64,000 nucleotides of DNA from Anaerolineae bacterium (GTDB lineage Bacteria > Chloroflexota > Anaerolineae > Aggregatilineales > Phototrophicaceae): NCBI GenBank assembly GCA_023382675.1, contig JAHDWN010000021.1:1-64000 (forward strand). The letters are read 5' to 3'. Within the stretch, counting starts at the first letter, position 1. Each line of letters starts with the position of its first letter. A program made the translations under genes and the position numbers. Below the pieces are notes generated by a model, which ran no database searches, was not told the DNA's origin, and was given only the letters and a program-made list of their open reading frames with translations. This document shows positions 1-64,000 of the stretch, in pieces.

Positions 1-485
1 TCCGTCCTGTAGGTGGTATCGAATTCGTGAACGCCTTCCTGACCGCGTATCGACCAGGCTCGCTTGAGCATCCCCAGGGCGAAGGCACGTTCGGCAGGAT
101 TGTGGTAGCGCGCGCCCAGGGCGACGTGCAGACGAGCCAGCACGGCATCGAGCGAGGCGACGAGACAGAGGATGTAGCTGCATTCACGGATTCGCGCCAG
201 ATGATCGCCGTAGGCCAGCATCTGCCCATTCACGTGAATGACCGTGCTGCGATGAAGCGTGAGGTCGCGGATCGCTTCGCTTTCAAGTGTGCGTAGACGC
301 GCCTCTCCAAAGCGGTCTTTGAATTCGGCTGGCGGCATTTCGGCGCGCCGCTCGACCTCCTGCTCGGCGTCGACGAACGGCAGATTGAGTCTGGTCGCGA
401 CGTGCCGGGCGACGATGAGTTGATGCGGGCCAATTGAGCCGGTGAGTACAAGGTTGTAATCGGTCGTGGTCGGCAGCAAGGACAT
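1..485 (-). CDS. Shikimate kinase-like P-loop protein, C-terminus outside the window
   Basis: The frame opens with an ATG at 485 that overlaps the TGA of the upstream HAD gene and stays open to the left edge (161 codons seen). The translation resembles the shikimate kinase fold: an N-terminal beta strand and loop, then LPFVDAEQEVERR at about residues 35-47 (the family's substrate-binding D-x-D/IE region), then GEARLRTLESEAI at about 60-72 (the family's R-x-x-E region). The phosphate-binding loop is degenerate: LTGSIGPHQ stands where the family has G-x-x-G-x-G-K-S/T, so the ATP-binding lysine is absent. It could be a non-catalytic homologue. Overlap with the HAD gene suggests translational coupling. 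The fold assignment is made by eye. Confidence 0.6.
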   Translation of the reverse strand, partial: MSLLPTTTDYNLVLTGSIGPHQLIVARHVATRLNLPFVDAEQEVERRAEMPPAEFKDRFGEARLRTLESEAIRDLTLHRSTVIHVNGQMLAYGDHLARIRECSYILCLVASLDAVLARLHVALGARYHNPAERAFALGMLKRAWSIRGQEGVHEFDTTYRT

Positions 486-1240
486 CAACGCCACCCAGGA
501 AACCAGCGATCCAGAATGGGCAACAATTGCACCAACGAAGTGATACGCGCGTCTTGAGCAATGGAAGGCTCGATTTCTGACTCCTGGCCCGGTGAATAAC
601 GCAGAACGGCGTACAGACCGGCGGCTTCTGCGCCGCTAATGTCTGCATCCGGGTCATCGCCGACGAAGACGGCCTCGTTGGGCTTGACATCCAAGCAGTT
701 GAGAGCAGCCTGAAAGATCGTCGGATGCGGTTTGAGATACCCGATATCGGCGGCGGAAATGCGGCATTCCGGGAAGTGTTGAAGAATGCCGTGCGAGGCC
801 ATCTCCACCTCTCGAATCCACATGGGCTGGTAAGCGTTGGTGATGATTCCGACTTTGATATGACGTCGGTGGAGCTGCATCAACGCGCCGGGAACGTCTG
901 GAAACATGCGCGTGCCCGGCACCGCATTCCAGGCGTAGACCTCCAGAAGCCGGCGAGCGTCAAGTTTTTCGGATGGGACGCCGAGGGCGACAGCCGTTTC
1001 GACGAGGACAGTGCCGAGATTGGGCGCACGCAGGGAGGTGCGGGCAGCCGTCCAGGCATCCATCGTGCGCATCCGAAACTCGGTGGCATAGGCATCGAGA
1101 TCGTTGAGAGGATGTACGTTCACCCGAATATAATCGACCACGTTGTGTAGATGCTGACGTTCCATGCGCGCCCAATCGCCATGGAAGCCACTCCAGTCAA
1201 TCAGCGTGTCGTCAAGATCAAAGAGCACCGCTTTCAGCAT
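485..1240 (-). CDS. HAD-family hydrolase
   Basis: This 251-residue protein carries all four haloacid dehalogenase motifs: the nucleophile motif DLDDT at residues 8-12, the Thr motif in GIITNAY near 132-138, the Lys motif KPHPTIF near 172, and the acidic motif GDDPDADI near 195-202. A helical cap of roughly 90 residues lies between motifs I and II, as in subclass I enzymes. The family hydrolyses phosphate esters or other C-X bonds through an aspartyl intermediate, and the substrate cannot be told from sequence. The gene is followed at once, with overlap, by the shikimate kinase-like frame. Confidence 0.85.
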   Translation of the reverse strand: MLKAVLFDLDDTLIDWSGFHGDWARMERQHLHNVVDYIRVNVHPLNDLDAYATEFRMRTMDAWTAARTSLRAPNLGTVLVETAVALGVPSEKLDARRLLEVYAWNAVPGTRMFPDVPGALMQLHRRHIKVGIITNAYQPMWIREVEMASHGILQHFPECRISAADIGYLKPHPTIFQAALNCLDVKPNEAVFVGDDPDADISGAEAAGLYAVLRYSPGQESEIEPSIAQDARITSLVQLLPILDRWFPGWR

Positions 1241-1301
1241 GAGTCACACCACATTTCATCGAAAATCTGCGTTTTCACAATCGCTGGATCAATCGAACGC
1301 A

Positions 1302-1322
1302 GGGCGGGTCATAGACCCGCCC
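1302..1322 (-). terminator. Perfect hairpin, possible terminator
   Basis: A 9-bp perfect inverted repeat (gggcgggtc / gacccgccc) with a 3-nt loop lies between the epimerase-type gene and the HAD gene. There is no T tract after it on the minus strand, so it may be an RNA-stabilising or weak terminating hairpin. Confidence 0.35.
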
Positions 1323-1356
1323 CGCTCGTTCCTCAACGTCTCAAACAGCCAGGGTA

Positions 1357-2316
1357 TCAGGCTCGGATAGGCTCAAGCGCGCGCCAGGTAAGTAAAGCTC
1401 GATCCAGCCCGCTGGCGATGGTGGGATAGTGCAAAGTCCAGCCCAGGCGCTCCTTGGCTTCAGCGTTGCTTGCGCCGGAGGGTTGCTCCAACATCGCCAA
1501 CTGCGTTTCACTGGCGAACACGCGGCGCGCAAGCGCGGGCAACTGAGCAGGCACAGATACCCCCAGCGCGTCAGCGAGCGTTCGCACAAAGTCTGCCGGT
1601 GGCAACGGTTGATCATCGACAATGTAGAGTGTTTCCCCAATCGGTCGCTGAGCGATGGCGAGTGTGATCGCCTGCGCGCCATCTTCTGCCTGAATCCAGT
1701 TGGCGCGCGCGTGTGTAGACCCGATCATGACTCTCTGGCCGCGCAGCAGGGCATGACGCAGCGTTTGCAGAGCCTGGGACTCGGCGCTGTAGACGAAGCC
1801 GAAGCGCAGGATGCAGGCATTCAGCCCGGACTGCTGGACACGTTCTTCGGCAAGATAAGCGTCGTCGATGAAGGGCGCTGTCAGCGGCACGTGCTCACTG
1901 TGGTCGTGCTCATCGCCGCCCAGCAAGCTGAAGCTGCCCTGGATGAAGAACTCCACTCCCGCAGCCTGTGCCGCTTCGATCGCGGCGGCGGTGCCTTTGC
2001 CGACCAACTGCAACCCGGTATCCCAATCGGAGACGCCCTGCGGCGGCTGATAGGAGTAGGTGGGCGCAAGATTGACGAACACCGTGCTCCTGGAGGCAGC
2101 GACGGCGCTGCGCAATTCACCTGTGCGCGTTAGATCCGGGTAACTGGGCAGCGCGCCATCCTGACGGAGCAGGCCGGCTTCCGCACTGTCACTCACGGTC
2201 GCGGTTACGCGGTGTCCTTCAGCGACGAGCCGGCGCACGAGCGCACGGCCAAGCGGCGTGGTACCACCATTGACAAAAACACTGAGTGAGCCGCTGCTGG
2301 CAGCAATTTCTTCCAT
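1357..2316 (-). CDS. NAD(P)-dependent epimerase/dehydratase family protein
   Basis: This 319-residue protein has an N-terminal Rossmann fold beginning SVFVNGGTTPLGRALVRRL at residues 12-30. That stretch corresponds to the extended-SDR nucleotide loop G-x-x-G-x-x-G, with an altered first part (NGGTTPLG). No clear YxxxK catalytic pair is visible, so it belongs with the atypical NmrA/NDP-sugar epimerase-like group and its reaction is unknown. AGGACG lies 7 nt before the ATG. It is separated from the HAD gene by 116 bp containing a hairpin, so they may be independent units. Confidence 0.7.
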   Translation of the reverse strand: MEEIAASSGSLSVFVNGGTTPLGRALVRRLVAEGHRVTATVSDSAEAGLLRQDGALPSYPDLTRTGELRSAVAASRSTVFVNLAPTYSYQPPQGVSDWDTGLQLVGKGTAAAIEAAQAAGVEFFIQGSFSLLGGDEHDHSEHVPLTAPFIDDAYLAEERVQQSGLNACILRFGFVYSAESQALQTLRHALLRGQRVMIGSTHARANWIQAEDGAQAITLAIAQRPIGETLYIVDDQPLPPADFVRTLADALGVSVPAQLPALARRVFASETQLAMLEQPSGASNAEAKERLGWTLHYPTIASGLDRALLTWRALEPIRA

Positions 2317-2434
2317 TGGGCGTCCTATCGCGGTAATGATTGCCTATCGAAGTATGTATGATTATGCCACTGGACACGCACATCATCAACTGGCGCGGCG
2401 CTCATAAATCTTGCGTAAGAAATTACCGTATCCG

Positions 2435-2464
2435 TTGACAATCGCTCCCGCCAGCGCATACGAT
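2435..2464 (+). promoter_or_regulatory. Candidate sigma70-type promoter of the J-protein gene
   Basis: TTGACA at 2435-2440 is followed after 18 bp by TACGAT at 2459-2464, about 70 bp upstream of the chosen start. No CIRCE-type heat-shock repeat is seen. Confidence 0.45.
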
Positions 2465-2532
2465 ATAAAAGCCGAATCCTGCATAATATGTACGCACATC
2501 AAGTGCGGAATAAAGGCACAAGTATCTACACT

Positions 2533-3405
2533 ATGGCGAAGGATTACTACAAGATCCTCGGCGTCGAACGCACTGCGAGCGAGAGCGAAATCAAGAAGGC
2601 GTTCCGCCGTCTGGCAAAACAATATCACCCGGATCACAATCCGGATAACCCACAAGCCGAAGCGCGGTTCAAAGAGCTTAATGAAGCCCATGAGGTGTTA
2701 AGCGACTCCAAGAAACGCGCCCAATATGATCGCTTTGGGTCGGCGACGCCCGGCGCAGGCATTCCCGGCGGCGCTGGCGGGCAGTATACCAACGTCGATT
2801 TTGGCGATCTTTCCGATCTGATCGGCTCATTATTTGGCAGCCGAGGGCGCTCTGCTAGCAGCGGCACACGCACGCGCGAAGGCTTCGGCTTCGATATGCC
2901 GGGGCGCGATCTGGAGCAGGCGGTCATCATCAATCTCAACGAGGCGTATACAGGCACGACCCGGCTGATCACCAAGGGCGAGCGCACGATTCGGGTGAAC
3001 ATCCCGGCGGGCGCGACCGATGGGACACGGGTACGACTTTCGGGCGAAGGGGAACCTGGCAGCGGCAGTGGTATTCCCGGTGACTTGTATTTGATCGTGC
3101 AGGTGGAACCGCACCCGACTTTCGAGCGCAACGGCGACGATCTGACCGTCGATGTCCGCATCGATATGTTCACGGCCATGCTGGGCGGCGAAATCGAAGT
3201 GCCGACACTGGGGCGAGCGATCAAGCTCAAAATCCCGGCAGGCACCCAGAGCGGCCGCAAGTTCCGGGTGAGCGGCAAGGGGATGCCGAAGCTGAAAGAT
3301 CACAGCAAGCATGGCGATCTGTATGCACGCATTCTCATCACTGTGCCGGAACACCTGACCGAACAGCAGCGTACACTGATAGAACAACTGCGCGCGAACT
3401 TCTAG
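2533..3405 (+). CDS. cbpA: J-domain co-chaperone, CbpA/DnaJ type without zinc finger
   Basis: The 290-residue protein starts at the ATG giving [11 protein letters not shown]. An in-frame upstream ATG at 2488 would only add 15 unlikely residues. Residues 1-70 are a J domain with the essential HPD motif (YHPDHNPDN, about residues 32-40). A Gly/Ser-rich linker follows (about 75-130), then the two C-terminal beta-sandwich substrate-binding domains (about 135-285). The CxxCxGxG zinc finger of true DnaJ is absent, which defines the class II/CbpA type. It should stimulate DnaK ATPase and deliver unfolded clients in the cytoplasm. No dnaK or grpE is adjacent. Confidence 0.9.
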
Positions 3406-3462
3406 CCTTTTCGACAACGCACAATTCAATCGTGACGGTCGGCTGCGTCTGGCAGCCGATGT

Positions 3463-4875
3463 CTAATTGCCGGCGCGGTTTTCACGCCACCAGTCGTGGA
3501 ACGACTGGGGAGCAAAGGCTGGGAAATCGCGTGTGTCCGTCCAGCCCTGGAGCGGAAATGGCAACTGTGTGATATTTTCGCCCCCTGTGGCCGATGCGAT
3601 GGCGTCGGTTGCCATGGCCGCCAGCTTGCCGCCCGCCTGATACAGCAGCGGGTGGCTGAAGGCGAAGGCATAGCCTTTCATACCTGCCCGCCAATAGGCT
3701 TCCTGTTTGTGTTGAAGATCGTGGCGGAGCATCAGAAGCATGTCCGGGATATTGATGTCAACCGGGCAGGCGGCTTTGCACGCACCACACAGACTGCTGG
3801 CAAACGGCAGCGGCGCGGCATTATCTGGCCCTTTCAGAAGCGGCGTCACAATCGATCCGATAGGCCCGGCATAGACAGAACCATAGGTAAGACCGCCGAC
3901 CTGCTGGTAGATCGGGCAGGCGTTGAGGCAGGCTCCACAGCGAATGCAGGCGAGCGCTTCGGCGTATTCACCTGCATAGATATTGCTGCGACCGTTATCG
4001 ACCAGGATAAGGTAGAAGTGCTCCGGCCCGTCCGGATCGGCAGCAGTCGCAGGCCCCTGGAAACAGTTTCCATAGACGCTCATGCGCTGGCCGGAGGCGC
4101 TGCGGGGTAGTAATTGGATGAGGGTGGCAAAGTCCTCCCAGGTGGGGATGACTTTTTCGATGCCGACGACGGCGACATGCACTGGCGGTACGCTGGTTGT
4201 GAGGCGACCATTACCCTCATTTGTGACGACGACGAGTGTGCCTGTTTCTGCGATGATGAAGTTACCACCGCTCATGCCCAGATCAGCCTGAAGAAAGTCT
4301 TCGCGCAGGCGCTTGCGGACGTAGGCGGTCATCTCCCCGGCATCGTCGGTGAAGGGCATACCAATCTTGTCCATCATGATCGTGCGCACTTGCTCTTTGG
4401 TCATGTGGACAATGGGCATGACGACGTGGCTGGGATGTGTGTTGCCGATCTGGACGATGTACTCGCCGAGGTCGGTCTCCACCATGTCGATACCGGCGTC
4501 GATGAGCGCGGGCAGGAGTTCGATCTCCTCCGTGACCATGCTCTTGCTTTTGACAGCGGTGCGGACGTTATGTTTGCGGCAAATTTCGATGACATGGCGG
4601 CGGGCTTCGGCGGCATCGACTGCCCAAAGGACATTGCCGCCGCGCTGGGTGATGTTGGCCTCGACCCGTTCGAGCAGTTCGGGTAGATCATGCAAAGCGC
4701 GAAGACGCGCGCCGCGCGCCTGTTGACGCAGCGCCTGCGCGTCCGATATTTCTGCCATGGCAGCCAGACGCTGGCGGTTGGCATTGCCCATCCCACGTTC
4801 AAGAGCGGTTTTGAGATTGCGATCCTGGAGGGCAGCTTTCGCGGACTCTAGGAACAGATTTGGCGCTTTTTGCAT
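3463..4875 (-). CDS. lutB: LutB-type iron-sulfur protein with LUD domain
   Basis: From the ATG at 4875 (MQKAPNLF) this is a 470-residue protein, matching the usual LutB/YkgF length. It has an N-terminal LUD domain (about residues 50-290) and two ferredoxin-type clusters, CIRCGACLNACP near residue 310 and CGACKAACP near 365. In the family this is the electron-transfer subunit of the LutABC L-lactate oxidation system. Neither lutA nor lutC lies beside it here. A longer start at 4941 is possible, but a TACAAT hexamer at 4918-4923 looks like a -10 element and favours 4902 or 4875. The promoter reading is inference. Confidence 0.85.
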   Translation of the reverse strand: MQKAPNLFLESAKAALQDRNLKTALERGMGNANRQRLAAMAEISDAQALRQQARGARLRALHDLPELLERVEANITQRGGNVLWAVDAAEARRHVIEICRKHNVRTAVKSKSMVTEEIELLPALIDAGIDMVETDLGEYIVQIGNTHPSHVVMPIVHMTKEQVRTIMMDKIGMPFTDDAGEMTAYVRKRLREDFLQADLGMSGGNFIIAETGTLVVVTNEGNGRLTTSVPPVHVAVVGIEKVIPTWEDFATLIQLLPRSASGQRMSVYGNCFQGPATAADPDGPEHFYLILVDNGRSNIYAGEYAEALACIRCGACLNACPIYQQVGGLTYGSVYAGPIGSIVTPLLKGPDNAAPLPFASSLCGACKAACPVDINIPDMLLMLRHDLQHKQEAYWRAGMKGYAFAFSHPLLYQAGGKLAAMATDAIASATGGENITQLPFPLQGWTDTRDFPAFAPQSFHDWWRENRAGN

Positions 4876-5221
4876 AAGACCGCACTCGCTTGCTAAGGGC
4901 ATGATCCGGCAACCCAGATTGTAGCCGATCACGCTGGACAAGGCGAAAGAATGCGCAAGTCGGTGCTATCAGTGTGTCGGGCGATCTTTGAGACAAAAGA
5001 CGAGCTTCAAACCTGACATAGGAATGTGTGCGTGATGCAAGTGGAGGATAGCGAGCGATGGCGAAAGCATAGCGGTTCTTCCAGACGCGCCATCGTTGAC
5101 GAACACCTTGTCCCGTTACTGCCTGCACATGGCAGATTGGACGCCAATCAAGGCCGGGAGCACCTGATCCGCTCGTAAAGAATTAGTGCAGCGTAAATCA
5201 GATCGGAGCCGAGTGATACAA
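4876..5221. other. Intergenic region between lutB and pstB
   Basis: About 400 bp lie between lutB and pstB. Apart from the candidate -10 element of lutB (minus strand, 4918-4923) and the pstB terminator at its far end, no convincing gene, repeat or structured RNA was found. Confidence 0.5.
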
Positions 5222-5249
5222 AAAGGCCAACGCATTTTGGTCGGCCTTT
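5220..5249 (-). terminator. Rho-independent terminator of the pst operon
   Basis: On the minus strand AAAGGCC pairs with GGCCTTT (7 bp, 14-nt loop), followed by further T residues, 29 bp after the pstB stop codon. Confidence 0.75.
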
Positions 5250-5277
5250 GCTTGTGCGATGTAATGTATGGCGGTGA

Positions 5278-6087
5278 TTAGCCAAATTCGCCGCGAATGT
5301 AACGTTCGGTTTCTTCCGATTTAGGATTGCTAAAGAGCTGGTCGGTCGGGGCATACTCGCCGAGCACACCCCAACGACGCTCCTGTCCGCCGCTCTCTTC
5401 TGCCTTGCGGATACTGTAGAAAGCGGTGTAGTCGGATACGCGCTGTGCCTGCTGCATATTGTGCGTCACGATCACGATTGTGTACTGCTTGACCAGTTCC
5501 TTCATCAGTTCTTCGATGGCCTGTGTCGCAATCGGGTCAAGCGCAGACGCCGGTTCGTCCATCAAGATGACATCCGGTTCGACGGCAATCGTGCGGGCGA
5601 TGCACAGGCGCTGCTGCTGACCGCCGGAAAGTGCCAGTCCAGACTTCTTCAGATCGCCTTTGACTTCGTCCCACAGATAAGCACCTTTGATGCTGCGCTC
5701 GACAATTTCATCAAGGGTACGCTTGTCACGAATACCGAGCAGACGCGGCCCATATGCGACGTTGTCATAGATGCTCTTGGGGAACGGGTTCGGCTTCTGA
5801 AATACCATGCCAATGCGGCGGCGCACCTCGACTGGATCGACGTTATCTCCATATAGGTTCTTGTTGTGATAGAGCACCTGACCCTCAACCCGCGCACCGG
5901 GGATGAGATCATTCATACGATTGATCGAACGCAGCACTGTGCTCTTACCGCAGCCCGACGGCCCGATGAACGCGGTGATCTTGTTCTTGTAGACGGGGAT
6001 GCTGACATCATCGACCGCAAGTTTCTCGTTGTAGAAAACCTTGACATGTCTCAGATCGAGAGCGGTTGCGCCATTGGTCGTAATCAT
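5278..6087 (-). CDS. pstB: Phosphate ABC transporter ATP-binding protein
   Basis: This 269-residue protein is a canonical PstB. It has Walker [10 protein letters not shown] at about residues 42-50, the Q-loop in FQKPNPFP near 95, the ABC signature LSGGQQQR near 158, and Walker [12 protein letters not shown] near 178. It powers high-affinity phosphate import through the PstC/PstA channel at the cytoplasmic membrane face. Its ATG overlaps the pstA stop (ATGA), indicating translational coupling, and it is the last gene of the operon. No phoU follows. Confidence 0.97.
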
Positions 6088-7442
6088 GCAGACAAGTTTC
6101 TCCGGAATCGCTGACGAAGGATGATGGCCGTCGCATTGAACAACAGCAGCACAATCAGAAGCAGCACGATGCCTGCGGCTGCAATGTCCTGGAATTGCCC
6201 ACCGGGTTGTTTGGCCCAGTTGTAGATTTGAATGGGTATCACAGTGAACTTCGATACTGCGCTGGTCGGATCTTTGACGATGAAAGTTGCCGCGCCGATG
6301 ATGATCAGGGGTGCAGTTTCACCGATGGCGCGCGACATCCCCAGAATTGTTCCGGTGAGAATGCCGGGCATCGCCGCAGGCAGCACCTGATTCCAGATTG
6401 TCTGCCATTTCGTCGCGCCCAACCCATAGGATGCCTCGCGAATGGAGGGCGGCACTGCTCGGATGGCTTCTTGCGCATTGATGATAATCACTGGCAAGAT
6501 GAGCAGCGCCATCGTCAGAGCAGCCGATATGAGCGTCCGCCCCTGGGTAATGCCTTCGAGCGCCCGGACGAAAATCGCCAGGCCAAGTAGGCCATAGATG
6601 ATCGAGGGGACGCCCGCCAGATTACGGATGTTCGTCTCGATAAAGCGTTCTAGCCAGTTATCACCCGTGGCGTATTCCTCCAAATAAATCGCCGTCCCCA
6701 CGCCCAGCGGAAACGCCACCAGCAGCGTCAATACCAGCACCCAGATCGTGCCGAGAAAAGCGGTACGTATCCCGGTGTTGGCCGGGGTATTCGACATGCT
6801 ATCAACCAGAAACTGCCCGTCGAGCCAGTTGTTCCATTGGAGCGTGGCGTTTGGATAATTGGCGGCCACTTCAGCCTCAATCGCGGCGCGATTGAAGAGC
6901 GCCTCGGTCAGCGGCCAGCTTCCGACGACATCACGCCCAACGACCTGTGAATAGGCTTCCTCAAGCAGCGTGTTCTTGTCCATAGCCGCGACGAGCAGCG
7001 TCTGCGTATTTTCCGGTTGAAGATCAGTGAGTGTCAATTGAGCGACGGCTTCTGGCAGCGCCACACCGGGCAAGAATTCGCCCATCGTCAATGTGCGGTT
7101 GGCGTTGTAGTTATCCGCCCCCCCAAGCAGGCTATCGCGGACTAAGACACGCGCGCCACTCGGCAAATGCTCAACCAAAAGAGCGGAGAGCTGATCGGGG
7201 GTCAGTTCTTCCAACGGCACATCGCTCAGTTCGCTGGGATGGATAGCTTCTTGAACAGCGATCACGCCAAAGATGCGGTTGACCACATTGAACATCAACG
7301 CTAGCAGTGCGATGATGCCAATGGCGATGGCGGCCTGGAAAAAGCGCTCCCAGACAAGGCCGCGCAGATGACGAGACGCCAGCCCATGGGCAAACGCCTG
7401 CTCGTCTTTGATACGCTCCTGGGCCGGAGTGGGTTCCATCAT
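6084..7442 (-). CDS. pstA: Phosphate ABC transporter permease PstA with enlarged N-terminal loop
   Basis: The last 230 residues are a typical PstA permease core, including the EAA loop ([15 protein letters not shown]) and the family signature [10 protein letters not shown]. At 452 residues it is about 150 longer than usual. The extra length is an extracytoplasmic loop (about residues 58-225) between the first membrane helix (about 35-56) and the core. The loop contains repeated acidic/Leu-rich segments and no domain I recognise. It starts 2 bp after the pstC stop (ATG at 7442 or 7439) and overlaps pstB. Confidence 0.93.
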
Positions 7443-7444
7443 TG

Positions 7445-8443
7445 TTATTGATAGGCCTCACGGAATCGATTGGTAATGAAGCGACTAATCAGATTGAGGG
7501 CCAGTGTGAAGATGAACAGCGCAAAGCCCAGCGCAAACAAGCTGTTGTAATCGACCGAGTTGTAGCTCAAGTCGCCACCACTGATACGCGCGATGTGACC
7601 GGTGATGGTTTCAGCGGCCACGAAGAAGTTTGGCGGCATCGTCCAATTTGGGCCTGCACCTGCGGCGAGCGCGACGATCATCGTCTCACCCACCGCGCGC
7701 GATATACCGACAATCGCCGCAGCGACGATGCCGGATAGCGCCGCGGGCAGCACGACTTTACTGACTGTTTCGAACTTCGTCGCGCCCAAACCATAGCTGG
7801 CTTCGCGCAAATGACGGGGGACGGCGCTCAGAGCATCTTCGCTCATCGAGGCAATCGTCGGCAGGATCATGATGCCCATGACCAACCCGGCGGATGCCGT
7901 GTTGTAAAACTGCACCGTGTCACGCCCGAACAGCCCCTGTAGCAACGGCGTCATGAACGTGATTGCGAAGTAGCCATAGACCACGGTCGGAATACCGGCA
8001 AGGATTTCCAGCACCGGTTTGAGCGTGTTCTGTACACGCGCAGACGCATATTCGCTCAAATAAACTGCTGCACCTAGCCCCAAAGGCAAAGCCACCAGCA
8101 TCGCCATGAACGATGTCATCAATGTCGATTCCAGAAGTGGCAAAATGCCGAACTTCAAACCTGCCGGTTGCCAACTCGTCGAAGTGAAGAACTCACCGAG
8201 CGTGACAACAGGCTGGCCTTGCGCGTCCAGTGTGCTGAACAGCAGCAGCGACTCGCGGCCCAGAACGATGACGATACCCACCGTCGTGAAGATCGAGACG
8301 ATTCCGCAAAACAGCAGCACGTAGCGAATAAAGTCGTCAAACAGACGTGCCCGTTTCTCGATCCGTGGGGAACCGTCGGCCTCGTTGACCAGTACACGCG
8401 CAATCACCGCTGATTTCTGTCCAATCTGAAGTTCAGATTGCAT
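7445..8443 (-). CDS. pstC: Phosphate ABC transporter permease PstC
   Basis: This 332-residue membrane protein shows the binding-protein-dependent permease domain with EAA motif [16 protein letters not shown] and the PstC signature [10 protein letters not shown]. The first membrane helix lies at about residues 40-62 and the large periplasmic loop before the core is of normal size. It pairs with PstA to form the phosphate channel. It begins about 150 bp after pstS. That gap holds a hairpin and a second direct-repeat site, suggesting partial uncoupling of the permease genes from pstS. Confidence 0.95.
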
Positions 8444-8488
8444 GGAGTATCCTGAAAAGTGAAAGCATCCAAAATAAATTATGAGGCA

Positions 8489-8510
8489 CGATTGTTAAGT
8501 CACATTTAAG
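8489..8510 (-). promoter_or_regulatory. Pho-box-like direct repeat upstream of pstC
   Basis: On the minus strand CTTAAATGTGA (8510-8500) is followed immediately by CTTAACAATCG (8499-8489). This is a CTTAA direct repeat with an 11-bp period, about 45 bp before the pstC start. The same arrangement occurs upstream of pstS. It resembles the CTTAAC-type SphR/PhoB boxes of cyanobacteria. Confidence 0.6.
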
Positions 8511-8540
8511 CGACTATGAAATCCTCAAATTCTTAACCAG

Positions 8541-8566
8541 GGAAGCAGCCCAAAGGGACTGCTTCC
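8541..8566 (-). terminator. Stem-loop between pstS and pstC
   Basis: GGAAGCAG pairs with CTGCTTCC, with an inner CCC/GGG extension and one bulged base. It has no T tract. It may lower expression of pstCAB relative to pstS or protect the 3' end of a pstS message. Confidence 0.5.
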
Positions 8567-8592
8567 GTTGTTTAGGCCTGATACACGATGAA

Positions 8593-9993
8593 CTACATCA
8601 TCGGGTAGTGAGCCAGCAGCAGCAGCTTCGCCAGGCGGTAGGTACGCTCGGCGGTGGGGAAGTACTGGGCCGCGCCGGTGTAGAAGCTGCGCAGGCCGGT
8701 CAGATAGAAGTTGAGGAAATCGGCCACCTGCGGCTTCGCAGCGAGGATGTCGCCGTCCGAGTAGACGAACAGCGGGCGCGCCAGCGGGTACTCACCGCTT
8801 TCTGCCGTCGGGCCTGTCGGCGCAACACGGTTGACCGAGAGCGCCTTCAGCAAGCTCTGGTTTTCCACGTAGTAAGCATAGCCAAAGAAGCCGATGGCAT
8901 ACGGGCTGCCCTCGACGCCTTGCACGAGCACATTGTCATCTTCGCTGAACTGAATCCCAGGCACGCTCTGGATTGCAGCTTCGGCAGCATCACCTTCCAG
9001 GCCGAGACCGCCATCTTCGGTATCAGCTTCGAGCGTCGCCTCAAGGAAGAAATCGTACGTGCCGCTGTCGCTGCCGGGCGCGAATGCCTGGATGGGCTCA
9101 GCGGGGAAGCTCGGATCGACCTGATCCCAGGTGGTCACCGCGCCGCTGAAGATAGCGGAAAGCTGCGCGATGCTCAGATCGCTCACGAAGTCATTCTGCG
9201 CACTCACGACGACGGTCAGCGCGTCGATACCAACATACAGCTCAAACGGCACACGTGCCGGGGTCAGCGCAGCGCACGCTTCGACCTCGCTGTCGCGGAT
9301 GGCACGGCTGGCATTGCTGATGTCCGTCTCACCGGCGGTGCAGAAGCGCTCGAAGCCCGCGCCCGAACCGATGATGTCGTTGGTGATATTGCCGCTGTAA
9401 CCGGCATTGATGAAGGCTTCAATCGCGTTCTGGGTCAGCGGGCCGACGGTCGAACTGCCTGCGCCGACGATGTCACCGGTGACAGCGAGCGGGTCAACTG
9501 CCGGCAGATCAATTGGCGGCAGCAGAACGCCGTCAATCACGTGAATAACGCCATTCGAAGCCATGACATCCGTCTGCGAGACGTGAACGCCATCAACCGC
9601 CACACCCATATCATCGGAGCTGATGCTGATCGAGCTGCCCTGAAGCGTCGTTGCTTCGGTCATCCCGGCAACGTCTGCAGCCATTTCACTACCCGAAACG
9701 ACGTGGTAAAGCAGCACCTGCGTCAAAAGATCAGGATGCGCCAACAGATAATCGACCACACCAGCGGGCAGAGCTGCAAATGCATCGTCAGTCGGCGCAA
9801 AAACCGTCAGAGGGCCGTCACCCGCCAGCACTTCAGCAACCGACGGATCGGCTGTGCTGACAGCCTGAAGCAATGTGGTGAAATTGCCAGCGGACGTGGC
9901 AACTTCAACAAGATTGCCATCCTGTGCGGAAACACCCACAAAAGGCAGCGCCAACATGACGATGGCGACAACCAACAACACTCTTCTCAGCAT
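8593..9993 (-). CDS. pstS: Secreted phosphate-binding protein PstS fused to an N-terminal fasciclin domain
   Basis: From the ATG at 9993, preceded by AGGAG, this is a 466-residue protein. A signal peptide occupies residues 1-23 (cut after VSA). A fasciclin (FAS1) domain follows at about 27-160, with its hallmarks LTVFAPTDDAFAAL, the LLYHVV stretch and VIHVIDGVLLPP. A PstS phosphate-binding domain occupies about 165-440 (GAGSSTVGPLTQ, SRAIRDSE, GSDSGTYDFF). There is no lipobox, so the FAS1 domain may anchor the protein to the cell surface; that is inference. It leads the pst operon. The FAS1-PstS fusion is unusual. Confidence 0.92.
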   Translation of the reverse strand: MLRRVLLVVAIVMLALPFVGVSAQDGNLVEVATSAGNFTTLLQAVSTADPSVAEVLAGDGPLTVFAPTDDAFAALPAGVVDYLLAHPDLLTQVLLYHVVSGSEMAADVAGMTEATTLQGSSISISSDDMGVAVDGVHVSQTDVMASNGVIHVIDGVLLPPIDLPAVDPLAVTGDIVGAGSSTVGPLTQNAIEAFINAGYSGNITNDIIGSGAGFERFCTAGETDISNASRAIRDSEVEACAALTPARVPFELYVGIDALTVVVSAQNDFVSDLSIAQLSAIFSGAVTTWDQVDPSFPAEPIQAFAPGSDSGTYDFFLEATLEADTEDGGLGLEGDAAEAAIQSVPGIQFSEDDNVLVQGVEGSPYAIGFFGYAYYVENQSLLKALSVNRVAPTGPTAESGEYPLARPLFVYSDGDILAAKPQVADFLNFYLTGLRSFYTGAAQYFPTAERTYRLAKLLLLAHYPMM

Positions 9994-10088
9994 AGTCTTC
10001 TTACTCCTGGATAGTATGCTGAAACTTTCAAGCACACGCGTGCCCCATCCAGAAAGGCTATCGAGATGGCATTAACGAATGGCCTGGA

Positions 10089-10132
10089 CATTCTTTAAGG
10101 GAGCAGCCAATTCAAGTTAAGACGAATTTAAG
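10089..10132 (-). promoter_or_regulatory. Pho-box-like tandem repeats upstream of pstS
   Basis: On the minus strand CTTAAATTCGT (10132-10122) and CTTAACTTGAA (10121-10111) are adjacent 11-bp repeats. A third CTTAAAG element starts at 10099, exactly three 11-bp steps from the first. The element at 10110 is missing. Confidence 0.6.
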
Positions 10133-10188
10133 TCTCTTGAGCTTCATAGAGGTTCAAAACCGGACTCCAGGGTGCTCTTTGTCGATGA

Positions 10189-10217
10189 TTGGCACTGAAA
10201 CACTTGCGGGCTAAACT
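10189..10217 (+). promoter_or_regulatory. Candidate promoter of nadK
   Basis: TTGGCA (10189-10194) and TAAACT (10212-10217) are separated by 17 bp, 39 bp upstream of the nadK start. Confidence 0.45.
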
Positions 10218-10255
10218 CGACATCAAACCGAAAAGGCAAGTAAGAGGGAATTGAG

Positions 10256-11146
10256 GTGACTGAAATCCGTCGTGTCGGCGTTTTTGCCCATCCCTTGCGC
10301 CCACAAAGTGCTCCCCTCGCGCATGAAATCGCGCGGTCTCTCCAGGGTCGCCAGGTTAAGGTTGCGCTGCATACGCAGTGGGACGAGGACAGTGTGCGCG
10401 ACACTATTGCCGGGCTGGATGTAGTGATCGCTATTGGCGGCGATGGTGCGATGCTGCGTGCTGCGCGCGTTTGTGCCGTCGCCGGTGTGCCTGTTTTGGG
10501 GGTGAATATGGGGCGGCTGGGGTTTCTCACGGAGATCGCCGAACCCAACTCCTGGGAACAGGCTTTGGAGCGGCTGTTTGCCGGGGACTACTGGATCGAA
10601 CAGCGCATGATGTTGCACACACACGTCGAGCGCAATAATCAAGTCACCTGCGAAGCAGAGGCGCTCAACGATGTCGTCCTCAGCCGGTCAGCCATCACGC
10701 GCATGGTGCAGCTCGAAACCTATATTGATGGCGGCTGGACGACGACCTACAATGCCGACGCGCTCATCATTGCGACGGCGACAGGCTCCACAGCCTATGC
10801 GCTTGCCTCCGGCGGCCCGATTTTGCCACCAGAACTACGCAATATCTTGATCGTCCCCGTTGCGCCTCATCTCACATTGGATCGCCCAATCGTTTTGCAG
10901 GAAGGTTCCACCGTCACAGTGGTTGTTTTGACGGACACTGAAAGCGCGCTCTCCGCCGACGGGGTACTGGTAGCAGACCTGGCTCGCAGCGATCGGATCA
11001 TCATTCAGGCCAGCGAGCAACGGGCGCGGTTCGTGCGGATGCGCGAACGCAACTATTTCTATCGCTCTTTGCTCGACCGGCTCGAACCGCGTGTGCCGCC
11101 GCATGAGCATAATCATCTGATCGACCAGGCACCTTCGAGCGACTAA
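10256..11146 (+). CDS. nadK: NAD kinase
   Basis: This 296-residue protein starts at a GTG with AGAGGG 8 nt upstream. It shows the NAD kinase signatures in order: GGDGAML near residues 62-68 (catalytic Asp loop), NMGRLGFL near 84-91, LNDVVLSR near 137-144, and ATATGSTAYALASGGPI near 171-187. It phosphorylates NAD to NADP using ATP in the cytoplasm. It is transcribed divergently from pstS and is followed by a zinc-ribbon membrane protein and recN. That nadK-recN proximity is also seen in other bacteria. Confidence 0.96.
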   Translation: MTEIRRVGVFAHPLRPQSAPLAHEIARSLQGRQVKVALHTQWDEDSVRDTIAGLDVVIAIGGDGAMLRAARVCAVAGVPVLGVNMGRLGFLTEIAEPNSWEQALERLFAGDYWIEQRMMLHTHVERNNQVTCEAEALNDVVLSRSAITRMVQLETYIDGGWTTTYNADALIIATATGSTAYALASGGPILPPELRNILIVPVAPHLTLDRPIVLQEGSTVTVVVLTDTESALSADGVLVADLARSDRIIIQASEQRARFVRMRERNYFYRSLLDRLEPRVPPHEHNHLIDQAPSSD

Positions 11147-11233
11147 GTCGCCAAATGCACATTTTGTCGTTTGACGTGTTCCTCTACAATGAAGATACCG
11201 CATATATGATAGGGGCGAAGGTCACGAACACGC

Positions 11234-11764
11234 ATGGCGAGCCAGACTGATACCACCACCACAACCGACGAAGAACTGCATTACTGCACAGTACACCCCG
11301 ACCGCGAGGCGACCCTACGCTGCAATCGCTGCGGACGCTATATGTGTGTGCAATGCGCGGTACAAACGCCTGTTGGGTACCGCTGCCGCCAGTGTGTGCG
11401 CAGTCAGGAGGATAAGTATTTCAATGCCAGCGACCGTGATCTGATCTTGGTTGGTATTATCTGTCTCGTCCTGGGCGGCATCGCCGGCTGGATCGTGGGC
11501 CAGACCGGGCTATGGCTGCTGCTGATCCTGATCCTGGGTGCGCCCATAGGCGGTGCAATTGCCGAAATCGCTCTGCGCGTGGTGCAGCGGCGGCGCGGTC
11601 GTTATATGGCGCAGGTTGCGGCGGGCGCGACGGCAGTTGGCGCGCTCTTTCCCCTGCTATGGATCTTGCTTCAGGCGGGTGTCTTCGTGCCACGGCTGGA
11701 CGTGCTGCTGTTTGCGGGTATTGCAGCGGTCGCGGTGTATGGACGGATGGCAATGCGTGGGTAG
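11234..11764 (+). CDS. B-box-type zinc-binding membrane protein
   Basis: Residues 15-60 hold a Cys/His array (YCTVHP, LRCNRCGRYMC, QCAV, YRCRQC) matching a bacterial B-box-like zinc-binding domain. Four hydrophobic segments follow (about 72-94, 97-115, 128-148 and 153-172), with an RRRGR positive loop between the second and third. Proteins of this build are common in Chloroflexota and Actinomycetota and have no established function. The gene sits between nadK and recN on the same strand. Confidence 0.7.
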   Translation: MASQTDTTTTTDEELHYCTVHPDREATLRCNRCGRYMCVQCAVQTPVGYRCRQCVRSQEDKYFNASDRDLILVGIICLVLGGIAGWIVGQTGLWLLLILILGAPIGGAIAEIALRVVQRRRGRYMAQVAAGATAVGALFPLLWILLQAGVFVPRLDVLLFAGIAAVAVYGRMAMRG

Positions 11765-11798
11765 AATGGTATTCGGGCGAGATGAGCAAGGTGCATCT

Positions 11799-11847
11799 TT
11801 TGGATTGGCACGCCCTCGTCTATAATTAGGCACTAGAACAGATGAGC
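11799..11847 (+). promoter_or_regulatory. recN promoter with degenerate SOS-like site
   Basis: TTTGGA (11799-11804) and TATAAT (11821-11826) are 16 bp apart. GAACAGATGAGC at 11836-11847 keeps the GAAC-N4 half of the Gram-positive LexA box but has two mismatches in the GTTC half. Confidence 0.4.
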
Positions 11848-11870
11848 AACATTTTGCGGGAAATGTTTCT

Positions 11871-13619
11871 ATGCTCGAAGAACTCCGTATCCGTAACTTC
11901 GCCATTATCGATCAGCTTGAACTCACATTTGTACAGGGCTTGAATGTCATCACCGGCGAAACGGGCGCGGGCAAGTCGATCCTGATCGATGCAGTCGAAT
12001 TGCTGTTGGGTGGCAAGGCCGATGGCTCGATGGTGCGTTCCGGCGCGGAGAAGGCCTTGATTGAAGGCAGTTTCGCGCTGGACGAACGCACGCGCCCGGC
12101 CATTCTGGCTATCCTGGAGCGTGAAGAGCTGCTCGACCCGGAGAACAATGAGGTTGTCGTTGTCGCCCGCGAAGTCCGCAGTAACGGGCGTTCGGCGGCG
12201 CGCGTCAATGGCGTGACTGTCAACATCGATATTCTTCAGGCTGTGGGGGCGTTTCTGGTCGATATTCACGGCCAGAGTGAACACCTATCTCTGCTCAAAG
12301 CGTCCGCACATCTCGATCTGCTGGATCGCTATGCCAATCTGCTGGATCAGCGCGCGGCAATGGCGACCCTGGTTGCACGACTGCGCGATCTGCGCTCGGA
12401 AATCCGGCATCTGCAAGAGGATGAAGACGCACTCAAGCGGCGCGCCGAAAGGCTGCGCGACGACATTGAAATCATTGAGGCGGCAGCGCTCGTGCCCGGC
12501 GAGGATGACGAGCTGCGAAACGAACGCAATTTGCTCTCCAATAGCGAGCAGTTAGCGCATTTGACTTCAGAATCGCTGGCCCTGTTGGACGGTGACGAAC
12601 ACACATCGGAACAACTCGGCGCTATCGACGCACTGCATCAAACCGCCGGGCTGATGCAAAAACTGGCGGCCATCGATCCGGCGCGAAAAGAAGATTATGA
12701 TCTGTTGATGGACGCCATCACCAACGTCGAAGAAATCGGGTCATCGCTGCGAGACTACGCCGAAACTGTTGAATATGATCCGGATCGGTTGAATGAGATC
12801 GAAGAACGCCTGGAAGCTATTCGTATTCTGTGCAAACGCTACGGCGCGACCATCCCGGATGTGCTGGCGTATGCTGAGAAGGCCGCCGAAGAACTTGAAG
12901 GCATCGAGAACAGCGAAGCCCGCATCGCCGAATTGCAGCAGCAGGAATCACGGCTTTTGCACCAGATCGGCGAATTGGGCGAGCGTCTCAGCAAGGCGCG
13001 CGCCAGAGCGGCTGAGACATTGAGCAAGAACATTGTCCGCGAATTGGGCGATCTGCGGATGGCGAATGCGCGGTTCGAAGTCGGGATGAATGTGCGCGAA
13101 GACCCGACCGGCTGTTTTGTCGGCCAGCAGCGCCTCGCCTTCGACGAGACCGGCATCGACGATGTCGAGTTCATGATGTCGGCAAATCCTGGCGAACATC
13201 TGCGCCCGCTGATCAAAGTCGCCTCAGGCGGCGAAATGGCGCGCATCATGCTATCGCTCAAGCGCGTGTTGACTCAGGCCGATCAGACACCGACGTTGAT
13301 TTTCGATGAGATCGATCAGGGCATCGGTGGTCGCGTCGGCTCGGTCGTCGGCGAAAAGCTCTGGGGACTGACGGGCAGCCACCAGGTGCTGGTAGTCACG
13401 CATCTGGCGCAGCTAGCGGGCTATGCCGACTGTCACTATCGTGTCGCCAAGACGATCAGCAGCGGACGGACGCAAACGATCGTCGTCGCTTTGAACCAAC
13501 CTGAAGAGCGTGTCGAAGAACTGGCAGCCATGCTCGGCACGCCCAACGAAAGCGGCAAACAGAGCGCTCGCGATCTACTGGCAGAAGCGTCAACCTACAA
13601 GCAGCACCAGGCATCCTGA
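11871..13619 (+). CDS. recN: DNA repair ATPase RecN
   Basis: This 582-residue SMC-like protein is of normal RecN length. Walker A GETGAGKS lies at residues 29-36 and the AIIDQLEL opening is typical. A helical coiled-coil arm follows (about 150-370). The ABC-type signature in KVASGGEMAR is near 448 and Walker B LIFDEIDQGIGG near 479. It acts in double-strand break repair by holding DNA ends and promoting RecA-dependent pairing. A sigma70-like promoter with a degenerate SOS site lies just upstream. It converges with the TetR gene, with 7 bp between the stop codons. Confidence 0.96.
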   Translation: MLEELRIRNFAIIDQLELTFVQGLNVITGETGAGKSILIDAVELLLGGKADGSMVRSGAEKALIEGSFALDERTRPAILAILEREELLDPENNEVVVVAREVRSNGRSAARVNGVTVNIDILQAVGAFLVDIHGQSEHLSLLKASAHLDLLDRYANLLDQRAAMATLVARLRDLRSEIRHLQEDEDALKRRAERLRDDIEIIEAAALVPGEDDELRNERNLLSNSEQLAHLTSESLALLDGDEHTSEQLGAIDALHQTAGLMQKLAAIDPARKEDYDLLMDAITNVEEIGSSLRDYAETVEYDPDRLNEIEERLEAIRILCKRYGATIPDVLAYAEKAAEELEGIENSEARIAELQQQESRLLHQIGELGERLSKARARAAETLSKNIVRELGDLRMANARFEVGMNVREDPTGCFVGQQRLAFDETGIDDVEFMMSANPGEHLRPLIKVASGGEMARIMLSLKRVLTQADQTPTLIFDEIDQGIGGRVGSVVGEKLWGLTGSHQVLVVTHLAQLAGYADCHYRVAKTISSGRTQTIVVALNQPEERVEELAAMLGTPNESGKQSARDLLAEASTYKQHQAS

Positions 13620-13626
13620 GAACGTA

Positions 13627-14301
13627 TCACGCATGGGTTTCCGTGCTCGGTGATGGCACTGTTTCCGGTATCTCCGTTTTAATACCGAGCGCCCACCACA
13701 TGCCAAAAGCTGACAGGGTGTAACACATCCGCGCCATTTCCTCGGCGCTGAACTGCTTTCCTGCTTCCAACCACCAACTGATGATGCCGATTTGTGTACC
13801 TGCCACGGCATGTGCAATCAGTTCCACAGGCAAACGCGGCTCGCCACCTGCCTGTGACGCTGGCTGCACAATCTGTTCCTGGAAGATCTGAGCCAGGTAG
13901 CGACGCACCTTCACGACGAAAGAGGCCACACCTTTTTCGCTCAATAACACACGATAGAGGTTCTCATACTCGGCGACGTGCTCAAAGTCGGTCGCTTCCA
14001 TGCACGCATCATGATTCCCCGCCATGATCTGTTTCAACACGTCCTGGGGATCGTGAAAGAAATGTACCTTTTCTGCCAGGTCGTCATAGAGTTCACGCAT
14101 ACTGTTGAAAAGCAGTTCCTCCTTATCTCGAAAGTGGAGATAGAACGTGGCTCTGCTGACATCTGCGCGATCAGTGATGTCCTGCACCGAGATCGAATCG
14201 AAGCCTTTTTCGACGATCAATTGCATCAGAGCATCGCGCAGGAGCCTACGGGTGCGGCGCTGGCGGCGGTCGAGCGGCTTTTCCTCAGATTTCATAGACA
14301 C
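13627..14301 (-). CDS. TetR-family transcriptional regulator
   Basis: This 224-residue protein has an N-terminal TetR helix-turn-helix (about residues 14-62) with the recognition stretch DITDRADVSRATFYLHFRDK. A divergent helical ligand-binding domain follows, ending near 205, with Trp-rich helices (WWLEAGKQF, GMWWALG) that could form a hydrophobic ligand pocket. It is transcribed away from the cytochrome P450 gene. The shared 109-bp region carries a 9+5+9 palindrome covering the P450 -35 element, so it most likely represses the P450 gene and possibly itself. The inducer is unknown. Confidence 0.88.
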   Translation of the reverse strand: MSMKSEEKPLDRRQRRTRRLLRDALMQLIVEKGFDSISVQDITDRADVSRATFYLHFRDKEELLFNSMRELYDDLAEKVHFFHDPQDVLKQIMAGNHDACMEATDFEHVAEYENLYRVLLSEKGVASFVVKVRRYLAQIFQEQIVQPASQAGGEPRLPVELIAHAVAGTQIGIISWWLEAGKQFSAEEMARMCYTLSAFGMWWALGIKTEIPETVPSPSTETHA

Positions 14302-14318
14302 GTGTCCAGTATTATGCA

Positions 14319-14341
14319 GTCAACGACAGCTCGTCGTTGAC
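14319..14341. promoter_or_regulatory. Palindromic operator in the TetR/P450 intergenic region
   Basis: GTCAACGAC and GTCGTTGAC form perfect 9-bp arms around a 5-nt centre. The right arm overlaps the -35 element of the P450 promoter, as expected for a TetR repressor site. Confidence 0.75.
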
Positions 14342-14364
14342 AGGACGACAAGTTCTCATATGAT
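14337..14364 (+). promoter_or_regulatory. Promoter of the cytochrome P450 gene
   Basis: TTGACA (14337-14342) and TATGAT (14359-14364) have a 16-bp spacer. The -35 lies in the right arm of the palindrome. Confidence 0.65.
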
Positions 14365-14410
14365 AACGAGATAATGCCAAAAGTGTCTAGTATCTAAGGG
14401 ATTGTCCAGT

Positions 14411-15823
14411 ATGTCTGACATGGCTATCAAGCGCGCTGTCCCTGGCCCGAAGCCTGCTCGCAATCTGCTTGAGCAACTGCGACTGATGTCACAGTTCGAC
14501 CACGATACGCTCGGAATGATCCAGCGTGGCTTCGACACTTATGGGGATGTCTGGCTGATCGAGGCTGGCAAGATGCAGCAGTTCATGTTCCGGCATCCCG
14601 ATCACTACCACGAGATTCTCGTCACCCAGGCATCCAGCTTTCACAAAGACCTGAACTACAAGGATCGCAAAAAAGGGCTGGGGCGCTTTATGGGCAACGG
14701 CCTTGTGACCAGCGATGGCGAATTCTGGAAGCGCCAGCGCAAGCTCATCCAGCCTGCGTTCCATGCCCGACGCATCGAGGCTTATACCCAGGCGATGGTG
14801 GACATCACCCTTGGACAGATCAACGATTGGCGAGACGGCGCTGTTATCGAAGTCTCCGAACAGATGATGGAAGCGACGCTCAAGGTCGTGACCCGCTCTG
14901 TTTTCGACGTGGACATCACGCAAGCCACTCGCACAATTGGCGACGCCATGACCACCTTTCAGAACATGTCCAACAATCAGAACCAGATGATCCCATCCTG
15001 GGTGCCGACGCCGCTGGAGCTGAAGACGCGGCAGGCGCTCCGTGAGATGGATGACATCGTCTATGGCCTGATCCGTGCGCGGCGCGCCTCTGCGCATGAC
15101 CGGGGCGATCTTCTGTCGATGCTGCTGGAAGCGCGCGATGACGATGGCAGCGGTATGACCGACGAGCAGATCCGCGACGAACTTGTCACCCTGTTCCTGG
15201 CCGGGCACGAGACGACGGCCAACAGTCTGAACTGGACGTGGTATCTCCTCGCCCAGCATCCTGAGGTCGAAGCCAGGCTCCACACAGAGCTTGATACTGT
15301 GCTGGCCGGGCGCGCGCCGTCTTTGCAGGATCTCAAACAACTCACCTATACCGAAATGATCATCAAAGAGTCGATGCGTCTCTATCCGGCGGTCTATGCG
15401 ATTGGCCGCCAAGCCACTGAAGATGTCGAGATCGGCGGTTATCGCGTCCCGAAAGGCGCAAGCGTCGGTATCTTCAGCTTCGTCACCCATCGCGACCCCC
15501 GCTGGTGGGGTGCTGATGCCGGGCAGTTCAAACCGGAACGGTTCGCGACGGAACAAGAAGCGCAGATCAAGAAGTATGCCTATCTGCCCTTCTCGACCGG
15601 CCCGCGCATCTGCATCGGCAACAGCTTTGCCATGATGGAAGCGCACCTCATGCTGGCGACCATTGCGCAGCGCTGGCGGCTCCAGCTTCAGCCGGGGCAG
15701 GCGGTCGAACCTGAGCCATTGATCACCCTGCGACCCAAAGGTGGCTTGCACATGATCGCGACTGCCAGAACACCTCAGGCGGTCGCGAAGGCCGCTCCAC
15801 AAGCGGAACCTCTGCCTCTGTAG
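14411..15823 (+). CDS. Cytochrome P450
   Basis: The 470-residue protein starts at ATG 14411 or 14420. It carries the I-helix oxygen-activation motif AGHETTAN near residue 260, the K-helix ExxR (ESMR) near 320, and the heme-binding loop FSTGPRICIG with the thiolate Cys at residue 401. It is soluble, with no membrane anchor, and needs separate redox partners, none of which is adjacent. The WT of the I-helix follow-on and the PERF segment (KPERF) are typical of fatty-acid or xenobiotic hydroxylases of the CYP102/CYP4-like branch. The substrate is unknown. Control by the divergent TetR protein is likely. Confidence 0.94.
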   Translation: MSDMAIKRAVPGPKPARNLLEQLRLMSQFDHDTLGMIQRGFDTYGDVWLIEAGKMQQFMFRHPDHYHEILVTQASSFHKDLNYKDRKKGLGRFMGNGLVTSDGEFWKRQRKLIQPAFHARRIEAYTQAMVDITLGQINDWRDGAVIEVSEQMMEATLKVVTRSVFDVDITQATRTIGDAMTTFQNMSNNQNQMIPSWVPTPLELKTRQALREMDDIVYGLIRARRASAHDRGDLLSMLLEARDDDGSGMTDEQIRDELVTLFLAGHETTANSLNWTWYLLAQHPEVEARLHTELDTVLAGRAPSLQDLKQLTYTEMIIKESMRLYPAVYAIGRQATEDVEIGGYRVPKGASVGIFSFVTHRDPRWWGADAGQFKPERFATEQEAQIKKYAYLPFSTGPRICIGNSFAMMEAHLMLATIAQRWRLQLQPGQAVEPEPLITLRPKGGLHMIATARTPQAVAKAAPQAEPLPL

Positions 15824-15839
15824 CAACCGTTGATACTCA

Positions 15840-15881
15840 GGCTGCGAGACGAGCGCATTCCCGCGCCATGTGCTCGCAGCC
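15840..15881 (+). terminator. Hairpin after the P450 gene
   Basis: GGCTGCGAG (15840-15848) pairs with CTCGCAGCC (15873-15881), 17 bp after the stop. The loop is long and no T tract follows, so termination is only suggested. Confidence 0.4.
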
Positions 15882-15929
15882 TCGCTCTCAAATCCACAAC
15901 TGCATACGATATAAAGATGATACACGGCG

Positions 15930-15958
15930 TTGCAAACCACCCGTCGATTGTCTATACT
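15930..15958 (+). promoter_or_regulatory. Promoter of the hisS leader
   Basis: TTGCAA (15930-15935) and TATACT (15953-15958) are separated by 17 bp. The expected transcription start falls at about 15965, immediately before the leader ORF. Confidence 0.65.
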
Positions 15959-15965
15959 GCAACCA

Positions 15966-16034
15966 ATGCACGTGCCAGCCGACAGATCAAACCTGATGTA
16001 TATTCATCATCACCGTCGTCATCTCAGTATTTGA
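15966..16034 (+). CDS. Putative His-rich leader peptide of hisS
   Basis: A 22-codon frame opens at ATG 15966, with an internal ATG at 15996, and ends with TGA at 16032-16034. Codons 11-22 read MYIHHHRRHLSI: three consecutive His codons (CAT CAT CAC, 16005-16013), two Arg and a fourth His (16020-16022). The expected transcription start coincides with the first ATG, so translation could be leaderless. It lies between a good promoter and a strong terminator, directly ahead of the histidyl-tRNA synthetase gene. This is the layout of a ribosome-mediated histidine attenuator. Function is inferred from layout and codon content. Confidence 0.65.
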   Translation: MHVPADRSNLMYIHHHRRHLSI

Positions 16035-16057
16035 ACGGTATCGCTGCGAAGCTCACG

Positions 16058-16085
16058 AAGCGCAGAGGCCGTTCTGCGCTTTTTT
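16058..16085 (+). terminator. Attenuator terminator upstream of hisS
   Basis: AAGCGCAG (16058-16065) pairs with CTGCGCTT (16074-16081), with an 8-nt loop and a run of T to 16085. It ends 25 bp before hisS. CTGCG at 16044-16048 could instead pair with CGCAG at 16061-16065 and disrupt the terminator. Confidence 0.8.
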
Positions 16086-16110
16086 GTTGCCTGTCACTGA
16101 GGAGAATCCC

Positions 16111-17445
16111 ATGGCGAAGCCAAAGATCGAGCCGCGTCTGCCCAAAGGGATGCGCGATTTCTTGCCTGCTCAAATGATCAAGCGTGAATATGTCTTCAAC
16201 ATCGTGCGCGAAGTCTTTCACCTCTATGGCTTCGAGCCGCTGCAAACGCCATCACTCGAATTGACCGAGACGCTGATGGGCAAATATGGTGAGGACGCGG
16301 ACAAGCTCATCTACAATGCGCGGCACACGGAGGGCAAAGAGGAACTGTCGCTCCGCTACGATCTGACCGTCCCACTGGCGCGCGTCGTCGGCCAATATCA
16401 GAACGACATCAGCCTGCCGTTCAAGCGTTACCAATTGTCACCGGTCTGGCGGGCGGAGCGTCCTCAGCGCGGGCGTTATCGCGAGTTTTATCAATGTGAT
16501 GCCGACATTGTCGGTGCGCAAAGTATGCTGGCAGACGCCGAGATCATTTCCTTGATCGTCACGACTTTGAAGCGTCTCGGCTTCAAGCAGTTCGTGGTCA
16601 AAATCAACAATCGCAAGCTGCTGACGGCTATCGGTGAGTATGCAGGGCTGGACGGCGAGCCACTTGCCAATCTCTATCGCAGCATCGACAAGTTCGACAA
16701 GATCGGTGCAGACGGCGTGCGTGATGAATTGCTCAAACGTGGCATCGCGCTCGAAGTGACCGACAGGATCATGGAATTGATCACGCGCAAGCTGCCGGGC
16801 ACTGAACAGTTGGATTATCTTGACGATGTTATGAGCAGCTTCTCCGCTGCCAGGGCGGGCATCGACGAGCTGCGTCAAATTGCCAGGCATCTGCAAGCTG
16901 CTAATGTCCCGGCAGATGCTTACGAGTTCGACTTCACCATGGTTCGCGGCCTGGGTTATTACACCGGCCCGATCTACGAGACTGTGATCACCGAGCCAAA
17001 CCTGGGCAGCGTGACCGGCGGCGGGCGCTATGACGAATTGGTGGGGTTGTTCCGTGGCGAAAGCCTGCCGACCACCGGCACGTCACTCGGCATTGAGCGC
17101 ATCATCGATCTGATGGATGTGCTCGACCTGTATCCGCCAGAGATCGGCGGCACTGTCGTGCAGGTCATGGTCAGCGTTTTTGGCGAAGACACCCAAGATC
17201 AGGCGGCGGCGCTGGCGGCGCAGCTCCGCGCTGCGGACATCTGCACCGAGATCTATTTGCAGGATCGGGCATTGGGCAAGCAAATGGGATATGCGGACAA
17301 AAAGCAGATACCTGTCGTTGCATTGTTGGGGCCGGATGAAATCGCGCAGGGCGTTGTCAAATTCAAGCGTTTGCGCGATGGGTACGAAATCACTACCCCA
17401 AACGCTGAGGCTGCAACCGCCGTCCGCAGCTTGCTGACCCGCTGA
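16111..17445 (+). CDS. hisS: Histidyl-tRNA synthetase
   Basis: The 444-residue protein starts at ATG 16111 behind GAGGAGA. It has class II synthetase motif 1 near residue 10-60 (PKGMRDFLP), motif 2 with RPQRGRYREFYQCDAD near 113-128, and the HisRS signature GLGYYTGPIYE near 278-288. Motif 3 (GTSLGIERI) is near 325, and a C-terminal anticodon-binding domain runs from about 350 to 440. It charges tRNA-His in the cytoplasm. The upstream region carries a promoter, a His-rich leader frame and a terminator, so expression probably responds to charged tRNA-His. Confidence 0.96.
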   Translation: MAKPKIEPRLPKGMRDFLPAQMIKREYVFNIVREVFHLYGFEPLQTPSLELTETLMGKYGEDADKLIYNARHTEGKEELSLRYDLTVPLARVVGQYQNDISLPFKRYQLSPVWRAERPQRGRYREFYQCDADIVGAQSMLADAEIISLIVTTLKRLGFKQFVVKINNRKLLTAIGEYAGLDGEPLANLYRSIDKFDKIGADGVRDELLKRGIALEVTDRIMELITRKLPGTEQLDYLDDVMSSFSAARAGIDELRQIARHLQAANVPADAYEFDFTMVRGLGYYTGPIYETVITEPNLGSVTGGGRYDELVGLFRGESLPTTGTSLGIERIIDLMDVLDLYPPEIGGTVVQVMVSVFGEDTQDQAAALAAQLRAADICTEIYLQDRALGKQMGYADKKQIPVVALLGPDEIAQGVVKFKRLRDGYEITTPNAEAATAVRSLLTR

Positions 17446-17518
17446 CTTTGCGCTTTTGGGATAACCTTAGGGGTATACTGGCTAAAAGGCCATGAATGGT
17501 ACCGGAGGAATCTGAACC

Positions 17519-18862
17519 ATGATTGACTCTGTTCAATATCCCGATGTTCTGGGCGCGCTCACGGGCGGAAGCCGTGTCGCCATGGGGGCAATGCAGTTTG
17601 CGCTGGCCTTAAACCCAGATGTAATCTGCGCCGGACGCGCTTCAGAAGTGATTCTTCTGGCGCAAAATGCCAGCGATCAGAAGGTCGAGATTGCGGCATT
17701 GCTGCATCTACCAGATCACGATGCCAAACGCCAAAAAGGTCGTTTTATCAGCCGCAGCGCGCGCGTGGCGGTGCCGGTACAACCAGGCGAAGTCGGCTAT
17801 ATCAGTTTGCCGTTTGGTATTCTGCCTGATACAGCTACCAGCGATCAGTATAAACTAAGCGTCGATGTCGAGGTCAGATCGGTGAGTCAGGGCAAACCAG
17901 CACGTGTTCGAGGCCAAGATGGCGGTGTCACCTTTAATCCCGATACGATTTCGGCTGATGCACGGGTGCATTATGAGGCTCTGCAAGAACTGACGTTCTC
18001 GGCGCATAAACCGGCCTTACGCAACGCTCTTGACGCGACGTTTACCGTTACAGAGGCACGTCTCGCGCCGCCGCCGAAACTCAAAGCGCAATGGACGAGT
18101 TTGTGGACAATCGCAGATGCTGACGAACGGCTGATCATGCTGCGCTACGCAGATTTGATCACAGTCAAAGTTCTGCCCCAATTGCGCCGCCAAAAACTGC
18201 TGCCGCCTCTGGTCGAATCGACCAAGACTCACTTTAGCGATGCTGGCTACACCCTTCACGATGTCGAGGCGACACTCATTGCCAAGATGCTGACCCTGAT
18301 CCTCGAATACGCGTCACCACAAGATAGTGCGCACGGATTTATGGCTGCCGGCAATTATTCGATCACGCCTTTATTTCAGCGCTTATTGCGGGATACCAAT
18401 CAGGAGATCACTCTGCCTCGCTGGTTTAACGGCTTTCTGCGTCTGCTGGGTCAGGATGAACGTGTCGCTGATTATGCGCCGCGCGTCATTCCGCGCACGC
18501 TGTATCTGCCGCTGCTTTACGATGCGGTGGAACATGCTTTTGCGCTGGTTCAGCAAGTATCCGGCCAGAGCCTGGGTGAGAAGAATGAAATCGAAGCCTA
18601 TGCCGCACAGTTGATCGAAATGCTTGAGAACAAGCGAGCGGTAAATTTCCAGCGTGTCTATCTGCCCTTGGTGATGGGTGGTGTGCTGGTAAACGACAAA
18701 ATCCTCATGCCGGGCGAACAGCAGGACGATCAGGTCAGTCAGTTGGTCAATATTCTGGACGAGCGCCGGCAGGAGATGACGATTGACGACGCGGACATTG
18801 TGGAACTGACGGAGCAAATGATCCATCGCGCCACCAAAATCTACGGTCATCGCGGCGAATAA
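17519..18862 (+). CDS. Conserved protein of unknown function
   Basis: I do not recognise this 447-residue protein. It starts at an ATG preceded by GGAGGAA. It has no signal peptide and no membrane helix. Residues 25-150 look like a beta-rich domain with alternating hydrophobic strands (SEVILLAQNASDQKVEIAAL, RVAVPVQPGEVGYISLP), similar in feel to Ig-like or arrestin-like sandwiches. The rest is mainly helical, with Leu-rich helices around 205-300 and 330-440. It follows hisS by 73 bp on the same strand and converges with marR. Confidence 0.75.
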   Translation: MIDSVQYPDVLGALTGGSRVAMGAMQFALALNPDVICAGRASEVILLAQNASDQKVEIAALLHLPDHDAKRQKGRFISRSARVAVPVQPGEVGYISLPFGILPDTATSDQYKLSVDVEVRSVSQGKPARVRGQDGGVTFNPDTISADARVHYEALQELTFSAHKPALRNALDATFTVTEARLAPPPKLKAQWTSLWTIADADERLIMLRYADLITVKVLPQLRRQKLLPPLVESTKTHFSDAGYTLHDVEATLIAKMLTLILEYASPQDSAHGFMAAGNYSITPLFQRLLRDTNQEITLPRWFNGFLRLLGQDERVADYAPRVIPRTLYLPLLYDAVEHAFALVQQVSGQSLGEKNEIEAYAAQLIEMLENKRAVNFQRVYLPLVMGGVLVNDKILMPGEQQDDQVSQLVNILDERRQEMTIDDADIVELTEQMIHRATKIYGHRGE

Positions 18863-18871
18863 AGATTTCGC

Positions 18872-19345
18872 CTACGCCGGGCTGTCGATTAACGGCATCC
18901 CACGCACGACAATATCGACGTAGCGTGACAGGTAGGCGATGATATTTTGCCGATCATCGGCGCTTAACATGCAAAACAAGGCTCGCACATATTCGAGCAG
19001 GCTTGTTTGCACAGCAGCGAATCTTTCCTGACCAGCCTCAGTCAGGATAACACGTACCGACCGGCGATCTGCGTCGTCAGGTTGGCGCAGCACCAGGGGA
19101 GGCGATTGGGCTTCCAATCGCTTGACCAATCCCGTCATCGTGGCACTCGTCAACCCATGCACACGCGCAATTTGCCCAATTGAGCATTCGCCACCTTGCT
19201 CGACAAGGGTCTTGAGCACGTAGAACTGCGGTGTGGTTAAGCCGTGCATTGCGAAATGGCTGGCAAGACGTTTTTCGCCATCAAGCACGATCTCGAAAAG
19301 TAAGGCCCAAAGATGCATGACGTCGTCGTCAACCATGTCCGCCAT
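18872..19345 (-). CDS. MarR-family transcriptional regulator
   Basis: From ATG 19345 (MADMVDDDVM), preceded by GGTGGGGA, this is a 157-residue winged-helix protein. The DNA-binding core includes SIGQIARVHGLTSATMTGLVKRLE and the wing motif QPDDADRRSVRVILTEAG, both diagnostic of MarR. Such dimers repress adjacent genes and respond to phenolic or oxidant ligands. A TACAAT element at 19382-19387 on the minus strand could be its -10. The thioredoxin-fold remnant lies just upstream on the same strand. The target genes cannot be told from this window. Confidence 0.88.
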   Translation of the reverse strand: MADMVDDDVMHLWALLFEIVLDGEKRLASHFAMHGLTTPQFYVLKTLVEQGGECSIGQIARVHGLTSATMTGLVKRLEAQSPPLVLRQPDDADRRSVRVILTEAGQERFAAVQTSLLEYVRALFCMLSADDRQNIIAYLSRYVDIVVRGMPLIDSPA

Positions 19346-19413
19346 GACAGATGCGTTCCCCACCCATGATCGTAAAAAAACTATTGTAGCGCACACGCAA
19401 AATCAGGGCGAAA

Positions 19414-19830
19414 TCAGCGGGCGGGCAAATTCAGCGACTGGGTAGTGCGCAAAACCAATTTCAATTCTGGCAGGTCAGATCCATCAATTGACCAGCGCAC
19501 ACGCACATATCCCTGCACGTCGATGAGCACAATCGCATTTCGGCGCTCAACCGCGCATAGATAGCGCAGCCGGAGGTCGCTATCGGCAAACAGAGGGAAA
19601 GTCAGGGGTATGGGACTGCTGGTGAAGAAGTCTTTCAAAGTATGAGCGGCATTCGACGTTACCAGGGCGCTGAACACACCTTGGCCCATCAAGGGCCGCG
19701 TAACCCGATTCACCCAGCGGATCACGTGTTCATTGCCGGGGGCCCAGATGTCGCCCACAAACACGGGTAAAATTCCGCGCTCGCCCATAAGTGAATCCAA
19801 TGTGTGCGCTTCCCCAAGATGATCGTACAC
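19414..19830 (-). CDS. Thioredoxin-fold (AhpC/TSA-like) protein without catalytic Cys, start uncertain
   Basis: The frame gives 138 residues from a GTG at 19830. GILPVFVGDIWAPGNEHVIRWVNRV corresponds to the first strand and active-site region of peroxiredoxin-like proteins, but the peroxidatic Cys is replaced (DIWAPGN). The middle and end (PLTFPLFADSDLRLRYLCAVERRNAIVLIDVQGYVRVRW) match the later strands. In-frame sense continues upstream (LPGTARALIVYD) to a stop at about 19882 without an ATG. The gene may be 5'-truncated or use a rare start. It may be decaying. Confidence 0.5.
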   Translation of the reverse strand: MYDHLGEAHTLDSLMGERGILPVFVGDIWAPGNEHVIRWVNRVTRPLMGQGVFSALVTSNAAHTLKDFFTSSPIPLTFPLFADSDLRLRYLCAVERRNAIVLIDVQGYVRVRWSIDGSDLPELKLVLRTTQSLNLPAR

Positions 19831-20103
19831 GATCAGCGCGCGCGCAGTGCCCGGCAGGCGTGAAATCCACGAAGCGGATGATTATCGCTCACTATCGTTC
19901 ACATCATTTCTATGAAGCGCCACAATCGAACAGATTACTCTCACACATTCTAGTCAGGAGTGGCATCAAGATGTTTAATGCGATGTGAAATGTTTGTGAA
20001 GGTAAATCCAGATGCTCGCCTGAAGATGTCTCGCAGGTTTGTTATTACGCAGTACAATTACGTTCTGGTTCTTGCCGGTTCTTTTACCACAAGGTAGATA
20101 GTC

Positions 20104-21168
20104 ATGAGTCGCATCCTGCTCATCATGTTGATCGCAGCGCCTGCCGCGGTTATTGCGCGTCTGGCTGGCGCAGATCCTGTACTGGTCTTCATTCTCTCCG
20201 CCGCCGGGTTGATTCCGCTGGCGGACATGATCGGCGAAGCGACGGAAGAACTGGCGGCCTACACCGGCCCCCGGCTCGGCGGCCTGCTGAATGCGACACT
20301 CGGCAATGCTGCCGAACTCATTATCACCATTTTCGCTATCCGAGAAGGCCTGCTCGATCTGGTCAAAGCCTCGATCACAGGCAGCATCGTTGGCAACCTG
20401 CTGCTGGTCTTGGGGCTGGCATTGCTTGCTGGCGGCCTGCGTAATGGCATTCAGTTTTTTGATCGGCGTCAGGCTGGGCTGAATGCGACTCTGCTCATTC
20501 TGGCAGTCGTAGCGCTTGCCATACCGTCGTTGTTCGACGTGGCAGTGGCAGAAGTGCCCTCGTCCGAGTTGCTCTTTAGCGAGGGCGTCGCCATCGTTTT
20601 GATCATTCTTTACGGGTTGACGCTGCTTTATGGCTTCACGGCACGCACGCCTGATCGCGCCGTGACCAGAGAAGCCGCGCCTGAGCATGAGGCACGCTGG
20701 AGCTTGCGGTTTTCCATCATTGTTCTGGTGATTGCCACGGTGGGGACGGCCATCGTCAGTGAAACACTGGTCGGCGCGGTCGAGCCAGTCACGCAGGCGC
20801 TGGGTCTGACCGAATTCTTCCTGGGCATCATCGTCATTCCGCTTGTTGGTAACGTTGCCGAGCATCTCGCCGCCGTCACCGTTGCTGTCAAAAACAAGAT
20901 GGAGCTGAGTTTATCGATTGCGCTGGGATCGAGCCTGCAAATCGCTCTGTTTGTGGCGCCACTGCTCGTTTTTATCAGCCTCCTCTTCGGCAAACGCTTG
21001 CTGCTTGTCTTCAACGAGTTCGAGTTGATCGCGCTGATCGGTGCGTCGGTTATCGCTGCCTTTATCGCGCAGGACGGCGAGAGCAATTGGCTGGAAGGTG
21101 CAATGCTGCTGGCCGTCTACCTGATCATTGGCCTGGCGTTTTTCTTCCTGCCGCCGCATTTCGTCTGA
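20104..21168 (+). CDS. cax: Ca2+/H+ antiporter, CaxA family
   Basis: This 354-residue protein has about eleven hydrophobic segments and the duplicated CaCA exchanger motifs. GGLLNATLGNAAELIITIFA at about residues 59-78 is the first alpha repeat, and GNVAEHLAAVTVAVKNKMELSLSIALGSSLQIAL near 248-280 the second. An acidic stretch (EVPSSELLFSEG) lies between the halves. It should expel Ca2+, or another divalent cation, in exchange for protons at the cytoplasmic membrane. AAGGTAG precedes the ATG. No manganese riboswitch-like element was seen upstream. It converges with the MaoC gene, the stop codons being adjacent. Confidence 0.93.
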   Translation: MSRILLIMLIAAPAAVIARLAGADPVLVFILSAAGLIPLADMIGEATEELAAYTGPRLGGLLNATLGNAAELIITIFAIREGLLDLVKASITGSIVGNLLLVLGLALLAGGLRNGIQFFDRRQAGLNATLLILAVVALAIPSLFDVAVAEVPSSELLFSEGVAIVLIILYGLTLLYGFTARTPDRAVTREAAPEHEARWSLRFSIIVLVIATVGTAIVSETLVGAVEPVTQALGLTEFFLGIIVIPLVGNVAEHLAAVTVAVKNKMELSLSIALGSSLQIALFVAPLLVFISLLFGKRLLLVFNEFELIALIGASVIAAFIAQDGESNWLEGAMLLAVYLIIGLAFFFLPPHFV

Positions 21169-22059
21169 TCAGGAAGCAATTTCGACAACGGCATTGCTCA
21201 GGACAATCGCGTCACGCTCGGTGACGCGCGTGCGGATAATGACGCGATTGTCGTCTTCGATCCACATCTCGGTTGTGAGCATGTCGCCCGGAAACACTGG
21301 CTTGGCAAACCGAGCGCGGATGCTCTTGAAGCGGGCAGGCGCATTGCCGCAGACATGTTTGAGCACCGCCCGCGCCGCGAACCCGAACGTACACAATCCG
21401 TGCAATATTGGCCTGTCGAAGCCACCAAATGCGGCCATCATCGGATCGACGTGCAGCGGATTGATGTCGCCGGATAAGCGGTAGATCAACGCCTGGCGAT
21501 CCAGCGTTGCTTCTGAATGCACGATGTCCGGCGCGCGATCTGGCGGATTGTTGACATCGCGCGATGGGCCACGCTCACCACCGAAGCCGCCCAGGCCGCG
21601 AATGAACATTGCCGACTGGTTGAAGGCGATCTCGCGCTCCTGTTCGTCATAGCAGGGCACGTCGGTCACGATCAACACACCACTGCCTTTGTCGTAGACG
21701 GCGCTGATACGTGGCTTGCAGGTGACACGTCCGCGCACAGGCAGCGGTTCTTTGATCTCGACATATTGCTCGCCATGAACGAGCGCCATCGGATTGAACG
21801 TCAGACCGGGGAGGCGACCACTGATCAGGGTGTGAATCATCTGGGTCGGGAAAATGACGGCGAAGGTTGGCAGCGCAACAAACCCGGTGCCGCTGTTCTC
21901 GTAAACAAACTTCAATTCTTCCTGATCCAGCCAATCGGCGGGGGCACCGACTCCTAGCGCGTAGACGGCTACATCGCGCTCGGTGTATTCATAGGTGATG
22001 GGGTCAAATCGATAGCCCAGTAGCTGATCAAGATCGACACTACTGTCAGAATCGGTCAT
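21169..22059 (-). CDS. MaoC-type (hydratase 2) acyl-CoA dehydratase
   Basis: This 296-residue protein has the double hot-dog build of eukaryotic-type enoyl-CoA hydratase 2. An N-terminal half (residues 10-150) lacks the active site. The C-terminal half (170-290) has the catalytic hydratase 2 motif YRLSGDINPLHVDPMMA, followed by GGFDRPILHGLCTFGFAAR. The Asp and His of SGDINPLH are the expected catalytic pair for R-specific hydration of 2-enoyl-CoA. It may work in fatty acid or steroid side-chain degradation. No other beta-oxidation gene is directly adjacent. Confidence 0.9.
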   Translation of the reverse strand: MTDSDSSVDLDQLLGYRFDPITYEYTERDVAVYALGVGAPADWLDQEELKFVYENSGTGFVALPTFAVIFPTQMIHTLISGRLPGLTFNPMALVHGEQYVEIKEPLPVRGRVTCKPRISAVYDKGSGVLIVTDVPCYDEQEREIAFNQSAMFIRGLGGFGGERGPSRDVNNPPDRAPDIVHSEATLDRQALIYRLSGDINPLHVDPMMAAFGGFDRPILHGLCTFGFAARAVLKHVCGNAPARFKSIRARFAKPVFPGDMLTTEMWIEDDNRVIIRTRVTERDAIVLSNAVVEIAS

Positions 22060-22101
22060 CCCGTCCTCCGATTATGGTTGGAATCGCGTGAATTCAAGCT
22101 T

Positions 22102-22119
22102 ACCGCTGGCGACAGCGGT
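22102..22119 (-). other. Short stable hairpin
   Basis: accgctg / cagcggt pair perfectly around a 4-nt loop in the 126-bp gap between the MaoC gene and the lipoprotein gene. No T tract follows, so its role is unclear. Confidence 0.3.
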
Positions 22120-22185
22120 GTACAAACGATCTGATACCCTGCGACGTGAGATCCGTATGCTTTTGTCGGCGCACTCACGAAGTCG

Positions 22186-23529
22186 CTATCCAGTCGGTGT
22201 TGCTTGCGGCGTCGGGAAAACAAAGCGCACGCTATCTAGGATCGCTTGCAGTTCGGCGCGCGCCCCGTCGATAGCCTCAATCGGATCGGTGAAGACGTAG
22301 AATTCAAAATTGATGTCATTCTGCTGTAACCCGGCAAACCAGCCGCGCGTATCGGCGGTTTCCGGGCACGTCACGGCGGAGAACTGCGTCCCGACAGCTG
22401 TCAGCCCACCCACGCTGTACTCTCGGCGCAAATCGGTACCGATGTTGCAGCCCTGCTCGATGACCGCCAGCCGCAGCAACCGCAGCCCATCCGTAAAGAG
22501 ATCGACTTGTATTGAGGCTGTGTCAAAGGGGTTGCCGACTACCAGATTGGGAAATCCCCACAACAGCGCAATATTGCCCGTGCCGCCGGTAACAGGCCCG
22601 CTGTAGTAGCTGAACGGGATACTGCGCATTCCATCGACATCGCCCAGGAGCAGTATGTCATGGCGCGTGCGCCAGTCCTCCGGGAGTGTCAGCGTCAGCG
22701 GCGGCGGAATCTCCTGGTTTTGCACCGGCGGCAGCGTAATCACGACCGGCTCGGTGGAGTTCGGGTCGATGGTCGAATCGGGCGACGGCGTGTTGGTCGC
22801 CTCGATAGCCGCACGGATGGCCGCGTCCGCGCGTGCGATCTCGATCCGGATCGCCGCATCAATCGACTCGGCATCAGGCTGTGCTGGCTCGGCATTGACA
22901 AAAACGGTTGGCGTGCCGGCGAATCCGGTCTGTGCTTGCGAGCTGGCAATAGCGCTGGAAAGCGTGTTACCCGGTCGTGTGCTGAGCATACACGTATCCC
23001 ACGCCGTCTGATCCAATCCTAATTCAGCCACGCCCGACACCAAACGCTCGCTGGTGAAAGCGTCGCCGCCGAACTGCTCGACCCAACTGTAAAGCTGGTC
23101 TGCGTAGCGCCAGAAGCCGTTCTGATCGCTCGCGCAGAGGGCGGCGCGGGCGGCGGGATCACCGTTGGGCAGTTCGCCGCTGGTCATGGGCACGAAGGTG
23201 AGCAGCGCCTCGCCGTTACGAACGCGCTGGAGGATGGTCGGCAATGATTGCCTGTAAAAATTGAGACAGGCAGTGCAGTCAAAGGCGGTGAAAACGACGA
23301 CGGAAACCGGCGCATTGGGAAAGCCGATTTGCGGGAACCCAAGCCCGGTTGCCGTTTGCGGCAGATTCGCATAGGTATCGTCGGGGGATGGCGTTGGCAC
23401 GGCCAGCGCAGTCGGCGTTGACGAGGGAACAGGCGTGAATTCGAGCGTTGCTTCCGGCGGCTGAGACGCAGGCGTACACCCGGCAGCCAGCATACCGCAC
23501 AGCAACAAGACAAGGACAGAACGCAGCAT
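22186..23529 (-). CDS. DsbA-like thioredoxin-fold lipoprotein
   Basis: From ATG 23529 this is a 447-residue lipoprotein. Its signal peptide ends in the lipobox LAAGC, with Cys at residue 18. A Pro/Thr-rich linker runs to about 55, then a DsbA-like domain (about 60-240) contains FDCTACLNFY, a CxxC redox motif, and the cis-Pro stretch TGFAGTPTVFVNAEP. Residues 280-440 form a separate exported domain of unknown type. It probably acts as an extracytoplasmic thiol oxidoreductase, as in bacteria that extract hydride from periplasmic cysteines. It is transcribed divergently from the GT-C protein. Confidence 0.85.
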   Translation of the reverse strand: MLRSVLVLLLCGMLAAGCTPASQPPEATLEFTPVPSSTPTALAVPTPSPDDTYANLPQTATGLGFPQIGFPNAPVSVVVFTAFDCTACLNFYRQSLPTILQRVRNGEALLTFVPMTSGELPNGDPAARAALCASDQNGFWRYADQLYSWVEQFGGDAFTSERLVSGVAELGLDQTAWDTCMLSTRPGNTLSSAIASSQAQTGFAGTPTVFVNAEPAQPDAESIDAAIRIEIARADAAIRAAIEATNTPSPDSTIDPNSTEPVVITLPPVQNQEIPPPLTLTLPEDWRTRHDILLLGDVDGMRSIPFSYYSGPVTGGTGNIALLWGFPNLVVGNPFDTASIQVDLFTDGLRLLRLAVIEQGCNIGTDLRREYSVGGLTAVGTQFSAVTCPETADTRGWFAGLQQNDINFEFYVFTDPIEAIDGARAELQAILDSVRFVFPTPQATPTG

Positions 23530-23611
23530 ATGCCATCCTTTAGTGTCAGCCTGATCTGCGAGCATTATTGTTGTGGATGCGCGGACTGTCAACTGCGATA
23601 CAATCTGTCAT

Positions 23612-25417
23612 ATGCAATACACACGTCATCTTCGCCCCTGGCTCGTACTCGGACTCGTGTTCTTCAGCTTCGCCGCGAGCATCTTCTTCAGCAGCAGCGT
23701 ATTCGAACACCTGCCCCACCTGGAAGATGAACTTGCGTACCAGTTCCAGGCGCGTGTGCTTGCGCGCGGGGATCTCGTCATCGACAGCCCACAGAATGCT
23801 GGTGCATTCTGGCAGCCCTTCGTTGTGGATCGTGGTGGTCATCGCTTCGGTAAGTATCCTCTGGGCTGGCCGGCGCAGCTTGCAATCGGCGAAATTCTGG
23901 GCGCGCCCTGGATGGTGAACGCGTGGCTGGCAGCCTTGACCACCGCTCTTATGTACAGCCTGGGCAACGCGATATTCAATCAGGATACCGGCTTGATCGC
24001 GGCTGCGCTCACTGCCTTTTCGCCTATCGCGCTCTTGCTGAGCGGCACCTTGATGGGGCATACATCCGCGCTGTGTTTCAGCGTGCTGCTGCTGTATGCC
24101 GCCTGGCGCATGGAGCGCTCTAAACACGCGGTGCGCTGGGGCGTTGTGGCGGGCATCGCCCTGGGCATGATCATCGCCAACCGGCCTATGAGCGGTATCG
24201 CGCTCGGTCTGCCGCTCATCGTCTGGAAGGGTGGACGTTTCCTGGCGTTGCTCGCCGCGGAAATACGCAGATCAGAAGTGCAGCCGCGCTTCCGACAAAC
24301 CCGCGCCATGTTGTGGCCGCTCGTTGTGATGAGCGTGATCACTTTGCTGATCGCCGCGACCATTCCGCTCTTCAGCGCCGTTGCTGTGGGCGATCCAACG
24401 GTGAATCTGTACACCCAGGTCTGGGGCTACGACCGCATCGGCTTCGGCGAAGGTTATGGCGTCAGCGGGCATACGCTGGCAAAGGGCTTCAACCATCTGG
24501 GTTGGGATCTCTCACTGCTGGCCGCAGATCTCTTTGGCTGGCAGCGTGGCAGCTTTACCGACGCCGTGATTACTCACCTTCAGCAGAATTCGGATCGCTA
24601 TCCCAATCTTGGCCTGAGTTGGGTGCTGCTGCCTTTCGGCTTATGGATTGCGCTGCGGCGTTCATGGGTATTTCTGGTTGCGTGGGTGATCGTGGGTGTT
24701 GGCCTGGTCTGGCTTGCGCTCAATCCTGGATATAACTCATTTGCGGAGCCGTCGGTTGCCTGGCTGTGGATCGGCTGTGCGCTGGCGTGGGCGCTCGCTC
24801 CAGCGGGGTGGTCGGCGCTGCGCGGTGACGTTCGGCAGCACGGCTGGATCTGGGTGCTGATCGGTGTCGGCCTGTGTGTGCTGATCGGACACATGACCTA
24901 CTGGGTCGGGTCGCAGCGCTACAGCACGCGCTATTACTTCGAGGCGCTCATCCCGCTCGCTCTGCTCAGCGCAGTACCGTTTGCCTGGGCTGCGAAACGT
25001 TTTGGGCGAGCGCCGGTCTATCTGGCAGTCGGCGCGCTGTGCCTGTTCACGTTTACCACTTACAGCCTGCCGCGCATTGGCGCGCTGCATGGCTTCAACA
25101 ATGTCACCCAGGCCTGGATCGACCGGGCGGTGGAGCGCCGGCAGGCTGACTGCCCGCTGCTCGTCATCGTCACCGGCCCGGATTTAAGCTGGCGCTCAAT
25201 GGGCACGTTCATGGCCGTGACCAGTCCGTATCTCGATAGTGACATCATCGGTGCCTACAATCGTGTCCAGAATGTCGGCGATTCCGGATTACGTAATCAA
25301 CTGATCGCCGCTTTCCCTGAACGCCAGGTCATCGAAATGCAGGGGCAGGGCATCGACGCCGATTTTGTCGACACTGAGTCACCGACCATGGGCTGTGAGG
25401 CAGTGCCTGCATCCTAG
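23612..25417 (+). CDS. GT-C-fold integral membrane glycosyltransferase-like protein
   Basis: The 601-residue protein (start ATG 23612) has about twelve membrane segments. The first extracytoplasmic loop carries an acidic motif, HLPHLEDELAYQFQARVLA (about residues 34-52), as in PMT/ArnT-type GT-C enzymes, where Asp/Glu residues bind a polyprenyl-phosphate sugar. The C-terminal 90 residues are extracytoplasmic. It could glycosylate a surface protein, lipid or polymer; donor and acceptor are unknown. The start region overlaps the promoter zone shared with the divergent lipoprotein gene. Confidence 0.75.
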   Translation: MQYTRHLRPWLVLGLVFFSFAASIFFSSSVFEHLPHLEDELAYQFQARVLARGDLVIDSPQNAGAFWQPFVVDRGGHRFGKYPLGWPAQLAIGEILGAPWMVNAWLAALTTALMYSLGNAIFNQDTGLIAAALTAFSPIALLLSGTLMGHTSALCFSVLLLYAAWRMERSKHAVRWGVVAGIALGMIIANRPMSGIALGLPLIVWKGGRFLALLAAEIRRSEVQPRFRQTRAMLWPLVVMSVITLLIAATIPLFSAVAVGDPTVNLYTQVWGYDRIGFGEGYGVSGHTLAKGFNHLGWDLSLLAADLFGWQRGSFTDAVITHLQQNSDRYPNLGLSWVLLPFGLWIALRRSWVFLVAWVIVGVGLVWLALNPGYNSFAEPSVAWLWIGCALAWALAPAGWSALRGDVRQHGWIWVLIGVGLCVLIGHMTYWVGSQRYSTRYYFEALIPLALLSAVPFAWAAKRFGRAPVYLAVGALCLFTFTTYSLPRIGALHGFNNVTQAWIDRAVERRQADCPLLVIVTGPDLSWRSMGTFMAVTSPYLDSDIIGAYNRVQNVGDSGLRNQLIAAFPERQVIEMQGQGIDADFVDTESPTMGCEAVPAS

Positions 25418-25464
25418 AGCATCAGGAAAGGCACACAGATTATCACGATAAGCCGAGGCGGGGA

Positions 25465-25493
25465 TTGACACACACTCCCCGTCGGGCTAACAT
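25465..25493 (+). promoter_or_regulatory. Promoter of tRNA-Ala
   Basis: TTGACA (25465-25470) and TAACAT (25488-25493) are spaced by 17 bp, 18 bp upstream of the mature tRNA 5' end. Confidence 0.7.
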
Positions 25494-25510
25494 ACGAACA
25501 CAACACAAAC

Positions 25511-25583
25511 GGGCCTATAGCTCAGCTGGGAGAGCGCTTCAATGGCATTGAAGAGGTCAGGGGTTCGAATCCCCTTAGGTCCA
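25511..25583 (+). tRNA. tRNA-Ala (anticodon GGC)
   Basis: The 73-nt sequence folds as a cloverleaf. The acceptor stem GGGCCTA pairs with TAGGTCC (one G-T pair), the D arm is GCTCAGCTGGGAGAGC, the anticodon stem CTTCA/TGAAG encloses loop ATGGCAT with anticodon GGC, and the T arm contains GGTTCGAATCC. The discriminator base is A and CCA is not encoded. Confidence 0.97.
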
Positions 25584-25616
25584 CAATTATCCCCGTTTTA
25601 GTTACCCACAGCAGAT

Positions 25617-26384
25617 TCAACCCGTTTGTAACCGGCGAGCGATCCATTCATAAGCCGGATTGCCGACCTGCTGCATGTCGGCGATCACCGCTTCGACATC
25701 GAAGGGGATTGCGCGCAAATCGACTGTGACGCTATCGTCTTCGAAAGTGAACAGACCATACTGCGCCTTGCCGGGCATGTCGAAGGATAGTCCCACGCTG
25801 CCCACGTTGATCGCGCGCCAGCGTGTGAGCTGCCGATCCATCTGCCGGTGAATGTGACCGCCGACGCCGATCTGCCCCTCGCGGTCGAGCAGCGCATCGT
25901 CGGCTTCCTCAAGCGGCGTATCCGGTGTCAACATGCCTTCGTCATCGCCGGGCGTGCCGTGATAGCCGATGATCCAGCCGTATCCCGGAACTTCAAGATC
26001 GAGATTGTGCCGCAGTTTCGCCAGCCAGTCGTACTCGGCGAAGCTGAGCTGCGCCAGACACCAGGCGAAATCGGCATCCTGCTGCGTGCGGATCTTCAAG
26101 AGCCCGGCGAACTTCTCTTCGGAGTCGACCGGTTTGCTGCGTGGGCGCGCGCCGGTCACGACGTAGCGGTCGGTGTTGCCGCTGATGAAGCCGATGTTCT
26201 TCTCGCCCCAGGTTTCGACTAGCCCCTGCAAGCGCCGGACGCACTCCGCCGGTCGCGGGCCAAAGGCAGCGTGATCGCCCAGCACCCACAGCTGATCCGC
26301 GCCACCAGCCGCTTCAAGATCCGCGAGCACAGCTTCCAGCGCAGTCAAATTGCCATGAATATCAGAAATAACGGCCAGCCGCAT
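25617..26384 (-). CDS. Metallophosphoesterase (YfcE/calcineurin-like)
   Basis: This 255-residue protein has the binuclear metal-site motifs of the calcineurin-like superfamily: SDIHGN at residues 7-12, VLGDHAAFGPRP near 34-45, ISGNTDRY near 69-76, and VGGHIHRQM near 175-183. Such small soluble enzymes hydrolyse phosphodiesters or phosphoprotein. The second motif is GDH where GDx is usual. AAGGAG precedes the ATG. It is the last gene of a minus-strand run starting with the enoyl-CoA hydratase gene, 49 bp after the DUF4230 gene. Confidence 0.9.
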   Translation of the reverse strand: MRLAVISDIHGNLTALEAVLADLEAAGGADQLWVLGDHAAFGPRPAECVRRLQGLVETWGEKNIGFISGNTDRYVVTGARPRSKPVDSEEKFAGLLKIRTQQDADFAWCLAQLSFAEYDWLAKLRHNLDLEVPGYGWIIGYHGTPGDDEGMLTPDTPLEEADDALLDREGQIGVGGHIHRQMDRQLTRWRAINVGSVGLSFDMPGKAQYGLFTFEDDSVTVDLRAIPFDVEAVIADMQQVGNPAYEWIARRLQTG

Positions 26385-26433
26385 CTCATGCTCCTTTCAT
26401 CATGCAAATCCGATCCTGTGGGACGGCACGCGG

Positions 26434-27093
26434 TCATTCCAGGCAGCTATCCGGGAATGTGGCATCCACCTCCGGCACTTCGAACGCGACAATGACTTGC
26501 TCAACCCCTGGATTGGTCGCCAGGATCATCTGGCTGACGATCGTGCGCGCCTCATCTTCTGCCTGCTGCAGCAAGCCTGATTCGAGCGCCTGATCGCGAA
26601 ACTGGGCGATAGCAAAACGGCGTGCATCCTGGTCGAGCGTCAGTGCTTCCGGCGCGAAGATGCCGGTATCGCGTTCGGCCACGTAGGTCTTGCTCTCGTC
26701 GATGGCGCAGCTTTGCAGGCTGGCAGCGGGTAGTGTGACCGTGAGTGTGTTACCGTCGATGCGGATGTCATCGCTGCTGATCTGGCTCAGATCCACGCCT
26801 GCCTCAATTGTGCCGACGGCGACCAGCACTTGCCGCTCACCGTAAATAGCCTGAAGCAACAGCGGCATCTGACGCTCAGAGGTGACAATGCCGCTGAAGT
26901 TGTAGCGCATCGTCGTCAGCTCCGCGAGCGCCTGGATGCGTTCGAGCACTACGGTCGCATTGGTCGTGCGCTCGCCTACGCCGACCAACCCCAACAACCC
27001 TCTATCGGCGATGACAAATCCGCCGAACAATCCCAGCCCGAAGATCGCCAGGATCATGATGAATGAGACGATTGTGCCTATTGTTTTGCGCAT
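26434..27093 (-). CDS. DUF4230 membrane-anchored protein
   Basis: This 219-residue protein has one N-terminal membrane helix (about residues 8-30) and an outer domain beginning RIQALAELTTMRYNFSGIV. That pattern and the later strand VLVAVGTIEAGVDLSQI match the DUF4230 family. The family has no defined function. Two Cys (near 130 and 217) could form a disulfide. AAGGTGA precedes the ATG, and the gene lies 9 bp after the preceding gene, so it is cotranscribed. Confidence 0.75.
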   Translation of the reverse strand: MRKTIGTIVSFIMILAIFGLGLFGGFVIADRGLLGLVGVGERTTNATVVLERIQALAELTTMRYNFSGIVTSERQMPLLLQAIYGERQVLVAVGTIEAGVDLSQISSDDIRIDGNTLTVTLPAASLQSCAIDESKTYVAERDTGIFAPEALTLDQDARRFAIAQFRDQALESGLLQQAEDEARTIVSQMILATNPGVEQVIVAFEVPEVDATFPDSCLE

Positions 27094-27102
27094 GGCGTCA
27101 CC

Positions 27103-27729
27103 TTAAGTTGCGTTCATGCCCTGCTTGCGCTGCAAATTGCGCGCCTCGCCCAGGATGAATTCGACCGCTCCCGCAATCGTCGGATCGGGCGTCACGTCGG
27201 CGGGCATTTCCAATGTATGCGTCTCTTCCAAACGAACGCGCCCATGATCGAGCCTCAGCCGCACTAATCCAACCTGGCCTTGCTCCACACTGCCGAGCCG
27301 GAGGATACCGCCCTCGACGTGACTCTCGCTGGTCGGATCAATGTCGATGCGCACCTCGTTGGCAGACACTGTCTGTTTCAAGCCAACGGTCACGACAACC
27401 CCATCTTTGTGATACGGATGGGCGGCATCCACCAGCGCCATTTGCAGATGCGAGGCGTCCAGCCGTGCCCGATCTTCGGCGCTCAACTGCCCGGCGACGT
27501 TGGCGGCGTCATAGCCCATCGCGTCGAGTGCGATCAGAATCGAGCGCCCGCCGGTGAGTGCGCACGGAAACACATCCGGGGCGCAGCTTGCACCCAGGTC
27601 GAGCAGCAGCACGCGACCATAGGCGGCGTAATCTCCGCGCAGACGGCGCAGGAAAGTGTAGAGGCGCGGCAGCAGCGCAAGATCGCCGCGCAGACGATGG
27701 GTATAAATGACGACTAGCGATGTTTCCAT
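27103..27729 (-). CDS. Degenerate 5'-nucleotidase-like protein
   Basis: This 208-residue protein has an N-terminal part (VVIYTHRLRGDLALLPRL, VLLLDLGASCAPDV, IALDAMGYDAANVAG) resembling the opening of UshA/5'-nucleotidase metallophosphatases. However, the metal-binding D-x-H, GD and GNHE signatures are replaced. It therefore probably lacks phosphatase activity, and its role is unknown. Its ATG overlaps the end of the enoyl-CoA hydratase gene by 16 bp. The resemblance is judged by eye. Confidence 0.5.
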   Translation of the reverse strand: METSLVVIYTHRLRGDLALLPRLYTFLRRLRGDYAAYGRVLLLDLGASCAPDVFPCALTGGRSILIALDAMGYDAANVAGQLSAEDRARLDASHLQMALVDAAHPYHKDGVVVTVGLKQTVSANEVRIDIDPTSESHVEGGILRLGSVEQGQVGLVRLRLDHGRVRLEETHTLEMPADVTPDPTIAGAVEFILGEARNLQRKQGMNAT

Positions 27730-28487
27730 GTCGGCTTGCGCTTTTCGACAAACGCGTGCATTCCCTCGCTCTTGTCCTCGGTGCTGAACGAGATGTAGAA
27801 GTTGCGTTTCTCGTATTCCAGCCCGGCGCTCAATCCCAGGTCTTCCGCCTTGTTGACGGCATCTTTGATCAGCCGAACGGCGACTTGAGGCATCTCGGCG
27901 ATTTTCTGCGCCAGCTTGATCGCTTCGTCCAGGTAGCTTTCGACTGGGTAGACGCGATTGACCAACCCGGCGGTGTGAGCTTCCTGCGCGGTCAGCTGAC
28001 GGTTGCCGAGCATGACTTCCATCGCCACGGCCTTACCGACGGCGCGTGTCAAACGCTGCGTGCCGCCCGCGCCCGGAATAATGCCGATGGTGATCTCCGG
28101 TTGGCCGAACTTGGCCGTTTCGCTAGCGATGATCATGTCACACATCATCGCCATCTCGCAGCCGCCGCCGAGTGCCCAACCGCTCACGGCGGCAATGACC
28201 GGCTTGCTTATGCGCGTCAGCCGCGACCAATCGGTGAAATCGTCCGCCATCATGTCCGTGGCGCTCTGATCTGCCATCTGCTTGATGTCTGCACCGGCAG
28301 CAAAGGCCTTGTCACTACCGGTCAGCACCATGCAGCCGATGCTGCTGTCGCGGTTGAAGGTTTCCAGCGCGTCGAAGATCTCGCGCGTGATCTCGCCATT
28401 GAGCGCGTTGAGCGCCTGCGGGCGGTTGAGACGAACTAATCCAACGCCGGGAGCCGGTGTTTCGGTCAGAATCATTTCGTAAGGCAT
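27714..28487 (-). CDS. Enoyl-CoA hydratase/isomerase
   Basis: From ATG 28487, with GGAGA 8 nt upstream, this is a 257-residue crotonase of standard length. The oxyanion-hole segments are AFAAGADIKQM near residues 60-70 and SGWALGGGCEMAMMCDMIIA near 96-115. The two catalytic Glu positions are met by GCEMA and by PEITIGIIPGAGGTQRL near 127-143. It hydrates 2-enoyl-CoA to 3-hydroxyacyl-CoA. It leads a four-gene minus-strand cluster whose other members have no known link to beta-oxidation. Confidence 0.93.
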   Translation of the reverse strand: MPYEMILTETPAPGVGLVRLNRPQALNALNGEITREIFDALETFNRDSSIGCMVLTGSDKAFAAGADIKQMADQSATDMMADDFTDWSRLTRISKPVIAAVSGWALGGGCEMAMMCDMIIASETAKFGQPEITIGIIPGAGGTQRLTRAVGKAVAMEVMLGNRQLTAQEAHTAGLVNRVYPVESYLDEAIKLAQKIAEMPQVAVRLIKDAVNKAEDLGLSAGLEYEKRNFYISFSTEDKSEGMHAFVEKRKPTWKHR

Positions 28488-28585
28488 GGGCGTGTCTCCA
28501 TCTCTTGGACAAACGATGAGACAGATTTTAGCGCAGGCACGCACGATTCGGGGAAATCATGCAGACGCAGCGCGTCAGACACGGC

Positions 28586-28623
28586 GAAACAATCCGCGGG
28601 GCAGTGTCGCTACCCCGCGGATT
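28586..28623 (-). terminator. Terminator of leuS
   Basis: An 11-bp perfect stem (AATCCGCGGGG / CCCCGCGGATT) with an 11-nt loop starts 10 bp after the leuS stop. The following T stretch is short (GTTTC). Confidence 0.65.
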
Positions 28624-28632
28624 CGCTTTTGT

Positions 28633-31428
28633 CTAGACGACGATGTTGACCTTTGGCTCCATGCCGTTGCGGCCAGGCACGAACACGACCTTCTTGGCCT
28701 TGCCGCCATTCAGGAAGCGTTTTGCGGCGTCGCTTGCCAGGGCAGCTTGCTGCGCGGCCTCGGCTTCGATGTCCACCGGTACTTCGATGTGCCCGACCGG
28801 TTTGCCATTCTTCATGATGACCAGCGTCGTCGTTTCGCTCTTTGCCTTCTCAGCATCGTAAACCGGCCAGCTTTGCTGGTGGATGCTGTACGGGAAGCCC
28901 AGGTGCTCCCACAGCTCCTCGGTGATGTGCGGGGCAATCGGAGCCATCAACAGCAGCATCTGTTTCAGAGCGTCACGCCAGGCCGCTTCGCTCAGTTTGT
29001 CATCGCGGATTGCAGCTTTCAGATCGTTGCGGAATGCCATCAGCGCCGCAATCGTCGTGTTGAAGCTGAACGACTCCAGGCCTTCGCCCACCTTGGCGAT
29101 AGTCTGATGCATGCGCCGCTCAATCATGCGCTCCGTATCAGGATCGCCTGCGCCCTGCGGCGGTTCAGCCGTGCAAATCTCCCAGATGTCATTGATCCAG
29201 CGCACCACGCCCGAAATCTGCTGGCTGTTCCAGGGGCCGCCTTTGCTCCAATCGAAGCCAAACATCAGGTAAGCGCGCACGGTATCCGCGCCATATTGGG
29301 CAACCAGCTCGTCCGGATTGACGACGTTGCCCTTGCTCTTGGACATGCGCTGCACGTCCAGGTGCTGGCGCAGCTGATTGACATTGTTCTCGCCAGGAAT
29401 TGACGGGATGACCACCGTCGCGCCTGCCACGACTTCGACCGTCCGCAGGTTATCACCACCATCATCGATTTGCAGCAGATTCTCAGTTCGTTTCTTGATC
29501 TGGCCGACAACGGCATCCGGCTTCTGCCCACGGATTGTCTCGGCCTGATCGCGCTCGATCACCTCGACGTAATCGGCAAACAGCTTATTGCCGTCGACGC
29601 GTCCGCTTGCCACGACCACGTCGCCGTCACGCTCTTCGCCCAGGATCTGCCCCTGATTGCGCATTTGCAGCATGGGTTCGTCAAACAGGCCATCCACAGC
29701 GCGACCATGTCCTGCCGCAATCTCGCGGGCGTTATCGAACACCTCCAGATCGCGGATCGCCTTGTTGAACCAGCGCGTGTACAGCAGGTGCATGGTGGCG
29801 TGTTCCGCGCCGCCGGTATAGGTATCCACGGGCAGCCAGTAGGCCGCTTCTTCCGGATCGAACGGCGCTCGATCATATTTAGGACTCAGATAGCGCAGGT
29901 GATACCACGAGGAGCACATAAACGTGTCCATCGTATCCGTTTCGCGCTTGGCGGGCCTGCCTTCGCTGTCAACTGTGTTCAGGAATGGCTCATAATAGGT
30001 CAGCGGACTGCGGCCCGTCGGCATGAATTCGACATCATCTGGCAGCACCACCGGCAGCTGCGAGTCGGGCACGGCTTCCAGCGTGCCATCCGCGCAGTGA
30101 ATGATCGGGATCGGGCTGCCCCAGTAGCGTTGGCGGCTGATCAGCCAGTCACGCAGGCGGTAGTTGACGGCCTCTTTGCCCGCGCTCAGGGCTTCCAGGT
30201 GATCGATGGCTGCGGCAATCGAGGGATTCTTGCGCCCTTTCTCGCCGTTAGCGCGGATGCCGTTCAGTGGCCCGCTGTTGATCATCACGCCCGCGCCATC
30301 CCAGGCCGCTTCCATCGTCTCGCCGTCCAACGCTGGCTGATCATCCGGCTGAACGACGGGCACGATCTCCAGCCCAAACTTGCGCGCAAACTCGAAGTCG
30401 CGCTGATCGCCGGATGGCACCGCCATGATCGCGCCGGTGCCGTAGCTGATCAGCACGTAGTCAGCGATCCAGATCGGGATACGTGCCTGGTTGACCGGGT
30501 TGATGGCATAGCCGCCGGTGAAGATGCCGGTCTTTTCACGGTCTTCTGCCGTGCGCTCCAATTCAGTTTCGCGGGCAACACGTTCGACGTAAGCATTGAT
30601 GTCCTTGCGCTGAGCGTTGGTTGTGATCTTGGCGACCAGGGGATGCTCCGGCGCGAGCACCATGAACGTCGCCCCCCAGACCGTGTCCGGGCGCGTCGTG
30701 AACACCTCAATCGGATCGCCAGCCTCGGTCTTGAAGATGATGCGCGCACCCTCGCTGCGACCGATCCAGTTCTCCTGCATGATCTTGACCGGCTCCGGCC
30801 AATCCATCTTGCTGAAATCCAACAGCTCGTCGGCATAACGGCGATAGCGGAAGAACCACTGCGTCATCAGCTTCTGGACGACCGGTTGCCCGGTGCGCTC
30901 ATCCTTGCCGTCGATCACCTGCTCGTTCGCCAGCACTGTTTGCAGCGTTGGCGACCAGTTGACCAGCGCCTCGCCGCGATAGGCCAGATCGTTGTCGTAG
31001 AAGATCTTGAAGAACCACTCCGTCCATTTGTAGTAAGACGGATCGCAGCTCACCGCTTCGCGTTCCCAATCGAACATCGCCCCCATACTGCGCAGTTGCT
31101 TGCGCATCCGCTCCATGTTGGCGTAGGTCCACGTCTTCGGGTGGATGTTGCGCTGCACGGCGGCGTTTTCTGCGGGCAGGCCGAAAGCGTCGAATCCCAT
31201 CGGGAACATGACGTTGTAGCCCTTCATGCGCATGTAACGCGCGCGCGCATCCGAGGGCGTCATCGCGAACCAGTGCCCGATGTGCAGATCGCCGCTGGGG
31301 TAGGGCAGCATCGTCAGCGCATAATGCTTCGGCTTGTTCCAATCGACCGTGGAGCGATATAGCTTGTCATCGTCCCAGCGGCGCTGCCATTTGGTTTCTA
31401 TCGTTTGAGGTGTGTACTTGTCTGCCAT
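28633..31428 (-). CDS. leuS: Leucyl-tRNA synthetase
   Basis: This 931-residue class I synthetase has the HIGH motif in YPSGDLHIGHWFAM near residues 43-56. The CP1 editing domain runs from about 220 to 420 (including the T-rich TTRPDTVWGATF), and the KMSKS motif appears as RMSKSKGNVVNPDE near 656. Tryptophan-rich catalytic segments (YYKWTEWFFK) and the C-terminal anticodon domain are present. It is longer than E. coli LeuRS by about 70 residues. Much of the excess lies between PMLQMRNQGQI and the KMSKS loop, i.e. in the leucine-specific domain. A TGGTATACT extended -10 lies about 45 bp upstream. Confidence 0.96.
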   Translation of the reverse strand: MADKYTPQTIETKWQRRWDDDKLYRSTVDWNKPKHYALTMLPYPSGDLHIGHWFAMTPSDARARYMRMKGYNVMFPMGFDAFGLPAENAAVQRNIHPKTWTYANMERMRKQLRSMGAMFDWEREAVSCDPSYYKWTEWFFKIFYDNDLAYRGEALVNWSPTLQTVLANEQVIDGKDERTGQPVVQKLMTQWFFRYRRYADELLDFSKMDWPEPVKIMQENWIGRSEGARIIFKTEAGDPIEVFTTRPDTVWGATFMVLAPEHPLVAKITTNAQRKDINAYVERVARETELERTAEDREKTGIFTGGYAINPVNQARIPIWIADYVLISYGTGAIMAVPSGDQRDFEFARKFGLEIVPVVQPDDQPALDGETMEAAWDGAGVMINSGPLNGIRANGEKGRKNPSIAAAIDHLEALSAGKEAVNYRLRDWLISRQRYWGSPIPIIHCADGTLEAVPDSQLPVVLPDDVEFMPTGRSPLTYYEPFLNTVDSEGRPAKRETDTMDTFMCSSWYHLRYLSPKYDRAPFDPEEAAYWLPVDTYTGGAEHATMHLLYTRWFNKAIRDLEVFDNAREIAAGHGRAVDGLFDEPMLQMRNQGQILGEERDGDVVVASGRVDGNKLFADYVEVIERDQAETIRGQKPDAVVGQIKKRTENLLQIDDGGDNLRTVEVVAGATVVIPSIPGENNVNQLRQHLDVQRMSKSKGNVVNPDELVAQYGADTVRAYLMFGFDWSKGGPWNSQQISGVVRWINDIWEICTAEPPQGAGDPDTERMIERRMHQTIAKVGEGLESFSFNTTIAALMAFRNDLKAAIRDDKLSEAAWRDALKQMLLLMAPIAPHITEELWEHLGFPYSIHQQSWPVYDAEKAKSETTTLVIMKNGKPVGHIEVPVDIEAEAAQQAALASDAAKRFLNGGKAKKVVFVPGRNGMEPKVNIVV

Positions 31429-31474
31429 TTCGTTTCCGGCACGCTTTCAGGAAGTTTCATGCAAAACGGGATGA

Positions 31475-31483
31475 AGTATACCA
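31475..31483 (-). promoter_or_regulatory. Extended -10 promoter of leuS
   Basis: TGGTATACT on the minus strand directly follows the T tract of the preceding terminator, so leuS probably has its own start site. Confidence 0.45.
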
Positions 31484-31533
31484 AAACAAAAAGACACAAG
31501 CCGCAGCGTCAACCAACTGCGTCGCTTGTGTCT
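31482..31533 (-). terminator. Strong terminator between the 55-codon gene and leuS
   Basis: On the minus strand AGACACAAG pairs with CTTGTGTCT (9 bp), with an inner 5-bp CGCAG/CTGCG stem, followed by TTTTTGTTTT. Confidence 0.85.
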
Positions 31534-31576
31534 CTGTTCGCAATCAAAGACTCGTTATTTCGAGCCAGATCCCCGA

Positions 31577-31744
31577 TTAACGGTGAGTGTCGTGGGGACG
31601 TCGCTCTGGGCGAACAGGCACCGGCACAGGTACGCGGACGGGCTTCGCGGGCTGCGGATTGATAAGTCGATCAAGTTCCTCAAGCAACCCCCGCATACGC
31701 GATGCCAGTTCGTCAAACCCGTTGCGTGCTTTTTTATCGCCCAC
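31577..31744 (-). CDS. Small hypothetical protein, 55 residues
   Basis: A GTG at 31744 with AAAGGGTG about 5-12 nt upstream opens a 55-codon frame ending in TAA. The product begins MGDKKARNGFDELASRMRG and continues with an amphipathic, Leu-rich helix (LLEELDRLI). It ends in a Pro/Val/Arg-rich tail (PVRVPVPVPVRPERR). It is flanked by a near-consensus promoter (31777-31804) and by a strong terminator (31482-31533), so it looks like a complete monocistronic small gene. No homologue is recognised. An alternative is a long leader for leuS, since the terminator lies between them. Confidence 0.6.
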   Translation of the reverse strand: MGDKKARNGFDELASRMRGLLEELDRLINPQPAKPVRVPVPVPVRPERRPHDTHR

Positions 31745-31776
31745 TATCGCACCCTTTCGAGCTATCTCTAATTTTC

Positions 31777-31804
31777 ATTATACGCACAATACGACCACGG
31801 TCAA
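31777..31804 (-). promoter_or_regulatory. Near-consensus promoter of the 55-codon gene
   Basis: TTGACC (31804-31799) and TATAAT (31782-31777) on the minus strand are 16 bp apart, about 33 bp upstream of the GTG start. Confidence 0.75.
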
Positions 31805-31870
31805 ATAGATAGATCGTGAGGAAAGTGAAACACCCTTAATGATAAAAAGATACTCCCTCTATCTTCAGAT

Positions 31871-31887
31871 TTGGACAACCTGTCCAA
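31871..31887. promoter_or_regulatory. GntR-like palindromic operator upstream of the SDR cluster
   Basis: TTGGACA-acc-TGTCCAA is a perfect palindrome with 7-bp arms, about 165 bp before the SDR gene and 67 bp from the opposing small-gene promoter. The form suits FadR/GntR-type regulators of catabolic genes. No such regulator lies in the window. Confidence 0.5.
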
Positions 31888-32052
31888 GTAAACTCTTACG
31901 GCAAATTCAAAGCTGGTGGAGGATCTGCACTGAGCCAGATTTGTACCTGCACGCTCTTTCACGCGGTAAGATTATCGCCGTTAAATCCGTTTGCGACTGA
32001 TGGTGTTGGCAGGGTAGTTCGCTCTCAATATCCGGCGAGGAGTATACGGCAA

Positions 32053-32835
32053 ATGGATCTGGGATTGCGCGGCAAGGTGGCGATGATCGCGGCTTCGAGC
32101 AAAGGCCTGGGCTTTGGCGTTGCCCACGCACTGGCGGCGGAAGGCGCGCACCTCTCGCTGTGCAGCCGCACCGGGAGCGAGATCCAGGCTGCCACTGAGC
32201 GTCTGACCGATGAATACAACGTCGAAGCACTGGCGAACGCGTGCGACGTGACCGTGCCGCACGACATTCAAGTCTGGGTCGAGCGCACCGTCGCGCGTTG
32301 GGGCGTGGTTGATGCACTCCTGGTCAACGCCGGGGGGCCTCCTGCCGGATTGCTGCTCAGCTTCGACGACGCGCAGTGGCAGTCGGCCTTCGAACTGACT
32401 CTTATGAGCGCCGTACGCATGATCCGGGCTGTCGTGCCGCGCATGCACCACGGCGGCGCGATTTTGACGATTACCTCGTCCTCCGTGAAGGAGCCTATCG
32501 AGCTTCTCGGCCTGTCGACGGTCATGCGCTCCGGCATTGCCGGGCTGGTCAAAATGCTGGCCGATGAACTCGCGCCGCAGTCGATCCGCGTCAACAACCT
32601 GATCCCTGGTCGCGTCGAGACCGATCGTTTGATCCAGGTGGATGCGGCACGCGCCGCGCGCGCCGGAAAGACCGCTGCGGACATCCGGGCGGAAAGCCTT
32701 GCTACGATCCCGCTCAACCGCTTTGGAACCATCGAGGAATTTGGCGCTGCGGCAGCATTCTTGCTTTCACCTGCGGCGGCCTATATCACGGGCGCGTCAC
32801 TGCGTGTCGACGGCGGCATGATGCGTTCAATCTAG
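32053..32835 (+). CDS. Short-chain dehydrogenase/reductase
   Basis: This 260-residue classical SDR has an N-terminal cofactor loop AASSKGLGFGVAHAL near residues 13-27, in the T/A-G-x3-G-x-G position. NAGG is near 96, and the catalytic region differs from the standard YxxxK: SSSVKEPIELLGLSTVMRSG near 142-161 replaces Tyr by Leu/Ser residues. This pattern is typical of the FabG-like subgroup annotated as 3-oxoacyl-ACP reductase with altered active site. It is followed after 12 bp by the creatininase-family gene. The substrate is unknown. Confidence 0.85.
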   Translation: MDLGLRGKVAMIAASSKGLGFGVAHALAAEGAHLSLCSRTGSEIQAATERLTDEYNVEALANACDVTVPHDIQVWVERTVARWGVVDALLVNAGGPPAGLLLSFDDAQWQSAFELTLMSAVRMIRAVVPRMHHGGAILTITSSSVKEPIELLGLSTVMRSGIAGLVKMLADELAPQSIRVNNLIPGRVETDRLIQVDAARAARAGKTAADIRAESLATIPLNRFGTIEEFGAAAAFLLSPAAAYITGASLRVDGGMMRSI

Positions 32836-32847
32836 GAGACCATGCTC

Positions 32848-33546
32848 ATGCGAATCAGCGATCTCAACTGGATGCAGCTTGAGGATTATCTCAAACACGA
32901 CGACCGCTGCGTGCTGCCGTTGGGCTGTACCGAACAGCACGCCTATCTGAGCCTGGCGACAGACAGCATTCTGGCGGAACACATCGCTGTCGAAGCTGCC
33001 GCGCCGTTGGGCATCCCCGTCTTTCCGGTCTTCAGCTACGGCATTACGCCTACGTTCAAGGCGTTTCCGGGCAGCATCAGCCTGCGCATTGAGACCTATC
33101 TGCGCGTGATCGGCGATATTCTTAATGGTCTGTCAGCGTATGGCTTTCGCCGCATTGCTATCGTTAACGGGCATGGTGGCAACGCGCCCGCACAGCCGTA
33201 TACCGTCGAATGGATGGCCGATCATCCAGGCACAGCGGTCAAGTTCTATAACTGGTGGATTGCGTCGCGTACCTGGGCCAAAGTGACCGAGATCGATTCG
33301 GTGGCATCCCACGCCTCGTGGATGGAGAACTTCCCCTGGACACGTCTGCCTGATGTCGCCATGCCAGCGGAGCAGAAGCCCAGGATCGACGATACGCATC
33401 TCCGTAAATTGCCGCCGGTTGCGGCGCGTGAATACCTGGGTGACGGCAATTTCGGCGGCTTCTACCAGCGACCGGACGAAGAGTTACTTGCACTCTGGCA
33501 GGTAGCAATCCAGGAGACGCGGGATTTTCTCAGCGAGGGCTGGTGA
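32848..33546 (+). CDS. Creatininase-family amidohydrolase
   Basis: The 232-residue protein shows the family's metal ligands: CTEQH near residues 27-31, TDS near 38-40 and NGHGGN near 104-109. A further Glu lies near 117 (YTVEWM). Family members hydrolyse cyclic amides such as creatinine, or act on formamides in cofactor synthesis. AGGAG lies 9 nt before ATG 32848, which is preferred over ATG 32842. It sits between an SDR and an LDH2-type dehydrogenase, which suggests catabolism of a small hydroxy or amide compound. Confidence 0.88.
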   Translation: MRISDLNWMQLEDYLKHDDRCVLPLGCTEQHAYLSLATDSILAEHIAVEAAAPLGIPVFPVFSYGITPTFKAFPGSISLRIETYLRVIGDILNGLSAYGFRRIAIVNGHGGNAPAQPYTVEWMADHPGTAVKFYNWWIASRTWAKVTEIDSVASHASWMENFPWTRLPDVAMPAEQKPRIDDTHLRKLPPVAAREYLGDGNFGGFYQRPDEELLALWQVAIQETRDFLSEGW

Positions 33547-33639
33547 CTCGATATGGCCATTAGTGCCAATGCTGCATAATGCCGTGATTTGTTGCTACAC
33601 TCGTAAAAACGAGCGAGCACCCAAACGAAAGCGACCGCG

Positions 33640-34629
33640 ATGCGTGTACCTATCGAGCAACTCGAGCAGACAACCCTGAAAGCAATCCTGAATTCCGGAT
33701 ACGACGCTGCCGAGGCCGACATCATTCTCGACGTGCTCATGTATGCCCAACTGCGCGGCAACAACCAGGGCATTATTAAGCTGACCGGGGCGGGAATGCC
33801 CAAGAGCGCCGACGCCGGGCAAGTCCGCGTCGAGCACGAAACTAAACTGTCCGCCCGTCTGGATGGGGCACAGAATCAGGGCATGGTCGTGCTTACACGC
33901 GCCACAGATATGGCGCTGGAGAAAGTCCGCGCACACGACATCGGCATGGTGGGGACGCGCAACACATGCAGCTCGACCGGCGCTATCGGTTATTACGCCA
34001 GCCGCATCGCACACGAGGGCTTTATCGGGTTGATCTTTGCCGGGTCGCGGCCTGCCGTCGCCATGTACGGGTCCTATGAGCCGCTTTTCGGCACGAATCC
34101 GCTGGCAATCGGCATCCCAAGCGCTGCCAAGCCGGTTGTCTTCGACATGGCCACGTCTGCCATGGCCTGGTTTGGCATTCTGGAAGCGAAAATGGCCGGC
34201 AAAACGCTGCCGGAAGGCGTCGCCTACGACTCTGAAGGCCAACTGACCACCGATCCGGCGGCGGCGCTGGCCGGTGCGATCCGCTCGTTCGGCGGATACA
34301 AGGGCGCTGCCCTGTCCCTGATCGTCGAGGTGCTGACCGGGCCGCTGGTCGGCTCGGCATTCGCAGGCCTGGGCGATTATCAGCACGATTGGGGCAATCT
34401 CGTCATGGCGATCAATCCCGAACTCTTGATCGACCGCGAGACTTTTCTGCGCAACGTGGCGCAGCTAACCGAACGGGTCAAGGCAGCGAAACCACTGCCC
34501 GGCGTCGAGGAAATCCTCATCCCTGGCGAGCGCGGCGATCATTTGCTGGAAGCCGTGCAGCAGGCCGGGGTGATCGAAATCGAAGATAATCTGTGGACTG
34601 AACTGCAAAAGGTCGCTGCCCGCGCCTGA
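33640..34629 (+). CDS. LDH2/MDH2-family NAD(P)-dependent oxidoreductase
   Basis: This 329-residue protein belongs to the malate/L-lactate dehydrogenase family 2 (YbiC/YlbC/ComC type). Marker segments are LRGNNQGI near residues 42-49, AIGYYASRIAHEGFIGL near 110-126, FGTNPLAIGIPS near 149-160, VFDMATSAMAW near 166-176 and FGGYKGAALSLIVEVLTGPL near 214-233. Members oxidise 2-hydroxy acids such as lactate, malate or ureidoglycolate. It lies 93 bp after the creatininase gene. A TACACT hexamer in that gap could be a separate -10. Confidence 0.9.
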   Translation: MRVPIEQLEQTTLKAILNSGYDAAEADIILDVLMYAQLRGNNQGIIKLTGAGMPKSADAGQVRVEHETKLSARLDGAQNQGMVVLTRATDMALEKVRAHDIGMVGTRNTCSSTGAIGYYASRIAHEGFIGLIFAGSRPAVAMYGSYEPLFGTNPLAIGIPSAAKPVVFDMATSAMAWFGILEAKMAGKTLPEGVAYDSEGQLTTDPAAALAGAIRSFGGYKGAALSLIVEVLTGPLVGSAFAGLGDYQHDWGNLVMAINPELLIDRETFLRNVAQLTERVKAAKPLPGVEEILIPGERGDHLLEAVQQAGVIEIEDNLWTELQKVAARA

Positions 34630-34672
34630 TATAGATCGACCACCGGGCAGCCACAGGCATCCCCGGTCGCTT

Positions 34673-34882
34673 CTACGAGTTGTCGTCCCGGCGTGATTGG
34701 CCGATCAGGATGATGCCGACGCCGACGACAGCGAGGACGCCGATCAGCAGCACACCCAGATCGACGCCCGCTGGCGCTTCAGCAGCAGCTTCCGCCGCGG
34801 CTTCCTGCGCCAGCGCGACGCTGTTCAGCAGAAAGATCGCCAGCGCGCTCGTATAAATCAGCCATTTACGGTTACGCAACAT
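34673..34882 (-). CDS. Small exported membrane protein
   Basis: From ATG 34882 (MLRNRKWLIY), with AGGAG upstream, this 69-residue protein has a signal-peptide-like start ending near AQEA. An Ala/Glu-rich linker (EAAAEAAAEAPAG) follows, and then a C-terminal membrane helix (GVLLIGVLAVVGVGIILIG) ends in QSRRDDNS. Function is unknown. It lies between the LDH2-type gene and the SLC13 gene on the opposite strand to the former. Confidence 0.6.
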   Translation of the reverse strand: MLRNRKWLIYTSALAIFLLNSVALAQEAAAEAAAEAPAGVDLGVLLIGVLAVVGVGIILIGQSRRDDNS

Positions 34883-34966
34883 CGGGGACTGCTCCTTGTA
34901 ATCATCGCAATATGCGCTAATTGTACCGCGCACACGCCACAGAGCGCATGATCAATCACAACGTCC

Positions 34967-36844
34967 TCACGCCAGCGGGAACAGCCAGGGCAGCGCCAAC
35001 AGCGACACGACCAATCCCAACACAATCAATGGCACGCCGACACGCACGTAATCATTGAACTTGTAGTTGCCCGCTCCGATCACGAGCGTATTCACGGGTG
35101 ACGCCAATGGAGTGGCAAACGCCATGGACGACGCGACGGCAACGGCCATCAAGAATGCCTGCGGTTGAGCGCCCAACCGCTGTGCAGTGACCAATGCCAG
35201 CGGGGCAATTAGTACGGTCGTCGCCGTATTCGACAGCACCTGCGTCAGAACGACTGTGAGCACGAATAGTCCGGCCAGCACCGGCACCAGGCCGAGCTGC
35301 CCCAGCGTATTGACGAAGCCGCCGGCGAATAGCTCGACCAGCCCGACTTTTTCCAGCGCCACGCCCATTGGCAGCATCCCGGCCATCAATACCAGGCTTC
35401 TGAGATCGATGGTTTCATAGGCATCGTCGATTTTCAAGCAGCCGGTGACCACCAGCCCAAGCGCTGCGATCAGGCTGGCGGGCGCGAGATCGAGCACGTT
35501 GAGCGCGACCAGCAGCACCATGCCGGTCATAAGTAGCAGGGCGATGGGCGCTTTGCGCGGCTGCGTAAACGCGCCGAACTCCAATGCTTCCGGTTCGCCC
35601 ATGACGATGAAATCCTGGCGCAGTTGCTTCAAGTTGAAGATATGCTTCCATTCGCCCTGCACCAGCAGCACATCACCAAACTTTAACGGCGTATCCTTCA
35701 CGTTCAGCACTGCATCTGTGCCGGGACGCCGGATCTCCATTACCGTCAGGCGATAGACTGTCCCGAACTGGATCTCGCTGAGTGTCTTGCCGATCAGTGG
35801 CGACCGCGGGCGGAGCAGCACTTCGGCAATCCCGACTTCGTTGGTGATGATGTCACCCTCTGCGACCGGCTCCGCGGCCACGATCGCCAGCTTCAGCGCG
35901 CCGGATGCTCGGCCAACATCCTCCGCGCGCCCTTGAACGAGCACGACGTCGTTCGTTTGCAGGCGAGTATCTGCGCGTGGCGTTTGCCGCGTGACCGCGC
36001 CGCTCCTCGGCCAGGTCGTCAGCCATGAAGGCTCGTCAGACGCGCCGTTAATGATCGACACCACGTTCAGATCATAGGCCTGGCGCAGCCCGCTGTCACC
36101 CAGGCTGCAACCGACCAGTGGCGAGTCGTCCTGTACGCGCAAACGGAATAAACTACCCGGTAATTCATAGAGTGTGAAGAGTTCGCCAGGCGTGATGACG
36201 GACTGTGTCGTTGTTTCAGCTTTGCGCTCCGGCAGCCAGTACCGGCCAATACCGACCATGTAGATCATGCTCACGGCCAGCAGCAGCAGGCCAATCGGCG
36301 CGAAGCTGAAGAAATCGAATGGCGCGTATCCGGCGGCGCTCAATGCCTCGGATACCAGCAGATTTGGCGGCGTGCCGATGAGTGTTAGCGCGCCGCCCAT
36401 GAGCGCGCTGAAGGCCATCGGGATGAGCAGCCGCGAAATCGGCACCCCCATGCGGCGGCTCAGGCTGACCACTGCTGGCAGCATCAGGGCAACCACGCCG
36501 GTCGAACTGATAAATGCGGACATCACTGCTGTAGACGCCATCAGCACCGCCAACAACCGCGTCTGATTGCCGCCAGCGATTTTGAGGATGCGCGCTGCAA
36601 TCGCTCCGGCCAGCCCGGTCTGGAAGATGGCACCACCCACGATGAACAACGCCGCGATGCTGATCACGGCTTTGTTGGAGAAGCCTGCCAATCCCTCTTC
36701 GATGGTCAGAATGCCCGTCACCATCAAAGCGATCATTACGCCCAGCGCGACCACGTCGAGACGAACAATTTCCGTGACGAACAAGATCAGGGCGACGACG
36801 AGAATGAGCAGGGTAATCCACATATCAGGCGTCATCAGAGGCAT
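34967..36844 (-). CDS. SLC13-family permease with two TrkA-C domains
   Basis: This 625-residue protein has two blocks of membrane helices (about residues 5-205 and 425-625) of the DASS/ArsB-type ion transporter superfamily. Matching hairpin motifs occur in each block (SSTGVVALMLPAVVSLS with TLIGTPPNL, and SNTATTVLIAPLALV with ATPLASPVNTL). The cytoplasmic middle (about 215-410) contains two TrkA-C-like domains (DDSPLVGCSLGDSGL and PRSPLIGKTLSEIQF), each ending in a DVLLVQG-type strand. The family imports sulfate, dicarboxylates or similar anions with Na+. Its location next to the sulfur operon makes sulfate possible but not shown. Confidence 0.88.
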   Translation of the reverse strand: MPLMTPDMWITLLILVVALILFVTEIVRLDVVALGVMIALMVTGILTIEEGLAGFSNKAVISIAALFIVGGAIFQTGLAGAIAARILKIAGGNQTRLLAVLMASTAVMSAFISSTGVVALMLPAVVSLSRRMGVPISRLLIPMAFSALMGGALTLIGTPPNLLVSEALSAAGYAPFDFFSFAPIGLLLLAVSMIYMVGIGRYWLPERKAETTTQSVITPGELFTLYELPGSLFRLRVQDDSPLVGCSLGDSGLRQAYDLNVVSIINGASDEPSWLTTWPRSGAVTRQTPRADTRLQTNDVVLVQGRAEDVGRASGALKLAIVAAEPVAEGDIITNEVGIAEVLLRPRSPLIGKTLSEIQFGTVYRLTVMEIRRPGTDAVLNVKDTPLKFGDVLLVQGEWKHIFNLKQLRQDFIVMGEPEALEFGAFTQPRKAPIALLLMTGMVLLVALNVLDLAPASLIAALGLVVTGCLKIDDAYETIDLRSLVLMAGMLPMGVALEKVGLVELFAGGFVNTLGQLGLVPVLAGLFVLTVVLTQVLSNTATTVLIAPLALVTAQRLGAQPQAFLMAVAVASSMAFATPLASPVNTLVIGAGNYKFNDYVRVGVPLIVLGLVVSLLALPWLFPLA

Positions 36845-36868
36845 TCTCCGCTTCTCAGCCAGACGTAA

Positions 36869-36897
36869 GCTATACGCGCTGGTTTTAACATTTTCAA
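36869..36897 (-). promoter_or_regulatory. Promoter of the SLC13 permease gene
   Basis: TTGAAA (36897-36892) and TATAGC (36874-36869) on the minus strand have a 17-bp spacer, 25 bp before the ATG. Confidence 0.55.
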
Positions 36898-36963
36898 ATG
36901 CAGGGATTGTTCGGAAACGAAGAAAGATGCTTTTTTTCGATGGGGATTATATACGCAAAGAGA

Positions 36964-36989
36964 CCGGCGCTGACACCTGTCAACGCCGG
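36964..36989 (-). terminator. Terminator of the sulfur operon
   Basis: CCGGCG and CGCCGG, with inner TGACA/TGTCA, form an almost perfect 11-bp stem with a 2-nt loop, 42 bp after the last operon stop. It is followed by TCTCTTTG on the minus strand. Confidence 0.7.
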
Positions 36990-37031
36990 CCCAAAGGAGG
37001 AGGAAACACGTTTTCGTTGCTAAGAGATGGC

Positions 37032-38264
37032 TCAGCCGCAGCCGCCGCTGGTGGGACCTCGTTTCAGTTCGAGTTGAATCCTCGGTGTGAACTCGATTGG
37101 GAACATGTCCGGATTCGGGTTCGCTGCGGGATCTCGTGATCCGAGTGCCACGGCAAAAGTGTAGCCAAGTTGATCGTCCACATGCACCGCCCGCTGGTTA
37201 TCCGCCTTGAAGGTGGCATCCGCATAGGTCGCAATCCAGTTGTTGATACCTCCCTCCAGGATATAGACGTTAGGCACACTCTCGGCTCTCAACATGCGCC
37301 AGGCTTCGGTGGCTTGAGTCTCGTCATTGCTCATGACCACGAAGACAGTATTTGCCGGTTGGAAATGCATTTCCGCCACATTATCCAAGAGTCGATCGAG
37401 CGGTATGTGATGCGCATCGATCAGATGGAACTCGTTGAAATCCGATTCGTCGCGCACGTCAATCATATAGGCGACCAAACGCCGGTCGGACATCGTTTGC
37501 AGCAGTTCCGCCGGATGGATCTGTACGGCTCGTTCGGTCAGTTTGGCGTCTTCTTGCGGCGCAATGCTCGCCCACTTGTCCGCGTTGGTCGGCTGGCCGA
37601 TCAGCAGCCCGGCTATCGCTATCAGAACTGCCACACCCGCAAGTGCAAAGCGGTATCTCGGTTCCTTGGAGGTGTCCATCTTGCCGATGTATTTCTCGGC
37701 AAGTTCTGCGCCGAAGAAGGCCAGCAGCGCGATGAGCACCAATGCGAGAACGACAACGCCGGTGTCGGCATTGAACAACTCCGGCAGGGTGAAACGCCCC
37801 ATGTATGACGAGTACCAGAAGTCCTCGTACAAGCCGACCGTCTCGCCGAACAGGAAAATGCCGAAGAACACACCAAGCGCAAAGACGATGCCGTCAAGTT
37901 TCAGCGTCGCTGCCGAAACGAGCGAGGTGCCTGGGCAAAAGCCGCCCAGGATGAAGCCGAACCCCATGATCAACCCGCCGAGGATGCCCGGCCACAGGTA
38001 GGTGGGATTGACCCAGATCAGATTGTAGTCGAGCAGTCCGAGTGCCGAAGTCAGGAAGATGAGCACCATCGCGCCGATGATGGCCCCGAACATCACCTTG
38101 AGCACGGTCATCTCTTTGAAATAGAACTGCGCTGCCAGTTTGGTCGATTTGCCAAAGCCCGCGATCTCAAGCACGTAGCCGAAGGCAAAGCCGATAATCA
38201 TGTAGACGACATAAGCGCCCCATTGGCCGAGAAGGCTCTGAAGTGGAAGTGGAAATGGTGCCAC
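37032..38264 (-). CDS. YeeE/YedE sulfur transporter half fused to a rhodanese-like domain
   Basis: This 410-residue protein starts at a GTG with GAGGAGG 7 nt upstream. Residues 15-225 contain six or so membrane helices, with the YeeE/YedE-type motif GGFCPGTSL near 106-114; its Cys is the conserved sulfur-handling residue of the family. Residues 245-360 are rhodanese-like (DVRDESDFNEFHLIDAHHIPLD). The expected active-site Cys loop is instead VVMSNDETQATEAW, so classical sulfurtransferase activity is doubtful. The tail ends in GGCG, offering another Cys. It is the last gene of the cytochrome operon, 12 bp after the other YeeE/YedE half. Confidence 0.85.
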   Translation of the reverse strand: MAPFPLPLQSLLGQWGAYVVYMIIGFAFGYVLEIAGFGKSTKLAAQFYFKEMTVLKVMFGAIIGAMVLIFLTSALGLLDYNLIWVNPTYLWPGILGGLIMGFGFILGGFCPGTSLVSAATLKLDGIVFALGVFFGIFLFGETVGLYEDFWYSSYMGRFTLPELFNADTGVVVLALVLIALLAFFGAELAEKYIGKMDTSKEPRYRFALAGVAVLIAIAGLLIGQPTNADKWASIAPQEDAKLTERAVQIHPAELLQTMSDRRLVAYMIDVRDESDFNEFHLIDAHHIPLDRLLDNVAEMHFQPANTVFVVMSNDETQATEAWRMLRAESVPNVYILEGGINNWIATYADATFKADNQRAVHVDDQLGYTFAVALGSRDPAANPNPDMFPIEFTPRIQLELKRGPTSGGCG

Positions 38265-38276
38265 GATTTTGCCTCC

Positions 38277-38849
38277 TCAGTTCCACAGCCGGCGCACAAA
38301 ATACGCCAGCAAATAGCCACCGCCAAAGACGGCCAGCATGAATGCCCAACTGCCTACCGACAGCACAGCGCCGCCGGAAAGCGCCTGCCCGGATGTGCAG
38401 CCACGGGCCAACCGTGCGCCATAGCCCATGAGCGTGCCGCCGGCGAAGGCGAAGATCAGGCGAGTGCGATTCGAGATGCGCGGCCCTTTGTTGACCTCTA
38501 ACTTAAGCCGTCCGTTGCGCCAGCCGGAGACAAATCCACCGGCGACGGTGCCGATGGTCATGAAGACCACCCAACTATCGAGCGGGTTCTTGTCGCCACC
38601 CGCCATGTCGATCAGATAATGCACCCGGTCGATGTGGCCCGGCGCGACCAGATCTTCAAAGTAGACGAGCAGGCGGTTCATCCCACCGGATGCGCCCAAC
38701 CCGTTACCGGTGATAAAGAAGGCGAGAAACAGCACTACCCCCAGCAGCGCGCCTGCAAAATAGGGATTCACATATGGTTTCTCGATCCGCCGGGCAGCAG
38801 TTCCTGCTTCCGCCCGGTTCTGTGGCATCGTGCGATTGAACGTGGTCAT
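38277..38849 (-). CDS. YeeE/YedE-family sulfur-compound transporter half
   Basis: From ATG 38849 this is a 190-residue protein with four to five membrane helices. The signature YGARLARGCTSGQALSG near residues 140-156 is the conserved Cys motif of YeeE/YedE proteins, which move thiosulfate or related sulfur species. Its ATG overlaps the TGA of the cytochrome gene (ATGA), showing tight coupling. With the next gene it would form a two-part transporter, like the PmpA/PmpB pair associated with BigR-type ArsR regulators. Confidence 0.88.
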   Translation of the reverse strand: MTTFNRTMPQNRAEAGTAARRIEKPYVNPYFAGALLGVVLFLAFFITGNGLGASGGMNRLLVYFEDLVAPGHIDRVHYLIDMAGGDKNPLDSWVVFMTIGTVAGGFVSGWRNGRLKLEVNKGPRISNRTRLIFAFAGGTLMGYGARLARGCTSGQALSGGAVLSVGSWAFMLAVFGGGYLLAYFVRRLWN

Positions 38850-41446
38850 GTCGCCATACCCTCCTCTCCGATAGATGGCTCTGAACCTACATGTTCTTCG
38901 ACTTGATCCCAGCCGAGCATCATCGCTTTGATGTTCGCCATGGGTGTGTGGCCGGTTGTCGTCAGGTAGACGTGCATGACGATGAACGATGCAAACAGCC
39001 AGGCAATCAACGTATGGAACGGCGCAAGGAAAGGCAGCCCGCCCAATTGCTCGGTCAGGCCGGGCAGACGCTGCGCGCCCCACAGAAGTGCGCCTGTGAT
39101 CACTTGCAGTGGCAGCAGCACATTCAGAATACCGAAATACGTCAACTGCTGCAGCGGATTCAGCTTGCGTTCCGGCGTCTTATCAAACGGATGGGCTTCG
39201 CTGCGGAAGATGCCGCCCAGGTAGTACTTGGCCTGGACGATCATCTGGTCGAAGAAGCCATACGGGCGCGGCAAATACTGGCGGATCTCGCCGCTCACCA
39301 GATGATAGAACAGCGATAGGGCAGCATTGATAACCAGCAGCAGCGCCAGCGCGTTGTGGATCAGGACGACGCCGCGGAAATCGAACATGCTGAACTGGTT
39401 CGGGCGGTGGATCACCAGGCCGGTGAAGAGCAGCCCGAAGATCGCGACCGTCTGCAGCCAATGCCATTGGCGCTCATAGATGCTGTACATGTAGACCTGG
39501 CGCACGGCTGCTGGCTGATGTACTACTGCGCGGCGCGCCGCCAGATAGCGCAGCCCGCCGTGAATGATCACACCAGCAAAGACACCCAGGAACAGCAGCA
39601 TCCCAAGCAGATCGATCCAGCCCACGGCATCGTGTCCGAGGACGTAGAGATTGACTGGTGGGGCACTGCTCATCGGTTGATAGTAAAGCGATCCGTCATC
39701 ACGGCGGGCAAAGGTGCCGCTCATGACGCCGTCGCTCCCGATAACCGTCGGTTCTGCGCCGCCGGGCACATAACTGCTCAGCACGATCGGCGCGTTCACA
39801 CGCGAATCCTCACCATGGCACGTGTGACATTCGCGTGTTGCCCACTCGCCCTGGGTCACGTCGTGGTGGATGGCATACGGCTGGACTTCGCCAGTGATGC
39901 GCGGATTCTCCAGCCCACTCGCCGCCAGACGCTCAGCAATCAATGTCACCTTGGTATCGCTGTCGAGCGCCAGTTCAGACGTGTCCAGCGCGCCATCGCC
40001 GTTTGCATCAAAGGCGGTGACGATTTCAGGTGCATAGGTCGAGCCGTCGAGCCAGACCTCACGCAGATCGTCGATCGTAACGGGGCGCCCCGGCTCGCCG
40101 TAGACCCAGTACCATGCGCTCACCAGATTGTAGGGTGTGAGCTTGTTGTCGTCTTCCATCCCCGCAGGCAGCAGCACCGGTGTAAACCCAGTCAACAGGG
40201 TGTTACCGTTGTCCTGCACCACGCCGCGATACGTGACTACCGGCTGCCCATCTGGGAGCAGGGCGGTCCAGTCAACCGACTCCACGGCAGGGCCATACAG
40301 TTCCGGCACATGACACGTCTCGCAGGCCAGCGCATTGATGTGGCGTTCCGTGTAGGGCAGCCAGGTATGCGTCGATCCCGCATCATGGCAATTCACGCAC
40401 GTCCGTTCGGAGCTGCCAAAATTGGTGGTCGTCTCTGCATCGGTGTTGGCGAACTCGTGCAGCGGACGATAGAGATAGTCGCCAAAGTCCATCCGGCGCG
40501 GATCGAAGTTCAGATGCTCGGGCCGCGTAATTGGCGCTTCGGTCTCGAAGACAGGATTGTTCAGCGCGTAGTGGCAGTCAACGCAGTTGACCACGCGCTC
40601 GGCATGAACGTCGAATGAACGGGCGAGTGTCGTCTTGTCCGCCAGATTCAAGCCGCTGTTGCTCATGCGCTGCGGCGAGAAAATCTGTCCGGTGGTCAGC
40701 GTATTCCACTGAGTTTCGTCACCAACCGCTGCCGCCAGCGGCGTCTGTGCATCACTGTGCACCAATCCGTGACATTGCCCGCAGTTCTGGTCGGACGGAT
40801 CTTGCACCAGAATCAGATCTTCGCGGACACTGCCATCTTCATTGAAGGCTTCCGGCAGCCAGCGCCAGGTTTGTCCTGACTGCTCGACGATGCCCGTCCC
40901 TATGAGCGTCGCGCTGCTGGCCCAGGCGTAATCAGCGTCGGCCAGCGCGCCGATGCGTGCTTGATTATTAGGCGCTGCCGTGTGACAGAGAAAGCAGTTC
41001 ATTTCCACCTGGTCGGCGACCGGGCCGCCGCCGACATGCCGCGCACCGTATGATTGGATCCAGTCATCTGGCGATGCGACGCTGTACGTGATCGGATTCC
41101 AACCGCCATACAGGCCGTCGCTTGTCTCCCAGGTGCGTCCTCCGGCAACATCGCCCGCTGCGACGGCGGCACTGAATCCGGCATCGGCGTGACTGCTGTG
41201 GCTGGCGATGAAAGCGGTGTCGTGACACTCGCCGCAGGTGCGTATTGTTGATGCCGGCGCACCTGATTCGAGCACGTTAACGCCCTCAGCATCCCGCAGT
41301 ATGAAGGCGGGGTGAAAGCTGGGATCTTGTTCTTCCTGCGCCGTGGCCGGGCTGCTCGTGAGCAGCAGGAGGCCGGCCACCAGAAACACGACGCCAAAGG
41401 TACCGAGAATATAGAGCGAGGTTATCCTACGATGATGTGCAAACAT
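38846..41446 (-). CDS. Seven-heme cytochrome c fused to a membrane cytochrome b
   Basis: From ATG 41446, behind GGAGG, this is an 866-residue protein. A signal/anchor helix lies at 10-30. Seven CxxCH heme c sites follow at 71, 151, 222, 288, 350, 375 and 540. An EF-hand-like loop DANGDGALDTSE at 480-491 suggests Ca2+ binding. Residues 608-840 are a b-type membrane domain with four to five helices and several conserved His (HRPNQF, IHNALAL, FYHLV, FHTLI, MHVYL), as in cytochrome b561/formate-dehydrogenase-type subunits. It would link the quinone pool to outside heme c chains. It lies 14 bp after the octaheme cytochrome gene. Confidence 0.9.
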   Translation of the reverse strand: MFAHHRRITSLYILGTFGVVFLVAGLLLLTSSPATAQEEQDPSFHPAFILRDAEGVNVLESGAPASTIRTCGECHDTAFIASHSSHADAGFSAAVAAGDVAGGRTWETSDGLYGGWNPITYSVASPDDWIQSYGARHVGGGPVADQVEMNCFLCHTAAPNNQARIGALADADYAWASSATLIGTGIVEQSGQTWRWLPEAFNEDGSVREDLILVQDPSDQNCGQCHGLVHSDAQTPLAAAVGDETQWNTLTTGQIFSPQRMSNSGLNLADKTTLARSFDVHAERVVNCVDCHYALNNPVFETEAPITRPEHLNFDPRRMDFGDYLYRPLHEFANTDAETTTNFGSSERTCVNCHDAGSTHTWLPYTERHINALACETCHVPELYGPAVESVDWTALLPDGQPVVTYRGVVQDNGNTLLTGFTPVLLPAGMEDDNKLTPYNLVSAWYWVYGEPGRPVTIDDLREVWLDGSTYAPEIVTAFDANGDGALDTSELALDSDTKVTLIAERLAASGLENPRITGEVQPYAIHHDVTQGEWATRECHTCHGEDSRVNAPIVLSSYVPGGAEPTVIGSDGVMSGTFARRDDGSLYYQPMSSAPPVNLYVLGHDAVGWIDLLGMLLFLGVFAGVIIHGGLRYLAARRAVVHQPAAVRQVYMYSIYERQWHWLQTVAIFGLLFTGLVIHRPNQFSMFDFRGVVLIHNALALLLVINAALSLFYHLVSGEIRQYLPRPYGFFDQMIVQAKYYLGGIFRSEAHPFDKTPERKLNPLQQLTYFGILNVLLPLQVITGALLWGAQRLPGLTEQLGGLPFLAPFHTLIAWLFASFIVMHVYLTTTGHTPMANIKAMMLGWDQVEEHVGSEPSIGEEGMAT

Positions 41447-41460
41447 GTGTTGTCCTCCAC

Positions 41461-42891
41461 TTAGCGCCTTCGCCCGCCCCATTCCATGGGATCGCCGTAG
41501 TAGCCAAGTGCCTGCCAGTCCATTCTCCCGTTATCGCTGTGACAATCGGTGCATTGGAGTGCATAGTCAGCCGGCTGTACCATGTGCGTGATCGGCCAGT
41601 ACATGGACGTTTCTGCGAACCCGTAATTGCCGCTGTAGGGAAGCCCTGCAGCCAGCGAACCATTGCGCAGTGCGCTGTCCCAATCGAAGGTTGTCCAGTA
41701 GCCTGTTTCGCCCACGGTCTGCGGCTGCAAGAGAATGTTGTAGACGGTATCGTAGGGCTGATTTGCCAGGTGAATCTTGAACGGGAAGATCAGCGAACCG
41801 GGATCGTCCATGCTGCCCAGAGGGTGCGCGAGCGACGTCACGCCATCAGGATCGATCTCGTCTCCCATCAGGTAGTGCTGGCCCGTACCGTTGTACCAGG
41901 CATATTCAGGCGTGAAGTTCTCTTCGTAGACGAAGCTGCCTTTGATGCGTAGATACTCGTGCGGGTCTTCCTCACGATTCGGATCGCCTGCTTGTGACCA
42001 ATCCCATTCCATCTTGGTTGGGTCACGTCGAGCGGCTGTCGGGATGTGGCACGTCTGGCAGGCAACACTGTCGAGGTGCGCCGTGATGCGCTCATCTTCG
42101 TGCAGCGTCGCCGGTTCGTGACAGTCCGTGCAGTAAACTTGGTTGGCGTTATCGACGCTGACCGAGATGGAACGCCCTGCAACGCTGTGATTCTCTGTCC
42201 GATGGCAGTCGGTGCATAGGAAATCAGCGCGTCCCATGTGTACGTCGAGATTTTCCGACGGGAAGTACAGACTCTCGTCGAGATCGCCATGCTTGACGCC
42301 ATTACCGCCGCCGCCGTTGAAGTGGCAGCTACCACAGTTCACGCGGGTAGGGACGCCAACGCTCTGAGCAGCCGCTGCCAGATCGACACCTTCAGCCGGG
42401 AGACCTGCGCCAGCCTTGACATAGCCCCCAGATTGATCGTGGCAGACGAGACAATCGACGTTATCCGTATTGCTGAAGTCGAAATCAGCGTTGTTCCAGC
42501 CGTAACCAGCATGACAACGCGTGCAGCCCTGCCAGTTGGATTGCACGCCGATACAGAAGTTATTCAGCGTATTGGCTTTGCCGATGGACACCGGTTCTTC
42601 GCTCCAGGCGACTTCGACCGGTGGGCTTTGCCACGTCCAATGCACGGTCTGCGCGACTTCGTGCGCTGCATCCTCGTGACAGGCCAAACATGCCCTGGTC
42701 ACAGCCGGGCCGTCCTCATAAGGCCCCGGCATCAGCTCAGTATGATCAGTATGCACCGGGTGCGTAGGCAGAGAATCCCACGCTGAAGCTGTGGCAGCGT
42801 TGTTTGGCGTCAGTGCCAAAATGATGACACCGGCAACCAGTAAAAGTGTGCCAACTAACCCCAGAACCCAGATATAGCGAAAAGATCGCAT
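41461..42891 (-). CDS. otr: Octaheme tetrathionate reductase-family cytochrome c
   Basis: From ATG 42891, behind GGAGG, this 476-residue protein has one N-terminal anchor helix (6-27) and eight CxxCH sites at 68, 123, 147, 186, 226, 254, 278 and 447. The spacing, the NNFCIGV segment at 111-117 and the large heme-free stretch before heme 8 match octaheme tetrathionate reductase (OTR) of the Shewanella type. In OTR the active heme has Lys as ligand, and Lys105 in SIGKANTLNNF is a candidate here. The family reduces tetrathionate and also nitrite and hydroxylamine in vitro. Its partner is probably the next gene. Confidence 0.88.
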   Translation of the reverse strand: MRSFRYIWVLGLVGTLLLVAGVIILALTPNNAATASAWDSLPTHPVHTDHTELMPGPYEDGPAVTRACLACHEDAAHEVAQTVHWTWQSPPVEVAWSEEPVSIGKANTLNNFCIGVQSNWQGCTRCHAGYGWNNADFDFSNTDNVDCLVCHDQSGGYVKAGAGLPAEGVDLAAAAQSVGVPTRVNCGSCHFNGGGGNGVKHGDLDESLYFPSENLDVHMGRADFLCTDCHRTENHSVAGRSISVSVDNANQVYCTDCHEPATLHEDERITAHLDSVACQTCHIPTAARRDPTKMEWDWSQAGDPNREEDPHEYLRIKGSFVYEENFTPEYAWYNGTGQHYLMGDEIDPDGVTSLAHPLGSMDDPGSLIFPFKIHLANQPYDTVYNILLQPQTVGETGYWTTFDWDSALRNGSLAAGLPYSGNYGFAETSMYWPITHMVQPADYALQCTDCHSDNGRMDWQALGYYGDPMEWGGRRR

Positions 42892-42928
42892 AAATCCTCC
42901 AACACCGCGAACGGATCCCATTACAGCG

Positions 42929-43252
42929 TCAGGTCAATTTGCTCGCTCGCGCTTCCAAAACTCCACGCAGCACCTGGCGCATCGTGTCAAGTACGTCAAT
43001 AATCCGCGTATCTCGTATTCGATAGATGACTGCTGCCCCCTCCCGTTCGTTGATAACCAGGGATCGCTCGCGCAGAATCCCCAGATGGCGTGACACAGTC
43101 GGCTGTGGCATACCTAGCATGTCTGCGAGCGCCGAAACGTTCATGGGTTGCTCGTGAAGCGCATACAGAATCTGAATCCGCTTGGGATCGCCAACGGCGG
43201 TGCAAATTTGCTGATGCAGCAAACTCAACTCATCCAGGGTTGGGATATTCAC
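42929..43252 (-). CDS. ArsR-family regulator of the sulfur operon
   Basis: The GTG at 43252 with GGTGGAG 8 nt upstream gives a 107-residue protein of normal ArsR size. Longer in-frame starts up to 43327 would run through a palindrome and the candidate -10. The winged helix includes VSALADMLGMPQPTVSRHLGILRERSLV. One Cys remains near residue 17 (HQQIC) from this start, and a second (VCVV) exists only with upstream starts. The two-Cys persulfide switch of BigR/SqrR is therefore not clearly present. It is the first gene of the operon, 37 bp before otr. Confidence 0.85.
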   Translation of the reverse strand: MNIPTLDELSLLHQQICTAVGDPKRIQILYALHEQPMNVSALADMLGMPQPTVSRHLGILRERSLVINEREGAAVIYRIRDTRIIDVLDTMRQVLRGVLEARASKLT

Positions 43253-43267
43253 GACGCATACTCCACC

Positions 43268-43285
43268 TATTCGCATATCCGAATA
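43268..43285. promoter_or_regulatory. ArsR-type operator palindrome
   Basis: TATTCG-catatc-CGAATA has perfect 6-bp arms and a 6-nt centre. It sits 16 bp upstream of the arsR GTG, next to a TATGTA element (43289-43284), so autorepression is likely. Confidence 0.6.
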
Positions 43286-43338
43286 CATACCAGTATCCAT
43301 CGGGACACTGTTCTGGCGGAACGACAAGTGTCATATGC

Positions 43339-43362
43339 AATATGTGATTTATTTCACGTATT
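43339..43362. promoter_or_regulatory. CRP/FNR-family binding site
   Basis: AATATGTGA and TCACGTATT form 9-bp arms with one mismatch and a 6-bp centre, close to the CRP consensus TGTGA-N6-TCACA. It is centred about 73 bp upstream of the predicted operon start, a usual class I activator position. Confidence 0.6.
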
Positions 43363-43382
43363 GGTGGAAAAGAATTAACGTG

Positions 43383-43796
43383 TCAGAGAGCCAGCTTCCA
43401 CGGCCAATTGACGCAGGCGGCGACTTCAGGGAAAAGCACGTAATCACCTCTCCCCTTCATGACTAGGGTTGTAACGCGTTTGTCGCCCAAAGCCTGCTTT
43501 GCAGCCTCGATTGTCTTACCGCTCACGCACACGTCGTCTACCAACAGAATGTGCAATGCCTCATCCGGCAAACTGGGGAAAGTTGTGAGCAGCGGTGGTT
43601 CATAGATCGGCGTATTATCATCAGCACGATGCTGCACGCGCATCAGCGCCAGGGGCTTGCCAAGCTGGTGCGCCACCATGGCTGCCGGGACGATGCCGCC
43701 GGTTGCGATGCCAACGACATAATCGACGTCGGGTAAAGCCAGCGCTTTCAGGCGTTGGCTGATAGTCGTGAAATCCAGGGAAGTCTTGTCGCTCAT
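43383..43796 (-). CDS. Phosphoribosyltransferase-domain protein
   Basis: From ATG 43796 this is a 137-residue type I PRTase. The PRPP-binding loop is ILLVDDVCVSGKTIEAAK near residues 82-99, and GIATGGIVPAAMVAHQLG near 27-44 is the first flexible region. It resembles xanthine/guanine phosphoribosyltransferases (Gpt-like) in length and motif spacing, with WPWKL at the end. The start could be further up at 43862. It lies upstream of the sulfur operon promoter on the same strand. Confidence 0.8.
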   Translation of the reverse strand: MSDKTSLDFTTISQRLKALALPDVDYVVGIATGGIVPAAMVAHQLGKPLALMRVQHRADDNTPIYEPPLLTTFPSLPDEALHILLVDDVCVSGKTIEAAKQALGDKRVTTLVMKGRGDYVLFPEVAACVNWPWKLAL

Positions 43797-44015
43797 TCTG
43801 TCATCTGCGCCCGTTTGCTCAATCGACAATAGATTCAGTATAGCAATGACTCCACGTTCCACTCATGAATAGCTCGTCTCTTGATTTTTGAATAGACTCC
43901 CTATGCGACCGATTATAGATACGGATTTTGCCTCAAATATCCTGCAACCCTAATTATGAGTTTCGTCTCTGTTGTTACAATCTGAACGTCCATCGGGCGC
44001 GGAGAACGAGAATAC

Positions 44016-45608
44016 ATGGAGATCTTTCAGATAGAGGCCACCATTACCGAACTGCTGTTGATCGTGGCGGTGGTTGCCATCGTCGTCCAGCGATTACGCA
44101 TTCCCTACACGGTCGCGCTGGTTGTAGTTGGCCTGTTGCTCAGCTTCGTACAACCGATAGATGTAGGTCTGACGCCAGAGCTGATCTTGATGCTGTTCGT
44201 GCCGCCGCTGATCTTTGAGGCCGCCCTCCATCTTGATCTGGCTGTACTCCGGCGCAACTTGCCGGGGATCCTTACGCTCGCCATTCCAGGCGTCGTCATC
44301 ACAACCCTGATTGTTGGCAGCATTGTCAGTTACACAACAGGTTTGGCCCTGCCCATAGGGCTTGTCTTCGGCGCGCTCATCTCGGCGACTGATCCGGTGG
44401 CGATCATCTCCTTGTTTCGAACCCTCGGCGTCCCGAAACGGCTCAGCGTCATCGTCGAAGGTGAAAGTCTTTTCAATGACGGTGCTGCTATCGTGGTTTT
44501 CAGCCTGATGGTCGGCTACGCGGTCTCCGGACAATTCAGCCTCACTGACGGCATCCTGGATTTTGTTCGTGTTTCGGTCGGTGGGCTGGCCGTTGGAATT
44601 GCACTGGGAACCGGGGTCGCCTGGATCATCAGTCATGTCGATGATCATCTGATCGAAATCACGCTGACGGTGGTGTTGGCCTTTGGATCGTTTCTCGCGG
44701 CGGAAAGCCTGCACTTCAGCGGGGTGTTGGCCGTGGTCGCCGCCGGATTGCTCAACGGCAATCTCGGCTTGCGCGGGATGAGTCCCACGACCCGCATTGT
44801 TTTGAACAATTTCTGGGAATTCGTAGCCTTCCTTGCCAACTCCTTGATCTTTCTGATTATCGGCCTCGACATCAACGTGTCTGCGTTGACAGATGCCTGG
44901 CAGCCGATTGTCTGGGCCATTGTGGCAGTGCTGCTGGCGCGCATCATTGTCATCTATGTGCTCGGCGGAATCATCAATCGGTTTACGGAGCCGATCTCGC
45001 TCGGCTATCAGCATGTCATGGTCTGGGGGGGATTGCGCGGCGCAATCGGTCTGGCATTGGCGCTGAGCCTACCGTTCAGTCTGGGAGCCGACCGGCGATT
45101 GCTGCTGGCGCTGACATTTGGCGTCGTTCTCTTCACGCTGTTCGTTCAAGGTACCACGATCAACTTCCTCTTGCACAAACTCGGACTTGTTAAGAGCAAC
45201 TCACAGAACGAGATCGAATATGAACGGCGTCATGCCCGACTGGCGACGATGCAGGCAGCCGAGTCACACCTGCAACAAATGCACCGCCATGGCCTGATTT
45301 CTGCCGTTACCTGGGACAAGATAAAACCGGAAATGCAGGAACAGGTTGCCGATCTGGCGGAAGACCTCCGCAGCCTGCTGCGCGAAGATCCCAAACTGGC
45401 TTCAGAAGAACTTGACACTGCGCGCCTGGAAATCTTGCGCGCGCGGCGCAGTACGTTGTACGAACTGCGTTCACACGGCATTATCTCTGAGCCAGCCTTT
45501 GACATGTTGGCTCTGGAACTGGACGATGCATTAAGTCGGGTTGAAGCGCCGCCGCTGGATATGGCCCCTGCTGAAGAACCGTCGGGTGATAAGCCTGATG
45601 CATCGTGA
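44016..45608 (+). CDS. CPA1-family Na+/H+ antiporter
   Basis: This 530-residue protein has about twelve membrane helices in residues 5-385. The CPA1 hallmarks are SATDPVAIISLFRTLGVPK near 126-144, with the transport Asp, and EGESLFNDGAAIVVF near 149-163, with the ND pair. A hydrophilic helical tail (about 400-530) is rich in Glu and Arg and could regulate transport. It exchanges Na+ or K+ for protons. The gene converges with the sugar-binding protein gene across a shared hairpin. Confidence 0.93.
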   Translation: MEIFQIEATITELLLIVAVVAIVVQRLRIPYTVALVVVGLLLSFVQPIDVGLTPELILMLFVPPLIFEAALHLDLAVLRRNLPGILTLAIPGVVITTLIVGSIVSYTTGLALPIGLVFGALISATDPVAIISLFRTLGVPKRLSVIVEGESLFNDGAAIVVFSLMVGYAVSGQFSLTDGILDFVRVSVGGLAVGIALGTGVAWIISHVDDHLIEITLTVVLAFGSFLAAESLHFSGVLAVVAAGLLNGNLGLRGMSPTTRIVLNNFWEFVAFLANSLIFLIIGLDINVSALTDAWQPIVWAIVAVLLARIIVIYVLGGIINRFTEPISLGYQHVMVWGGLRGAIGLALALSLPFSLGADRRLLLALTFGVVLFTLFVQGTTINFLLHKLGLVKSNSQNEIEYERRHARLATMQAAESHLQQMHRHGLISAVTWDKIKPEMQEQVADLAEDLRSLLREDPKLASEELDTARLEILRARRSTLYELRSHGIISEPAFDMLALELDDALSRVEAPPLDMAPAEEPSGDKPDAS

Positions 45609-45609
45609 A

Positions 45610-45635
45610 GAGGGCGCAGCCTGCGCTGCGCCCTT
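45610..45635. terminator. Bidirectional terminator
   Basis: AGGGCGCAG and CTGCGCCCT form a 9-bp stem with a 6-nt loop between two convergent genes. Confidence 0.7.
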
Positions 45636-45667
45636 GCGAATGCGAAATTCTTTAACGCCTGTTCTGA

Positions 45668-47002
45668 TTAGCCACTGTTGGCGGCGTTCGCATCCTCGTT
45701 GAGCTTCTCTGCCACGGGCATCACATCCTGGCCGTTGGACGTGACAGCGGCAATTGCCTCGGAAACCAGACCACGCACAGTCCCATAGGAAACCACCTGC
45801 GGGCCATTGTAGACACGGATGTCCGGGTTGTTCAGGATGCTGCGGGCAGCTTCAAAATAGGGGAAGATGGCCGCGTTCGCGAACGTGTCCGCGGTCAGCA
45901 TCGCGCCAGAAGAAACGACCGGATTGAAGTAACCCGTGCCGCCGCTCCACTGTGCGCCGCTTTCCGCCTCAGTCAGGAACTTGAGGAAGATCCAGCTTGC
46001 AAGCTGCTGTTCTGGCGTCGAGGGCACCATAATGATGCTCGGCACGAACACCTGGATGATCTCGTTGCCTTCCGTGTGCGGGAACGTGCTCACGCCAATC
46101 TGCGGATCTTCATGGCCTGCATCAACAAAGGCCTGGCGGACGAAGGTGAAGCCAGCCGTGCTGGTGGCATTGAACGGCGTCAGCCCCAGGGCCAGGTCGG
46201 TTTGTTCGGAGAAGCGTTCTGCGGGAATGTAAGCGCAGCCCGAATCGTAGAGTTCTTTGTAGAGGGTCAGCGCCTGGATGACCGGCTCGCTGGTGAACTG
46301 ATACTGCGTGCCATCGAAGATGGCGCCACCGTAGCTGGCGACGAACGACTCAAAGGCCGATGCGTCGGTCGTGATCGGATACCCCTGCACGTCTTCGCCG
46401 TTCGGGCCGGTGTATTCCGCAGCCGCGCACACAATTTCGCGGAATTCGTCAATGGACGCGGGCGGCGCGTCATAGCCAAGCGCCTTGAGCAGCTCAAGGT
46501 TGCTGACCATGACCTGTGCCGAGAATTGATGCGGCCAGACCTGCAGTTCGCCGCTGAACGGCGCTGCCGTCTGCTTGTTGGCATCCAGGAATCCCGGCAG
46601 CAGATCTGCCTGTTGTTCCTCAGACAACCCCCAGGTCGCATCGTTCACGTAGGGCATCAAATCAACCGCCGCACCGTCGAGCGCGTAGCTGGCGGCGTCG
46701 TTGCCGTAGCCCGCGACCAGGTTCGGCAGTTCGCCGGAGATAATGCTGGCATTCATCAACTCGCGGATGTCATTGTAGTTGCCTTGAGGCAGCGCTTCGA
46801 CAGTGATGCCGTACTCGTTGGTGCCGTTGAAGCGCTCGACCAGAGCCGTCATCGTCTCCAACTGCGCCGAGGTAAATTGGTGCCAGTAGACAATCGTCTG
46901 TCCGGACGGATCGATGCCAGCCATGTCATCCTGGGCAAACGCAGCACTTGTGAACAGCGCGATCACAAGCAGCAGACCAAACATGAAAACTACTTTGCGC
47001 AT
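45668..47002 (-). CDS. Sugar or glycerol-phosphate ABC substrate-binding protein
   Basis: This 444-residue protein has a signal peptide (residues 1-23, ending AAFAQ) and no lipobox Cys. It is a cluster-B binding protein of the MalE/UgpB type: TIVYWHQFTSAQLETM near 34-49, the IRELMNASIISGELPNL segment near 78-94, and WIFLKFLTEAESGAQW near 340-355. It should deliver a carbohydrate or glycerophosphodiester to a membrane transporter. AAGGAG precedes the ATG. The cognate permeases appear to be those at 51246-53817. Debris of a permease gene lies directly upstream. Confidence 0.9.
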   Translation of the reverse strand: MRKVVFMFGLLLVIALFTSAAFAQDDMAGIDPSGQTIVYWHQFTSAQLETMTALVERFNGTNEYGITVEALPQGNYNDIRELMNASIISGELPNLVAGYGNDAASYALDGAAVDLMPYVNDATWGLSEEQQADLLPGFLDANKQTAAPFSGELQVWPHQFSAQVMVSNLELLKALGYDAPPASIDEFREIVCAAAEYTGPNGEDVQGYPITTDASAFESFVASYGGAIFDGTQYQFTSEPVIQALTLYKELYDSGCAYIPAERFSEQTDLALGLTPFNATSTAGFTFVRQAFVDAGHEDPQIGVSTFPHTEGNEIIQVFVPSIIMVPSTPEQQLASWIFLKFLTEAESGAQWSGGTGYFNPVVSSGAMLTADTFANAAIFPYFEAARSILNNPDIRVYNGPQVVSYGTVRGLVSEAIAAVTSNGQDVMPVAEKLNEDANAANSG

Positions 47003-47111
47003 CGGGCGATTACTCCTTATATGTTGCGAATCACGTGCATCGTATACCGGCGGTCATCCTCACGCCGGATGCTGCGAGCTTGAACACCGCGTAACGGTGG
47101 AGGGACCAGAA

Positions 47112-47171
47112 TCAGGCTTTCAACTCCGAGGTTGTGATACCTTCCGTGAGCTGCTTCTGCGTACAACAGTA
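47112..47171 (-). pseudogene. Remnant of an ABC permease (MalG-type) C-terminus
   Basis: Reading minus from 47171 the codons give YCC, TQKQLTEGITTSELKA, then a stop at 47112. The intact permease at 51246-52157 ends TQKQFTEGIATSGLKG-stop, identical at 12 of the last 16 positions. Upstream, the frame is closed by stops and shows no permease sequence. So only the tail of a lost permease gene remains, between pckA and the binding-protein gene. The rest of the 545-bp gap (47003-47547) holds a pckA hairpin and nothing else recognised. Confidence 0.7.
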
Positions 47172-47461
47172 CTTACCATTTGCACTTCAATCTTGTTCAT
47201 CGCTTTCAGACTGCGGCGTCAGGATGTGGTCTGCGTGGCTCAGCCAACCATCGTAACGCAGATCGGCATGATTTCACAGAACTTGGATGGTTAAGATCGG
47301 CTCTTTGTTTCTTGGCTGTTTGTTAATGTCATCGCGCTAGGGTGAGGCCTGCCCTCGCGAAAATTGTGGGTGACAAATGCCATCTCGAATTTGATGAGTA
47401 TAGAGAGATAGTTCGATAGAGGAATCAGCGAAACTGCGGGGCGAGTCTCATGTTTTGTGAG

Positions 47462-47494
47462 CGGGTTCAGGGCCGTTGTTGAACCCTGAACCCG
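47462..47494 (-). terminator. Hairpin after pckA
   Basis: CGGGTTCAGGG and CCCTGAACCCG form an 11-bp perfect stem about 53 bp after the pckA stop. The T tract is poor. Confidence 0.55.
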
Positions 47495-47547
47495 TATCAT
47501 CGCAGATCGCGAAGGATCGAACTGTTTTCCTCAAGTCCTCGCACAGG

Positions 47548-49224
47548 TTACGACACTTGCGGATCAAAGTGCGGCGAACCGGACATGACCGGGCCAGCCA
47601 TTTCGATCTCCTGTGGGCATTCTGGCGCGAAGCGGCGGAAATTGGCGACAAAGCGTGACGCCAGCCCGCGATATGCTTCCCAATAGTCGTCCTCGCTCTG
47701 CCAGGCACGCGCCGGGAACAACACATTCTCCGGAATGTCCGGGCAGCTCTTTGGCACTTCAAAGCCGAAGACCGGATCGGTGTAGTACTCGCCATCGTCA
47801 AGCGCGCCGGACAGGGCGGCGTTGAGCAGCGCACGAGTATGCTTGATGCTGATACGCTGGCCAATCCCAAAAGCGCCGCCGACCCAGCCTGTATTGATCA
47901 GCCAGCAAGTCGCACTGTAGCGCAACATTTTGCGCTGGAGCAGATCAGCATAGACCCAGGGATGGTGGACCATGAACGGCGCGCCAAAGCAGGTGCTGAA
48001 GGTGATCTCCGGAGCGACGCCCACGCCCGCTTCTGTCCCGCCGATCTTGGATGTGTAGCCGGAAACGAAGTGATAGAGCGCCTGGTTCGGTGTCAACCGC
48101 GCGATCGGCGGCATGACGCCCTGCGCGTCACAGGTGAGGAACACGACGTTCTTCGGGTGGCCGCCCAGCTTGCTCATGACGGCATTCTCGATGTAGTCGA
48201 GCGGATACGAGGCGCGTGTGTTCTCGGTGTTGTGGTTGTCATCCAGGTCGATGTTACGGGTGATTGGGTCGTAGACCACGTTTTCGAGCACGGTGCCGAA
48301 CCGGCGTGTGGCCGCATAAATCCTCGGCTCCGCTGTGGGCGACAGGTTAATCACCTTGGCGTAGCAGCCGTTCTCAAAGTTGAACACGCCGTCGTCATTC
48401 CAGCCATGTTCGTCGTCGCCGATCAATCCGCGTGTTGGGTCTGCCGAGAGGGTCGTCTTGCCGGTGCCGGAGAGACCGAAGAACAGCGCCGTATCGCCAT
48501 CCACGCCGATATTGGCTGAGCAGTGCATACTCATGACGCCTTCGAGCGGCAGCAGATAGTTGAGCACGGTGAAGACCGATTTCTTGATCTCGCCTGCGTA
48601 ACCAGTACCGCCGATGAGACATAGGCGTTGATCGAGGTTGAGAACGATGAATGTTTCGGTGCGGGTTCCATCAATCGGTTCGAAGGCCTTGAACGACGGC
48701 ACACAAAGAACGGTGAATTCGGGGCTGTGCTGGCGGTAAGTATCACGGCTTTCCGGCGCAATGAACATATTCCGCGCGAACAGGCTGTGCCAGGCATATT
48801 CGGTGATAATGCGAACGGGCAGGCGGTAGTCTGGATGCGCGCCTGCGAAACAGTCCTGGACGAAGAGGTCTTTGCCCTGGACGAACCCCTGCATCCTGCA
48901 GAACAGCTCTTCGAATTTCTCCGCGTTCAAAGGCCGGTTGTATTCACCCCACCAGACATGGCGCTCCGAGGTTGGCTCGCGGACGACGAACTTGTCTGCC
49001 GCCGCGCGCGAGGTGTATCTGCCGGTGTTGACGATTATCGCCCCCAGTTTGCCAATTTGTCCCTCGCGCCGGAAGCTGATTTCCTCGTACAGCGCCTCGG
49101 CGGGAAGATTCCAATAGATGGTGTTCAAATTGGTGAGGCCATGATTTATCAGCCCATAGTCACTTTTCAGCTCCTGGGCTTGATCCTGCGCCGGTGTCTT
49201 GATGTTCAGCAGGTTGTTGCTCAT
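47548..49224 (-). CDS. pckA: Phosphoenolpyruvate carboxykinase (ATP)
   Basis: This 558-residue protein has the ATP-type PEPCK signatures: the kinase-1a loop GLSGTGKTTLSADP near residues 252-265, the metal motif DDEHGWNDDGVFNFENGCYAK near 272-292, and RSYP-like ENTRASYPLDYIENA near 334-348. It converts oxaloacetate to PEP for gluconeogenesis in the cytoplasm. Its ATG overlaps the aspC stop (ATGA). That coupling makes sense because aspartate aminotransferase supplies oxaloacetate. Confidence 0.97.
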   Translation of the reverse strand: MSNNLLNIKTPAQDQAQELKSDYGLINHGLTNLNTIYWNLPAEALYEEISFRREGQIGKLGAIIVNTGRYTSRAAADKFVVREPTSERHVWWGEYNRPLNAEKFEELFCRMQGFVQGKDLFVQDCFAGAHPDYRLPVRIITEYAWHSLFARNMFIAPESRDTYRQHSPEFTVLCVPSFKAFEPIDGTRTETFIVLNLDQRLCLIGGTGYAGEIKKSVFTVLNYLLPLEGVMSMHCSANIGVDGDTALFFGLSGTGKTTLSADPTRGLIGDDEHGWNDDGVFNFENGCYAKVINLSPTAEPRIYAATRRFGTVLENVVYDPITRNIDLDDNHNTENTRASYPLDYIENAVMSKLGGHPKNVVFLTCDAQGVMPPIARLTPNQALYHFVSGYTSKIGGTEAGVGVAPEITFSTCFGAPFMVHHPWVYADLLQRKMLRYSATCWLINTGWVGGAFGIGQRISIKHTRALLNAALSGALDDGEYYTDPVFGFEVPKSCPDIPENVLFPARAWQSEDDYWEAYRGLASRFVANFRRFAPECPQEIEMAGPVMSGSPHFDPQVS

Positions 49225-50438
49225 AGCCAGTCCCTCACTAGGCGGCGGTCACCAATGTAGATCTCGTTCGGGGCTTCGGGATCGAGCGCCCAGCGGATAC
49301 GTTTTATGCCTTCGCTGATCTCCTTGGCTGCGCCGCAGTAGCTCAAACGCAGATGACCTTCCGCGCCGAATTCCTTACCCGGCACCGTGACGACCAGAGC
49401 TTTGTTCAAGAGCAGGGCAGCCAGTTCTTCCGAGCTTTTGCTGTAGGCGCTGAAGTCTGGCAGGCAGTAGAAAGTGCCGCATGGCTTGGTGACTTTGACG
49501 CCGGGGAAGGTGCGGAAGTCCGTCATCGCCACATCGCGGTTGTTCTGAATGATCAGGCGCAGATTTTCGACCGTGCTCTGTACGCCGGTGAGCGCACCTT
49601 CTGCCGCGGCCATCGATACCGCCGATGCGCAAGAGGTCGTCTGCGATTGAATGGTGTTCATGATACTGACCAGTTCGCGGTTGGCGACTGTCCAGCCGAT
49701 GCGGAAACCGGTCATGCCATAGAGTTTGGACACGCCGTTGACGACGATGACGTGCGTTGTCTCGATGTTGCGCGTGGTGAAACGATAAGGCGATGCGGGC
49801 CGGATGCCATCGAAGACCAGCTTCTGGTAAATGTCATCCATAATCAGGTAAATACCCTGACGCTCGCACAGTTCGACGATGCCAGCGATGAATGACTCCG
49901 GATAGACGGTGCCGGACGGGTTGTTCGGGCTGTTGAGGATGATCGCTTTGGTGTTAGAACTGACAGCGCGCTCGACCTCTTCCAGTCGCGGTTGAAAGCT
50001 GCCATCCTCAGCTTTGACAATGACTGGACGCCCGTAGACCAGCTTGACCATTTCGGGATAGCTGACCCAATAGGGCGCGAGAATGATGACCTCATCTTGC
50101 GGGTCGATGATCGAGACCAAGACGTTGTAAAGCGCCTGTTTGGCTCCCGACGATACGATGACGTTTTCTGGCGCAACCATCCAGCCGTAGTTCTCTTCGG
50201 TGTAGCGGATAATGGCTTTCTTCAGGGAAGGGGTTCCGTCCGTGGGGACGTACTTGACTTGTCCCGAAGTCAACTTGGCGGCAGAACTAAGAATTGCGGT
50301 AATCGGCACTTTATTTTTGGGTTCTCCGCCGCCCAGGTGAATAACCGGCTGCCCTTGATCTGCCAGCAGCTTGGCCCGTTCATTGAGCTTGAGAGTTGCC
50401 GATTCCCCAATTGACCGAGCAAGGTGACTGATGCTCAT
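49221..50438 (-). CDS. aspC: Aspartate aminotransferase (class I, subgroup Ib)
   Basis: From ATG 50438, behind AAAGG, this is a 405-residue PLP enzyme. Signatures are IHLGGGEP near residues 32-39, NSPNNPSGTVYP near 170-181, the PLP lysine in VNGVSKLYGMTGFRIGW near 232-248, and LRLSYCGA near 375-382. It interconverts aspartate and oxaloacetate with 2-oxoglutarate/glutamate. It is the first gene of a two-gene unit with pckA. A 9-bp inverted repeat (50474-50482 / 50497-50505) surrounds a possible promoter just upstream. Confidence 0.93.
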   Translation of the reverse strand: MSISHLARSIGESATLKLNERAKLLADQGQPVIHLGGGEPKNKVPITAILSSAAKLTSGQVKYVPTDGTPSLKKAIIRYTEENYGWMVAPENVIVSSGAKQALYNVLVSIIDPQDEVIILAPYWVSYPEMVKLVYGRPVIVKAEDGSFQPRLEEVERAVSSNTKAIILNSPNNPSGTVYPESFIAGIVELCERQGIYLIMDDIYQKLVFDGIRPASPYRFTTRNIETTHVIVVNGVSKLYGMTGFRIGWTVANRELVSIMNTIQSQTTSCASAVSMAAAEGALTGVQSTVENLRLIIQNNRDVAMTDFRTFPGVKVTKPCGTFYCLPDFSAYSKSSEELAALLLNKALVVTVPGKEFGAEGHLRLSYCGAAKEISEGIKRIRWALDPEAPNEIYIGDRRLVRDWL

Positions 50439-50473
50439 AGTGGAATCGCCTTTCTTCATCTTTCAAGCGTGTA

Positions 50474-50505
50474 TTCACCGCTCATGGGGATGGTCAAGCG
50501 GTGAA
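50474..50505. promoter_or_regulatory. Inverted repeat in the aspC-pckA promoter region
   Basis: TTCACCGCT and AGCGGTGAA are perfect 9-bp arms 14 nt apart, 36 bp upstream of the aspC start. The minus-strand loop contains TTGACC, which could be a -35 with AATACA 17 bp on. It may be an operator or an mRNA hairpin. Confidence 0.4.
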
Positions 50506-50594
50506 AATTTCGGGGAATTGTATTGTCTCCTGGGGGCAGAAAGCACGCGCTGACAAGCAAAAAGGGTCATTCATCAGGGGAAAGAGATGCTAAA

Positions 50595-50637
50595 TGTCCC
50601 GCCGTCCGTTGGGTACTCGTACAGCGGTTGCGGGACA
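50595..50637 (-). terminator. Possible terminator of the SRPBCC gene
   Basis: TGTCCCGC and GCGGGACA form an 8-bp stem over a long partly paired loop, followed by TTT on the minus strand. Confidence 0.4.
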
Positions 50638-50694
50638 ACATACAATATGCCCTGAATCATAGACTTTTCGGCTCGATTCAGCAGTCGGATTGCT

Positions 50695-51195
50695 CTACGT
50701 ATTGGCATTACGCTTGACGAAGGCGGCCAATTTTTCCAGCGAGGATCGTGAGCCAGCTTCGTTGTCCTCAAGACGTATGCCTGACGGGATGTCATCACAA
50801 ATGACGGTGACTTCAGTGCCGCCACCCGCCTCTACCAGGCTCCAGGTGATACGCATTTTGCCAGCGAATTCTGACTCCTGTGACTCGAACTCAGTGACCC
50901 ACACCACTTTCTCGTCGGGCACCAGTTCGACAAAGCGCCCCTCGACGGTGTCCGTATCTGCGGAGGACTTACCGCCTTTGCCATTCGGTGAATCCGCTGG
51001 ATCGCGGTAGGTGAGCGACAGGCGGAAGCGGCCACCAACGCGCGGCTCGAAGATGTGTATCTGGCCGGTCATATTGTCCGGCGGCAGCCATGTGGCCAGA
51101 GCATCCTCATCCAGCAAGGCTTGATAGACAGTCTGACGAGATGCTTTGACAACCTCTGAAACGCGCGTGCTTCTGCCCGTGCCGGAGGGTTGCAT
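50695..51195 (-). CDS. SRPBCC (AHSA1-like) domain protein
   Basis: This 166-residue protein has the START/SRPBCC helix-grip fold pattern of AHSA1-type proteins. It opens with VVKASRQTVYQALLDEDALATWLPP near 15-39, continues with the strand VGGRFRLSLTY near 53-63 and GRFVELVPDEKVVWVTEF near 86-103, and ends with a long C-terminal helix (SLEKLAAFV). Such proteins bind hydrophobic ligands and have no defined activity here. It follows the permease gene by 50 bp on the same strand. Confidence 0.85.
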   Translation of the reverse strand: MQPSGTGRSTRVSEVVKASRQTVYQALLDEDALATWLPPDNMTGQIHIFEPRVGGRFRLSLTYRDPADSPNGKGGKSSADTDTVEGRFVELVPDEKVVWVTEFESQESEFAGKMRITWSLVEAGGGTEVTVICDDIPSGIRLEDNEAGSRSSLEKLAAFVKRNANT

Positions 51196-51245
51196 CGTGT
51201 TGAACTCCTGCCGTATTCTTTCGGCTCGCCACGATCAGCAGCATG

Positions 51246-52157
51246 TTAGCCCTTCAGTCCGCTCGTCGCGATGCCTTCTGTAAATTGCTTTTGAGTGAAG
51301 AAGTACATGATCAAGATCGGGATGATCATCATCACGGCAGCGGCCATTTGCAGGTGCAGATCACTGGATGCCTCGTTGTTGATGAACTTTGTCAGTCCCA
51401 CAGCCACCGGACGCCAGTCATCGGTTTGCGTGACCAGCAGCGGCCAGAGGAGCGCGTTCCACGAGCCGATGAAGCTAAAGGTGACCGTCGTCATGATCGG
51501 CGCTTTGGACAGCGGCACGACTACCGCGCGCAGGAAGCGCAGATGCCCCGCGCCGTCGATGCGAGCGGCATCCCAGAGTTCTTCCGGAATCTGGGCAAAG
51601 AACTGGCGCAGCAAGAAGATTGTGAACGCCGACGCCATGAACGGGATGGTCAGCGACGGCCAGTTATTGAGCCAGCCGAAGCCGAGCAGGTTCTGGCTCA
51701 AACGACCGATCCAGATGACCGTCAGGTAATTGGGCACCATTGTGGCGACGTGTGGGATCATCAGTGTGGCGACGGTGATGCCGAATAGAACGTTGCGTCC
51801 GATGAAGCGCATCCGCGCGAACGCATAGGCCGCCGGAATGCAGACAAGCATCTGCCCGACCAGCGTGATCCCGGTGATGCGCACGCTGTTCCACATGAAC
51901 TGGCCGAAGTTGGCCTGTTCCCAGGCCAGAGCATAATTCTCAAATCGGAACCGTGATGGGAACCAGTAGCCAAAATTGACTTCGGTGACTGACATGACCG
52001 ACGAACTCAGCATCCAGTAGAAGGGCAGCAGCGCCTGGATTAAACCGACGATGAGGATGGCATAGCTGACGATCTTGCCCCAGGGGATCGGTTTGCGCGG
52101 GGTGGTCTGCTGCGCTTCGGCTGCCGGAATTTCCAGTGGGCGTGCAGTCTCAGCCAT
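51246..52157 (-). CDS. Sugar ABC transporter permease (MalG/UgpE type)
   Basis: From ATG 52157 this is a 303-residue permease with six membrane helices and the EAA motif ELWDAARIDGAGHLRFLRAVVVPLSKAP near residues 205-232. The C-terminus TEGIATSGLKG is typical of MalG. The start overlaps the preceding permease gene by 8 bp. It forms a heteromer with that protein to import a carbohydrate. No ATP-binding subunit is in the window, so a shared MsmK/UgpC-like ATPase elsewhere is likely. Confidence 0.92.
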   Translation of the reverse strand: MAETARPLEIPAAEAQQTTPRKPIPWGKIVSYAILIVGLIQALLPFYWMLSSSVMSVTEVNFGYWFPSRFRFENYALAWEQANFGQFMWNSVRITGITLVGQMLVCIPAAYAFARMRFIGRNVLFGITVATLMIPHVATMVPNYLTVIWIGRLSQNLLGFGWLNNWPSLTIPFMASAFTIFLLRQFFAQIPEELWDAARIDGAGHLRFLRAVVVPLSKAPIMTTVTFSFIGSWNALLWPLLVTQTDDWRPVAVGLTKFINNEASSDLHLQMAAAVMMIIPILIMYFFTQKQFTEGIATSGLKG

Positions 52158-53817
52158 AAAATACCTTACTCCCGGCAACTCGATTCTGAATGAGCGTAAA
52201 AATCAGGATGACGATGAACAACACAATCGACATCGCTGAGGCGTAACCCATGTTCGGGTCGGTGTTGCGGACAGTTTCGAAGATGTAGACGCCAACGGTG
52301 TCGACCGAACTCTGGGCCGCTGGGGTGCGCATGATCCAGATTTGCGTGAAGGCCTGGAACGTGCCGATGATCGAGATCAGCGAGAGGAAGAAGGTCGTCG
52401 GCGACAGCAGCGGCAGCGTGATCCTGCGGAAGACATCCCAGCCGTTAGCACCGTCGATGCGGGCGGCTTCGTAGAGTTCGTTCGGGATATTGCCCAGCCC
52501 GGCCAGGAAGACGACCGTGCAGTAGCCGACGTAAGTCCACGCCGTGTAGAGGATGATCACGATCAGCGCAAGGCTTGGCCCGACCAGCCAATCCGGCACG
52601 CCATCGCCGAAGATGAGGCGGAAGATACCGGTCGGTTCGAGCAGCCATTTTTGCAGCGGCAGCCCCAAGGTGGTCATCAACTGGTTGATCGGCGAGGTGG
52701 GGCGGTGCGAAAACAGGATGTTGAACACAATCGACGTCGCCACAAACGGCATGATGTAGGGCAGGAAGTAGGCAACGCGAAAAAAGGCCTTGCCTTTGAT
52801 GTTCTGAAAGAGCAGATAGGCCAGCCCCAGACCGATGCCCAACTGGAGCGGCACCGTGCCGATCACGAACATGACAGTGATGTTGAAGCCGCGCAGCATT
52901 TCGTTGTCGGCGTTCGCCAGCATCGGCGGCACCTGGGCGATCAGGATGTAACCGGCGGCAGCAATCATCAGGGCAACGGCAGCTTGCGCCATGAAGCGCC
53001 GGCTATCGTCCAGCTTCATCGAGCGCTGCCACAACCCAAATGCCGCGACGATCAGGACGACCCCCAGGCTGATGATGATCACCTGCGGCCAGATTGCTAG
53101 CTCGCCACCGGCCTCTTGCGCGGCAGTCACCTCCGCTTGAATCGCGCTGGCTGTCAATTGGAACGTCAGTATGGCACAGGCGATGAAGAGAATCGCCAGT
53201 GTCATGCGGAAGAGCGCTTCGCCGCCATCCCTGCGTCGGCTGAGCCGCCACCAGACGATGCTGACGACGACTGCTGCGAGAATGCCGAGCCACATCCATT
53301 GATTCGCTTCCAGTGCCGCCGGGTCGCGCAGGCTGGCGAGCAATTCCTGGATGAAGATGCCCTGGACGCGCTCCTGCCCGCGAATGCGCTGTGGAATGTT
53401 GAGGATGATCGGCAGCACAATCACGAACCAGTTGATGAAGAGCAGCAGCGCGCCGGTGTTGACCGCACCGGGCAGCAACGCGAGCAGGTTGTTCGCGCCC
53501 TGTTTGAACTGCCGATAGAGGATATAGCCGCCATAGACGAGCGCGCCGACCGCAACCCAGAAGAAGACAACGTAAGCCAGTTCGCCGAGTGCGGTGGTGT
53601 AGTGCGCCAGGCCACGGTATTCGCCGGGGAAACGCCGCCATTGGTGCAGGCTGACGAAGAAGGCGAAGGCGACGGGGAAGAGGCCGAACAGGAAAATGAG
53701 CAGCCCGGCGGGCATCAGGAACAGATACGCCTGGATGTTTTCCAGAAGTACACGTCGTCGGCGCGGGCGTTTTTGTTGCGACGAGGCAAGACTCGATAAT
53801 TGTGTTGTCGCTGCCAT
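52150..53817 (-). CDS. Sugar ABC transporter permease (MalF-like, enlarged)
   Basis: From ATG 53817 this is a 555-residue permease. The C-terminal 280 residues are the usual core, with EAA motif ELYEAARIDGANGWDVFRRITLPLLSP near 455-481. The N-terminal half carries several extra hydrophobic helices (at about 35-58, 80-105, 115-140, 180-200, 212-230, 250-270 and 285-302), many more than the usual six in all. The amino end QKRPRRRR is strongly basic. It is coupled to the next permease by an 8-bp overlap. Confidence 0.9.
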   Translation of the reverse strand: MAATTQLSSLASSQQKRPRRRRVLLENIQAYLFLMPAGLLIFLFGLFPVAFAFFVSLHQWRRFPGEYRGLAHYTTALGELAYVVFFWVAVGALVYGGYILYRQFKQGANNLLALLPGAVNTGALLLFINWFVIVLPIILNIPQRIRGQERVQGIFIQELLASLRDPAALEANQWMWLGILAAVVVSIVWWRLSRRRDGGEALFRMTLAILFIACAILTFQLTASAIQAEVTAAQEAGGELAIWPQVIIISLGVVLIVAAFGLWQRSMKLDDSRRFMAQAAVALMIAAAGYILIAQVPPMLANADNEMLRGFNITVMFVIGTVPLQLGIGLGLAYLLFQNIKGKAFFRVAYFLPYIMPFVATSIVFNILFSHRPTSPINQLMTTLGLPLQKWLLEPTGIFRLIFGDGVPDWLVGPSLALIVIILYTAWTYVGYCTVVFLAGLGNIPNELYEAARIDGANGWDVFRRITLPLLSPTTFFLSLISIIGTFQAFTQIWIMRTPAAQSSVDTVGVYIFETVRNTDPNMGYASAMSIVLFIVILIFTLIQNRVAGSKVFYG

Positions 53818-53962
53818 GCGCGCAAACCCCCACATAGACTCTTGAAACGATTGTAGCGTTGCGTGCTGGCGATTCGCAGCAGATCAGCAGAAACTTCAAC
53901 AGATCTTAACGCAAATGGCGATCAAGGCAAAATCTGCCACACTCTGAAGCCGGAAAGGTAGA

Positions 53963-53992
53963 CGAGGGTGCGGCTTGATGAGCGCACCCTCG
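53963..53992 (-). terminator. Hairpin after the class III aminotransferase gene
   Basis: CGAGGGTGCG and CGCACCCTCG form a 10-bp perfect stem with a 10-nt loop, 9 bp after the stop codon. The following sequence is only moderately T-rich. Confidence 0.55.
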
Positions 53993-54001
53993 CAATCTTC
54001 G

Positions 54002-55336
54002 TTACAGGCTGTCCATCACGCCGCCCAGGATCGAAACGATCTCGTCAATCTCTTCCTCGCTGATGACGAGCGGTGGTGAAAATGCCAGCGTGCTGCCAAG
54101 CGTGCGTGTGCGCAGCCCACGATCCTGCGCCATTTTGGCGATCTTACCCGCCAGCGCTGCGTCGGGTGTTTTGCTGTCTTTGTCAGCCACGATCTCGACG
54201 CCACAGACGAGACCCAGGCCGCGGACCTCGCCGACGAACGGGAATTCCAGCAGCGTCTGCAAACCGCTCAACAGCCGTGGCCCCAACGCCTTGGCGCGCT
54301 CCGCCAATCCTTCGCGCTCGATAAGCTCAATGTTCGCCAGCCCGACCGCGCAGGCTGTCGCGTGGCCTGAATAGGTATAGCCGTGCATCCAGATTTCAGC
54401 GTCGGATGCGCCCTCGATGCTGTCACGAATGGCGTCGGTGAACTGAATACCACCGAGCGGCTGGTAGCCACTGGTAACACCCTTGGCGAACGACAAAATA
54501 TCCGGCTCGATGCCGAAGTGACGCAGTGCGAACATCTCGCCCGTGCGCCCGAAGCCTGTGATCACCTCGTCTGCGATGAGGAGCACGTCGTATTTGTTAC
54601 AGATCGCGCGCACGAGCGGGAAATATTCCGCCGGGGGCACGATCACACCACCGACGCCCTGCACCGGCTCGGCGATCACGGCTGCGACGGTCTCCGGCCC
54701 TTCGGCGAGGATCGCTTCTTCGATGGCGCGTGCCGCCGCCTGGCCGACCGTTTCGCCCTCGCGTAGATCGCCGTCAAAACGATACGGGTAAGGCGCAGCG
54801 ACGTGGACGAAACCGGGCACTGCCGGCCCGAACATCGTTTGATAGCGCATGACCCCAGTCGCGAACGTAGTCGCCAGCGTGATGCCGTGGTAGGCCAGCT
54901 TGCGGCAGATCACCTTGTATTTCTCCGGCTTGCCCATGCGCTTCCAGTAGTAGCGCGCCGTCTTGAAGGCCGAGTCGTTGCTCTCCGAGCCACCGGATGT
55001 GAAGAAGGTATGTTTCAGGCTGGGATAGGCGTAGCCCGACAGCTTGGCAGCGAGCTGGCTGCTGGGGATGTTCGTCATCCCGGCGAAGTTGGACGTATAT
55101 GCCAGCTTGATCATCTGATCGTAGGCGGCCTTCGCCAATTCCTCGCGACCATAGCCTGCGTTGACGTTCCACAGACCCGCCATGCCATCCAGGATCTTGC
55201 GCCCATCGGTCGTATACAGATAAACACCTTCGCCGCGCTCGACCACCACCGGATCACCGTGCGTCTTCGGGTGCTGAATCGGGTGTACCTGCGCGCGATC
55301 CTGATCTCGGATCGCTTGTGTATCAAAAACTGCCAT
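54002..55336 (-). CDS. Class III PLP-dependent aminotransferase (omega-amino acid type)
   Basis: From ATG 55336, behind GAGG, this is a 444-residue enzyme. FTSGGSESNDSAFKTARYYW near residues 113-132 binds PLP phosphate, IADEVITGFGRTGEMF near 253-268 contains the PLP-pyridine Asp, and the PLP lysine is in LSFAKGVTSGYQPLGG near 281-296. This matches beta-alanine/putrescine or omega-amino acid:pyruvate aminotransferases. The gene stands alone, so its amine donor is unclear. Confidence 0.92.
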   Translation of the reverse strand: MAVFDTQAIRDQDRAQVHPIQHPKTHGDPVVVERGEGVYLYTTDGRKILDGMAGLWNVNAGYGREELAKAAYDQMIKLAYTSNFAGMTNIPSSQLAAKLSGYAYPSLKHTFFTSGGSESNDSAFKTARYYWKRMGKPEKYKVICRKLAYHGITLATTFATGVMRYQTMFGPAVPGFVHVAAPYPYRFDGDLREGETVGQAAARAIEEAILAEGPETVAAVIAEPVQGVGGVIVPPAEYFPLVRAICNKYDVLLIADEVITGFGRTGEMFALRHFGIEPDILSFAKGVTSGYQPLGGIQFTDAIRDSIEGASDAEIWMHGYTYSGHATACAVGLANIELIEREGLAERAKALGPRLLSGLQTLLEFPFVGEVRGLGLVCGVEIVADKDSKTPDAALAGKIAKMAQDRGLRTRTLGSTLAFSPPLVISEEEIDEIVSILGGVMDSL

Positions 55337-55663
55337 GTTTTGCCTCACAGAACAGGATGTATCGATCGCGCGCCGATTGTAACGCGGATGCAGGTTTGTA
55401 ACACTTGACTGCGCTGTGGGTCTTTATGGGTGCGTGAGCCTTGAAACGGATGAGAACTGGCGGAGTGTCATGTCTCGCAATCACCATCTCAATTACCTTG
55501 CCATACGTATAAGACTCATCGATAGCGATCACATAATCTTCAATACCTCCACTTTCGACCCGATTCACTTCCCTGCAAAATCTACGGTGAACGATCCGGT
55601 TTAACGGTATGCTTATAAGCGGTAATATCTCTCGAATAAGGATTAGTCTGCTGGAGGCATATT
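55337..55663. other. Intergenic region with low GC, no gene assigned
   Basis: This 327-bp gap has visibly lower GC than the flanks. It contains the palindrome GCTTATAAGC at 55611-55620. An 81-codon minus-strand frame (55323-55568) overlaps the aminotransferase start and has no recognisable features, so no gene is called. It may mark the left edge of a transferred segment. Confidence 0.4.
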
Positions 55664-57430
55664 ATGCCGCGTCGTCGAAGTACATCGTCGGCTATCGCCA
55701 AAATGCTTCGAGACATGAAAAAGGCTGAAAAGGCTCGACAAAGACAATCAGAACAGCGCGCTCGAGAGGCTGAGAAGGCTCAAAAGGCCTATTTGCGTGA
55801 GTTGGAAGAAGCAAGGAAATTGGAGGAGAAGAGTCGAAGACTTGCTCAACTTGAGGAGGAGCAAGCAATGAAACTGGAGGAGAGTGATCGAAAACGTGTT
55901 GCACGTGAGATGGAGCAAGCAAAGAAGTTGGCCGATAAGGAATTGAAGCTTGCTGAAAAAGAGCGTCATCGACTCTATGTTGAGTCCCGCATAGCGCAGA
56001 CTGAACTACAGAATGCCGAATTAGAAGCATTTATTGATGAGCTTAACGGCGTGCTTGCTACGACGTTTGACGTCGACGATTATTTGGATTTGGACTCGCT
56101 GAAAACGAATCCAGCCATTTCCGACTTCCAGATACCTCTTCATCTGCGGCTAAAGGCATCAGAACCGAGAATAGAAAACTATCTCCCTGAGCCGCCTTCA
56201 ACTCTGCAAAAAGCGATACCTTGGGTAAAAAGCAAGTTTGAGCGCGAAGTACACACAGCGACCAAGCTCTTCAAGGGGGATATGGATAAATATCAAGCTG
56301 CCGAGAACAGCCGAAAGGCTGGGCTTCAAGCATTACAGGAGGAACACGACAGAAAGACAAAAGCGTTGCTTGAAGAAGCGGAATCGAGAAACAATGAGTT
56401 GGAGCAACTCAAGCAGGATTTTGCTGCCGGGCAACCAGATGCGATTGTCGATTATTTCGTTCTGGTTCTGAGCGCGAGCAACTATCCCGAAGGGTTCCCA
56501 CAACACGCAAAGTTAGCCTATGTGCCTGAGTCCAAGCAGATCGTCATCGAATATGATCTGCCGCCCTTCGAGATTGTTCCCGAAATTGGCACTTACAAGT
56601 ACGTGAAATCGTCAGATGAGATTACAACGACAGCGCGCCCGATAAGTCAGAGGCGAGCGCTTTATGCCTCCGTCATTGCCCAGGTGACGCTCCGTACAGT
56701 ACATGAAGTATTAGAAGCCGACAGAACTGAACATATCGATTCAGTGGTGTTCAATGGCTACGTCGATACGATTGACAAAGCAACAGGGAGACCGGCTCGC
56801 ATCTGCTTGGTGACGCTTCGTGTCACCAGAGATACATTTCTCGAACTTGATCTCGAGAACGTTGATCCTGAGCTTTGCCTGAAGGCGCTAAGTGCCAGTG
56901 TTTCCAAGAGTCCATCAGAGCTTGCACCGGTGCGTCCTGTGCTTGAATTCGATATGGTGGACCCCAGATTCATTGAAGAAACGGACGTAATTTCCACTTT
57001 GGACCAACGTCCAAACTTGATGAAACTTTCCCCCTCTGAATTTGAGGCACTCATATCCAATCTCTTTCAGGAAATGGGGTTGGAAACTCGGCTCACCCAG
57101 GCTTCACGGGATGGCGGAGTCGATTGTGTTGCTTATGATCCGCGCCCAATTCTGGGTGGCAAAGTCGTTATTCAAGCAAAACGCTACAAGAATACTGTTG
57201 GGGTAAGTGCAGTACGTGATTTGTACGGGACATTACAAAATGAAGGCGCTTCCAAGGGTATTCTCGTGACAACCAGCGGCTATGGTAAGGCAGCTTTTGA
57301 GTTTGCTGAGGGAAAGCCGATAGAGCTATTGAGCGGCAGCAATCTGCTTTACTTGTTGTCCGAACATGCGGGCATCGAGGCAAAGATCGAAGTCCCGGAT
57401 GATTGGAAAGATCCGGTACAAGACTCGTAA
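55664..57430 (+). CDS. Mrr-type restriction endonuclease-like protein with long coiled coil
   Basis: This 588-residue protein starts at an ATG behind GGAGG. Residues 12-125 are an almost continuous charged coiled coil (KAEKARQRQSEQRAREAEK and following), with a second shorter one at about 210-265. A middle region (270-440) is unassigned. Residues 455-565 are a Mrr-like PD-(D/E)xK nuclease: LSPSEFEALISNLF, then Asp487 in DGGVDCVAY, then QAKRY with Gln504 and Lys506. Type IV Mrr enzymes cut modified foreign DNA. GC content is lower than in the flanking genes, which suggests acquisition by transfer. The middle part may be a sensor or scaffold. Confidence 0.85.
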   Translation: MPRRRSTSSAIAKMLRDMKKAEKARQRQSEQRAREAEKAQKAYLRELEEARKLEEKSRRLAQLEEEQAMKLEESDRKRVAREMEQAKKLADKELKLAEKERHRLYVESRIAQTELQNAELEAFIDELNGVLATTFDVDDYLDLDSLKTNPAISDFQIPLHLRLKASEPRIENYLPEPPSTLQKAIPWVKSKFEREVHTATKLFKGDMDKYQAAENSRKAGLQALQEEHDRKTKALLEEAESRNNELEQLKQDFAAGQPDAIVDYFVLVLSASNYPEGFPQHAKLAYVPESKQIVIEYDLPPFEIVPEIGTYKYVKSSDEITTTARPISQRRALYASVIAQVTLRTVHEVLEADRTEHIDSVVFNGYVDTIDKATGRPARICLVTLRVTRDTFLELDLENVDPELCLKALSASVSKSPSELAPVRPVLEFDMVDPRFIEETDVISTLDQRPNLMKLSPSEFEALISNLFQEMGLETRLTQASRDGGVDCVAYDPRPILGGKVVIQAKRYKNTVGVSAVRDLYGTLQNEGASKGILVTTSGYGKAAFEFAEGKPIELLSGSNLLYLLSEHAGIEAKIEVPDDWKDPVQDS

Positions 57431-57526
57431 GCTGGACGTTGAGCGAAGCGCATCTGTAGAGGGAAAGAGCAATAAATGGCAACCTCGACAGAAGTTGCCA
57501 TCTCTCTCGTTGACAAAGGCGACGAC

Positions 57527-60424
<2,898 letters not shown>

Positions 60425-60454
60425 ACGCTCTCACTCACCCTGGCAGCTGTTTAA

Positions 60455-60468
60455 CGGACATTTGTTCG
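60455..60468 (-). promoter_or_regulatory. SOS (LexA) box at the uvrA promoter
   Basis: The minus strand reads CGAACAAATGTCCG, one mismatch from the Gram-positive LexA consensus core GAAC-N4-GTTC. It lies 4 bp downstream of a TATAAT element at 60477-60472, so it covers the predicted start site. Confidence 0.65.
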
Positions 60469-60661
60469 AGGATTATACGCCCGGTCGTTGTGGATGGGTA
60501 GGGCATGGCGACGCATCCCTACAGACATACCTATTCTAACCCTCCATGATAAATGCGAGGTGAGATGTGACGAAAATCTCGTTGCTATTCATCCCAAGAT
60601 CGCATTGCTAATCAGCGCGCGCCGGACTAAGATTGAAGTTCATTGAGGGTCAGGAGGTATC

Positions 60662-61411
60662 ATGTTGCTGGAATTCCATGAACTCGCGGAAGCTACACAT
60701 CGCATTCTGAATCCGCTCAGCCACGACAAACTAATGCTGCTGGGGGAAATCTGCCGCCTGCAAGAGGACATGCAGATACTCGATCTTGCCTGTGGCAAAG
60801 GCGAAATGCTGTGCCAATGGGCCTGGAAATATGGGCTTCGTGGGCAAGGCGTGGACATCAGCACGGTTTTTCTGGATGCTGCCAGGGCGCGGGCTGTAGA
60901 GCTTCGCGTCGCAGAGCGGCTGGTTTTCACGCAAGAAGACGCTGGCAAGTACGTTGCCCAACCCGGCCAATTCGATGTCGTGAGCTGCATCGGCGCAACC
61001 TGGATCGGTAATGGGCTGGTCGGCACGATCAATCTGCTGAAACCTGCGCTAAAAACCGATGGGTTGATGCTCATCGGCGAGCCCTACTGGATCGGCGCGC
61101 CGCCCCCCGGCGCTCACGAAGCACTGGGCGTTCAGCCGGACGATTTCACGTCCCTGATCGGTACCCTCGATCGCATCGAGAGCACCGGTATGGAACTGAT
61201 CGAAATGGTTCTGGCGAACCAGGATGATTGGGATCGCTATGAGGCGATGCAGTGGCAGACACTGAGCGACTATCTGCGAGCGCATCCGGACAATGCCACG
61301 GCGCAGGCTGCGTGGGAATGGAAAGCGAAAGATCGGCGCGCTTACCTCGAATATGGCCGCCGCTATCTTGGCTGGGGTGTGTTTGTGCTGCGCAGTGCTC
61401 TGGCGCGCTGA
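60662..61411 (+). CDS. SAM-dependent methyltransferase
   Basis: This 249-residue protein has a class I methyltransferase fold. Motif I is ILDLACGKGEMLCQWA near residues 39-54, the acidic loop is GVDISTVFLDAAR near 62-74, and motif IV is FDVVSCIGATWIGNG near 102-116. A C-terminal part rich in Trp and Tyr (EWKAKDRRAYLEYGRRYLGWGVFV) may bind the substrate, which is unknown. The ATG is preceded by AGGAGG. It is transcribed divergently from uvrA. Confidence 0.87.
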   Translation: MLLEFHELAEATHRILNPLSHDKLMLLGEICRLQEDMQILDLACGKGEMLCQWAWKYGLRGQGVDISTVFLDAARARAVELRVAERLVFTQEDAGKYVAQPGQFDVVSCIGATWIGNGLVGTINLLKPALKTDGLMLIGEPYWIGAPPPGAHEALGVQPDDFTSLIGTLDRIESTGMELIEMVLANQDDWDRYEAMQWQTLSDYLRAHPDNATAQAAWEWKAKDRRAYLEYGRRYLGWGVFVLRSALAR

Positions 61412-61515
61412 ATCGTTATCCCAGATTCCATCCCTAGATCGACCGCATCTCCAACCTTTGGCGGATTACGCCGCCACGCTTTGCCGTATAATGATAATAA
61501 TGCATTGTCATTTGG

Positions 61516-61622
61516 GCCTCGGCCATCGCGTAGGCTGCGCGTAGGGCGCGCGCCGAGGCTTCACCCGCCATGCGTCATGCGCATAATTTCCCCATCCACT
61601 AATATGCAAACTGCATAATTTC
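61516..61622. repeat. Inverted and direct repeats upstream of the exported protein gene
   Basis: GCCTCGGC (61516-61523) and GCCGAGGC (61552-61559) are inverted. The 11-mer GCATAATTTCC occurs at about 61579 and again 33 bp later. No function can be assigned; they lie in a 232-bp gap between the methyltransferase gene and the next gene. Confidence 0.4.
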
Positions 61623-61643
61623 CAACTCGGAGATCCAATCTAC

Positions 61644-62426
61644 ATGAAGATCCGTAATGTCTTCGCATCTTTGCTCCTGATCCTTGCCTTTGCCATCCCT
61701 GCCGCCGCGCAGGCACAGGACACACTAACTGTCTCGACGGGTGATATCCGTCTGATGATTGATAAGGCCTTCGCCACCGGCGTCAGCTTCAATTTGCTGC
61801 CCGCCGACCCGACCGAGTTCGGCCCTGGTTTTGCCGAGCCTGCCAGTTTGCAGATCGGCTTTTCCAATCCGCCGCCCGGTTTTGCGCCGGAGTCAATCCT
61901 GACGATTCGCATCTACGAAACCGTCAATTTCGCGGGATATCCAGAGCATGAACGTCGGCTTGCTCAGCTTCAGGATATGCTGGCGAATCGCCCCGACCTT
62001 GCCGGGTATACGACTTACCGTGAGAATGTGGCTGAGCGAGCGCTGCCATTCATCCCGGTTTACACACACGGGCAGGTGCTGTCCGCCCGCGCCGAATACG
62101 TGGAGACACCCACCTTCGCAGGTATTCAGTACATTGCGGCTTTCAGCGCGGATGTCAGCCCGTTCAACAGCAACAGCTTCATCTACACAATCCAGGGTGT
62201 GACGCCGGACGGCAAGCACTATATCTCGGCGCAAAGTTTCATCAGCACCGATTTGTTCCCGGCGGAACCCACGATAGATGACCCGGCGGCTTTCCAGGCG
62301 AATCTCCCGACCTACATCGAGGAGAGCATCGCTACGCTCAACGCCGGCATGCCGGAGGATTTCTCGCCTTCGTTGGCGGATATCGACGCGGCGATGGAGT
62401 CGTTGTTCATCCCGCCATTCGAGTAG
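61644..62426 (+). CDS. Exported protein of unknown function
   Basis: I do not recognise this 260-residue protein. It has a clear signal peptide (MKIRNVFASLLLILAFAIPAAAQAQ, cut near residue 25). The mature part looks beta-rich (IRIYETVNFAGYPEHERRL, YIAAFSADVSPFNSNSFIY), contains no Cys, and has no repeats or recognisable catalytic motif. The C-terminal half includes acidic segments (PTIDDPAAF, SLADIDAAMES). The next gene downstream, 130 bp away, also encodes an exported protein, and the pair may work together. Confidence 0.7.
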   Translation: MKIRNVFASLLLILAFAIPAAAQAQDTLTVSTGDIRLMIDKAFATGVSFNLLPADPTEFGPGFAEPASLQIGFSNPPPGFAPESILTIRIYETVNFAGYPEHERRLAQLQDMLANRPDLAGYTTYRENVAERALPFIPVYTHGQVLSARAEYVETPTFAGIQYIAAFSADVSPFNSNSFIYTIQGVTPDGKHYISAQSFISTDLFPAEPTIDDPAAFQANLPTYIEESIATLNAGMPEDFSPSLADIDAAMESLFIPPFE

Positions 62427-62556
62427 GAATACACATTCAGGGGGTGCACGGTTGTGCGCCCCACACAATCCCCGCGTTTCGCCTACGTTCTCGTTCAGTT
62501 TTGGGCCGACGTGCTATAAACTCACCTATTGCATCGATTCAGCCCAGAAGATCCGC

Positions 62557-63114
62557 ATGAGACTGCGCCTGGCACCGCTGATTGTGCTCTTGATCGTACT
62601 CGTCGCTATCGACATCGCCCTGCGCCTTTATTCCGCTGGGCCCCCCGTGGCTCAGACACCCATACCCAGCCTCACGCCTTCAGCGCCCGCCACACTCGCG
62701 CCAGAAACAACCATCCAACCGCAGACAATTGAAATCGCCTTTCAGTGTTATGAGCGCGGCGTGATGATCTGGCGTTCGGATTCCGGCACGATTTATGCGC
62801 TGGAGGGGCTAACAGGCGGTCGGGTTTTCATTTTCGAAGGCGGCACGTATGCCGATCTGCCGGAAGCGGCGGGCACGCCACCGCGCTCGACGCTTCTGCT
62901 GCCGCAGTCAGGCTTTGGTAAGGTCTGGGCAAGCGATCTGACAGTGCGGAGCGCGCTCGGCTGGGCAGTGCTGCCAGAGCGCGCTTATGATTCGCTGATT
63001 ACTCCGTATTCCAGCCGCATTGTGATTGGCGTTCCGGGCGGTGCAGTCGAAATCAACTATCTCGGCGGCTATTACCGTGTGCTCACGCCTGGGAAGGCGC
63101 TCAACTGCTCATAA
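62557..63114 (+). CDS. Membrane-anchored exported protein of unknown function
   Basis: The ATG at 62557 gives 185 residues. An N-terminal membrane helix lies at about 5-24, then a Pro/Thr/Ser-rich linker (about 27-57), then a compact domain of about 120 residues with two Cys (FQCYERGVM and the terminal ALNCS) that could form a disulfide. No family is recognised. No strong ribosome-binding site is seen; AGAAGATC is the nearest purine stretch. The gene ends 2 bp before the convergent mgsA stop. Confidence 0.6.
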   Translation: MRLRLAPLIVLLIVLVAIDIALRLYSAGPPVAQTPIPSLTPSAPATLAPETTIQPQTIEIAFQCYERGVMIWRSDSGTIYALEGLTGGRVFIFEGGTYADLPEAAGTPPRSTLLLPQSGFGKVWASDLTVRSALGWAVLPERAYDSLITPYSSRIVIGVPGGAVEINYLGGYYRVLTPGKALNCS

Positions 63115-63116
63115 CG

Positions 63117-63494
63117 TCAGAGCGCGCGTCCGGAGATGATGAACAGGGCGGTTGCCGGGTTGGTCGCGAGTGGCACTTCATGCACATTGCAAATCCGCAA
63201 GAGCGTGTGGATGTCCGGGTCATGGGGCTGCGCCGTCAGCGGATCGATAAAGAAGAAGACGGCTTCGATCTTGCCCTCGGCCACCTGCGCGGCGATCTGA
63301 GCGTCGCCGCCGATTGGCCCCGATAGCATCAGCTGGACGGTCAGCCCTAGCTCGTCGCGCAGTAGTTTGCCCGTTGTATGGGTAGCGATCAGTTCGTAGC
63401 GTTCCAATACCTCGCGATGATCGCGAACGAATTGGAGCATGGCCTGTTTCTTGCCATCATGCGCAATGAGCGCAACTGTTTTCAGTTCTCCCAT
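63117..63494 (-). CDS. mgsA: Methylglyoxal synthase
   Basis: From ATG 63494, with GGGGAGAA upstream, this is a 125-residue protein. The family signatures are all present: ALIAHDGKKQ near residues 7-16, THTTGKLL near 38-45, LSGPIGGDAQIAAQVAEG near 57-74 with the catalytic Asp, FFFIDPLTAQPHDPDI near 80-95 and PLATNPATA near 108-116. It converts dihydroxyacetone phosphate to methylglyoxal and phosphate, a bypass used when phosphate is scarce. The same window carries a full pst operon, but no shared regulatory site was seen. Confidence 0.95.
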   Translation of the reverse strand: MGELKTVALIAHDGKKQAMLQFVRDHREVLERYELIATHTTGKLLRDELGLTVQLMLSGPIGGDAQIAAQVAEGKIEAVFFFIDPLTAQPHDPDIHTLLRICNVHEVPLATNPATALFIISGRAL

Positions 63495-63546
63495 GGTCAA
63501 TTCTCCCCTGAGAATGATCGTGTCTCTTGTTCATACGCTCCGCGTC

Positions 63547-64000
63547 TTATGGCACCCAACGCGGATGGAAAGCATTCTGCGCTATCCGCGCCATCGCACC
63601 TGTCGCTACATCGAGAGTCCAGATTTCCGGGCGCGCCAGGTTATCGGGTTGCCCTTGCTCGTTCGTCAGCGACAGACGCTGGATCGCCAGTTGTTCGCCG
63701 CTGGCATCCCAAACAAAGAAGCCATTAGTGTAACGTTCGTCGTCAGTCAATTGACCGGTTTCACCAGTATCCGGATCGACAAGATACAACTGGTAGCCGA
63801 TAGTATAGCGCTCTCCCAGGAAGCGCCGTCCTACCACGACGCGAGTGCCATCCGGACTCCATAACGCCGACTGATCGTTCGAAGTTTCATCCCCGCCTGG
63901 CAGTGGTGTCACCGTATTGGCTTGGAGGTCGGCAATCTGAAGTAGAGACCGCGCTTCCTGGCCTTCTCGCAGGTCAATTTCTGGATAAATCAGCCGCAAG
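63547..64000 (-). CDS. TolB/PD40-type beta-propeller protein, N-terminus outside the window
   Basis: The C-terminal 150 residues are present and the frame is open to the right edge. Repeats of the PD40 type are visible: SALWSPDGTRVVVGRRF, YQLYLVDPDTGETGQLT, GFFVWDASGEQLAIQRL and EIWTLDVATGAMARIAQ. Such propellers are found in TolB and dipeptidyl-peptidase-like exported proteins. Whether it has further domains cannot be seen. Confidence 0.75.
   Translation of the reverse strand, partial: LRLIYPEIDLREGQEARSLLQIADLQANTVTPLPGGDETSNDQSALWSPDGTRVVVGRRFLGERYTIGYQLYLVDPDTGETGQLTDDERYTNGFFVWDASGEQLAIQRLSLTNEQGQPDNLARPEIWTLDVATGAMARIAQNAFHPRWVP

Follow-up and report, generated by a model that had tools for sequence, protein, structure and literature searches.

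A conserved gene cassette joining an octaheme tetrathionate reductase family cytochrome, a heptaheme/cytochrome b fusion and a two-part YeeE/YedE transporter with a putative sulfur-carrier arm

Gene content and organization of the cassette

A cluster of five genes in a 64,000-nucleotide stretch of Anaerolineae DNA (contig JAHDWN010000021.1, hereafter the window) encodes a repressor, an octaheme tetrathionate reductase (OTR) family cytochrome, a heptaheme/cytochrome b fusion protein and the two halves of a YeeE/YedE transporter, one of which ends in a Gly-Gly-Cys-Gly motif. We propose, with about an even chance of being right, that this cassette encodes an autonomous membrane module for the redox chemistry and transport of carrier-bound sulfur, in which electrons would run from quinol through the heptaheme domain and OTR to sulfur held on the arm. 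Neither the four-gene set without the repressor nor the GGCG arm is described in the literature that we searched, and no biochemistry of cassette members was found there.

The original prediction had the genes run in one direction, as arsR, otr, fusion and the two yedE halves, with gaps of 37, 14, -4 and 12 bp. Positions and gaps are confirmed, all five genes lie on the minus strand, and the starts behind these values (Met at 42891 for OTR, Met at 41446 for the fusion, ATG at 38849 for yedE half 1) are backed by alignment or position.

43343 to 43358, no strand assigned: CRP/FNR-like palindrome TGTGATTTATTTCACG
43268 to 43285, no strand assigned: ArsR operator TATTCG-N6-CGAATA, 15 bp before the arsR start
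42929 to 43252, minus strand: arsR, ArsR/SmtB-type repressor with a GTG start and one invariant cysteine, C17 (PF01022, 57 bits; NF033788, 83 bits; alignment of 16)
41461 to 42891, minus strand: otr, octaheme tetrathionate reductase family cytochrome
38846 to 41446, minus strand: heptaheme/cytochrome b fusion protein (7 CXXCH; PF01292, 77 bits)
38277 to 38849, minus strand: yedE half 1, the C-terminal half of YeeE/YedE, PmpA-like, with the motif RGCTSG (PF04143, 87 bits)
37032 to 38264, minus strand: yedE half 2 (YedE2), the N-terminal half, PmpB-like, with a pseudo-rhodanese and a GGCG tail (PF04143, 48.5 bits; PF00581, 53.2 bits)
36961 to 36992, minus strand: terminator-like hairpin (-26.6 kcal/mol, z -4.46)

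The hairpin that had been taken for a terminator is present; it has no long T run and does not appear in the terminator scan. With five closely spaced genes, this hairpin and two operator sites that recur elsewhere (see below), the cluster probably forms the compact regulated unit that had been predicted from its sequence.

The cassette is conserved across distant taxa

The order OTR, cytochrome c/b fusion, YedE half 1 and YedE half 2-rhodanese recurs in 70 of 70 loci for which 5 kb or more of downstream sequence is available, so the expectation that synteny is kept across Chloroflexota and beyond that phylum was borne out; since the 80 named loci represent the top 80 among 458 relatives matched to the Anaerolineae OTR alignment, this figure holds for this OTR clade and not for all OTRs. 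A further 26 of the 96 loci were too short for the comparison, and none showed a contrary order. The taxa concerned are Chloroflexota, Gammaproteobacteria, a member of the Planctomycetales and KSB1; in Vibrio gelatinilyticus ZSDZ34, the four genes are flanked by a DEAD-box helicase gene and an alpha/beta hydrolase gene. Among 400 Chloroflexota genomes, the YedE2-rhodanese protein occurs in the same 16 as an above-cut-off OTR (15 copies complete, the sixteenth truncated where its contig stops), with an additional broken copy in genome G096. Viral contigs held no DNA matching the OTR patterns, and among plasmids two records gave partial matches, to the transporter halves only. On a 67-row tree (quick method, rows selected from 122), the cassette OTRs require two changes, L115 and L122 standing apart; two of its rows (L185_9440 and L190_3772) are non-OTRs that form an accidental outgroup, and the L181 row, without KHG, was dropped.

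An OTR with the conserved residues of the presumed active site

The crystal structure of OTR has been known since 2004, and its biological role is still called cryptic. Assignment of the cassette enzyme to this family was rightly predicted: it scores 568.5 bits with TIGR04315 (cut-off 375), has 8 CXXCH motifs and matches the Shewanella oneidensis protein (PDB 1sp3) with 476 bits. The residues of its presumed active site are the following.

42553 to 42555, minus strand: OTR Cys123, the sole non-heme cysteine, opposite Cys64 of 1sp3 (1sp3 alignment; CXXCH count; alignment of 16)
42511 to 42525, minus strand: CXXCH of the presumed catalytic heme 2, C133 to H137 in the 486-residue reading (alignment to 1sp3; invariant in 16)
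42292 to 42294, minus strand: OTR Lys210, opposite Lys153 of 1sp3, the presumed heme-2 ligand (1sp3 alignment, with the position counted manually; the same residue in 16 of 16 sequences)

We take residue 153 to be the number of the heme-2 lysine in 1sp3. A conserved lysine of heme 2 is a feature of the OTR family (PMC11024163). The N terminus of the cassette OTR is hydrophobic and was read by eye as a membrane anchor.

The Shewanella OTR reduces tetrathionate, nitrite and hydroxylamine, and the portion of that report drawn on here does not mention an arm (PMC4484225). From the latter two activities one could envisage a nitrite or hydroxylamine reductase serving detoxification or ammonification, next to a transporter with other cargo; we consider this very improbable, as the transporter that constantly accompanies OTR here is of the thiosulfate type and bears a sulfur-carrier motif.

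The fusion protein contains a predicted catalytically dead OTR fold

The second gene had been predicted to encode a seven-heme c/cytochrome b fusion. Its seven CXXCH motifs and PF01292 match bear this out, and the cytochrome b is, as supposed, of the quinone-reacting kind; what changes is the nature of the heptaheme part, which appears to be a catalytically dead OTR-fold domain.

39620 to 41323, minus strand: dead OTR-fold heptaheme domain, residues 54 to 621 in the 878-residue reading (profile alignments; structural comparison below)
38918 to 39487, minus strand: cytochrome b domain (PF01292; Z 13.9 to 1kqf_C)

Seven heme motifs are present in 87 of 88 long fusion homologues and six in the remaining one; 63 of the 68 listed fusion proteins entered the alignment and structure job, as did 58 of 58 YedE2 proteins. 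When the predicted model was compared by VIA, 1sp3 was the only match covering the heptaheme domain among the 50 shown (Z 14.2, rmsd 3.9 over 341 residues). Foldseek also paired the heptaheme model with 1sp3 (E 2.5e-5), with a loose superposition (TM 0.37 by target, rmsd 12.5); despite this looseness, the second aligner and the profile alignment agree on the OTR fold. In the global profile alignment, no heme-2 motif, lysine or free cysteine stands opposite those of OTR. As modelled, the domain is therefore an OTR fold minus the catalytic heme and lysine, and the picture of the fusion as a generic multiheme wire was replaced on the strength of the structure and profile alignments. Assignment to MmcA itself (TIGR04314) fails at 49.5 bits against a cut-off of 250. 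The cytochrome b part resembles a thiosulfate reductase subunit (NF011582, 126 bits, below the cut-off of 204).

A transporter half with an inactive rhodanese domain and a carrier-arm motif

The two-part nature of the YeeE/YedE transporter was correctly anticipated, half 1 covering positions 160-309 of the PF04143 profile and half 2 positions 10-196. The halves carry the Cys91- and Cys293-type cysteines that mark YeeE/YedE proteins: the RGCTSG motif of half 1 is kept in 82 of 82 sequences and Cys110 of half 2 in 59 of 59 aligned, their correspondence to TsuA numbering being inferred by motif. The model of YedE2 has a pLDDT of 81, falling to 58-67 over residues 81-160. Half 2 continues into two further elements.

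37230 to 37514, minus strand: rhodanese-like domain without the catalytic cysteine (position 312 is S in 47, G in 11 and D in 1 of 59; fold Z 13.4 to 3tp9_A)
37035 to 37046, minus strand: C-terminal Gly-Gly-Cys-Gly carrier-arm motif, its cysteine being residue 409 (GGC in 59 of 59 aligned; residues 403-410 with pLDDT below 50)

The prediction of a half 2-rhodanese fusion consequently stands in its PF04143 and PF00581 matches and changes in one respect: the catalytic cysteine is found in 0 of 59 sequences, which excludes an active rhodanese. The tail is far better kept. GGC is present in 74 of 75 copies whose C terminus is available, the 75th having a UGA exactly at the arm cysteine codon, and the last residue is G in 57, S in 1 and A in 1 of the 59 aligned. 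Such tails are rare, found in 76 of 4208 ORFs, of which 74 are YedE2-rhodanese proteins and one is a SoxY. That the GGC tail was retained while the rhodanese cysteine was lost argues for a role of the tail as a carrier arm.

Since lysine and arginine are in excess in the predicted inside loops of YedE2 (3.6, 1.0 and 4.8, versus 0.3, 0.1 and 1.2 outside, from a charge count in which two split helix segments were merged by hand), its tail is placed outside, and the GGCG arm is predicted to be extracytoplasmic. The Pfam scan at E 0.01 gave no match to the SoxY domain (PF13501) in YedE2.

In-frame UGA codons and probable selenocysteine

Two loci, L103 and L114, have a YedE2 with a UGA at the codon of transporter Cys110, and L103 has another at the arm cysteine codon; neither gene contains any further internal stop. 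Frameshifts as the cause of the split genes are ruled out by the in-frame UGA at cysteine positions, which, together with an above-cut-off tRNA-Sec in both genomes (and in the window's own), probably encode selenocysteine. No fold beyond chance follows the internal UGA codons (z -0.98 and -0.28; no clear SECIS), and the strong hairpin after the tail UGA (z -3.19) could be a terminator. Selenocysteine fits what one expects of reactive residues, and the replacement of exactly the transporter and arm cysteines counts in favor of the arm-carrier reading. The words YeeE and rhodanese occur in two selenoproteome reviews (PMC9312934, PMC13188914), so selenocysteine in proteins of these kinds may have been recognized before.

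OTRs outside the cassette and links to Sox

We also inspected 23 OTR loci outside the cassette clade (21 from the class of Vibrio, one KSB1 genome, L181, and one unplaced bacterium, L180). A heme-free cytochrome b is adjacent in 19 and the YedE pair in none, and the stretch read at 21 of them contains no GGC-type carrier. The two others adjoin soxYZ (soxY, PF13501, 104.5 and 102 bits; soxZ, PF08770, 79 and 72 bits), and soxY likewise adjoins otr in lucinid symbionts (PMC11237559). This vicinity of soxYZ and other-clade OTRs is a further point for the arm-carrier reading.

It bears on two rival explanations. In the version that follows the original prediction, OTR would simply reduce free tetrathionate and YedE import the resulting thiosulfate, with the rhodanese tail minor or structural. 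This version accords with the tetrathionate activity of the Shewanella enzyme (PMC4484225) and with the OTR noted near a cytochrome b in Thermosulfurimonas dismutans (PMC4911364), yet leaves unexplained why GGC is kept in all 59 proteins that have lost the sulfurtransferase cysteine, why one copy has a UGA exactly at the arm cysteine and why soxYZ lies beside other OTRs; we hold it to be rather unlikely. The second rival runs in the oxidative direction: OTR would replace SoxAX and conjugate thiosulfate to the arm cysteine, electrons would pass via the heptaheme-cytochrome b protein to quinone, and YedE would import the bound sulfane for cytoplasmic use. The GGC arm and the soxYZ neighbors suit this scheme equally, as does SoxT1A, a YeeE relative that brings sulfur into the cytoplasm, possibly released from SoxYZ (PMC11582611). 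SoxY was found in 0 of the 16 cassette Chloroflexota genomes, so that the arm could replace it; 14 control genomes had none either, and in a second run the positive control detected SoxY in 3 of 12 genomes, one of them a cassette genome (G404). Against it stand the resemblance of the cytochrome b to a thiosulfate reductase subunit and the low potentials of OTR-type hemes, which make them poor acceptors for thiosulfate: MmcA works at -100 to -450 mV and OTR is similar, so that reduction is favored (PMC11024163). We judge the oxidative scheme unlikely, while noting that electron flow in the cassette could be reversed.

Regulation

Both predicted control sites recur upstream of arsR. In 38 of 65 regions, the CRP/FNR-like pattern TGTGA-N6-TCAC(A) (43343-43358) agrees in 9 or all of its 10 fixed bases, compared to 5 of 650 shuffles, and in 48 of 65 the ArsR operator agrees in 11 or all of its 12, compared to 1 of 1300, the operator consensus being derived from the window itself and the 65 loci, some closely related, not being independent cases. 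The FNR consensus TTGAT-N4-ATCAA is weak at most (3 of 65 regions and 7 of 650 shuffles agree in 9 or all of its 10 fixed bases).

BigR-type repressors sense via two cysteines. The cassette ArsR has one invariant cysteine and scores 39 bits with the BigR model (cut-off 155), which does not place it among these sulfur-sensing repressors; TsoR was rejected as well (59.8 bits, cut-off 115), and we found no literature joining TsoR with ArsR.

Where 600 bp or more of upstream sequence is available, arsR lies in front of OTR at 49 of 58 loci from named Chloroflexota and at 15 of 22 loci without a phylum name (which include the window and 15 Chloroflexota draws), the distance rule having missed L038, where arsR is present. 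It does so at 0 of 10 Pseudomonadota and 0 of 1 Planctomycetota loci. Of the five-gene set expected in other genomes, otr, fusion and both yedE halves were kept wherever tested, and ArsR lies outside the cassette core beyond Chloroflexota-type loci.

The conservation of arsR and its operator in those loci would suit a sensing or detoxification system. The YedE/arm protein would signal the presence of reactive sulfur outside the cell to ArsR, much as SoxT1B, a YeeE-type protein, signals to the repressor SoxR (PMC11582611), and OTR-cytochrome b would clear that sulfur. The absence of arsR in front of OTR at the Pseudomonadota and Planctomycetota loci and the high cost of two large cytochromes for a sensor make this improbable.

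Proposed mechanism and significance

In the reductive, carrier-bound scheme that we prefer, the cytochrome b domain would oxidize quinol, probably menaquinol, and pass electrons through the fused heptaheme OTR-fold wire to the catalytic octaheme OTR. The GGCG arm cysteine, on the external side of the YedE half-protein pair, would present the sulfur substrate to OTR, the inactive rhodanese domain acting as a cradle or docking platform. A probable cycle starts with a polythionate such as tetrathionate, which would convert the arm cysteine to an S-thiosulfonate, as is expected for the arm cysteine of SoxY (PMC5336275); reduction by OTR would then release thiosulfate (or sulfite) right at the mouth of the transporter, for entry through the YedE pair. 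An ArsR repressor and a CRP/FNR-type regulator may be in control in Chloroflexota. We infer the arm as OTR substrate, the sulfur species and the reductive direction, and the folds of the cassette proteins are predicted.

The cassette suggests a concrete substrate for OTR, an arm-bound thiosulfonate, and a possible wiring of OTR to the quinone pool. From it one would also expect many uncultured Chloroflexota, and a named strain of Vibrio, to respire or take up sulfur by a new route. If true, the tethered-arm reading would give OTR its physiological substrate and define a new kind of reductase-carrier-transporter unit. More tentatively, at slightly below an even chance, we suggest that OTR-family enzymes natively act on arm-bound sulfur, with the arm on a transporter, a quinol-driven reductase feeding an uptake channel, a dead OTR fold as wire, and selenocysteine in arm and channel in some lineages.

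Comparison with known systems

The cassette OTR shares with that of S. oneidensis its eight CXXCH motifs, the Lys153 equivalent and the single free cysteine, and differs in coming with a heptaheme-cytochrome b fusion and a YedE pair. The heptaheme domain would be the second case, beside Methanosarcina MmcA, of an OTR-type enzyme fold that has given up its active site and serves to conduct electrons: both are heptaheme OTR relatives without catalytic heme 2, but the cassette domain is fused to a cytochrome b, whereas mmcA is encoded with Rnf genes (PMC11024163). YedE2 and SoxY (PF13501; TIGR04488, SoxY_true_GGCGG) have in common a C-terminal Gly-Gly-Cys-Gly arm, extracytoplasmic by prediction in YedE2, where, in place of a SoxY domain, the pseudo-rhodanese extension of a transporter half carries it. 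Like PmpA/PmpB in relation to TsuA, the transporter consists of two proteins corresponding to C- and N-terminal halves with one conserved cysteine each (PMC11582611); the cassette halves are larger (190 and 410 aa, versus ~130) and include the external pseudo-rhodanese with its arm. Finally, the pairing of otr with a putative carrier in the cassette recalls the otr beside soxY in lucinid symbionts, which have separate SoxY and SoxZ genes in what is described as a gene neighborhood only, the portion of that source used here mentioning neither a transporter nor a heptaheme fusion (PMC11237559).

Gene order and regulation

Features of the locus are the following.

43252 to 37032, minus strand: five genes, in 5' to 3' order arsR, otr, the heptaheme/cytochrome b fusion, YedE1, corresponding to the C-terminal half of YeeE/YedE transporters, and YedE2-rhodanese, which joins the N-terminal half to a rhodanese-like domain
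43268-43285: palindrome TATTCG-N6-CGAATA, 15 bp before the arsR start
43343-43358: CRP/FNR-like site
39974-40009, minus strand: canonical EF-hand-like loop DANGDGALDTSE inside the dead OTR domain of the fusion
34967-36844, minus strand: DASS/CitMHS-type anion permease with TrkA_C domains

Alignment-supported starts confirm the spacings of 37, 14, -4 and 12 bp given in the original prediction, the OTR start being placed at Met11 of the 486-residue reading, which is invariant in 16 of 16 sequences. The protein scores 568.5 bits with the OTR model TIGR04315 (cut-off 375); aligned to the Shewanella structure 1sp3 it reaches 476 bits. It contains eight CXXCH motifs and a single further cysteine, Cys123. 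Its nearest named relatives in a quick tree are Anaerolineae and Aggregatilineales, on which basis the window would belong to the Chloroflexota, probably to the Anaerolineae. The two regulatory sites, so far read by eye, are now backed by comparison across 65 arsR upstream regions, which come from mutually related loci and cannot be counted as 65 independent observations: the palindrome keeps 11 or more of its 12 fixed bases in 48 regions (all 12 in 26) versus 1 of 1300 shuffled sequences, and the CRP/FNR-like site keeps at least nine of its ten in 38 regions versus 5 of 650 shuffles. A strong hairpin lies 3' of the last cassette gene. The anion permease directly downstream of this hairpin has no blastp match next to the cassette in the 15 related Chloroflexota loci.

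A conserved four-gene cassette

Among the 400 Chloroflexota genomes drawn, 16, including that of the window, encode an OTR over the cut-off, and in all 15 others the fusion and both YedE parts adjoin it in the same order. The arsR gene precedes OTR in 14 of these 15; the exception is locus L033, with arsR on the opposite strand at the far end. An OTR alignment scan of named genome contigs yielded 458 relatives, the best 80 of which were combined with the 15 Chloroflexota loci and the window into 96 loci. The original prediction had joined these genes into one module, and their synteny proved conserved: the fusion, YedE1 and YedE2-rhodanese follow OTR in order in 70 of the 70 loci with at least 5 kb downstream of it, a figure that describes one OTR clade, the 80 loci being the nearest relatives of the query OTRs. 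The remaining 26 of the 96 loci are cut short, and none has a contrary gene order. Carriers include Vibrio gelatinilyticus, Lysobacterales, other Gammaproteobacteria, one Planctomycetales and two KSB1 bacteria. The four cassette genes of the Vibrio are flanked by genes for a DEAD-box helicase and an alpha/beta hydrolase, which argues that these four genes suffice.

The converse search with a YedE2 alignment found whole YedE2 in the same 16 of 400 Chloroflexota genomes (complete in 15, truncated at a contig end in one), and also matched a broken cassette in genome G096 and eight other genomes over one part only. In the Vibrio's class (339 genomes), full-length YedE2 occurs once, in the Vibrio itself, and ten others match over the membrane part only. 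The broken cassette (L182, G096:C18, 7276-9002) holds, in fragments, the fusion, YedE1 and a split YedE2 whose end is still GGGCG; OTR has no match in this genome. A second OTR, of the other OTR clade, that of the loci without the cassette, lies upstream of the cassette in L116 (938-3220; a 760-residue reading frame with 15 CXXCH motifs) and in L084 (5647-7329), and a divergent OTR relative elsewhere in the Chloroflexota, with 10 CXXCH motifs and no cassette, is found in L047 (genome G106, 7272-9050).

Published work reports OTR genes from Anaerolineae bins (PMC7887784) and from MAGs of a group to which Desulfolinea belongs (PMC8359478), a cytochrome b close to OTR in Thermosulfurimonas (PMC4911364), and split PmpA/PmpB transporters (PMC11582611). 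Within the literature searched, partly available as excerpts and covering few subscription papers, we found no mention of the four-gene set, of a YeeE protein carrying a GGC arm, or of a dead-OTR cytochrome b fusion.

The heptaheme/cytochrome b fusion

The heptaheme domain has 1sp3 as its best match among solved structures (Foldseek E 2.5e-5, a loose superposition); superposition of its model on 1sp3 by VIA gave Z 14.2 and rmsd 3.9 over 341 residues. Compared as profiles, the domain and OTR match locally over four hemes (98.5% probability). When a global alignment is forced (99.4%), the seven fusion hemes pair with hemes 1 and 3 to 8 of OTR, leaving the heme 2 motif, the lysine and the free cysteine of OTR with no counterpart. 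OTR catalysis is placed at heme 2, for which a conserved lysine serves as ligand, and the methanogen protein MmcA is related to OTR but lacks this heme (PMC11024163). Given these absences and the MmcA precedent, we read the fusion, from sequence and model, as a further OTR-type wire, in this case attached to a cytochrome b of the type found in formate dehydrogenases, hydrogenases and PhsC. The EF-hand-like loop pattern is present in 78 of 88 long fusion homologues.

A cysteine arm on YedE2

YedE2-rhodanese ends in Gly-Gly-Cys-Gly. Four of the 78 YedE2 copies above 350 bits are cut by contig ends; the other 74 all end in GGC(G/S/A), two of them with one extra Gly, and GGC is invariant in 59 aligned copies. 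At the rhodanese catalytic cysteine position, 59 copies have Ser (47), Gly (11) or Asp (1), and never Cys. Such endings are rare, being found in 76 of the 4208 ORFs with 100 residues or more from the compared loci: 74 YedE2-rhodanese proteins, one SoxY and one 130-residue frame without known meaning. The predicted YedE2 model (mean pLDDT 81) shows a rhodanese fold besides six long membrane helices, with low confidence in the tail (403-410), and from the loop charge pattern rhodanese and tail are predicted to lie outside the cytoplasm.

In L103 and L114 YedE2 appears split; this is an appearance only, and in-frame UGA codons occupy cysteine positions instead.

L103, 14116-14118 and 15049-15051: UGA codons in YedE2
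L114, 5184-5186: UGA codon at the YedE2 transporter cysteine

The two L103 codons coincide exactly with the transporter cysteine (GGF-UGA-PGTS) and the arm cysteine (GGG-UGA-G, after which comes a UGA stop); the tail of L114 is an ordinary GGCG. When UGA is read through, neither gene has another internal stop. A scan of all compared loci found UGA at these cysteines only in these two, three other pattern hits being off-gene. A tRNA-Sec over the cut-off is present in the L103, L114 and window genomes (13 of 13 genomes queried; controls 5 of 14). Neither locus shows a convincing SECIS downstream of its internal UGA codon, and a strong hairpin follows the tail UGA of L103. Selenocysteine is probable at the transporter cysteine of both proteins and at the arm of L103, and a Cys/Sec exchange at just these two sites, as expected of reactive nucleophiles, would speak for a chemically active arm. 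TGA also occurs inside YedE-half matches of four Chloroflexota without OTR (G248:C33:13585-14139, G028:C59:45399-45941, G297:C16:135013-135540, G318:C66:74833-75354), possibly further selenoproteins.

OTR loci without the cassette

Among 369 genomes from the Vibrio's class, 29 have an OTR over the cut-off. Across the 23 cassette-free loci read (21 from this class, one KSB1, one unplaced), no YedE1 or full-length YedE2 was found, and a heme-free cytochrome b frame adjoins OTR in 19. In two, L200 and L201, the gene order is three-domain rhodanese, OTR, soxY (PF13501, 102 and 104.5 bits) and soxZ (PF08770, 72 and 79 bits); the SoxY tails read GGAGACG and GGAGGCG. In L201 (5484-9769) OTR and cytochrome b are fused into one 736-residue protein ahead of soxY and soxZ. 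The quick tree places both OTRs inside the other clade, and cassette OTRs group apart, with two rows unresolved. Lucinid symbionts are likewise reported to have soxY beside otr (PMC11237559). With the cassette arm, the soxYZ neighbours and these symbionts, OTR is paired with a Gly-rich, cysteine-bearing arm in two or more settings, and this pairing is the strongest hint that OTR may act on carrier-bound sulfur.

Proposed mechanism and comparison with SoxY

We infer the substrate and electron direction of the cassette as follows. Quinol would reduce the cytochrome b domain of the fusion, electrons would pass over the heptaheme wire to OTR and on to arm-bound thiosulfonate, and thiosulfate would be released beside the YedE mouth. 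The conserved free cysteine of OTR, presumably close to heme 2, could be joined to the arm by a mixed disulfide. A reverse, oxidative version of the cycle is possible; the low heme potentials given in PMC11024163 favour the reductive direction.

According to PMC5336275, SoxY carries sulfur intermediates on the cysteine of a swinging arm, on which tetrathionate is expected to form an S-thiosulfonate. The YedE2 arm, GGCG, resembles that of SoxY, for which the NCBI model TIGR04488 bears the name SoxY_true_GGCGG. A Pfam scan found no SoxY domain in YedE2, which is hence no SoxY, but, if our reading is right, would work like one.
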